A model generated the notes under the pieces. The model was not told where the DNA came from. It saw nothing but the letters and a program-made list of their open reading frames with translations, and searched no databases. This document shows positions 1 through 36,424 of a DNA stretch of 36,424 bases, one piece after another; position 1 is the first letter of the stretch, and each line of letters opens with the position of its first letter. This DNA is from an uncultured Lentisphaerota bacterium. Lineage in GTDB: Bacteria; Verrucomicrobiota; Kiritimatiellia; CAIQIC01. The stretch covers positions 1-36,424 of the forward strand of contig CAIQIC010000309.1 of assembly GCA_903871765.1 (NCBI GenBank), read 5' to 3'. A program made the translations under genes and the position numbers.

Positions 1-2
1 AC

Positions 3-905
3 CACTGCGGGCAAACCGGCATCGTCGGCAGCCTCGGCTGCGCCTTCAGCCAGGTCATCGGCAACGAGATTCACGACATCAACACACAGGGGCTGTGGGG
101 CGGCGCGGAGATGGCCGGCATCAAGTTCCACGGCGCGCTCGACGTCGTCATCGCCGGCAACCATATCTACCGCTGCGGAGACCTGGCGGGCATCTGGCTC
201 GACTGGATGGCGCAGGGCACGCAGATCACAGGCAACCTGCTCCACGATAATACGAGCTGGGGCGGAGACCTCTTCTGCGAGGTGGACCACGGCCCGTATC
301 TCGTGGCCAACAACCTCTTCCTCTCCCCCAAGACCCACCTCGCCAACTCGCAAGGCGGGGCCTATGTTCACGACCTGATTTACGGCAGCCTGGAGATCGT
401 GCCCGACGGCCGACGCACGCCCTATTTCAAGGCGCACAGCACGGCCATGGTCGGAATGCACGACTGCCCGGTGGGCGACGCCCGGTTGTATAACAACCTG
501 CTGACCGCCCGCGGCAACCTCAGCGCCTTCAACGACGCAACTTGGCCAGTGGCCGCAGCAGGCAATGTCTTTACCAAGGGGGCGCAGGCTTCGAAGTTCG
601 ATACCGAAGCGCTGCTGAAGCCGGATTTCGACGCCGGCATCAGGCTGACCCGCAAGGACGACGGCTGGTATCTGGAGATCAATGCCGACATCCAGTGGGC
701 TTCGGCACAGAAACGCAAGCTCGTCACAACGGAACTCCTTGGCAAAGCAAAGATCCCGGACAGCCCTTTCGATAACCCGGACGGCACACCGCTGAAGGTT
801 GACGCCGACTACTTCGGCCGGAAACGTAATGCGGACAATCCATTCCCCGGCCCCTTCGAGGCCATACAGGATGGTAAACAGGAAGTCAAAGTCTGGCCGA
901 AGTGA
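3..905 (+). CDS. Right-handed beta-helix carbohydrate-active protein, 3' part (GH141-like possible)
   Basis: The frame is open from the first bases of the window, so the true start lies upstream and about 300 C-terminal residues are seen. The sequence has the regular Asn/Gly-rich turns of a parallel beta-helix, such as GNHIYRCGDLAGIWLDW, ITGNLLHDN and VANNLFLS, spaced about one coil apart. Such folds occur in pectate lyases, pectinesterases and GH28 or GH141 enzymes. The run around the GGDLFCEVDHGP segment reminds me of GH141, a family that includes a rhamnogalacturonan-II fucosidase, but that is recall and was not tested. The catalytic residues and any signal peptide are probably partly outside the window. 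It opens a run of same-strand glycosidase genes with only 37 nt to the next gene. The beta-helix fold is well supported; the substrate is not. Confidence 0.8.
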   Translation, partial: HCGQTGIVGSLGCAFSQVIGNEIHDINTQGLWGGAEMAGIKFHGALDVVIAGNHIYRCGDLAGIWLDWMAQGTQITGNLLHDNTSWGGDLFCEVDHGPYLVANNLFLSPKTHLANSQGGAYVHDLIYGSLEIVPDGRRTPYFKAHSTAMVGMHDCPVGDARLYNNLLTARGNLSAFNDATWPVAAAGNVFTKGAQASKFDTEALLKPDFDAGIRLTRKDDGWYLEINADIQWASAQKRKLVTTELLGKAKIPDSPFDNPDGTPLKVDADYFGRKRNADNPFPGPFEAIQDGKQEVKVWPK

Positions 906-942
906 AGTTGGGCCGGAATCAGAACATCAATAAAAGACTTTC

Positions 943-2091
943 ATGAATAGGGTCAGAAGCGCAATCAGGTCTGTTGCCGCCCCGGTCGTTTGCGGTGTTG
1001 CCATCGGTTGGCTCAGCAACGACAACGTGGCCGGGGAAGAGAAACCAGCCGCGACCGCCGCCCAGCAGACCGGTTCGCGGGTCGTGACGGCGACGGAGGT
1101 GACGCAGTATCCGGATCACCGGCCGGCGGCCCGCTACCGGCTGGAGGCGAAAGACCAAGGGGTGGTGCTCAAGCACGGGGACGGCCCGAACCAGTGCGAC
1201 CAATTGGGGGCACGCGAAGCGTTGATCTTTGAGGAGCAGGGGGTCTATCACCTCTTTTATGACGGCGCGGGGCCCAAAGGCTGGGTGGCCTGCCTAGCCA
1301 CCAGCAAGAATTTGAAGACTTGGGAAAAGAAGGGGCCGGCTCTCGAATTTGGCAAGCCGGGCGAGCCCGATGCGGCCACGGCCACCTCCCCCTGGGTCTA
1401 TTTCGACGGCCAAGAGTGGCACATGTTCTATCTCGGTTCGCCCAACGCCTCTCCGCCTCCGGACCGGGTGCCTTGGTTTCCATATCTGACGTTGAAAGCG
1501 AGGAGCGGGTCATTAGCCGGGCCATGGATCAAACAGCCGGACGTGATCCCGTTCCGGACAAAGCCGGGAACCTATTACAACGTGACGGCCAGCCCGGGGC
1601 ATATCGTGAAGCAAGGCGCTGACCACCTGATGTTCTTCAGCGCTTCGATGAAGCGCACGCTCGGCATTGCCCGCACCAAGGACCTCAACGGCGCGTGGAC
1701 GATTGATCCGCAGCCGATTGTCTCGCCGGAGGAACAGATCGAGAATTCCTCGCTCTATTTCGAACCGGCCAACCGGACCTGGTTCCTGTTCACCAACCAC
1801 ATCGGCCTGAACGGCGACGAATACACCGACGCCGTCTGGGTGTACTGGTCGCAGGATTTGAACCGGTGGGAGGCCAGGAACAAGGCCATCGTGCTGGACG
1901 GGAAGAATTGCGCCTGGTCGCGGAAGTGCATCGGCATGCCCTCGGTGATCGTCGTTGGCAAACGCCTGGCGATTTTTTATGATGGTCCGGGCGGCGACCG
2001 CACGAGTCACATGCAGCGCGATATCGGGCTGGCCTGGCTGGATTTGCCGCTGAGACCGCCGGTGGAAAACGTCAAGGCGGGGCAGAAATGA
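943..2091 (+). CDS. Secreted five-bladed beta-propeller protein, GH43/GH130-like
   Basis: A 382-residue protein with a hydrophobic N-terminus ending near residue 30 that looks like an export signal. The body shows repeating blade signatures: REALIFEEQGVYHLFYDG, SPWVYFDGQEWHMFYLGS, DHLMFFSAS, RTWFLFTNH, and a final blade with LAIFYDGPGG. Each pairs an aromatic-rich strand with a following cold-call of intensity, source and date-like loops, as in GH43, GH32, GH117 and GH130 propellers. These families hydrolyse or phosphorolyse plant or algal glycans; which one this belongs to I cannot decide. The last codon overlaps the start of the next gene by four bases (ATGA at 2088), indicating translational coupling. 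No strong Shine-Dalgarno sequence precedes the ATG. Fold confidence is good; catalytic activity and substrate are inferred only from fold and neighbours. Confidence 0.72.
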   Translation: MNRVRSAIRSVAAPVVCGVAIGWLSNDNVAGEEKPAATAAQQTGSRVVTATEVTQYPDHRPAARYRLEAKDQGVVLKHGDGPNQCDQLGAREALIFEEQGVYHLFYDGAGPKGWVACLATSKNLKTWEKKGPALEFGKPGEPDAATATSPWVYFDGQEWHMFYLGSPNASPPPDRVPWFPYLTLKARSGSLAGPWIKQPDVIPFRTKPGTYYNVTASPGHIVKQGADHLMFFSASMKRTLGIARTKDLNGAWTIDPQPIVSPEEQIENSSLYFEPANRTWFLFTNHIGLNGDEYTDAVWVYWSQDLNRWEARNKAIVLDGKNCAWSRKCIGMPSVIVVGKRLAIFYDGPGGDRTSHMQRDIGLAWLDLPLRPPVENVKAGQK

Positions 2092-3752
2092 AGATGACGA
2101 TGAGATACCTCGTGTGTGTAGCGTTGGGTCTGTGCGTGCTGTCGTGTGCTGGTGCCAGCGCGGGTAAGGTTGCCCAATGGAATGTATTCGAAGCCGCCTG
2201 CACGACCGCGAAAGAATATACGAACGCTTTCATGGATGTGGAAGTCAATGTCGTATTCCGTCAGGGCGCGAAAAAATGGGTTGTGCCTGCCTTCTGGGCC
2301 GGCGGCAGGAAGTGGGTGGTGCGTTTTGCGCCGCCGGCGCAGGGGGAATACAAATACCGTGTGGAATGCACGGACAAGTCGAACGCCGATCTTAACGGAA
2401 AGGATGGGACGCTTAAAGTCACGGCCTACAAAGGTGACAATCCACTGCTGAAGCATAGCTTCGTCAGCGTGGGCGCCGATCAGCGGCACTTCGCGCATGC
2501 CGACGGGACGCCGTTTTTCTGGCTGGGCGACACATGGTGGAAAGGCCTGTGCAAGCGAATGACTTGGGAGGGTTTTCAGGAACTGACGGCCGATCGAAAG
2601 GCCAAGGGATTCACCGTGGTTCAGATCGTGTGCGGGCCGTATCCCGACGAAGGTTTCTTTCAGCCGAGTTGGGAAAACGAAGGCGGGCAGGCCTACCTTT
2701 CGAAGGATTTCAGCGTGGTCAATCCGAAGTATTTTGAGTATGCGGACCGAAGGTTCAGGCTTCTCGTGGATTCGGGAATTGTCCCGGCGATTGTTGGGGC
2801 ATGGGGCCGTGGCGATTGCAACAGCATGCAGGTTATTGGTCCTGCCGGTATCAAGCGTCACTGGCGTCATGTGATTGCGCGTTATGGCGCCTATCCGGTC
2901 GTCTGGATACTGGCGGGTGAGATCGCGGATGAGACCAAGTGGGGCCAGGGCTCATGGGCTGAGATTGCCAAATATGTCCGGGGGATCGACCCCTACAAGC
3001 ATCCGCTATCCTGCCATACCGGACAGGGGCGGCGTGGTGCGGATGGTGATATGTGTGTGATTGACTACGACATGGTCGGGGGGAATCACGACGCGCCCAC
3101 AGCCATATCGGGCGGAACGCTTGCCATTCTCACCTCCGCTTGCGCGAAGAAGCCTGCAATGCCCGTGCTGGTAGGCGAGACCTGTTATGAGGGTCACATG
3201 CAGCAGGGATTTCAGGATGTTCAGCGTCATCTTTTCTGGATGTACATGCTCAGCGGCGCTGCCGGCCATACCTATGGCGCGGCGGGGATCTGGCACGCCG
3301 GCGTTGAAGGCGATCCTGGAATTGTCGGAGCCTTCGGAGGCCAAGTCTATGACTGGACGACCTGGAAGGAGGGGCTGAACTATCCGGGTTCCACGCAGCT
3401 GGGGATCGGTAAGAAACTGCTGGAAAAATATCCGTGGTGGCGTTTCGAGCCGAATCCGGACTGGGCTCCGGGCTGTTATGCCGCTGGCATTCCTGACGCG
3501 GTGCGCTTCGTCTATCTGCCGCGGCGCAACATCTATAATTGGAACGGCCCGGAGGTGAAGAATCTTGAGCCGGATGTAGACTGGCATGTCTACTACTTTG
3601 ATCCGGCGACCGGCCGTAAGTTTGATCAGGGCACGATCAAGGCCAGCGCGAAAGCCGGCGACACGACGGCGAAGCCCGTGAGTTTCAGGAAAAATGTCCC
3701 TGCCCCGCAGGACTGGGTGCTGGTTTTAGAGAGGGTGAATCCGGGTGGCTGA
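2088..3752 (+). CDS. Secreted DUF4038-type glycosidase (apiosidase-like, GH140-related)
   Basis: A 554-residue protein with a clear signal peptide (hydrophobic residues about 5-22, ending in Ala-rich GASAG). Residues about 25-125 form an Ig-like DUF5060-type domain, including WVVRFAPPAQGEYKYRVECT. A DUF4038 TIM barrel follows, starting at FAHADGTPFFWLGDTWW (Asp148), with WILAGE (Glu278) and VLVGETCYEG (Glu364) as candidate active-site acids on strand ends. The C-terminal 90 residues resemble the small beta-domain common in this family (YLPRRNIYNWNG to WVLVLERV). Characterised relatives in GH140 remove apiose from rhamnogalacturonan-II side chains; assignment to that activity here is inference. 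The start is fixed by a four-base overlap with the upstream propeller gene. The family call is strong, the substrate moderate. Confidence 0.8.
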   Translation: MKMTMRYLVCVALGLCVLSCAGASAGKVAQWNVFEAACTTAKEYTNAFMDVEVNVVFRQGAKKWVVPAFWAGGRKWVVRFAPPAQGEYKYRVECTDKSNADLNGKDGTLKVTAYKGDNPLLKHSFVSVGADQRHFAHADGTPFFWLGDTWWKGLCKRMTWEGFQELTADRKAKGFTVVQIVCGPYPDEGFFQPSWENEGGQAYLSKDFSVVNPKYFEYADRRFRLLVDSGIVPAIVGAWGRGDCNSMQVIGPAGIKRHWRHVIARYGAYPVVWILAGEIADETKWGQGSWAEIAKYVRGIDPYKHPLSCHTGQGRRGADGDMCVIDYDMVGGNHDAPTAISGGTLAILTSACAKKPAMPVLVGETCYEGHMQQGFQDVQRHLFWMYMLSGAAGHTYGAAGIWHAGVEGDPGIVGAFGGQVYDWTTWKEGLNYPGSTQLGIGKKLLEKYPWWRFEPNPDWAPGCYAAGIPDAVRFVYLPRRNIYNWNGPEVKNLEPDVDWHVYYFDPATGRKFDQGTIKASAKAGDTTAKPVSFRKNVPAPQDWVLVLERVNPGG

Positions 3753-3826
3753 TCAGAGCTTTGGAAAACTAACAACGGAGAATTCAGGTGAGAGATTATA
3801 ACCGTGGATATCGGGAAATTACTCAA

Positions 3827-6800
3827 ATGAAACGAATAAGAAAAATACGGGCGGTTGCGGCATTGTTGCTGGCGGGCAGTGGCGTGGCTGGGGCGGGCTG
3901 GTTCAAGACCGATATTGAGCCGGTGGATCTCAAATGCGAGTACCTTGAGAATCCGCTGGGGATCGACAGCCGCATACCGCGGCTATCGTGGACCATGGAC
4001 TGCAGACCACAGGCTGCAGACGGAAGACGGAGAGGAGATCGGCAAACGGCGTACCAGGTTTTGGTCGCGAGTTCGGAGGAGCTGCTCAAGAAGGGTAAAG
4101 GCGATCTGTGGGACAGCGGCAAGATCAAATCCGACAGCACTGCCCATGTCGAATATGCGGGCAGGCCCCTGCAGAGCCGCCAGCAGTGCTTCTGGAAAGT
4201 AAGGTTCTATAATCAGGACGACAAGGTGTCCGATTGGAGCGCGCCGGCCCGGTGGGAAATGGGTCTGCTCAAGCCGGAGGACTGGAAGGCCAGGTGGGTC
4301 GAGGGCGCGGGGTATAAATTTGTCGAAAAGAAAACCACGACGGCACCGGTATCACTCACCATTCTCAGCGCGGTTTATGGATCGGATGGAGCCGAGAAGA
4401 ATGTCACAGCGATTGTTGCCGGCTTGGTGAAGGATAATGGTCTGGCGATACACGTTGACAACGATACGCTCGGTGGCGATCCCAGCTTCGGCAATGTGAA
4501 GAAATTGTCCGTGGAGTATGAACTTGGCGGCAAACGCCTCAAGCGAACGGTGGACGAACATTCCGCTCTGTCCATTCCGGATGGCCTCCGGTTGTCAGCC
4601 AGCGCCGACGGGGTTCCGTACCTGCGCAAGACCATGAAGCTTGCCGACAAAACAATAACCAAGGCCAGGCTTTACGCGACCGCGCTGGGCCTCTATGAAA
4701 TGCATATTAACGGCCAACGCGTCGGCGACATTCTCTTTGCCCCGGAATGGACAGACTACCGCAAGCGCATCCGTTACCAGGTCTACGATGTGACCGCCAT
4801 GCTGAGGAAAGGCGACAACGTTCTTGCCGGACTGGTCGGCCAGGGCTGGTACAGCGGTCACATCGGGCTGGGCGGATACAAACACTACGGCCGGGTTCCG
4901 GCTTTGCTGGCACAACTGGAAGTAATTTACACCGACGGCACCGTGGAACAGATTGTTTCCGATGATTCATGGAAGGTGTTCGCCAGCCCCATCCTTTCAT
5001 CCGATTTCATGATGGGCGAGAAATATGATGCGCGCCTCGCAATCAAGGGATGGAACCAGCCTGGTTTTGATGACAGCACATGGATGAAAGCAGCAGTTCG
5101 TGAAGAGCCGCCGCGACCGTTGGAGGGGCAGATTACCGAACCCGTGCGCAAGATCTGCGAAATCAAGGCCAAGACCGTAACCGAACCCAAACCCGGCTGC
5201 TGGACTTTTGACCTTGGCCAGAACATGGTCGGCTATGTTCGCCTCCAAGTCTCTGCGCCGGCCGGGACTCAAGTGACCATCCGCCATGCCGAGGTGCTGA
5301 ATCCCGACGGCACGCTTTATACCGCCAACCTGCGTGGAGCGAGCTCGACCGACACCTATACCTGCAAGGGCGCAGGCGTCGAGATCTATCGGCCTTATTT
5401 CACGTTCCATGGGTTCCGCTATGTCGAGGTTACGGGGATCACCGGCAAACCGGCGCTGGATATGATAACAGGCCTTGTACTCGCCTCCGACACGCCGCGC
5501 GTCGGCGAGTTCGCCTGCTCCGACCCGCGCATCAATCAGCTCCACGCCAACATCTGCTGGGGCCAGCGCGGCAATTACCTGAGCATCCCCACCGACTGCC
5601 CGCAGCGTGACGAGCGGCTGGGCTGGATGGGCGACGCCCAGGTGTTCGTCCGCACAGCAACCTATAACGCCGATGTGGCCGCCTTCTTCACCAAGTGGCT
5701 GGTGGACGTCGATGACGCCCAGCGCGACGGGGCCTTCACCGATGTCAGCCCCTTCACCTGCTGTAATCAGGGAACCCCGGCCTGGGCGGATGCCGGTGTG
5801 ATCTGTCCCTGGACCCTGTACAGGATTTACGGCGACACCCGCCAGCTCGAACAGCACTATCCCGCCATGGTCAGATGGATTGAATGGTGCCGCGCTCACA
5901 GCACCGGCCTTATACGTGACAGAGATCGTGGCGGCGACTACGGCGACTGGCTGTCCATCGGCGCCGACACACCCAAGGACCTTATCGGTACCGCCTATTT
6001 CGCCTACTCCACCAGGCTGGTCGCCCAATCGGCCAAGGTGCTGGGCAAGCCGGACGATGCTGCAAAATACGAACAACTTTTCCAGGATATAAAGGCCGCC
6101 TTCAACAGGAAATACGTCGCCGCGGACGGACGCATCCAGGGCAATACCCAGTGCTGTTACGTGATGGCGCTCAAATTCGATCTTTTGACGGATGAGATCC
6201 GGACCAGGGCCGTGCAGTATCTTGTTGACGACATCGCGGCCAAGAAAGATCACCTCTCGACCGGCTTCGTTGGCGTCAGCTATCTCCTGCCGGTGTTGAC
6301 CCAGGCGGGACAACCCGATACCGTCTTCAAATTGTTCCTGCAGGATACCTTCCCGTCATGGCTGTTCTCCGTCAAACACGGGGCCACGACCATATGGGAA
6401 CGCTGGGATGGCTGGACGCCGGAAAGAGGTTTCCAGGATCCCGGCATGAACTCGTTCAACCACTACTCGCTCGGCTCTTGCGGGGAATGGATGTTCTCCG
6501 CGCTGGCAGGCATCGATACCGACGGACCAGCGTTCAAGAAGCTCATTATACGCCCAACTCCAGGTAACGGCATAACATGGGTCAAGGCCAGCTATGATTC
6601 GATCAACGGCAGGATCGCCACTTCATGGAAGACGGAGGGCCATAAATTCAGTCTCGATGTTACTGTTCCGCCCAACACCACGGCGACGATTTATGTGCCG
6701 ACGAAGGATGAAGCCAGTGTGACCGAGTCCGGCCAGCCGGCGCCCAAGGCGGCAGACGTGAAGTTCCTGCGGATGGAAGATGCCGCCGCCGTCTATGCCG

Positions 6801-6871
6801 TGGGTTCCGGCATCTATCGGTTCCAATCCACGCTGCAGGAAGCCAGCCAGAATCCGGCCCGGAAGATGTGA
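3827..6871 (+). CDS. Secreted alpha-L-rhamnosidase, GH78
   Basis: A 1014-residue enzyme that hydrolyses terminal alpha-L-rhamnose from plant glycans. Domain order is the GH78 standard: N-terminal fibronectin-like domain (ENPLGIDSRIPRLSW), beta-sandwich with EMHINGQRVGDILFAPEWTDYRKR, the (alpha/alpha)6 barrel, and a C-terminal beta-sandwich (LIIRPTPGNGITWVKASY). The barrel carries CPQRDERLGWMGDAQVF, whose Glu596 matches the family general acid, and TTIWERWDGW with Glu858, a likely second catalytic acid. I chose ATG 3827 because it gives a compact signal peptide (MKRIRKIRAVAALLLAGSG...). A GTG at 3788 in the same frame has a better ribosome site (GGAG at 3777-3780) and would add 13 residues. 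A short heptamer-repeat insertion lies in the N-terminal domain. The next gene starts 4 nt downstream. Confidence 0.95.
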   Translation: MKRIRKIRAVAALLLAGSGVAGAGWFKTDIEPVDLKCEYLENPLGIDSRIPRLSWTMDCRPQAADGRRRGDRQTAYQVLVASSEELLKKGKGDLWDSGKIKSDSTAHVEYAGRPLQSRQQCFWKVRFYNQDDKVSDWSAPARWEMGLLKPEDWKARWVEGAGYKFVEKKTTTAPVSLTILSAVYGSDGAEKNVTAIVAGLVKDNGLAIHVDNDTLGGDPSFGNVKKLSVEYELGGKRLKRTVDEHSALSIPDGLRLSASADGVPYLRKTMKLADKTITKARLYATALGLYEMHINGQRVGDILFAPEWTDYRKRIRYQVYDVTAMLRKGDNVLAGLVGQGWYSGHIGLGGYKHYGRVPALLAQLEVIYTDGTVEQIVSDDSWKVFASPILSSDFMMGEKYDARLAIKGWNQPGFDDSTWMKAAVREEPPRPLEGQITEPVRKICEIKAKTVTEPKPGCWTFDLGQNMVGYVRLQVSAPAGTQVTIRHAEVLNPDGTLYTANLRGASSTDTYTCKGAGVEIYRPYFTFHGFRYVEVTGITGKPALDMITGLVLASDTPRVGEFACSDPRINQLHANICWGQRGNYLSIPTDCPQRDERLGWMGDAQVFVRTATYNADVAAFFTKWLVDVDDAQRDGAFTDVSPFTCCNQGTPAWADAGVICPWTLYRIYGDTRQLEQHYPAMVRWIEWCRAHSTGLIRDRDRGGDYGDWLSIGADTPKDLIGTAYFAYSTRLVAQSAKVLGKPDDAAKYEQLFQDIKAAFNRKYVAADGRIQGNTQCCYVMALKFDLLTDEIRTRAVQYLVDDIAAKKDHLSTGFVGVSYLLPVLTQAGQPDTVFKLFLQDTFPSWLFSVKHGATTIWERWDGWTPERGFQDPGMNSFNHYSLGSCGEWMFSALAGIDTDGPAFKKLIIRPTPGNGITWVKASYDSINGRIATSWKTEGHKFSLDVTVPPNTTATIYVPTKDEASVTESGQPAPKAADVKFLRMEDAAAVYAVGSGIYRFQSTLQEASQNPARKM
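4000..4034 (+). repeat. Degenerate heptanucleotide repeat inside the rhamnosidase gene
   Basis: Five consecutive 7-mers read CTGCAGA, CCACAGG, CTGCAGA, CGGAAGA, CGGAGAG. The first and third are identical. They encode part of an Arg/Gly-rich stretch (CRPQAADGRRRGDR) placed between the conserved IPRLSW and QTAYQVLVAS segments of the GH78 N-terminal domain, where relatives usually have a shorter loop. It looks like an insertion tolerated in a loop. The same period-7 design recurs at 9655, 12669 and 21770. Confidence 0.55.
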
Positions 6872-6875
6872 TGCC

Positions 6876-8168
6876 ATGAAAACTCATGCGCTCGTTGTCT
6901 TGGGCGGCGGCCCATCGCCTGTGATCAATGCATCCTTGTTGGGAGTGGTCGAAGGATGCCGGCAGTATCCGGACCATATCGGCCGCGTCTATGGCGCCCG
7001 GCACGGCCTGGAGGGGGTGCTGAAGGAAGAAATCGTGGACCTGTCCGCGCAGGACCCGCGGGAGCTCAAGCTGCTGCTGAACACGCCGGCCTCGGGTTCC
7101 ATCGGGACCTGCCGGTACAAACTCGACCGCCCGTGCCAGGAGGATTTCGAGCGGATCATCGCCGTCCTGGCCGCGCAAGAAATCGGCTATTTCTTCTGTA
7201 TCGGCGGGAACGATACGATGGATACGGCCGACCAGGTATCCGTGCTCGCCCGGGAAAAAGGCTTCGACCTGGTGGTGACCGGCGTGCCGAAGACCATAGA
7301 CAACGACCTGGGCGATGCGGCGTTCACCCTGATAGATCACACGCCGGGCTACGCAAGCGCGGCGCGCTACTGGGCCAATATCATTCAGACAGTGAATGAG
7401 GAGAACAAAGGGATGTGTGTCTCCGAGCGGGTGGCGGTCCTGCAGGCGATGGGCCGGAAATCCGGCTACATCACCGCCGCCGCCCGACTGGCGGATCCGG
7501 AACGGACGATGCCGCTCCAGTTGTATTTCGCCGAAGCGGGACACAACCTGGCGACCTTGACCGAAAACGTCCACCGGGAGCTGCGGCACAGCGGCCGCGT
7601 CATCGTTGTGGTCAATGAGGGATTTGATGTCGGCTCGCTGGGCGAGGCGCGGGACGGCTTCGGGCATATCGAATACGGGGCGAGTCAAACCACCGCCGCG
7701 CAGGTGGTGGTCAACCATCTGAACCGGTTGAAATTCCCGGTCAGCGGACAGGCGACCTGCCAGGTGCCCGGCGTGCTGCAGCGTTGCACGGCCATTCACC
7801 GGTCCACGGTGGATATCCGGGAGGCTTATGAAATCGGCGGGCAAGCGGTGGACATCGCCGTACGGGACGGAACCGGTTTCATGGCCACGATTCTGCGGAG
7901 CAAAAAGGACGCTTACCAACCCGTCTACAGCAAGGTCGGGCTGAAGACCATGGCGAATTCCGCCAGATTTCTTCCCGCCCAATGGATCACGGCCGATGGC
8001 CTGGATGTCACGGATGATTTCATCCGGTATGCGCAGCCGCTCCTGGGGGATGGCTGGCCTGACATGCCCATGGAGCATGGCCGGCAGCGGTTTGCCCGGC
8101 TGGATATGACCCTGTTACCCCCCCAGGCGGAAGCCTACACCCCCGTGAAGCATCGCGGTGGCCGGTAA
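6876..8168 (+). CDS. Phosphofructokinase, probably pyrophosphate-dependent
   Basis: A 430-residue cytoplasmic member of the PFK family, phosphorylating fructose 6-phosphate. It begins with the nucleotide-fold signature VVLGGGPSPVINASL and contains GGNDTMD (Asn112-Asp113) and PKTIDND (Lys139, catalytic Asp142). ATP-dependent enzymes normally carry Gly where Asp113 lies and Gly or another small residue where Lys139 lies. Asp plus Lys at these sites is the accepted mark of the reversible PPi-dependent type, so that is the likely phosphate donor. Asn112 replaces the usual Asp of GGDD, a variant I recall from clade-III-like enzymes. Further family marks are MGRKSGYITA and VNEGFD. The ATG lies 4 nt after the rhamnosidase stop. 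Placement inside a glycosidase operon suggests expression together with sugar uptake. Confidence 0.88.
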   Translation: MKTHALVVLGGGPSPVINASLLGVVEGCRQYPDHIGRVYGARHGLEGVLKEEIVDLSAQDPRELKLLLNTPASGSIGTCRYKLDRPCQEDFERIIAVLAAQEIGYFFCIGGNDTMDTADQVSVLAREKGFDLVVTGVPKTIDNDLGDAAFTLIDHTPGYASAARYWANIIQTVNEENKGMCVSERVAVLQAMGRKSGYITAAARLADPERTMPLQLYFAEAGHNLATLTENVHRELRHSGRVIVVVNEGFDVGSLGEARDGFGHIEYGASQTTAAQVVVNHLNRLKFPVSGQATCQVPGVLQRCTAIHRSTVDIREAYEIGGQAVDIAVRDGTGFMATILRSKKDAYQPVYSKVGLKTMANSARFLPAQWITADGLDVTDDFIRYAQPLLGDGWPDMPMEHGRQRFARLDMTLLPPQAEAYTPVKHRGGR

Positions 8169-8190
8169 CGGGCACATGAAAGGAACGGAA

Positions 8191-9612
8191 ATGGATCTGA
8201 AAAACAAGGCCATGACGTGGAAAGTGGCGCTCGCCTACGCGTTGCCGAATTTCGGTCTGGCCATCATGACCGGTCCCATCCAGGGGGTCCTGCAAGGGTA
8301 TTATACCAAACATTTCGCCATTACCATGGCGCAAATCGGCGGCATTCTTTTTCTGGCACGGGTGATTGATGCCGTCCTGGATCCTGTTATCGGCATGGTT
8401 TCCGATAACGTAAGAGACCGGTTCTGGGGACGTCGTTCATGGCTGGTCGCCGGGGCGTCGCTTTCCCTGCTGGCCGTCTATCACCTGCTGGTTGTTCCGC
8501 CGGAGCTGACCTTTGCGTACTGTCGTCTGTGGATTATCCTGGGCTTTATCTCATGGACGATTTCCGAGATTCCATACCTGGCCTGGGGCATGGAGCTGAC
8601 CAGTGATTATGATGATCGCACCAAGATCTTCAGTTACAAAACCGCACTGGGATTTATCGGTGCAACGCTTTTCCTCGCGCTTCCCAATATTATCGCCTTC
8701 TATCAGATACATATGCAGGGTATGGCCGCAGATCAGATAACCAGAGATTTCTCTCATACCTCAATGCATGTCTCGTTCTGGTTGATTGCCATTACCATGC
8801 CGTTGTTTGTGGGTATGGCTCTTTGGGTTTGTCCCGGTGGTTCGCGTGTCAAGAGAGCCGAGAGAAAAAGCGTAGGCGAAATTCTTCGAATATTGTTCTC
8901 CAATAAGGCCATGTTGATTTTTATGGGTGCCTTCGCTATTCTCGGAATCGCCGGCGGCATGCAGGTTGCGATGGCTTATCTGCACGTCTCTGTGTACCTG
9001 GCGCTCGGAGAGTCGGTTTCCGTGATTTACACCATTGGTGGATTGTTTTTCCTGTTGGGTGTGCCTTTCTGGAATAAATTCGCAGCGGTGAAGGGCAAGC
9101 ATGTAGCCCTGATCACCGGACTGTCGCTTAATGTTATACTCTTTATCGCGCTAGGCATGTTAAAACCCAGCCATAGCGGTGCGCTGCTAGGGGGCCGGCC
9201 GCTGGTCTTCTGGGAGTATATGCTGATCTTCTGCAGTCTTAATTTTTCCCAGGTGGTTTACTTCTCCATGCCGCCCGCCATCATCGGTGATATCGCCGAA
9301 GCCGCCACGCTAGAAACCAAGGAAGATCAATCCGGGACTTATTTCGCCGTATATACTTTTGTCTACAAGCTGGTGCTTGGAATAGGGCAGGGCCTGGCTC
9401 TGTTCATCGCGGGAAGTGTGTTTGGCTTTGATCCCAAGGTTGTTGAGCAGGTTGATAAGGCCGCCACCGGCATCAAACTCATGATGGGATACATGCCTGC
9501 AGCTCTTGTTGTGGTTGCCATTGTTGTTCTGATAGGCTACCCGATAACAAAGAAGAAGCAGAGGGAGACGCAGGAAAAGATCAAGGAACTGGATCTGACG
9601 GTGCAGGATTAG
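8191..9612 (+). CDS. Sugar:cation symporter, GPH family (MFS, MelB-like)
   Basis: A 473-residue inner-membrane transporter with about twelve hydrophobic segments spread over the whole length. The N-terminus has the GPH hallmark GGILFLARVIDAVLDPVIGMVSDN followed by a basic RFWGRRSWL loop, equivalent to the DPxxGxxxD...RWGRxRP motif of MelB, XylP and related glycoside, pentoside or hexuronide symporters. A second family-typical region is YLAWGMELTSDYDDRTKIFSYK. Substrate cannot be read from sequence; neighbours suggest oligosaccharides or deoxysugars released from pectin. ATG 8191 is preferred because AGGA at 8181-8184 sits 6 nt upstream; earlier in-frame starts at 8158 and 8176 lack this. The codon mix is visibly less GC-rich than in neighbouring genes, as is common for membrane proteins. 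Confidence 0.92.
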   Translation: MDLKNKAMTWKVALAYALPNFGLAIMTGPIQGVLQGYYTKHFAITMAQIGGILFLARVIDAVLDPVIGMVSDNVRDRFWGRRSWLVAGASLSLLAVYHLLVVPPELTFAYCRLWIILGFISWTISEIPYLAWGMELTSDYDDRTKIFSYKTALGFIGATLFLALPNIIAFYQIHMQGMAADQITRDFSHTSMHVSFWLIAITMPLFVGMALWVCPGGSRVKRAERKSVGEILRILFSNKAMLIFMGAFAILGIAGGMQVAMAYLHVSVYLALGESVSVIYTIGGLFFLLGVPFWNKFAAVKGKHVALITGLSLNVILFIALGMLKPSHSGALLGGRPLVFWEYMLIFCSLNFSQVVYFSMPPAIIGDIAEAATLETKEDQSGTYFAVYTFVYKLVLGIGQGLALFIAGSVFGFDPKVVEQVDKAATGIKLMMGYMPAALVVVAIVVLIGYPITKKKQRETQEKIKELDLTVQD

Positions 9613-9654
9613 TCGCCAGGCCTCGGTCGGGCGGAAATCCCACCGGGACATTAT

Positions 9655-9675
9655 TAGATTTCCGATTTCAGATTG
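9655..9675 (+). repeat. Period-7 repeat in the spacer before the GH116-like gene
   Basis: Three 7-mers, TAGATTT CCGATTT CAGATTG. Read on the opposite strand they are CAATCTG AAATCGG AAATCTA, closely matching the GGAAATCAGAAGTCAG type found at 12669-12738. The 107-nt spacer (9613-9719) otherwise shows no terminator or convincing promoter. Confidence 0.45.
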
Positions 9676-9719
9676 AGGAAAAGATAAACCGCAGAATGTT
9701 GGATGAACGTTGATGCGAA

Positions 9720-12700
9720 ATGAGCATGGCCAAGAAAATTGCTGATACTGAGTCATTTCCGGACGACACTGGCGCGGGCGTTGTATTCAGGAAACTCCCG
9801 ACCGAGGCCTGGTCCGCCGTGATCCCTGCGGAGAAGAATCTGCCGCCGGAGTGGGTGGCATCGCTATTTGTGCGCGGCCAGCCCAAGGTGTATACGGGCG
9901 AGGCCCTGATGAAGATCGGCATGCCGGTCGGGGGTGTCTGTGCCGGACTCGTTTACCTGGGCGGGGACGGGAAGCTGTGGTACTGGGACATTTTCAATCG
10001 CTATCTCTCCGGGGTACAGCCGCGCCAGATACAGTACCAGGGCCGCTCCTGGCACGGACTCCCGCAGGGGCTCGGCGCCTGGCAAGGCGGGAATTACATC
10101 GATCCGATCACCACGCAGCCGTGTCCGTTCCAGCAGGGCTTCGCGCTCAAAGTGACCGCCGGTGGAAAAGCCCAGGTGCGCACGCTGGACCGCAAGGGCT
10201 GGAAACTTGTCTCATTCACGGGCGCCTATCCGGTTGGCACGGTCAGGTACTTTGATCCGGACTGCCCGGTGCGGGTGACGCTGGAGGCCTACTCGCCTTA
10301 CTGCCCGTTGGATTTCGACAACTCCAGTTACCCGGCAACCATCATGCGTTACACCCTTGAGAATACCGGCAGGGAGGACGCCAGGGTTCAAGTGGGCGGG
10401 TGGCTTGAGAACCCGGTTCTGCTGGATACGGGCAAGGACTGTCCCGGCGTGCTCCGGCGCAATACCATGACCGTGAAGCCGGGGCTGGCCCTGCTCTCCT
10501 GTTCCGCCATAGTGCCGGCAGAGGAGCCGGTTGTTCGACCAGACATTGTGTTTGAAGATTTTGAGAAGGACACCTTCGAGGGCTGGGTGGTTGAAGGCAC
10601 GGCCTTCGGCAAAGGTCCGGTTGCGAAGAAGGATATGCCCGCCTACATGGGCGACATTGGAATGCGCGGCGGGCGCGCAGCCAACTCCCATGCCGGCGCC
10701 CCGATTAATGAATCAGCGGGACGGAATGAGGCGGCCGATGCGGCCGTGCGCGACCAGGCGACCGGCCGGTTGATCAGTCGTGAGTTTATGGTCGAGCGAA
10801 AACTTGTCGCGTTTCTTATCGGCGGAGGCAATTACCCCGGCCGCTGCTGTTTGAATCTTGTAGTGGATGGCAAGGTGGTGCGCAGCGCGACCGGCCACAA
10901 CGGCAATCTGATGCGCGCCGACCTGTTTGATGTCGGTGAGTTCGTCGGCAGGACTGCGCACATTGAGGTGGTGGACGACATGACGTGCGTTGCCGGCAAT
11001 ATCGGAGTGGATCACATTGTGTTCACCGAGGTCCAGCCGCCGAAACAGAATCCCGACTGGGGCACGATGGCGCTGGCGGCGGTCGGCCCAGCCGGGTGCG
11101 GTGGCAGCGCACGGTTGAAGAATGCGTCGGAGGCCGGGCTGTTCGAGGCTGGCGTCACATCCGAGGCGTCTGCACCGGCGGGAGACCAACTGGTGGGTGG
11201 CGTCACCCAATCCCTGACGCTGGCACCGGGCGCGCGTGGAACGGCTGAGTTTGTCATCGCCTGGCATTTTGCCAACGTGCCGGCCATGGCGCGGGGCAGC
11301 GAGACGGGCTGGTATTATGGGAAGCGCTTCGAGCATGCGGCGGCCGTGGCGGAGCACATCGCCGCAAACGCAGAAAAACTTTCGGCAATCACGATGCTCT
11401 GGCGCGCTACCTGGTACGACGCGACCCTGCCGTACTGGTTCCTGGACAGAACGTTTATCCCGCTGGATTGCCTGGCATCCACCACCTGTTTTCGGTTCGC
11501 CGACGGGCGCTTCTACACGTTCGAGGGGGTGCGCAGTTGCCCGGGCCACCCGAACCACGTCTGGCATTACGCGCAGGGGCATGCCCGGATCTTCCCCGAG
11601 CTGGAGCGGGATGTGCTGGAGCGCGTGTGGTATGGTTTCGCTTTTCACGATGACGGATCCATGGCCTGCCGGGGAGAACATGGCGGCGGGTCTGCGATAG
11701 ACGGGCACTGCGGCGCCATCCTTTCCGTTCTGCGGGCGCACCAGACGAATCCGGATGGCACGCTGCTGGCGCGCATCTGGCCCAGGGTAAAAAAGTCCAT
11801 TGAGTACGCCAATGCACGTGACCGTGACGGTGACGGGCTGCTGGATACGCCGATGCTCACTACGCTGGATGAACCCTGGCATGGCCAGATCCCCTGGCTC
11901 AGCAGTCTCTACCTCGCCGCGCTCAAGGCCGGCGAACAGATGGCGACGGAGATGGGCGATGCGGAGTTTGCGCAGGATTGCCGCGACCGGGCTGCCAAGG
12001 GACGCACCGCGATGGATGCCAAGCTCTTTAACGGCGAGTGGTTTGTCCAGATCCCCGACCCGGCGAACCCTGAGAAACTGGGCGCCTACGAGACCTGCCA
12101 CATTGACCAGGTGCTGGGGCAGGGCTGGGCCTGGCAGGTCGGGTTGGAGCGGGTGCTCAACGCAGCCACCACCCGCTCGGCGCTGCGCTCGATCTGGAAA
12201 TACAATTTTACCCGGAACCTGGAGGCCTACGACCGGCAGAGCGATCCCAAAGGACGCCCGTATTTTGCCCGTGGCGAGGGCGGGCTAGTCATGACCGCCA
12301 ATGCGCTGGGACGCAAGGTGCCGCTGGGCATCTACTCGCCCTTTGCCTGCTATCTGAACGAAACTATGAATGGATTTGAATATCAGGCGGCGGCGCACAT
12401 GATCGCCGAAGGCCTGGTCAAGGAAGGCCTGGCCGTGATCCGCACGGTGGACGACCGTTACGACGGGAACAAGCGCAACCCGTTTAATGAGATTGAATGC
12501 GGCGATCATTATGCCCGTTCCCTGGCAAGCTACGGAGCGCTCATCGCCATTTCAGGATTCGAATACCACGGGCCCAAGGGACACATCGGGTTTGCGCCGA
12601 GGCTGGCGCCCGAAAATTTCAAGGCGCCGTTCACGGCGGCGGAAGGGTGGGGGACGTATGAGCAGAGAATTCAGGAGTCAGAAGACAGGAGTCGGAAATC

Positions 12701-12941
12701 AGAAGTCAGAGGACAGCAGGCAGAGATCAGAAGCCAAATAACTGTGAAATATGGCCGGCTGCGGGTGAAGACGGTTTCGCTGGCGCTGTCCAAGGACGGG
12801 AAGTCGCGTGCGGCGAAGGTTTCCGTGAAGGGCAAGGCGGTTGCCAACAAGCTGGCTCTCAAGGATGGCAAGGCCATCATTACCCTCGCGGCCGAAGCGG
12901 TGATAAAAGCGGGCGAGTCACTGGAAGTGGTTGTTTGGTGA
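9720..12941 (+). CDS. GH116/DUF608-type glycosidase with inserted carbohydrate-binding-like domain
   Basis: A 1073-residue protein related to bile-acid beta-glucosidase GBA2 and bacterial GH116 enzymes (beta-glucosidase, beta-xylosidase or glucosaminidase). The N-terminal beta-sandwich starts with GMPVGGVCAGLVYLGGDGKLWYWDIFNR, the best DUF608 signature. The (alpha/alpha)6 barrel begins near residue 560; FYTFEG (Glu602) and TTLDEPWHGQIPWLSSLY (Asp717) are the likely nucleophile and acid/base by motif. Residues about 280-450 interrupt the sandwich with a module ending in VDHIVFTEVQ that resembles the extra beta-domain of some GH32 enzymes. Near residue 985 a heptamer-repeat insertion adds a charged tail segment. 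No signal peptide is visible, so it may act in the cytoplasm on imported oligosaccharides. No strong ribosome site is seen at ATG 9720. Confidence 0.88.
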   Translation: MSMAKKIADTESFPDDTGAGVVFRKLPTEAWSAVIPAEKNLPPEWVASLFVRGQPKVYTGEALMKIGMPVGGVCAGLVYLGGDGKLWYWDIFNRYLSGVQPRQIQYQGRSWHGLPQGLGAWQGGNYIDPITTQPCPFQQGFALKVTAGGKAQVRTLDRKGWKLVSFTGAYPVGTVRYFDPDCPVRVTLEAYSPYCPLDFDNSSYPATIMRYTLENTGREDARVQVGGWLENPVLLDTGKDCPGVLRRNTMTVKPGLALLSCSAIVPAEEPVVRPDIVFEDFEKDTFEGWVVEGTAFGKGPVAKKDMPAYMGDIGMRGGRAANSHAGAPINESAGRNEAADAAVRDQATGRLISREFMVERKLVAFLIGGGNYPGRCCLNLVVDGKVVRSATGHNGNLMRADLFDVGEFVGRTAHIEVVDDMTCVAGNIGVDHIVFTEVQPPKQNPDWGTMALAAVGPAGCGGSARLKNASEAGLFEAGVTSEASAPAGDQLVGGVTQSLTLAPGARGTAEFVIAWHFANVPAMARGSETGWYYGKRFEHAAAVAEHIAANAEKLSAITMLWRATWYDATLPYWFLDRTFIPLDCLASTTCFRFADGRFYTFEGVRSCPGHPNHVWHYAQGHARIFPELERDVLERVWYGFAFHDDGSMACRGEHGGGSAIDGHCGAILSVLRAHQTNPDGTLLARIWPRVKKSIEYANARDRDGDGLLDTPMLTTLDEPWHGQIPWLSSLYLAALKAGEQMATEMGDAEFAQDCRDRAAKGRTAMDAKLFNGEWFVQIPDPANPEKLGAYETCHIDQVLGQGWAWQVGLERVLNAATTRSALRSIWKYNFTRNLEAYDRQSDPKGRPYFARGEGGLVMTANALGRKVPLGIYSPFACYLNETMNGFEYQAAAHMIAEGLVKEGLAVIRTVDDRYDGNKRNPFNEIECGDHYARSLASYGALIAISGFEYHGPKGHIGFAPRLAPENFKAPFTAAEGWGTYEQRIQESEDRSRKSEVRGQQAEIRSQITVKYGRLRVKTVSLALSKDGKSRAAKVSVKGKAVANKLALKDGKAIITLAAEAVIKAGESLEVVVW
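12669..12738 (+). repeat. Ten-unit degenerate heptamer repeat inside the GH116-like gene
   Basis: Ten contiguous 7-mers can be read: ATTCAGG AGTCAGA AGACAGG, then AGTCGGA AATCAGA, AGTCAGA GGACAGC, AGGCAGA GATCAGA and AGCCAAA. The consensus is about AGTCAGA. Because three units equal seven codons, the encoded peptide also repeats every seven residues: QESEDRS, RKSEVRG, QQAEIRS. The frame stays open, and recognisable enzyme sequence resumes at VKYGRLRVKTV. Confidence 0.75.
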
Positions 12942-12955
12942 AAAGGAGAGATGCC

Positions 12956-15900
12956 ATGGGACGATTTGTTGCATGGTTTGGTGGCCTGGTGATTTTATGC
13001 GCGGGCGTAGCCGGAGCCGCGGAGGCCGGCGTTGCAGTGACGAACCTGCCGGCCGGGGCTGGCTCCACCGCTCTTCCGGTTGAGGCACGCCTGCCGCCGA
13101 AGTACCCCGGGATCTGGCAGAAGCCTGTCAACTACAGGGAGCCGCCTCGGGAGTATGAGACGGTATCCACCAACGGCTGGACCATCGAGGTGGAAAAGCA
13201 GCTTATGTCCGAAGATCCTGAGCTTGCCGGGAAAGCTGTGGCGCGTCTTTCACTAAAGCTTAATGAAGCCCTTGCGGCGCTGCCCGAAGCTTCCCGTGCC
13301 AACCTGAGGAAGTTGAAGGTGTTCCTGATGTATGGGCCGAAGGCCAAAGGTGGCGGCCGCGATAATGGCACCGAATACTACCAGAAGGACGCACCAGACT
13401 GTTACCAGACGCTGGACCCGCGCTGGGGCAACAGCCTTGTGATATACTCCGCCGAGAATTATGTGTGGCAGTCGGATTTATGGGCGCTCAAGCTTTCGCT
13501 GCACGAACTGGCGCATGCGCATCACCTGGTGCAGTGGCCGGAAGACCGGGTGGAAATCGTCCAGGCTTATGAGCACGCCATGAGCCGCAAGCTCTATCGC
13601 AACGTCCGGGATGATCAAGGCAAGACGCACGCGAAGGCTTATGCGATACAGAACCCGATAGAGTATTTCGCCGAACTTTCCTGCATGTATTTTGCGGGCT
13701 GCGACTATCCGCCGCGCAATCGCAAGGAGCTGAAGGCCTACGACCCGGAAGGCTACGCGATGATTCAGAAGCTGTGGGGTATAGTCGCGGAGGCGCCGTC
13801 AGATGATTGGAAAAAGAGCCCGGTCAGCATGCTGGCATCCCAGATCGGTTATCATCCGCTGAATACCAAGCACGTTTATCTGCGCAGTACCGAGGAGAAA
13901 CCGCCGGCTGGAATCTTTGAGAAGGAATTCAGCGTAATCGACGCGCAGGCAGAGCAGGAAGTGTTTCGCGGCAAGGTGGCGACCTGGGGGCGGAAATGGG
14001 ACACCTCCTGGTGGGTGCTGGATTTCACCCCGTTGCGGAGGCAGGGCGAGTTTTATGTGAAAACCGGGAAATTGGTTTCAAGCCGGTTCAAAATAGAAAA
14101 TGGCATTTTCCACAAGACTGATCTGACGGTGATCGCTCTTGATCAGCTTGAGCACAGGATTCATCAAGGTCAGGACGACCAGCGGCGCGGCCTGCAGGGG
14201 CTTTACACCAATTGTCCGCCGGAGACCAGGATTTACATGGATTGCGGAAGTCCGTATGCCGAACTGGAGCCGGTCGGCACATGTGTGTATGCTCTGTTCG
14301 AATTGCACGATCTCCTGGGCCGGGAGTTCTCCGAAAAGGATAATAAGCGGATGATTGATCTGGCCGCGCTGGGTGCGGACTACTTTGTCGCGGCCCAGCG
14401 CAGCAGTTCCGATCCTGAAATTGACGGCATGTTCTACCACTCCCTGCTGGTGAACAATCGGGATACGTGGGCGGGCAGTTTTTCAACCTATCTGGACGCG
14501 GCCTATGGCATGGCGCTGATGGCCAAGGCCCACCAGTTTTTCAAGGACCGGGATCCGCAACGGGCGGCGTGTTACCTTGAAGCGGCGAAGAAAGCATGGA
14601 AGCTCTGCGCTCATCGTCCATACCATACGAAGGCTGACAGAACATTCCCCTACGGCTGCCAAGCCTATTTCTGGAATGCGCCGGTTGGAATCCAGGATAC
14701 TTTCGGCCGAGCTTTTTACAATATACTGAACAAGAACTGGAAGATGCCTGATACGCTCCGGACGAGGGACCGTCTGCCCTTTATTCAAGGCTCGGCGTTA
14801 CTGTATGAAATCACCGGCGAGAACAAGTACCTGGACAAAGCGATCGAGTTTGCGGATGTTGTCGTTGAGCGGCAGTTCACCGACTGGGAACACCCGATCG
14901 AGGGTTGTTTCGGAACCTTTTACGAGTTTGAAGGCAATAATGAGGCGTTCTTCCATGAATTCATGCAGGGTGGTTTCTGGTGGGAAGGAAATGTGGAAGC
15001 CATGAACCTGGAGGGCTTCATGCATCTGCTGCGGCTCGCGCCCCGGAATTCCAAGGCCGCGCTATGGCAGAATGCAGTTTTCACCTATGCCGAGAACTAC
15101 GCCAGAAAGTCCACGACCCTGAATCCCCTGGGCATTTATCCCGTGGCCTGTTACCGGGACCCGCAGCATGGCGGGCTCAAGTATTTCCAGAACACCTTGA
15201 TGGGCTCTGCGTGCCTGTATGGCTTCAGCGCCAAGAACTTCATGCTGCTGGGCGATTTCCTGAAGGACAGCAGTTTTCAGTCGCCGGCGCTGGCCGGGGT
15301 GAACTTTATCGGCGGATTGAATCCCGGAATACCGAATGCCTATGAGGAGACGGCCTGGGATGCACGGACGCTGATTCTGGGGGTGGGGCGTTCCTGGTTT
15401 GGTCCGGCGGGTGATCTGGCCGAGACGGCCAGAGGATCGGTGCCGAATGGTTTCTGCGCGGCGCCGCAGTTCTGGCAGCCTACGTTCGATAATTTCATTT
15501 CATACCAGTCGGACAAACCGCGCGGGATGATCAACAAGGGCGGCGGTCTTCAGTTCAACGAAGGCTGGATCCTGCACAGTCATGCCTATGTGCAGGCGGT
15601 GGCGCGTCTGGAGGCCGGGTATACGCTCCAACTGAAAACCCTGAACGAGGGCCGGGCTGTCGGTACCGGGGTTTCTGTTGTTCTCTCGGAAACCGAGGCG
15701 CCGCATGGGAAGATCACCCGCACCTATCGAACCGACGGCGATGGGTCTCTGGTCGTCACCGATCTCCCGACGCCGTGCCGCGGCACGGTTTGCATAACTT
15801 ACAACGGCCGTGAGATCATGAGGCCCGTTGCCGCCGTGGCGGGCGGGCAGCATGCCATGACCGTGGATTTTGCGCAGGAGGTCAACCTCGACATCCTGCT

Positions 15901-16177
15901 TCCGGGGAAAATGACCGTCGGGTCAAAGGGCGCGGCGAAGATCATGGTGGAAAATACAGGTTCAAAGGAAGTTAAGCTGAAACTGCTGCTTTCCGCCAGC
16001 GGCCTGCAGTTGAGCAGGACCCAGCTTGAACTGACGGTGAGAGCCGGCAAGCGGCAGAAGATAGCGGTGCCGTTTGAATGCGGACAGAAAGTGATGCCCT
16101 GCCTGGTGCGGGCCATCATTGACGAAGGCGCACCGGTGCGCGATTTCTTTGGGACTGGCAGGATTTGTTCGAAATAG
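12956..16177 (+). CDS. Secreted zinc-peptidase-like / GH9-like fusion protein
   Basis: A 1073-residue protein with a signal peptide (MGRFVAWFGGLVILCAGVAG). Residues about 70-275 resemble an anthrax-lethal-factor-like zincin: HELAH at 183-187 supplies two zinc ligands and the catalytic Glu184, and EYFAE (Glu240) matches the third-ligand helix of that clan. Residues about 285-385 look like the Ig-like CelD_N domain (SQIGYHPLNTKHVYL to SRFKIENG). Residues about 390-865 form a helical barrel resembling GH9, although the GH9 DAGD motif is not seen; MDCGSP (Asp429) lies near its expected place. The last 200 residues form Ig/CARDB-like domains. AGGAG at 12943-12947 with an 8-nt spacer fixes ATG 12956. 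I know no characterised protein with this order. The peptidase and cellulase-like calls are motif-based; function is open. Confidence 0.75.
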   Translation: MGRFVAWFGGLVILCAGVAGAAEAGVAVTNLPAGAGSTALPVEARLPPKYPGIWQKPVNYREPPREYETVSTNGWTIEVEKQLMSEDPELAGKAVARLSLKLNEALAALPEASRANLRKLKVFLMYGPKAKGGGRDNGTEYYQKDAPDCYQTLDPRWGNSLVIYSAENYVWQSDLWALKLSLHELAHAHHLVQWPEDRVEIVQAYEHAMSRKLYRNVRDDQGKTHAKAYAIQNPIEYFAELSCMYFAGCDYPPRNRKELKAYDPEGYAMIQKLWGIVAEAPSDDWKKSPVSMLASQIGYHPLNTKHVYLRSTEEKPPAGIFEKEFSVIDAQAEQEVFRGKVATWGRKWDTSWWVLDFTPLRRQGEFYVKTGKLVSSRFKIENGIFHKTDLTVIALDQLEHRIHQGQDDQRRGLQGLYTNCPPETRIYMDCGSPYAELEPVGTCVYALFELHDLLGREFSEKDNKRMIDLAALGADYFVAAQRSSSDPEIDGMFYHSLLVNNRDTWAGSFSTYLDAAYGMALMAKAHQFFKDRDPQRAACYLEAAKKAWKLCAHRPYHTKADRTFPYGCQAYFWNAPVGIQDTFGRAFYNILNKNWKMPDTLRTRDRLPFIQGSALLYEITGENKYLDKAIEFADVVVERQFTDWEHPIEGCFGTFYEFEGNNEAFFHEFMQGGFWWEGNVEAMNLEGFMHLLRLAPRNSKAALWQNAVFTYAENYARKSTTLNPLGIYPVACYRDPQHGGLKYFQNTLMGSACLYGFSAKNFMLLGDFLKDSSFQSPALAGVNFIGGLNPGIPNAYEETAWDARTLILGVGRSWFGPAGDLAETARGSVPNGFCAAPQFWQPTFDNFISYQSDKPRGMINKGGGLQFNEGWILHSHAYVQAVARLEAGYTLQLKTLNEGRAVGTGVSVVLSETEAPHGKITRTYRTDGDGSLVVTDLPTPCRGTVCITYNGREIMRPVAAVAGGQHAMTVDFAQEVNLDILLPGKMTVGSKGAAKIMVENTGSKEVKLKLLLSASGLQLSRTQLELTVRAGKRQKIAVPFECGQKVMPCLVRAIIDEGAPVRDFFGTGRICSK

Positions 16178-16182
16178 AGCCT

Positions 16183-17487
16183 ATGCGATATAAGAGCCCA
16201 ATATTCGCGCTGCTCGCTGTATGCGCCGGCGCATATCCGATCGGCACCACGGCCGCAAAGGGGATAGAGGCCGAAGAACCAGGCGCAGCCGCGGGGATCG
16301 TGGCTGAAAAGGAACCGCCAAGGCCCCCGGCCGACGAGCCGATCGACAAAGCCATGCAGGCCAAACGCAGGCCGAAAATCTACTTCACCGTCTTCAATAA
16401 CGGATACGGCGGCGATCCGATGCCGCAGGGCGAGCAGTTCGAGAAATTGTTGAAGGCGATCACCGCGGAAGGCCATTTCAACACGGTCCTATGCAAGTAC
16501 ACCGCGGAACGCGAGGCGCTCTGCCGGAAGTACAAGGTCATGCTGCTCGCCGACCTGCTGGCCAGCGGTTGCCACGTGTACCAGAATCCCAAGGAATGCG
16601 AGGCGCTCTGCCGGCAACTCCGGAACAATCCCACCATCGTGGCCTATCATCTCTGGGCGGACAGACTGGGGAAGTCGGGCGCCGGCCGGGCCCGGGACAT
16701 CAACAACGTTCACCGGTGGGATCCGACCCACGCCACGTACAGCGGCACGTACCAGAGCGGCGGCATCGGTGCGCTCGCGAAGTCCGACTTTATCAGCTAC
16801 TACGATTTCGCCTGGAAACGCGGCATCCACAAGAACTTCCCGAATCTCCTCGCCGCCTGGAATACGGCCAGGACCCACGACAACAGGCTGGGCCGGTATG
16901 TCGAAACGGACGGCGGCCGTGCCGGGGCGGGGAACTACAACCGCGAACTATTCATCCAGAACAGTTCGATCGCCTGCGGACTGCGCGGCGTCATGTGGTT
17001 CATCGGATCGCGCATCATGAACATGAACACGGGCCAGTTCAACGAACTCGGGAGAGACGCGGCCAAAGTGAACGCCTGGATCGAGCCGCTGTGGCATGAG
17101 ATCCCCAAGCTCGGTCTCCCCAATGCGATTTACGCCACACCCATCACGAAGGATTTCAACAACAACCCCGTGGCTCCGGGAGCCGACGGGAAAAGCGTCA
17201 TGGCGCCCGGACTCGCCGGCCACGAGTTCCCGGCCGATTTCTGGTTAAAGCCCGTCAGCGGCGAGTTTGTCATGGGGATATCCAAGTACGATGACACGGC
17301 GGCCGACGCCGTCTACCTGGCGAATCTCAATGCCTACGCAGAGCAAAACGTGCAGTTGAAACTGGCCCGGACCGGCAAGCCGATGCTTTTTGACCGCGAA
17401 ACCCGAAATTTCCGGGCACTGCCCGGCGACGGCGTAATCAGCTTCACCTTGGAACCTGCCGGCGCCGCCCTCCTTCGGTTCCAGTAG
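16183..17487 (+). CDS. Secreted TIM-barrel-like protein of unknown specificity
   Basis: A 434-residue protein with a hydrophobic export signal (SPIFALLAVCAGAY) followed by a Pro/Glu/Ala-rich linker to about residue 60. The remainder has the rhythm of a glycosidase TIM barrel: PKIYFTVFNNGYGG, VMLLADLLAS, PTIVAYHLWAD, FISYYDFAWKRG, LLAAWNTARTHDNR, YVETDGGRAG, GVMWFIGSR. A C-terminal beta-domain (YLANLNAYAEQNVQLKLA to LEPAGAALLRFQ) resembles those following GH42-like or GH5-like barrels. YVETDGG is a candidate site for a catalytic Glu, but I cannot assign a family. It starts 5 nt after the zincin-GH9 gene and closes the carbohydrate operon. The start at 16183 was chosen over an in-frame TTG at 16165 because it gives the compact signal peptide. 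Confidence 0.65.
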   Translation: MRYKSPIFALLAVCAGAYPIGTTAAKGIEAEEPGAAAGIVAEKEPPRPPADEPIDKAMQAKRRPKIYFTVFNNGYGGDPMPQGEQFEKLLKAITAEGHFNTVLCKYTAEREALCRKYKVMLLADLLASGCHVYQNPKECEALCRQLRNNPTIVAYHLWADRLGKSGAGRARDINNVHRWDPTHATYSGTYQSGGIGALAKSDFISYYDFAWKRGIHKNFPNLLAAWNTARTHDNRLGRYVETDGGRAGAGNYNRELFIQNSSIACGLRGVMWFIGSRIMNMNTGQFNELGRDAAKVNAWIEPLWHEIPKLGLPNAIYATPITKDFNNNPVAPGADGKSVMAPGLAGHEFPADFWLKPVSGEFVMGISKYDDTAADAVYLANLNAYAEQNVQLKLARTGKPMLFDRETRNFRALPGDGVISFTLEPAGAALLRFQ

Positions 17488-18149
17488 AATAATGGCCCAA
17501 AGAATGAGCAACTTACGGGCATGGCCCAGTTTTGCATCAACACCGGTGATCTCGGCCACGCAGGCTTCCCCACAGCGGACGATCTGCCGCCGGTCCATGT
17601 CCGGCATGGGAATACCCGGCCCCGCGCCTCCTGACGCAGCGCGCCGATCTGCCCAGCCAGGCACGGTATTGTTCAACCCCTGCACCACCGAACCCATGAA
17701 ATGGCTAAAAAAGAGAGCCCGAACAGGCGCTAGCGTTCATCTCCAGGACCAGCTCGGCCCAGTCGAGCTCGCGCGCCGCCACCAGCGACGGGTACAGCTT
17801 CCGTCCGCTCAACTCCGCCGCCTCGATCATCTGGGCGGCGGTGCAGAGTGCATCCTGAACCAGTTCCTCATGGACTTCGTGGGGCAACGCGGCGAGCATG
17901 GCTTCGACTTCCTGCTGGGCGGCGCGGCTCAGGCGGGACCAGCGACGCGCCCGATAATTGTGTTTGCATGTTCAAAGGCCCTCAATATTTGAGAGCGTAT
18001 CGGGCTTTCTTTCAGAACGAGAATCGCTCCACTGTGAACACTGGGGACACCAACGAACGCGATTGATCCCGGTGAAAACGTTACCAGTAGGTAATATAAC
18101 GAACGCACGATATAACGTATGTGATTTATCTATAATATGATACAACATT
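17488..18149. other. Gene-poor spacer, possibly with a decayed minus-strand gene
   Basis: No convincing intact gene is seen. Two minus-strand frames have protein-like composition. One spans roughly 17705-17959 and contains AALPHEVHEELVQDAL and AAELSGRKLYPSLVAAREL. A second, in another frame, spans about 17520-17697 and contains RQIVRCGEACVAEITG, which vaguely recalls cysteine-peptidase Cys-box contexts. Together they could be a frameshifted remnant of one gene. The right part (17960-18149) is markedly AT-richer. On the minus strand, TTACC TACT GGTAA (18081-18094) followed by CGTTTTC could be a weak terminator for tRNA-Ser. Confidence 0.3.
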
Positions 18150-18241
18150 TGGCGGAGAGGGAGGGATTCGAACCCCCGGTACTCCTTTCGGGGTACACAC
18201 GCTCTCCAGGCGTGCCCAATCAACCACTCTGGCACCTCTCC
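18150..18241 (-). tRNA. tRNA-Ser(GGA)
   Basis: Read on the minus strand, the gene begins GGAGAGGT at 18241 and ends CCTCTCCGCCA at 18150, with the 3' CCA encoded. The anticodon arm is CACGC, loop CTGGAGA, GCGTG, giving anticodon GGA (reads UCC and UCU). A long variable arm (GTACCCCGAAAGGAGTAC region) and the TTCGAATCC T-loop confirm a class II serine tRNA. Length is 92 nt with CCA. Confidence 0.97.
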
Positions 18242-18265
18242 ACAGTGTCCCGGCGTAGCGGGCAC

Positions 18266-18294
18266 ACCCTACCGCTTCGGTTTCCGGGGTTCAA
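18266..18294 (-). promoter_or_regulatory. Candidate sigma-70 promoter for tRNA-Ser
   Basis: On the minus strand TTGAAC (18294-18289) is separated by 17 nt from TAGGGT (18271-18266), about 25 nt upstream of the mature tRNA 5' end. The -35 is good, the -10 weak. Confidence 0.35.
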
Positions 18295-18486
18295 GCGGGA
18301 AGCGTAACCCCGCCCGCCGCTGGAAAATTTGCGCGCCGGTGAAAAAGTTCATCAGCACAACAAAACAGCAGCCGATAGAATGCTTGACCGGTGGGGGTGC
18401 CTGCCTGCAGGCTTGTCCATGTCATCGCGAGCAGCCGGGCCGATAGGCCTGCGTGTCCGTGGTGGCGAAAAACATAAGGAGCAGAA

Positions 18487-18639
18487 ATGAACAGCAGGAT
18501 GCAGTGGATACGGATCATGACGGGAGCGGCCCTGGCCGCGGGGGCGTTGCTGGCGCGGGCTGAGGACAACACAACCAACATCGTCAGCAGCTACGAGGAC
18601 GTTGGCCGCGGCGAGTACGTTTGCGGTGGCGGCTTTTGA
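18487..18639 (+). CDS. Small secreted peptide or truncated secreted protein (50 aa)
   Basis: The start ATG is preceded by AAGGAGCAGAA (AGGAG at 18477-18481), a strong ribosome site with about 5 nt spacing. The first 26 residues form a typical signal peptide: basic MNSRMQWIRIM, then Ala/Leu-rich core, then a LARAED cleavage context. The predicted mature part is only about 24 residues (NTTNIVSSYEDVG, then RGEYVCGGGF), ending at TGA 18637. Either it is a genuine small exported peptide, or it is the 5' stub of a larger secreted protein broken by a frameshift: a second frame continues FDPTGHGPFRIGNIHAGS directly after the stop. I recognise no family. Confidence 0.45.
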   Translation: MNSRMQWIRIMTGAALAAGALLARAEDNTTNIVSSYEDVGRGEYVCGGGF

Positions 18640-18715
18640 TCCCACCGGTCACGGCCCGTTTCGGATCGGCAACATACACGCCGGTTCTGTTGCCTGTCAG
18701 CAATTTCCCCGCTGC

Positions 18716-18750
18716 GCCCGGCGGCCGGGGTAAAACCCGCAAAGCCGGGC
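18716..18750. other. Inverted repeat with nested hairpin
   Basis: GCCCGGC (18716-18722) pairs perfectly with GCCGGGC (18744-18750); the 21-nt interval contains an inner GGG-TAAAA-CCC hairpin. It has no T-run after it, so it is not a standard terminator. It lies between the small secreted peptide gene and a second short open frame. Confidence 0.4.
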
Positions 18751-18794
18751 TGGCGTCCCTTTGAAATTCGGGTTCTTGTGGTATCTTTTACACT

Positions 18795-19106
18795 ATGAAG
18801 AAAACTGCAGAACGGCAGCGTGGCCTGACGCTGCCGGACCCCCGCAAGTGCCATGTGAAGCGGACCCTGGTTCATCCGGAGCATGTATGCAAAGATTCGT
18901 CAAAAGGATATCTTTTTCTGTTGAACGAAATATTGCACCCGGCCACAGGGCCTGAGCCGAGGGCCAAGCTTGCCAAGAAAAACAGGGCAGAAAACAAGCC
19001 GCCTCCGGCCATCATCTTCTTGCACTGCCTCGAAATGCCCGTGTACTGCCCCTACCGGCGGCCCTTCGCCCGGATCTGTTTTTGCACGAACCCCTTTTTT
19101 CAGTAA
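18795..19106 (+). CDS. Doubtful 103-aa open frame
   Basis: An ATG-started frame encoding a basic, Cys- and Pro-containing 103-residue polypeptide without a recognisable domain, signal peptide or helix pattern. No ribosome site precedes the ATG. Hexamers TTGAAA (18761) and TATCTT (18782) upstream are only 15 nt apart, a poor promoter. The ORF ends inside a CCCCTT/AAGGGG inverted repeat (19091-19110). It is listed because this 1-kb stretch has no better gene; it may well be non-coding. Confidence 0.15.
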   Translation: MKKTAERQRGLTLPDPRKCHVKRTLVHPEHVCKDSSKGYLFLLNEILHPATGPEPRAKLAKKNRAENKPPPAIIFLHCLEMPVYCPYRRPFARICFCTNPFFQ

Positions 19107-19124
19107 GGGGTCGGAGGACAAGTA

Positions 19125-19172
19125 GGTCTTTTCCCACATAAAACTGTATCCGGGTTTGTGTCCCAAAAGACC
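19125..19172. other. Long interrupted hairpin in an intergenic region
   Basis: GGTCTTTT (19125-19132) is perfectly complementary to AAAAGACC (19165-19172). Inside, after a symmetric CCC/CCC internal loop, ACA pairs with TGT and AAAC with GTTT, leaving a loop of about nine bases. This gives 15 base pairs in a 48-nt element, followed on the plus strand by GTTTTG. It could be a structured RNA, an imperfect terminator or a mobile-element relic. Confidence 0.5.
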
Positions 19173-19284
19173 GTTTTGTGCGGCAGTGTCCGCCAGTGTA
19201 AAAGGTGCGCAAAGAAAATGGGGAAAGTGCGTTTAAGCCAATGTTTACAGGGTTAAAATGCTGTTGAAATTGTGGAGTGCGGGG

Positions 19285-19358
19285 TCGGGGCGGCGGGATT
19301 TGAACCCGCGACCTTCAGCGCCCAAGGCTGACGCGCTACCAGGCTGCGCTACACCCCG
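19285..19358 (-). tRNA. tRNA-Pro(TGG)
   Basis: On the minus strand the acceptor stem CGGGGTG (from 19358) pairs with CGCCCCG, with discriminator A at 19285. The anticodon arm TCAGC-CTTGGGC-GCTGA gives anticodon TGG with G37, as in proline tRNAs. The T-arm contains GCGGGTTCAAATCCCGC. C1-G72 fits proline identity. The 3' CCA is not encoded (the next bases are CCC), unlike the nearby tRNA-Ser. Confidence 0.97.
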
Positions 19359-19368
19359 ATCGGCAAAA

Positions 19369-19397
19369 TGTATAGCACAAAGGTCGGCCTGCTTCAA
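19369..19397 (-). promoter_or_regulatory. Sigma-70-type promoter for tRNA-Pro
   Basis: On the minus strand TTGAAG (19397-19392), a 17-nt spacer, then TATACA (19374-19369). The -10 ends 10 nt before the mature tRNA 5' end. It lies between the deacetylase stop and the tRNA, so the tRNA can be transcribed independently. Confidence 0.6.
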
Positions 19398-19410
19398 TCT
19401 TGCACTGGGT

Positions 19411-20310
19411 TCAAGCCTGCGCGCCGAGCCAGCCTTCGCGGCCGGGCTGACGCAGCGGGACCACGCGGCCTTCCGGCAGGGTGGCGGGGTCGGCGGGCAA
19501 CAGTTCGCGCAGCGGCGTCATCTGCCAGTCGCGCGTCTGCGCTTCGGCCAGGAACCGGTGGAACAGATCATGGCAGACAATCCCCTCTACCTCGGCGTGG
19601 ATGGTCAGCACGTTGAGTCGGCCGGGCTGGAGTTGCCGCAGCACGCTTTCGTTATAGGTCGCCTGGGTGACGCCGTCGCGGCCGGCGACTTCGTCGTAGG
19701 TCGGCAGGGTGGTGGGGATCTGCGGCTGAAGCAGCGGCCGGCCGTTGACGACGGGCCGGAAGAGGCTGCACCCGCGCACGTCGCTGTTGTAACGGAAAGA
19801 AAACTCCGCCTTGACCAGCAGGGCCGCATCATTGCATTTCCAGCCGGGGGCCGCGGAGCAGTCGGGCCAGCGGCCCAGGATCTGTGCGAGGGCGTCGCCG
19901 CCCCGGCGTAGTTGGGCTTCCATGAAGAACGGCCCGCCGCGCTCCATCCGCATTTGCCAGGCGTGGTGATCCCAGGCGTGCAACCCGACTTCGTGGCCGG
20001 CGGCGGCGGTCTGGCGCATGAGCTCGCCGAGGCGCCGGCCGATCAGCGGGCCGGGCCAGAACGTACCGCGGAGCAGAATGTCCCAGCCGTAGAGCGACGG
20101 TCCGCCGGAGCGGAGCATCTTTTTCAGGAACACCGGCCTGACCAGCCGCCACAGGTGGCGGCCCATGTTGTCGGGACCGACGGAAAAGAAAAACGTGCCG
20201 CGTACGCCGGCGGCATCCAGCGCGCGCAGGAGCGGCAGTACGCCATCGCGCGTGCCGCGGTACGTGTCCACGTCAATCTTGAGGCCCAGCATCATGGCAA
20301 CCGCGGTCAT
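19411..20310 (-). CDS. arnD: ArnD-like polysaccharide deacetylase
   Basis: A 299-residue NodB-fold deacylase closely resembling ArnD, which deformylates undecaprenyl-phosphate-linked 4-formamido-4-deoxy-L-arabinose before its transfer to lipid A. It has the ArnD hallmarks along the full length: LKIDVDTYRGTRDGV, FFFSVGPDNMGRHLWRLV, SLYGWDILLRGTFWPG, EVGLHAWDHHAW, CSAAPGW, RYNSD.RG, LTIHAEVEG and the C-terminal GREGWLG. Metal ligands are expected in IDVD and the HAWDHHAW segment. ATG 20310 gives the family length (about 296); an upstream in-frame ATG at 20364 would add 18 residues. No other arn gene is in the window, so the substrate could be another undecaprenyl-linked amino sugar. It diverges from purD. 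Confidence 0.88.
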   Translation of the reverse strand: MTAVAMMLGLKIDVDTYRGTRDGVLPLLRALDAAGVRGTFFFSVGPDNMGRHLWRLVRPVFLKKMLRSGGPSLYGWDILLRGTFWPGPLIGRRLGELMRQTAAAGHEVGLHAWDHHAWQMRMERGGPFFMEAQLRRGGDALAQILGRWPDCSAAPGWKCNDAALLVKAEFSFRYNSDVRGCSLFRPVVNGRPLLQPQIPTTLPTYDEVAGRDGVTQATYNESVLRQLQPGRLNVLTIHAEVEGIVCHDLFHRFLAEAQTRDWQMTPLRELLPADPATLPEGRVVPLRQPGREGWLGAQA

Positions 20311-20435
20311 CCTATCCGAAATGACCGCGCTCTCACCAGCAAACAAAACAGCGCGTGTTTCCATGGACGCAACCCGTTCTTGTCTGCCGGCGGTCTGTCC
20401 TTTACAGTACCGCCTTGCACGGGACGAGTGAGCCT

Positions 20436-21761
20436 ATGAACCGGATGAAAATCCTCGTGATCGGCGGCGGCGGCCGGGAGCATGCGCTGGCGTGGAAGCT
20501 GGCGCGCGACAGCCGGCGCCCGGAGCTGTATTGCGCGCCGGGCAACGCCGGCACGGCGGCGTTGGGCACCAATCTGCCGATCAAGGCAGAAGACCTCGAC
20601 GGCCTGTTGCAGTGGGCTAAAACCCACCGGCCCGAGCTCACGGTCGTCGGCCCGGAGGCGCCGCTGTGCGCCGGTCTCGCGGATCTTTTCCGGGCGGAAG
20701 GCCTGCGCGTCTTCGGTCCCAGCCGGGCCGCGGCGCAACTCGAGGGCAGCAAGCAATTTTCCAAGGACGTCATGGAAGCCGCCGGTGTGCCCACGGCGCG
20801 CGCGGCGTTGTTCACCGAGGCCGGGGCGGCCAAGGAGTATGTCCGCCAACAGGGGGCGCCGATCGTGGTGAAGGCCGACGGCCTCGCCGCCGGCAAGGGC
20901 GTCACCGTGGCTGCGACCGTGGCCGAGGCCGAGGCGGCGATTGACGAAGCGCTGGTCCGGCGCGCGTTCGGCGACGCCGGCCGCCGGGTGTTGATCGAGG
21001 AATGCCTGGTGGGCGAGGAAGCCTCGATCCTGGCGTTGCTCGACGGACAGCGCGTGGTGTTGCTGGCCTCGGCGCAGGATCACAAGCGCCTCGGCGATGG
21101 CGACACTGGCCCGAACACCGGCGGCATGGGGGCCTATTCGCCCGCGCCGGCGGTCACGGCCGACCTGCTGCCGTTCATCCGGACGCGGGTGTTCGAGCCG
21201 ATGCTTCGCGAACTCCGGCGCCGCGGCATCACGTACCAGGGCCTGCTCTATGCCGGTCTGATGCTGACGGCGGACGGCCCGAAGGTCCTGGAATTCAACT
21301 GCCGCTTCGGCGACCCGGAGACCCAGGCCATCCTGCCGCGCTGGGAGGGCGACCTGCTGCCGGCCCTGGAGGCGTGTATTGACGGGACCCTGGACGAGCG
21401 CCTCGTGCGCTGGAGACCCGAACCGTGCGTCTGTGTGGTGATCGCCGCGGGTGGCTATCCGGGCCCCTATCCTCAGGGCGACGCAATCAGCGGCTTGGAG
21501 GCCGCGGCGAAGGTGCCGGAGGCGCTCGTGTTTCAGGCCGGGACGGCGTTGCGGGACGGCCGGGCTGTGACCGCCGGCGGGCGCGTGCTCGGGGTCACCG
21601 CGCTGGGCGCCGACCTCGGCGCGGCCGTGCAGCATGCGTACGCGGCGGTCGGCCAGATCCGGTTTGACAAGATGCAGTTCCGCAGGGACATTGCGTGGCG
21701 CGCGCTGAAGGTCCTGTGCTGCGGCCGCGGGCCTTGTGTCCAAAGATTTGAAAACAGATAG
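20436..21761 (+). CDS. purD: Phosphoribosylamine--glycine ligase
   Basis: A 441-residue ATP-grasp enzyme making glycinamide ribonucleotide, the second step of purine synthesis. The N-terminal MKILVIGGGGREHALAWKL, PGNAGTA and VVGPEAPLCAGL are diagnostic of PurD. The ATP-grasp core follows: FSKDVMEAAGVPTA, VVKADGLAAGKGV, GPNTGGMGAYSPAP, and the metal-binding LEFNCRFGDPETQ. The C-terminal domain has CVVIAAGGYPG and RDGRAVTAGGRVLGV. ATG 20436 is used; a second ATG three codons later (20445) is also possible. About 15 C-terminal residues after the usual family end (GRGPCVQRFENR) look like an unstructured tail. The gene is followed by purE, so the pair likely serves purine synthesis. Confidence 0.97.
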   Translation: MNRMKILVIGGGGREHALAWKLARDSRRPELYCAPGNAGTAALGTNLPIKAEDLDGLLQWAKTHRPELTVVGPEAPLCAGLADLFRAEGLRVFGPSRAAAQLEGSKQFSKDVMEAAGVPTARAALFTEAGAAKEYVRQQGAPIVVKADGLAAGKGVTVAATVAEAEAAIDEALVRRAFGDAGRRVLIEECLVGEEASILALLDGQRVVLLASAQDHKRLGDGDTGPNTGGMGAYSPAPAVTADLLPFIRTRVFEPMLRELRRRGITYQGLLYAGLMLTADGPKVLEFNCRFGDPETQAILPRWEGDLLPALEACIDGTLDERLVRWRPEPCVCVVIAAGGYPGPYPQGDAISGLEAAAKVPEALVFQAGTALRDGRAVTAGGRVLGVTALGADLGAAVQHAYAAVGQIRFDKMQFRRDIAWRALKVLCCGRGPCVQRFENR

Positions 21762-21769
21762 AAAAAAGG

Positions 21770-21797
21770 TTGCAGGCTGAAGGCCGCCTGCGCGCTG
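21770..21797 (+). repeat. Period-7 repeat with hairpin between purD and purE
   Basis: Four 7-mers, TTGCAGG CTGAAGG CCGCCTG CGCGCTG, fall in the 79-nt purD-purE spacer. GCAGGC (21772-21777) and GCCTGC (21786-21791) form a 6-bp stem with an 8-nt loop. No T-run follows. Composition and period resemble the heptamer stretches at 4000 and 12669. Confidence 0.35.
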
Positions 21798-21840
21798 GAC
21801 GGGGTGACAACACGCCGTCGCCATAACGGGGGAATGTGGG

Positions 21841-22365
21841 ATGAAAAAATCAGACAAAAAACCGCTGGTGGGCGTACTGATGGGCAGCGACTCGGATTGG
21901 GAGACGGTGCAGCACGCGGTGGCGACGCTCGAGTGCTTCGGCGTGCCGTGCGACGTCCGCGTCTGCTCGGCGCACCGCACGCCGGAGGCCGCGGCCACGT
22001 ATGCGCGGACCGCGGCGCCGCGCGGCGTGGAAGTGCTGATCGCCGCCGCGGGCGGTGCAGCGCACCTGGCGGGCCTGCTGGCGGCGCATACGACGCGGCC
22101 GGTGATCGGCCTCCCGATCCAGGGCGGTGCGCTCAACGGACTGGATGCCCTGCTGGCGACGGTGCAGATGCCGGCGGGCATTCCGGTGGCCACCGTGGCG
22201 CTGGGCAAGGCCGGCGCGGTGAACGCGGCGCTGCTGGCGGTGCAGATCCTGGCCCTGGCGCGACCGGACTTGCAACGGAAACTCGCCGAGCACAAGTCGG
22301 CGCTGGCGCGGAAGGTGGCCGAAGGCCAGCAACGAATTCAGGCGGCTTTGGAGAAAAAAGCATGA
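21841..22365 (+). CDS. purE: N5-carboxyaminoimidazole ribonucleotide mutase
   Basis: A 174-residue class I PurE that converts N5-CAIR to CAIR in purine synthesis. It contains VGVLMGSDSDWETV, the SAHRTPE active-site loop with the catalytic His, IAAAGGAAHLAG, and PVIGLPIQGGALNGLDALLATVQMP, all in family order and spacing. Class I enzymes act with PurK, which is not in the window. GTGGGATG immediately precedes the start, with GGGGG at 21828-21832 as a possible ribosome site. The last bases (GCATGA) overlap the next gene's ATG at 22362, suggesting translational coupling. Confidence 0.96.
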   Translation: MKKSDKKPLVGVLMGSDSDWETVQHAVATLECFGVPCDVRVCSAHRTPEAAATYARTAAPRGVEVLIAAAGGAAHLAGLLAAHTTRPVIGLPIQGGALNGLDALLATVQMPAGIPVATVALGKAGAVNAALLAVQILALARPDLQRKLAEHKSALARKVAEGQQRIQAALEKKA

Positions 22366-23670
22366 ACGGCAACCTCGGGATCGTGGCAGGAGTGCTGGGC
22401 GTGGCGTGTCTGGCGTGGCGCGTCGCAGCCTGGCCGGCGTCCGCGGACACGGCGGCGAATCCCGGCGTGGATGCCGAGGCGCCGGCGAAACCCGCGACGC
22501 CGGCGGCGACGCCCGCGGAAGACACGGTGGGACCGGCGATTCTCGAAACCATGACGCTGTTGCGGAAGCAGGGTCTCACGGTGGAGGGCAAAAAAGCGCA
22601 GTGGGCGGCGATCGAGGCGGTGGTCAAGGCCGCCGACCCGCGCGGCCGGGTGCTGTCGGAAAAGGATTGGGAGCGCATCAAGCAGGAGCAGCAGGGCCTG
22701 TTTTATGATGCCGGCGTGCGCGCGGCCTTTACCAACCACGGCTGGCGGATTGTGGACGTGGCCAAGGGCTCGCCCGCCGAGAGTTCCTTTTTCAAGCCCG
22801 GCGATCTGATCGAGGCGGTAGACGGCGTACTGTTGGCGAGTCAGAAGCTGGCCTGCGCCACCGCCCCGCTGCGCAGCGCCACCAATACCCCGGTGCGGCT
22901 GAAGGTCAAGAGCGGCCTGGACGGCGTCGAGCGCGAGCTGGAGTTGCCGCGCGCGGCCCGCCAGGCGGCGGCGATCGAAACGGCGGAGAGCTGGCCGTTC
23001 CATCTCGCCTACCTGCGACTGAACGGGCTGTACGAAGGCTCCGCCAAGGACATCGTGGCCCGGGTGCGGGAGTGGTCCCAGGCAGGTTGCTTTGGCCTGG
23101 TGCTGGATTTGCGCGGCGCCAACGGCATGAGCCTGTGCGACGCCGCCGACGTGGCCGGGCTGTGGGCCGATTCCGGCGCGCCGCTGTTCAAGTTTATCGC
23201 CGCCGGCGGCCGGGAACAGGACGTCTTCAAGGCGCGGGCCCAGGAGCCGGTGGAACTGACCGTGATTGCGCTGGTGGACGGCGAAACGCGCGAAGCCAGC
23301 GAGGTGCTGGCCGCGACGCTGGCCGGCAGCGTGCGCTGTGCGATGCTGATCGGCCAGCCGACCTGCGGCGATCCGCGCGTGCGCGAACTGCTGCCGCTGC
23401 CGACCGGCAATCAGTTGTATGTCGCCACCCGCCGGCTCGTGACCGGCGACGGCCGGCGGTACGACGGCCGCGAAGGCGTGGTGCCGGACATCCGGCTGGG
23501 CGGCGCGGAAACCGCCGCCGTCCCGGAGTATGAGCCGGACCTGCTGGCGGGCCGGACCGAGACGCTGCCGGCGGAAAAGGAAGATCGCCTGCTGCGCGAA
23601 CGCGTACGCGGCGACGTGGCGTTGCAGCGGGCGGTGGATATTTTGCGCGGGCTGAAAACCCTGAATCAAC

Positions 23671-26454
<2,784 letters not shown>

Positions 26455-26456
26455 AA

Positions 26457-26741
26457 ATGGTATTGATCCGGACATGTTGGTACCTGTGCGCGCTGTTCCT
26501 GCTGATGTTGGGCTGTTCGTCGCTCATCAGCGTGGTCCCCGGCGGCGAAAAGTCCATGGTGGCGCTCATGGGCACGTTGCTCGGGCTGGCCATCGGCAGC
26601 GGCGTGTCGGCTTTGGTGCTGAAGCAGCGCTTCCGGAAAAAACCTGACGCGTACATGTTCAGGTCCAAGGTTGTGTCAGGAATCGGCGTCGGACTTGCCG
26701 CCATCCTGACGTTGATCTTCCTGTTCGGCGTTGTAGGATAA
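26457..26741 (+). CDS. Small membrane protein of unknown function
   Basis: A 94-residue protein starting 2 nt after the fusion-gene stop. Hydrophobic segments lie at about residues 7-22, 35-54 and 75-93, separated by a basic loop (KQRFRKKPDAYMFRSK). The first segment ends LLMLGCSS, which loosely resembles a lipobox with Cys20, so a lipoprotein or an inner-membrane protein with three spans are both possible. No ribosome site is evident beyond the coupled position. I recognise no family; the hydrophobicity pattern and position support a real gene. Confidence 0.6.
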   Translation: MVLIRTCWYLCALFLLMLGCSSLISVVPGGEKSMVALMGTLLGLAIGSGVSALVLKQRFRKKPDAYMFRSKVVSGIGVGLAAILTLIFLFGVVG

Positions 26742-26822
26742 GGACAGCCAACGCGCTCACGAGCCTGTGCCGTCTGAACGCCGTCGTTACAAAGCAACCG
26801 CAACGCCATGGAGGGATGAAAG

Positions 26823-27038
26823 ATGGACGAGCATGCATTGAAAACCCCCGACCAGATTCTGCAGGCGGCCCTGGCCCGGGAAGAGGAAGCGTGCGATTTC
26901 TACCGCAACCTGGCGATTCATTGCCATGTGGATTTCGTAAAAGTGCTGCTGGAGAAACTGGGCAATGAAGAGGCCAGGCATGTGGACCTGGTCCAAGCTA
27001 TGATCACGCGGCTGCAGCTCGGCGAAAACATCGTGTGA
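26823..27038 (+). CDS. Half-ferritin / rubrerythrin-like two-helix protein
   Basis: A 71-residue protein with a strong ribosome site (GGAGG at 26810-26814). It has two predicted amphipathic helices: one with AREEEACDFYRNLA and one with LLEKLGNEEARHVDLVQAM. Glu20, Tyr27, Glu50 and His53 reproduce the spacing of the first half of the ferritin di-iron site (E, Y at +7, ExxH 30 residues on). A full site would require dimerisation, as in two-helix encapsulated ferritins, or the protein may merely keep the fold. No encapsulin gene is in the window. It has about 80 nt of spacer upstream and faces the anti-sigma gene convergently. Confidence 0.7.
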   Translation: MDEHALKTPDQILQAALAREEEACDFYRNLAIHCHVDFVKVLLEKLGNEEARHVDLVQAMITRLQLGENIV

Positions 27039-27098
27039 AGCCGGCCGGGCCCGGCGCTGCCGGGGGGGGCCTCCGCGGAAGCAACACGCCGCGCCGGC

Positions 27099-27641
27099 TC
27101 AATAATCGTATTTCACCGGCACGCTGGGGCCGGGGCCGTAGTCCATGCGGACCGGCTCGCGGTTCGAGGCGGCGACCAGCATGGGCGGCAGGCCGGTGGC
27201 GGCCGGCGCGGGGCTGTCCGGGTGCGGCAGCGGGCGTTGGTCCTCCAGGGCCAGCGCCGGCGCGGGGCGGGCGGGGCTGGAGGAACCGGAAGGCCGGACC
27301 AAGTAGTAGCCGCCGCCGAGCAGCAGCAGCACGGCGGCCGCGGCCAGCGCGAGCCGCACGGGCTCGAAACGCTCGGCATACCAGCGGGCCTGGGCGTCCT
27401 GCCACCAGCCCGCGGCCGCCCACTGGGCCGCCACCCGGGTATGGATGGCCGCCAGGGTGCGCGCCTCGCAGCCGGGCGCGGGCTGCTCGTAGCGCTTGAG
27501 GGCTATCAGTTGCCGGACCGCCTCCTGATCGTCCCACCGCGCGCGGCACATGAAGCAACTGCGGAGATGCGCCTGGACCTCCGCATAGCGCGGATCGGTC
27601 TCCGGGAGCCCGTACATTTCTTTGCCCAGCGGACATTTCAT
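27099..27641 (-). CDS. Membrane anti-sigma factor with zinc-finger-like N-terminus
   Basis: A 180-residue protein. The N-terminal 45 residues carry the anti-sigma zinc-finger pattern: an early Cys (MKCPLGKEMYG) and HLRSCFMCRARW, where HxxxCxxC binds zinc in ZAS-type anti-sigma factors. One transmembrane segment (ALAAAAVLLLLGGGYYLV) follows around residue 105. A Pro/Ala-rich periplasmic tail ends in VPVKYDY. It lies directly downstream of the ECF sigma gene, 26 nt after its stop, and presumably holds that factor at the membrane until a signal arrives. ATG 27641 is chosen; an in-frame TTG at 27671 would overlap the sigma gene. A 7-bp inverted repeat AGCCGGC/GCCGGCT lies just beyond its stop. 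Confidence 0.8.
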   Translation of the reverse strand: MKCPLGKEMYGLPETDPRYAEVQAHLRSCFMCRARWDDQEAVRQLIALKRYEQPAPGCEARTLAAIHTRVAAQWAAAGWWQDAQARWYAERFEPVRLALAAAAVLLLLGGGYYLVRPSGSSSPARPAPALALEDQRPLPHPDSPAPAATGLPPMLVAASNREPVRMDYGPGPSVPVKYDY

Positions 27642-27667
27642 GGTGTCAACTCGCGTGACGGAACGGC

Positions 27668-28276
27668 TCAAGGCGCAAATTCCTTCAGCGCCTGCTGCAA
27701 CTGCCGCCGCGCATAAAACAGGCGGGAGCGCACCGTGCCCTCGGACGTTCTGATCATGCGCGCGATCTCCTCATGCGGCAGGCCCTGGATGTCATGGAGC
27801 ACCACCACCGTTCTGTGTTTATCCGACAACTTCCGGAGCGCGGCGTTCAATCGGATCTGCAGTTCGCCCAGGGAGGCCTCGCGCACGGGCGACTCGCGGG
27901 CGCGGAGTTCGACGTAGAACGGATCGTGCTCGACGGCCGGATCGAGACCGTCGAGACTCATCATTTCGCGCCGCCCGCGTTTTTTGAGGAAATTAATGCC
28001 GTGGTTGAGGGCGATGCGGTAAAGCCAGGTGTAGAAAGTGGAGCCGCCGCGGAACCGGTGCAGAGCGGACAACGCCTTGACAAAAACATCCTGCGTCAGG
28101 TCCTCAGCATCCTCCCGGTTGCTGGTCATGTGGTAGAGCAGGTTGTATATGCGCCCATGATAGCGGCGGACGAGTTCGTCGCCGGCCGCGAGGTCGTGGT
28201 GCCGGACGCGCCGCAGCAAGTCGCCTTCGTCGGCCGCCACGGTGGACGGCGGAGCGGCTGGGGACGGTTCCATCAT
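27668..28276 (-). CDS. ECF-family RNA polymerase sigma factor
   Basis: A 202-residue sigma factor with only regions 2 and 4, as in the RpoE-like ECF group. Region 2 reads LVRRYHGRIYNLLYHMTSNREDAEDLTQDVFVKAL then FYTWLYRIALNHGINFLKKRGR, which binds core polymerase and the -10 element. Region 4 has LSDKHRTVVVLHDIQGL, and HEEIARMIRTSEGTVRSRLFYARRQL is the helix-turn-helix contacting the -35. A 20-residue Pro/Ala-rich N-terminal tail precedes region 2. Two adjacent ATGs (28276, 28273) are possible starts. It directly abuts the dUTPase gene upstream and the anti-sigma gene downstream, so the three are likely co-transcribed. Confidence 0.95.
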   Translation of the reverse strand: MMEPSPAAPPSTVAADEGDLLRRVRHHDLAAGDELVRRYHGRIYNLLYHMTSNREDAEDLTQDVFVKALSALHRFRGGSTFYTWLYRIALNHGINFLKKRGRREMMSLDGLDPAVEHDPFYVELRARESPVREASLGELQIRLNAALRKLSDKHRTVVVLHDIQGLPHEEIARMIRTSEGTVRSRLFYARRQLQQALKEFAP

Positions 28277-28654
28277 TTAACGCCCGATGTGCCGGTCATC
28301 CCCCTGCTGCTTTTCGGTGTAGCCGGAATCCTGGCGCTGGAAGTTGACCTTGTTCTTTTCCAGATAGAGGCGGTGGACGTCCGCCGCGCTCAGGCCGGCG
28401 ACCTGCGCGAGCGAAATGAGAAAATGAAACAAGTCCACGATCTCGACGCGGGCATTCTGCTTGTTGTACGTCTGGTACTTGGCCCACCATTTCCAGGGCA
28501 CGCTGTCGGTGAGCTCCGCGAGCTCCTGGGACATGGCGCGGCAGTAGTTGAGGATCCACTGAGGCTGTTCTTCCTCGGGCATGGCCACGGTGTCCACGCC
28601 GATGCGGCGGTTGAGTTCGGCCTGTTTGTCAAACATGTCCTGCATCAAGTCCAT
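28277..28654 (-). CDS. Dimeric all-alpha dUTP diphosphatase (dUTPase_2 family)
   Basis: A 125-residue all-helical nucleotide pyrophosphatase. It starts with DMFDKQAELNRRIGV and carries the metal-binding pairs QELAEL (Glu44, Glu47) and EIVDLFHFL (Glu71, Asp74), the ExxE...ExxD signature of dimeric dUTPases and relatives of MazG. SVPWKWW between them is typical of the dUTPase_2 branch. It would hydrolyse dUTP to dUMP, feeding the thymidylate synthase found about 4 kb downstream. ATG 28654 is preferred since AAGGAG sits 6 nt before it; an in-frame TTG lies at 28684. At 125 residues it is shorter than many dimeric dUTPases. Its stop codon abuts the sigma-factor start. Confidence 0.82.
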   Translation of the reverse strand: MDLMQDMFDKQAELNRRIGVDTVAMPEEEQPQWILNYCRAMSQELAELTDSVPWKWWAKYQTYNKQNARVEIVDLFHFLISLAQVAGLSAADVHRLYLEKNKVNFQRQDSGYTEKQQGDDRHIGR

Positions 28655-28769
28655 GCGGGCTCCTTCCCATTTTTTGCTTTCCAAACTGTCGCCCTCCGTG
28701 GACAGTAGCGGCTGTCGCGGCTGACGGCGTCAAGGAAACCGGAATCGGCCGGGCTTGAAAAGAAAAAAC

Positions 28770-29702
28770 ATGAAAAAGTTGATCATCGTGGGCTCGGGCG
28801 CGGCGGGGTACACGGCGGCGATTTACGCCGCGCGCGCCAACCTCACGCCCCTGGTGCTGGACGGCGTGCAGCCCGGCGGCCAATTGACCCTCACGACCGA
28901 GATTGAAAACTTCCCCGGCTTTCCGACGGGCATCACCGGGCCGGAGCTAATGGACGGAATGCGCCGGCAGGCCGAACGCTTCGGGGCGCGGTTTGTGATG
29001 GATAGCGTCGCGTCCGCCGAGTTCGGCGGCCGGCCGCTCCACCTGACGCTGGCCGGCGGTCAGATGCTGGCGGCTGACGCCGTCATTATTGCCACCGGCG
29101 CGACCCCGAAATATCTCGGCCTGCCGTCCGAACAGCAATTGATCGGCCATGGCGTGTCCGCCTGTGCCACCTGCGACGGCGCGTTTTATCGCAACGAGCC
29201 CATCGCCGTCGTCGGCGGCGGCGACACGGCAATGGAGGAGGCGTTGTTTCTCACACGCTTTGCCTCCCGGATCACGGTGATCCACCGCCGCGACCAGTTT
29301 CGCGCCTCCCCGATCATGGCCGGACGGGTGCTGCAACACTCCAAGATCGAGGTGCGCTGGAACAGCGTGGTGGAGGAGGTGCTCGACGTGGCGCGACAGG
29401 AAGTCACCGGCCTGCGGTTGAAGCACGTCCAGACCGGCGCGCGCAGCACGCTGGCGGTCAAGGGGCTGTTTGTCGCCATCGGGTATCAGCCCAACACCGC
29501 GCCGTTCCGGGGCCAGTTGGACACGGACGCGGCGGGCTATGTGCGCACGACCGGCGTGCGGACCAGCCGTCCCGGCGTGTTTGCCGCGGGCGACGTGCAG
29601 GATCCGACCTACCGGCAGGCCATCACCGCCGCCGGCTCCGGCTGCATGGCCGCGCTGGAGGCGCAGCGTTACCTGGAAGAACTCGCCCACGGCCGGGCCT
29701 GA
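28770..29702 (+). CDS. trxB: Thioredoxin reductase
   Basis: A 310-residue FAD/NADPH enzyme reducing thioredoxin. The FAD-binding start is LIIVGSGAAGYTAAIYAARA, followed by GGQLTLTTEIENFPGFP. The redox disulfide is CATC (Cys132 and Cys135) in the family-standard place. The NADPH domain has VVGGGDTAMEEALFLT and HRRDQFRA. The C-terminal ATG-like GVFAAGDVQDP and RQAITAAGSGCMAALEA complete the FAD site. ATG 28770 starts the protein; an in-frame TTG at 28755 has no advantage. The gene diverges from the dUTPase-sigma cluster across a 115-nt spacer. Confidence 0.97.
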   Translation: MKKLIIVGSGAAGYTAAIYAARANLTPLVLDGVQPGGQLTLTTEIENFPGFPTGITGPELMDGMRRQAERFGARFVMDSVASAEFGGRPLHLTLAGGQMLAADAVIIATGATPKYLGLPSEQQLIGHGVSACATCDGAFYRNEPIAVVGGGDTAMEEALFLTRFASRITVIHRRDQFRASPIMAGRVLQHSKIEVRWNSVVEEVLDVARQEVTGLRLKHVQTGARSTLAVKGLFVAIGYQPNTAPFRGQLDTDAAGYVRTTGVRTSRPGVFAAGDVQDPTYRQAITAAGSGCMAALEAQRYLEELAHGRA

Positions 29703-29742
29703 CCGGGACGTGTCCGGGCGGCGCTGACGGTGAACCGCGCGC

Positions 29743-29770
29743 TTTACGTGCGATGCAACTGTGATAATCT
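29743..29770 (+). promoter_or_regulatory. Candidate promoter for the nucleotidyltransferase module
   Basis: TTTACG (29743-29748) and TAATCT (29765-29770) are 16 nt apart; alternatively TG-T-GATAAT (29760-29768) forms an extended -10. It lies 22 nt before the ATG of the small gene at 29793 and is AT-richer than its surroundings. Confidence 0.4.
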
Positions 29771-29792
29771 CCGGTCACGGGATTAAGGTTCC

Positions 29793-29987
29793 ATGAAACG
29801 CACGGATGAGATCAACGCCAAACTGGATTTCTGGGCGGCCAAGCCCCAGGTTGCGCCGTTGCCCCGGCTGGCCAATCTGCCGCGTTTTGGACACCGCAAA
29901 TTCGATTCCTACCGGGAAATGAACGCTTGGAAACAAACCTTGCTGGCCGAGCTGGCCAGCCACGGAGGCGCGCAATGGACGAAGTGA
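29793..29987 (+). CDS. Small protein paired with a nucleotidyltransferase
   Basis: A 64-residue protein of unknown function, basic and Trp/Pro-containing (KLDFWAAKPQVAPLPRL, FGHRKFDSYREMNAWKQ). No known domain is recognised. It overlaps the downstream nucleotidyltransferase-fold gene by 13 nt, the overlap containing that gene's start, which implies coupled translation. I have an impression that similar short proteins precede such nucleotidyltransferases elsewhere, but cannot verify it. The arrangement resembles two-gene toxin-antitoxin modules such as MNT/HEPN, though this protein is too short for a HEPN domain and shows no RxxxxxH motif. Confidence 0.65.
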   Translation: MKRTDEINAKLDFWAAKPQVAPLPRLANLPRFGHRKFDSYREMNAWKQTLLAELASHGGAQWTK

Positions 29988-30445
29988 TCCGGCGTTTTGC
30001 CACCCATCGCGTGCGGTACCTGGTGATCGGCGGACAGGCCGTCCGCCTGGCGGGCCTGCCGCGCTTCTCGATGGATTGGGATTTTTTCATACCACCGCGC
30101 GATGCCGCCAATCTGCGCCGCATCGAGGCTGCGCTGGGCGACGAACTCGATTGTCCGTTGGATGCGTTGGGACCACACGGCGAGAACGCGATCCAAACCT
30201 ATCAAACCCAATGGGGCGTCATCCAATTTCATCTGGGCGGCCCCGGCCTGCCGGCTTTTGAGATCGCCGAACAGCATGCGCAAACGTACGCCACGGAAAA
30301 CGGCACACCCGTGCTGTGCCTGGGTTTGGCTGACCTGCTGATGTCCAAAGTGCGCGCCGGCCGCCCGCAGGATTTACAGGACGCGGAATTCCTGAAGCGC
30401 CTTCAGTTACGTGCTGCGCAGGACAGGCAGCCGGACAAAACATGA
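29975..30445 (+). CDS. Minimal nucleotidyltransferase-fold protein (MNT/AbiEii-like)
   Basis: A 156-residue protein with the polymerase-beta-like nucleotidyltransferase core: YLVIGGQAVRLAGLPRFSMDWDFFI, where GG begins the nucleotide site and Asp34 and Asp36 (DWD) are the metal ligands. Later segments (GVIQFHLGG, VLCLGLADLLMSKVRAGRPQDLQDAEFL) match those of AbiEii-type and DUF-type minimal nucleotidyltransferases that adenylate or otherwise modify RNA or protein partners. A strong ribosome site, GGAGG at 29964-29968, lies within the preceding gene. The stop codon overlaps the ATG of the ABC exporter (ATGA at 30442). Function could be a toxin, an antitoxin or an unrelated modifier. Confidence 0.75.
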   Translation: MDEVIRRFATHRVRYLVIGGQAVRLAGLPRFSMDWDFFIPPRDAANLRRIEAALGDELDCPLDALGPHGENAIQTYQTQWGVIQFHLGGPGLPAFEIAEQHAQTYATENGTPVLCLGLADLLMSKVRAGRPQDLQDAEFLKRLQLRAAQDRQPDKT

Positions 30446-32220
30446 AGCCGAACCTTCAACCTGCTGGCGCCAAGCGCGCGGTCTGGCTGCGGCTGTTCGG
30501 CCACGCGAAACCCTACGTTCCGCGGCTGCTGCTGGGCACGTTCTTCGGCATCCTCTTTGGCGGCTCGACCACGAGTCTGTTGCCGGTCCTGCAGAAGAAT
30601 CTTAGTTTGCTGACCGGCGACAAGCATTTGTCGCTGCACACGACGATTCTGTTTGCGGTGCTGCTACCCTTATTAACCGTTCTGCGTGGTGTGGGTGATT
30701 TCGCCAGCCGCTATCTGATCGAATGGGTCGGCAATCGCGTCGTCATGGAACTGCGTAATCAGTTGTTTGGCCGCACCGTGCAGCTTTCGATGGGTTATTT
30801 CACGCGCAGCCGCAGCGGTGAGTTGATGAGCCGCATCACCAACGACACCATGTTGGTGCAGAATGCGGTCAGCACGTTCATCGGCGACCTGATCCGTGAG
30901 CCCTTCGTGCTCATCGGCGCGGCGGGTTATGTGGTTTGGCTGAATTGGAAGCTGGCGGTGTTAAGCTTGATCGTCTTTCCGATCTGCGTTCTTCCCGTGG
31001 CGCATTTTGGCCGCAAGGTTCGCCGCGCCGCGCGCGAAGGCCAGGCGCGGCTGGCGAACCTCGCCGCGATTCTGCAGGAGGCCCTGAGCGGCATGCGCAT
31101 CGTCAAGGCCTTCGGTATGGAGCAGCACGAACACCGGCGCTTCAGCGTGGAGGCTCAGGCCACCTTCTCGCGCGCCATGAAGGTCACGCGCGCCAACGCC
31201 TCCATCGAGCCCATTATCGTATTTCTGGCCGCGGTCGGTGCCATCCCCGTCATGCTCTACGCTTATTTCACCGGTATGCCGCTGGACGAGTTGATCACCT
31301 TTTGCGTGGCCATGTTGATCATGTACCAGCCGGTCAAGAAATTGAGCAAGCTGCACCTGGCCATCCAGCAAAGCTCCGCCGCCGCCGACCGCATCTTCGA
31401 GCTGCTCGACACGCCCATCGGCGTCACGGACCGCCCCAATGCCCACGCGTTCAGCGAACCGGTGCAGCGCATTGCGTTCGAAAACGTCGGCTTTGCCTAC
31501 GAAGCCAACGAGCCGGTGCTGCAGGACGTCAGCTTCACCGTCGGCGCCGGCCAATGCTACGCGTTCGTCGGCAGCAGCGGCGCGGGTAAATCCACGCTGG
31601 TCAGCCTGGTGCCGCGCTTTTACGACGTCACCGCCGGCCGCATCCTGCTCAACAACCACGATGTGCGCGACCTCACCCAGGCCTCGCTCCGCCAGCAGAT
31701 CGGCCTGGTCACGCAGGAGACGATCCTCTTCAACGACACGGTGGCCAACAACATCGCCTACGGCACCGCCCACGCCGACCGCGCCGCGATTGAGGCGGCC
31801 GCGCGGCGCGCGCATGCCCACGACTTCATCCGCGAGATGCCCGAGGGCTACGACACGATCATCGGCGAGCGCGGCGTCCGTCTCTCCGGCGGCCAGCGCC
31901 AGCGCCTCGCCATCGCCCGCGCCATCCTGCGCAACCCGCCCATCCTGATCCTCGACGAGGCCACCAGCGCGCTCGACACCGAATCCGAACGTGCCGTCCA
32001 GGCGGCGTTGGACGAACTCATGGCGCACCGCACCGTGCTGGCCATCGCGCACCGGCTCTCGACCATCATGCACGCCGACCGGATCATCGTGTTGGACGGC
32101 GGGCGCATTGTCGAAACCGGCACGCATCAGGAATTGCTCGCCCTCGGCGGCACCTACAAGCGCCTCTATGATCTCCAATTTCGCGACGCGCCGGAGACTC
32201 CACCCGCCCCGAGCGATTGA
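30442..32220 (+). CDS. ABC exporter, MsbA/lipid-flippase-like (fused TMD-NBD)
   Basis: A 592-residue half-transporter acting as a homodimer in the inner membrane. Residues about 25-320 hold six transmembrane helices with exporter coupling-helix motifs (YFTRSRSGELMSRITNDT, QEALSGMRIVKAFGME). The ATPase domain has Walker A GSSGAGKST (Lys383), the Q-loop VTQETILFND, the LSGGQRQRLAIARA signature, Walker B ILILDEATSALD and the H-loop AIAHRLST. The length and TMD signatures fit MsbA-type lipid A or lipid exporters, but substrate is not readable. It overlaps the nucleotidyltransferase stop by four bases, so its translation is coupled to that gene. The thymidylate synthase gene follows after 19 nt. 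Confidence 0.93.
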   Translation: MKPNLQPAGAKRAVWLRLFGHAKPYVPRLLLGTFFGILFGGSTTSLLPVLQKNLSLLTGDKHLSLHTTILFAVLLPLLTVLRGVGDFASRYLIEWVGNRVVMELRNQLFGRTVQLSMGYFTRSRSGELMSRITNDTMLVQNAVSTFIGDLIREPFVLIGAAGYVVWLNWKLAVLSLIVFPICVLPVAHFGRKVRRAAREGQARLANLAAILQEALSGMRIVKAFGMEQHEHRRFSVEAQATFSRAMKVTRANASIEPIIVFLAAVGAIPVMLYAYFTGMPLDELITFCVAMLIMYQPVKKLSKLHLAIQQSSAAADRIFELLDTPIGVTDRPNAHAFSEPVQRIAFENVGFAYEANEPVLQDVSFTVGAGQCYAFVGSSGAGKSTLVSLVPRFYDVTAGRILLNNHDVRDLTQASLRQQIGLVTQETILFNDTVANNIAYGTAHADRAAIEAAARRAHAHDFIREMPEGYDTIIGERGVRLSGGQRQRLAIARAILRNPPILILDEATSALDTESERAVQAALDELMAHRTVLAIAHRLSTIMHADRIIVLDGGRIVETGTHQELLALGGTYKRLYDLQFRDAPETPPAPSD

Positions 32221-32239
32221 ATTATTTCGGAGAGCGTAC

Positions 32240-33136
32240 ATGCAAAACATCCCGGTGCTCCAGGTCTGCGAAAAATCCCTGGCCGCGGCTTACGAGCAGG
32301 CGCTGGTGGTGCTGTACCGGAACGGCATTCCGTTCCGGACGCAGTACGACAAGCCGGGCGATCTCCCGAGCCTGGATGCCACCCTGAACCTCACCGTCTT
32401 GGAGCCGCTGTCCGAGCCGATGATCCACAAGGCTTTTCCGGGCGGCATCGAGGACCTGCGCGAGTATGTGATGGAGGTGCAGGGCGCGAAGGACCACTGG
32501 GTCAAGAACCTCAACGACCCGGTGGACACACGCTGGGAGTACACCTACCATGGCCGGCTGGCGGCCTACGGCGCCTGGCGCGAACTTCGCGATGGCCGCT
32601 CGGAGGAAGTCGGACCGTTCCGCATCAACCAGATCGAAAAGGTCATCGCCAAGTTGGCCGCCCAGCCGTTCACGCGGCAGGCGCAGATGATCACCTGGAT
32701 GCCCAACGTGGACCTCGACTGCTACGATCCGCCCTGCCTGCAGTCGCTCTGGTACCGGATCCTGGAGGACGAGGACGGCACGGGCTGGCTGAACTGCAAC
32801 GTGCGCTTCCGCAGCAACGACGCCTGGGGCGCGAGCTTCATGAACCTGTTCGGCTTCATCCTGTTCAACCGCGAAGTTATCGCCGCCGGCGTGGCGCAGC
32901 GGACGGGGCGCCGGGTGGAGCTCGGCCGGCTGAACTGGCAGGCAGACTCCTACCACATCTACGGCAAGGATCTCGCCCCGGCCCGGCAGCGGCTGTTCGA
33001 CCGGCTGGCGACCACCGCGTTCGCCGACCGCGTGTACGAGTTCAGCGACGAAAACATCCGCCAGATCTATGACGAGGCCGGGCCGGCCATCGCGGAGAAG
33101 ATCCGCGCGCACGACGCCGCGCGGCCCAACGCCTGA
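32240..33136 (+). CDS. thyA: Thymidylate synthase family protein
   Basis: A 298-residue ThyA-fold enzyme methylating dUMP to dTMP with methylenetetrahydrofolate. The nucleophile is Cys166 in DPPCLQSLW; RSNDAWGASFMNL carries the phosphate-binding Arg-Ser and Asn202, which by position matches the Asn that selects dUMP over dCMP. LNWQADSYHIYGKD corresponds to the family HIY motif. The Cys context is PPCLQS rather than the usual PCH, and overall the sequence is divergent, so a deoxypyrimidine hydroxymethylase role is a less likely alternative. GGAG at 32229-32232, 7 nt before ATG 32240, fixes the start. Serine hydroxymethyltransferase (cofactor supply) and dUTPase (dUMP supply) are also in this window. 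Confidence 0.85.
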   Translation: MQNIPVLQVCEKSLAAAYEQALVVLYRNGIPFRTQYDKPGDLPSLDATLNLTVLEPLSEPMIHKAFPGGIEDLREYVMEVQGAKDHWVKNLNDPVDTRWEYTYHGRLAAYGAWRELRDGRSEEVGPFRINQIEKVIAKLAAQPFTRQAQMITWMPNVDLDCYDPPCLQSLWYRILEDEDGTGWLNCNVRFRSNDAWGASFMNLFGFILFNREVIAAGVAQRTGRRVELGRLNWQADSYHIYGKDLAPARQRLFDRLATTAFADRVYEFSDENIRQIYDEAGPAIAEKIRAHDAARPNA

Positions 33137-33183
33137 AGAACGGCCTTGACCCGCCGCCGCCGCTCTTGCAGGATGCGTCCGGC

Positions 33184-34635
33184 ATGAGCGAAAAAAATCA
33201 AGGCAGCAAGCTGGAAGCGCTGGTTTCGTTGTGCAAACGGCGCGGGTTCATCTTCCAAGCCTCGGAAATTTACGGCGGCCTGAACGGCTTCTGGGACTAC
33301 GGGCCCTTGGGCGCGGAACTCAAGCGCAACATCAAGGACGCTTGGTGGCGGACGATGGTGCGCGAGCGCGACGACGTGGTCGGCCTGGATTCCGCGATCA
33401 TCCAGCATCCGCGGACCTGGGAAGCGTCGGGCCATCTCGAAGGCTTCACCGACCCGATGGTGGACTGCCGGGCGTGCAAGAAGCGCTACCGCGCCGATCA
33501 ACTCTGCGAAGAGCTGGGCCTCAAGCTGGAGTTCGAAACCGGCAGCAACGCGGAAAAGAAACTCAAGCTGCCGGACGGCGCCAAGTGCCCGGCGTGCGGC
33601 TCCAAGGACATCACCGCGCCGCGCGCGTTCAACCTGATGTTCAAGACCTTCGTCGGCCCGCAGGAGGACACCTCCACGGTCGCCTACCTGCGGCCGGAAA
33701 CGGCGCAGGGCATTTTCGCGCAGTACAACAACGTGCTGGCCTGCTCGCGGCAGAAGGTGCCATTCGGCATCGCGCAGATCGGCAAGGCGTTCCGCAACGA
33801 GATCAATCCGCGCAACTACACCTTCCGCTCGCGCGAGTTCGAACAGATGGAGCTGGAGTTCTTCGTCAAGCCCGGCACGGACGCCGAGTGGCACGAGTAC
33901 TGGGTCGCCGAACGCTTGCAGTGGTACCAGCGCATCGGCCTGCCCGAGGGCCGGTTGCACCGCTACGTCTACGGTAAGGACGAGCTCGCGCACTACGCCA
34001 GCGCCTGCGTGGACGTGCTCTACGACTTCCCGTTCGGCACGCAGGAGCTCGAAGGCATCGCCGCACGCGGCGATTTCGACCTCGGCCGCCACCAGCAGTT
34101 CAGCGGCAAGTCCATGGAGTATTTCGACCAGGACACGAAGGAGAAGTTCGTACCGCACGTCGTCGAGCCGTCCGCCGGCACCGACCGCATCGCGCTGGCA
34201 CTGCTGTGCGAGGCGTTCCATGAGGAATGGGTGCCGACGAGCGACGTCGCCGGCTCGCAGCCGATCCCGGTGGACTATGCGCAGCCCATGCCGCCGGGCT
34301 GCGAGACGCGTACGGTGTTGCGCTTCGCGCCGTGCATCGCGCCGATCAAGGTCGCAGTCTTTCCGCTGCTCAAGAACAAGCCGGAGCTCGTCAGCAAAGC
34401 GCGCGGCCTCTACGACGCCCTCCGTAAGCGCTGGAGCGCGTTCTGGGACGTCGCCGGCGCGATCGGCCGCCGCTATCGCCGGCAGGACGAGGCCGGCACG
34501 CCGTTTGGCATCACGGTGGACTTCCAGACCCTGGCGGATGACACGGTGACCCTGCGCGCGCGAGATTCCATGCAGCAGATCCGACTGCCCATTGCCGACG
34601 TGGCGGCCAAGCTGGCCGAGGCCATCGAAACATGA
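33184..34635 (+). CDS. glyQS: Glycyl-tRNA synthetase, homodimeric type
   Basis: A 483-residue class II synthetase of the single-chain (alpha2) form that charges tRNA-Gly. The N-terminal catalytic part starts LEALVSLCKRRGFIFQASEIYGG and has motif 1-like GFWDYGPLGAELKRNI. A zinc-binding insertion with two Cys pairs (CRACKKRY, CPACGSKD) follows. Motif 2 is IGKAFRNEINPRNYTFRSREFEQMELEFF and motif 3 VEPSAGTDRIALALL. The C-terminal anticodon-binding domain contains APIKVAVFPLLKNKPEL and GTPFGITVDFQTL. ATG 33184 lies just after the AGGA of GCAGGATGCG. Its last codons overlap the next gene (ATGA at 34632). Confidence 0.96.
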   Translation: MSEKNQGSKLEALVSLCKRRGFIFQASEIYGGLNGFWDYGPLGAELKRNIKDAWWRTMVRERDDVVGLDSAIIQHPRTWEASGHLEGFTDPMVDCRACKKRYRADQLCEELGLKLEFETGSNAEKKLKLPDGAKCPACGSKDITAPRAFNLMFKTFVGPQEDTSTVAYLRPETAQGIFAQYNNVLACSRQKVPFGIAQIGKAFRNEINPRNYTFRSREFEQMELEFFVKPGTDAEWHEYWVAERLQWYQRIGLPEGRLHRYVYGKDELAHYASACVDVLYDFPFGTQELEGIAARGDFDLGRHQQFSGKSMEYFDQDTKEKFVPHVVEPSAGTDRIALALLCEAFHEEWVPTSDVAGSQPIPVDYAQPMPPGCETRTVLRFAPCIAPIKVAVFPLLKNKPELVSKARGLYDALRKRWSAFWDVAGAIGRRYRRQDEAGTPFGITVDFQTLADDTVTLRARDSMQQIRLPIADVAAKLAEAIET

Positions 34636-34889
34636 CCATGGCTGCGGACATCCATTTCGATTGCAGGGCCTGTGGACAGCATCTCGAGGCCCCGCCGGCC
34701 CTGGCGGGTCAGACGCTGCCCTGCCCGGACTGCGGGCAGCGGCTGCGCGTGCCGCGGCTCACCGTGCCGCTCCCCGCCGAACGCACGCGGACGCTGAGTT
34801 CCACGGCACGGATCGAACTGCCCTCGGGCAGTGTGCCGCCCCAGCCGCCGCCGCGGCGGGTGGTGATCAAACGCCCCAAGGGCGCCTAG
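34632..34889 (+). CDS. Small zinc-ribbon protein
   Basis: An 85-residue protein with a compact zinc ribbon: CRACGQHLEAP and CPDCGQRLRVP, two CxxC pairs 19 residues apart. The remaining 45 residues are Pro/Arg-rich and probably unstructured (IELPSGSVPPQPPPRRVV). Such ribbons are common as small standalone proteins or N-terminal domains in Planctomycetota and Verrucomicrobiota. The ATG overlaps the glycyl-tRNA synthetase stop, with a second possible start two codons on (34638). Function unknown; a nucleic-acid or protein-binding accessory is possible. Confidence 0.75.
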   Translation: MTMAADIHFDCRACGQHLEAPPALAGQTLPCPDCGQRLRVPRLTVPLPAERTRTLSSTARIELPSGSVPPQPPPRRVVIKRPKGA

Positions 34890-34896
34890 GAAACGG

Positions 34897-35976
34897 ATGC
34901 CGAAACCTCGGACGCCAGAATCCGACTGGCGCTGGCAGATGCGCCATCGCATCCGGTCGGCCGCGGAGCTGCTGGCGCGCTTTCCGGGGCTGCGCGCCCA
35001 GGCCGCCGGCCTCGGCCGGGCGGCGGCGCGGTTTCCGCTGGCCATCACGCCGTATTATGCTGCGCTGATCCGGCGCGCGGCGGACACGGATCCGATTTTC
35101 CGCCTCGCCATTCCGCAAGCCGCGGAGCTGTGCGGCCCGCCGCACCTCGCGGCGGATCCCCTGGACGAGGAGCGGCACACGCCGGTGCCCGGCCTCATCC
35201 GGCGCTATCCCGACCGCGAGCTGATCCTCGCCACCACGACCTGCGCCACCTACTGCCGGCACTGCGATCGCCAACGGCTGGCCGGCGCGCGCGAGGCGGC
35301 GCTGACGCCCGCCGCCCTACGGCGCATCGTCGCTTGGCTGCGCCGCCACCCCGAGGTCCGCGAGGTGATCGTCTCCGGCGGCGATCCGCTGACGCTGCCC
35401 GACGCGGCCCTGGCGCGCATTCTGGGTGCCATCCGCGCTGTGCCCCATGTCGCCGTCGTCCGTCTGGGCACGCGCGCGCCGGCGACGCTGCCGCAGCGCA
35501 TCACGCCCGGCCTGGTCCGGATGCTGCGCCACCATCAGCCGCTGTGGATCATCACGCAGTTCAACCATCCGCGCGAGCTGACGCCCGCGGCGCGGGAGGC
35601 ACTGGCCCGGCTGGCGGACGCCGGTTTTCCGCTGGGTAACCAGGCGGTGCTGCTGCGCGGCGTGAACGACTCAGCGGTGGTCCTCGAGGAGTTGTTCCAC
35701 GGACTGGTGCGGAACCGCGTCCGGCCGTATTACCTGTTCCAATGCGAGCTGATCCGCGGCGGGGAACATTTCCGCGTGCCGATCCGCCACGGCCTGGAGA
35801 TCATGGACCGGCTCCGCGGCCGGCTGGGCGGGCTGGCGCTGCCGACCTACGTGCTCGACACGCCCGCCGCCGGCAAGATTCCGCTGACCGCCGGCACGGT
35901 GGTCGGCACGGCGGGGCGCCGCACGACGCTACGCTCCGCCGCGGGGCTCCGCGTGGAATATCCGGAACCTGACTGA
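34897..35976 (+). CDS. KamA-family radical SAM aminomutase (lysine 2,3-aminomutase or EpmB-like)
   Basis: A 359-residue radical SAM/PLP enzyme. The iron-sulfur cluster motif is CATYCRHC (Cys116, Cys120, Cys123). Downstream SAM-binding segments include VIVSGGDPLTLPD and VRLGTRAP, then ITQFNHPRELT, GNQAVLLRGVND and RPYYLFQCELIRGGEHFRVPI. PLP is expected on Lys327 in YVLDTPAAGKIPL. The length fits EpmB (beta-lysylation of elongation factor P), while YCRHC and NHPRE are closer to KamA. Lysine-binding Asp residues of KamA correspond here to Glu284 and Asp in LDTP, so the substrate is uncertain. AGGA at 34888-34890 region precedes ATG 34897. A terminator follows at 35982. Confidence 0.85.
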   Translation: MPKPRTPESDWRWQMRHRIRSAAELLARFPGLRAQAAGLGRAAARFPLAITPYYAALIRRAADTDPIFRLAIPQAAELCGPPHLAADPLDEERHTPVPGLIRRYPDRELILATTTCATYCRHCDRQRLAGAREAALTPAALRRIVAWLRRHPEVREVIVSGGDPLTLPDAALARILGAIRAVPHVAVVRLGTRAPATLPQRITPGLVRMLRHHQPLWIITQFNHPRELTPAAREALARLADAGFPLGNQAVLLRGVNDSAVVLEELFHGLVRNRVRPYYLFQCELIRGGEHFRVPIRHGLEIMDRLRGRLGGLALPTYVLDTPAAGKIPLTAGTVVGTAGRRTTLRSAAGLRVEYPEPD

Positions 35977-35981
35977 TCGAC

Positions 35982-36004
35982 AAGCCCGCGCGTGGCGGGG
36001 CTTT
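35982..36004 (+). terminator. Probable Rho-independent terminator after the KamA-family gene
   Basis: AAGCCC (35982-35987) and GGGCTT (35998-36003) form a GC-rich hairpin, extendable with CGC/GCG pairing and one bulge, followed by TTTCTCG. It begins 5 nt after the gene's stop codon. Confidence 0.6.
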
Positions 36005-36054
36005 CTCGCCGTACAGATTTCCGTTCGCTGTGCGACTAGAATGAGATCTGTGAG

Positions 36055-36079
36055 TGTCCGGGGTTGTCCGGGGTCGGAC
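36055..36079. repeat. Tandem 10-bp repeat with overlapping hairpin
   Basis: TGTCCGGGGT occurs twice in perfect tandem (36055-36064, 36065-36074). The second copy together with the following bases makes a GTCCG-GGGT-CGGAC stem-loop (36066-36079). It lies in the spacer between the terminator and the transposase. Confidence 0.5.
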
Positions 36080-36272
36080 CACAGGTTTCTCTAGGGCACC
36101 AACGGGTTACACGTACGTTTGCCCCTCAAAAGCGGTGTTAGAGGCTGTTTTTGGGCCCGAAAAAAGGCCGTAAGCATTCCCGGTTACGCTGATCCATCCG
36201 ATGTGCCGTTGGGATCGCAGCATGCAGCTCTTGTTCGTAATCCTTACAGCCAAAAAACGCCCCCAAAAAATG

Positions 36273-36291
36273 GCTCTAAGCCGGCTAGAGC
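36273..36291. repeat. Near-perfect palindrome upstream of the transposase
   Basis: GCTCTA-AGCCGGCT-AGAGC is palindromic apart from one extra A. It is followed by AT-rich ATTTTAAATAATAC. It lies 52 nt before the transposase ATG and may mark or adjoin the insertion-element end. The rest of the spacer 36092-36342 shows A-runs (CCAAAAAACGCCCCCAAAAAATGG) but no gene. Confidence 0.4.
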
Positions 36292-36342
36292 ATTTTAAAT
36301 AATACTGTAGCCACTCAGCCAAGGGTGTGGTAAGATCGGGGC

Positions 36343-36424
36343 ATGAAAACCTTATCCTTGGACCTGCGGGGACGGATCGTGGCGGCATACGATACGCGTC
36401 GCGGCACACGGCAGGCTGTGGCGG
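36343..36424 (+). mobile_element. IS630-type transposase, 5' end only
   Basis: The first 27 codons read MKTLSLDLRGRIVAAYDTRR then GTRQAVA and run off the window. Basic start, LDLRxRIVxAY and GTRQAVA are typical of the first helix-turn-helix of IS630/Tc1-mariner-like transposases. Upstream bases GTAAGATCGGGGC give only weak ribosome-site similarity. The element's other end and its inverted repeat lie outside the window, so integrity cannot be judged. Confidence 0.75.

Follow-up and report, generated by a model that had tools for sequence, protein, structure and literature searches.

Cyanobacterial STRRs are degenerate tandem 7-bp arrays dispersed in the genome, and their origin has been described as unknown. 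The Rickettsia palindromic elements (RPEs) are short repeats that sit in frame within protein-coding genes. Another set of heptamers, the TAACTGA repeats of Beggiatoaceae, Cyanobacteria and Bacteroidetes, is patchily distributed across phyla, and horizontal transfer is suspected in the passages of PMC4679880 that deal with them. The closest precedent for the elements described here is the intervening sequence (IVS) of Coxiella burnetii 23S rRNA, in which GACAGAT/GACAGAA heptamers of variable copy number lie beside an S23p/IVP open reading frame (ORF), inverted repeats form a stem cut by RNase III, and a mobile origin has been proposed (PMC4990558). The intervening-sequence protein IVP is a four-helix bundle (TIGR02436; solved relatives 2rld and 2gsc) and is homologous to Avd of diversity-generating retroelements (DGRs; PMC10053308).

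The full elements reported below resemble the 23S rRNA IVS in carrying an IVP-family ORF between stem-capable inverted repeats, with heptamers, but they sit in protein-gene spacers, have long degenerate arms of many flavours and are accompanied by dispersed gene-less derivatives. They share with the STRRs the dispersed, degenerate arrays of 7-bp units, which here are tied to a gene-carrying element. They also share with the TAACTGA repeats the heptamer unit and the patchy spread over phyla, whereas those are direct repeats upstream of starts, with one inverted case, and the passages on them in PMC4679880 hold no link to IVP. RPEs form one family of palindromic units, unlike the one-armed array of the present locus. 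No description of a link between heptamers and IVP was found in the open-access literature, most subscription journals lying outside the search.

The window, the whole 36,424-nucleotide stretch of an uncultured Lentisphaerota bacterium that was analysed, contains one array that is unmistakable (Table 1). The heptamer model, which has a fixed centre and Markov controls (its unit is nearly palindromic, so a reversed-sequence control is uninformative), scores this main tract at 82 bits as 12666-12736, TRF reports 14/28-mer rows there, and it is the strongest period-7/14/28 array of the whole window. A sequence-only reading had claimed a period-7 tract at 12669-12738, and this claim holds. The tract is in frame with its host ORF, and the seven-residue peptide repeat that had been read in it follows from the length of three heptamers, 21 nt. 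Three homologues of about 48% identity (L073, L074 and L075) lack the insert: they read GWGTFEQKFEIS-NFKAQIALKWG or similar where the window protein has GWGTYEQRIQESEDRSRKSEVRGQQAEIRSQITVKYG, a net gain of 14 aa, or 42 nt, equal to six heptamers.

Table 1. Heptamer tracts of the window and the ORFs that host them.
Feature	Position	Strand	Context or basis
One-armed array of about 10 degenerate GTCAGAA heptamers (main tract)	12666..12744	+	Heptamer model, TRF, homologues
Host ORF of the main tract, 1073 aa	9720..12941	+	Insert in C-terminal loop (EQRIQESEDRSRKSEVRGQQAEIRSQITVKYG)
Weak tract resembling heptamers (ACTGCAG...), net gain of 21 nt	3998..4034	+	N-terminal loop, insertion hotspot among paralogues
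Host ORF of the 3998-4034 tract	3788..6871	+	Presumably alpha-L-rhamnosidase-like
Short intergenic AATCTGA/AATCGGA tract, 2.7 copies	9656..9680	-	18 bits, noise level alone
Claimed heptamer tract, not above background	21767..21797	+	Period-7 score 17/28

The other tracts claimed alongside it fared unevenly. That all four are real was rejected: those put at 9655-9675 and 21770-21797 are at noise level by themselves, like the best windows at other lags, although the AATCCGA-like unit of the former agrees with the arm flavour, AATCCGA, of L281, an IVP gene in the same genome. Both of these lie between ORFs, and the two coding tracts do keep the frame, as had been noted. The tract claimed at 4000-4034 does not stand by its own score, with a period-7 value of 19/28 that is not above the best window at other lags and at most 17 bits against the learned heptamer model. 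The putative insert is supported by paralogue comparison rather than by its own sequence, with 7 aa (21 nt) more than insert-free paralogues and stronger heptamer inserts at the same loop of others. The host protein is presumably alpha-L-rhamnosidase-like, judging by its sequence. The segment PRLSW...RGxxQTAYQVLVA of such proteins is short in most paralogues, and inserts in this loop within the host genus are of the flavours GTCAGAG/GCCAGAG (L095, L100, L094), GAAACTT (L099) and AATCCGA (L093). Compared with a second paralogue from L093, L094 has exactly 7 more residues, the equivalent of three heptamers. From the several flavours and the 7-residue step it follows that coding insertions are real, keep the frame and recur at one permissive loop. 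A second loop, after VRVW, holds further in-frame short repeats in the rhamnosidase proteins L107, L097, L101 and L100 (PALSSVEG x4, GSVALAKEP, PSTSLRAG and a GACAACG heptamer encoding NDKTDNGQPTTDNSS), which look like more dispersed repeat families.

Could such arrays simply have grown in place? Under pure replication slippage, chance heptamer-like seeds such as the RGQKQ codons would expand locally and nothing would move. The three-heptamer step between L093 and L094 fits this, the conserved loop codons AGA GGA CAG AAA CAG resemble the heptamer unit, and 7 nt suits polymerase slippage, a view cited in the passages of PMC4679880 on such repeats. Against it stands the recurrence of one unit at many unrelated sites in many phyla, together with the architecture of the arrays and the occupied and empty sites set out below, and slippage as the whole account is unlikely.

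The expected genome-wide excess of period 7 was found, in a source genome that is 82% complete. In its 3.92-Mb assembly GTCAGARGTCAGA has 224 matches with up to two mismatches and 63 with up to one, against 87 and 11 for the reversed pattern. Tracts of at least 30 bits number 35 in the selected contigs plus the window and none in Markov sequence; unselected contigs, several of them masked throughout, give 3. Many of the compared genomes are MAGs, some with masked contigs. A blindly chosen 400 kb of sequence from the relative G004 contains 11 period-7 tracts, where shuffles contain none; periods 14 and 21 appear as harmonics, and periods 5, 8, 10, 11 and 13 give 0-1 tracts. The flavours of the period-7 tracts are diverse (GATGTTC, CCATTCT, GATTTAA, GTCAGTT). 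G031, which has no IVP, has one GC-rich period-7 tract in 359 kb.

Neighbouring tracts of the source genome have a preferred arrangement. Among 14 cases no more than 200 bp apart, 11 are '+-', none '-+', two '--' and one '++', the common form being a GTCAGAA array, a short core and a TTCTGAC array, with cores of 16-101 bp that are mostly dissimilar to one another. When named genomes were scanned for CAGAATTCAGAAT followed by ATTCTGAMTYCTG at a distance of 40-70 bases, at least 113 stretches matched. Among the matches listed, this inverted architecture occurs in more than 12 phyla, including Nostoc, Anabaena, Armatimonadota, Verrucomicrobia, Acidobacteria, Chloroflexi, Firmicutes (Pelotomaculum, Desulfoscipio), Elusimicrobia, Chlamydiae, Desulfobacterota, Bacteroidetes and others. 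The comparison with cyanobacterial STRRs made from the sequence alone was thus apt, since Nostoc and Anabaena have the same inverted arrays. Part of the matches are unrelated, as in Planctomyces SH-PL62-like genomes, where the match is a 70-bp element with GGTGCCTGACCCC ends. In five such MAG loci (L137, L139, L157, L170, L203) this palindrome is constant, with ends GGGGTCAGGCACCG / CGGTGCCTGACCCC around CAGAATTCAGAAT; it is probably a MITE that has nothing to do with the heptamers. Distant genomes picked solely for an inverted pair contain IVP in 13 of 14 cases; a 590-bp inverted pair at L037, a candidate holder, has no recognised IVP among its ORFs.

The gene between such arrays points to their source. 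Of 38 relatives, 35 have PF05635 (IVP), with 1-16 copies per genome, and the 14 control genomes have none; the IVP ORFs of full elements match TIGR02436 at 1e-17 to 1e-32 as well as PF05635. Of the 78 flanks of 39 IVP genes, 58 have a period-7 array within 150 bp, and 25 of the genes have one on either side; among random flanks the figure is 20 of 6000. The left arm matches the reverse complement of its own right arm with a median score of 21, against 9 for mismatched pairs; in 26 of the 39 elements an arm's own partner is its best match, and the score is at least 16 in 32 of the 39 (random, 1.15%). At least 25 arm-to-arm base pairs are predicted in 32/39 elements and 25/120 controls. Matched arms past the 1% level of random segments were found at 24 of 30 IVP loci of distant genomes, and two Anabaena IVP genes are flanked by ATTAGTC and AAAATTC arrays. 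Arm flavour varies from gene to gene (CGAACAT, GAAACCT, GTCAGTT, GTCAGAA, GGCTGAA), and about one fifth of IVP loci have no clear arms. The IVP gene at L304 is flanked by inverted TCGTCC-type repeats in which a period of 7 is not evident, so that IVP arms of other periods may exist.

These matched arms speak against slippage. The sequence-only reading, whose tests came out in its favour, had also proposed an independent, spreading or slippage-generated family, and this part does not hold: on the favoured reading the arrays are the inverted ends of IVP elements, unit and architecture are common to more than 12 phyla among the matches listed, and slippage alone cannot produce matched reverse-complement arrays on either side of a gene. 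The 88% conservation of flanks had raised the suspicion that the loci are insertions of the classical kind in 23S rRNA; this was rejected as well, since Rfam finds only tRNAs and no rRNA at 40 IVP loci, which sit in protein-gene spacers. Over 38 genomes, IVP number correlates with GTCAGAA count (rho 0.31) no better than with a control pattern (rho 0.31); the three IVP-less genomes have 0-2 GTCAGAA hits.

Orthologous spacers were compared across species at four sites, and occupied and IVP-less states of the element, of about 0.5 kb, were seen at all four loci, a difference that local slippage does not account for. The spacer of L303, between genes taken by eye from the sequence to be leuC and leuD, holds a full element in G005, 9 bp in G003, 27 bp in G000 and the right-hand array alone in G002 and G004. 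The L305 site is empty in G003, G000 and G001 and has short gene-less pairs of a different flavour in G002 and G004; the L293 site is empty in G002; and the L287 site has short or one-armed arrays in other species. At L293 (1860-1930) the G004 gene after the IVP element seems, by eye, to start inside the heptamer array (MTNSDTRHETQNTRRTALV), which replaces the MKRVALV start of G002. L291 and L280, L298 and L306 share one genomic site, where the G002 IVP gene is unlike the others at the DNA level and both its arms are of another flavour, as though one element had replaced another at a preferred site.

The same sites bear on the idea that heptamer arrays are primary and separate, and that IVP genes insert into them. 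One-armed and gene-less arrays are indeed common, even at sites where the element is complete in a relative (L383 and L385 against L303). Insertion into a direct array, however, predicts flanks in the same orientation, whereas those observed are inverted and matched, and the empty sites of G003, G000 and G001 have no arrays, which makes this order of events very unlikely. Copying of flavour from the target site was also rejected, being suggestive at leuC/leuD and absent at three other sites. Orthologous elements drift in flavour: L276, L310 and L288 carry GGCTGAA, AGACTTA and GGCTCTA, both arms having shifted together. Arm scores average 23.6 within an element and 19.0 when the opposite arms come from two different species, though these pairs are not independent.

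Some short pairs retain traces of the gene. Some cores, read on the opposite strand, are the IVP C-terminus. Eleven short GTCAGAA pairs have an IVP match, which is the C-terminus alone (EEVSKLLEAYSQAILNSDS type) in nine and the whole IVP in two. The C-terminus-only pairs come from six loci of one Armatimonad MAG, from a Clostridiales and a Dethiobacter and, weakly, from L031 of the source genome, and a C-terminus alone between arms implies internal deletion. The codons of this terminus, ATT CTG AAT TCT GAC TCC (ILNSDS), are heptamers themselves. No trace of IVP can be recognised in the majority of short pairs. In the 82% complete source genome a search for an intact IVP with GTCAGAA arms found none, the nearest trace being the L031 remnant (E 0.3). 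No inverted partner array was found downstream of the main tract, which has no IVP-type ORF, second arm, core or stem-forming inverted repeats. Since second arm and core are missing, its proposed derivation from an IVP element would rest on family resemblance.

Alternatively, the arms might be selected regulatory hairpins (terminators or RNase III sites) near IVP, and the dispersed arrays independent regulators like the TAACTGA repeats. The Coxiella IVS stem is cut by RNase III (PMC4990558), TAACTGA repeats lie immediately upstream of start codons in the passages of PMC4679880, and many arrays here fall between stop and start codons. Element-specific flavours, arrays within coding sequence and IVP relics inside gene-less pairs all argue otherwise, and this explanation is very unlikely. 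The RNase III-cut stem and GACAGAT heptamers of Coxiella suggest, by analogy, that the arms of IVP elements may act as an RNA stem.

Neither a target-site duplication nor a moving enzyme was identified for IVP elements, and the searches run found no known catalytic domain in IVP proteins. IVP is homologous to Avd (PMC10053308), and the L301 IVP matches NF033474 at 1.3e-11, though under the cut-off of that model. RVT_1 has no match in the IVP-bearing G000 (82% complete) and G002, G003, G004 and G005 (94-96% complete), so that a reverse transcriptase, missing from the four element-bearing genomes G002-G005, was rejected as mover; in this the elements differ from DGRs. The Y1 transposase, of the RAYT kind that accompanies REP/REPIN elements, is absent from G020 and G031, which have no IVP, and also from G035, which has three (Fisher p 0.013). 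Y1 and IVP are jointly missing in two of three cases (G020, G031, G035, G025), with one counter-example each way. The co-absence is suggestive of a role for Y1, with G035 as a counter-example.

The favoured reading, which we consider likely, is that heptamer arrays are the inverted ends, or relics, of mobile IVP elements and that the window tract is a one-armed relic. A full element of about 0.5 kb consists of a heptamer array, an IVP gene (PF05635/TIGR02436) and a reverse-complement array, its arms presumably pairing in vivo as a long stem. Each has its own flavour, with arms that stay matched as flavour drifts between species, and would enter intergenic spacers and permissive coding loops. 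Movement may involve RNase III-like processing of the stem and a host enzyme. Internal deletion would give short pairs with a core of 15-130 bp between the arms, and these one-armed arrays like that of the window, whose length could then shift by heptamer slippage; within genes, frame-keeping lengths alone would survive.

A broader proposition, which could as readily prove wrong as right, is that bacterial degenerate heptamers, STRRs included, are the ends or relics of one mobile class with an Avd-like four-helix protein, whose arms renew each other, each insertion having its own 7-bp flavour, and whose movement relies on no transposase or reverse transcriptase carried by the element itself. 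The link between heptamers and IVP joins two old puzzles, the origin of heptamer repeats and the role of IVP, known mostly from 23S rRNA. It provides an origin for peptides that are inserted in frame in bacterial proteins, and can be tested directly in any genome.
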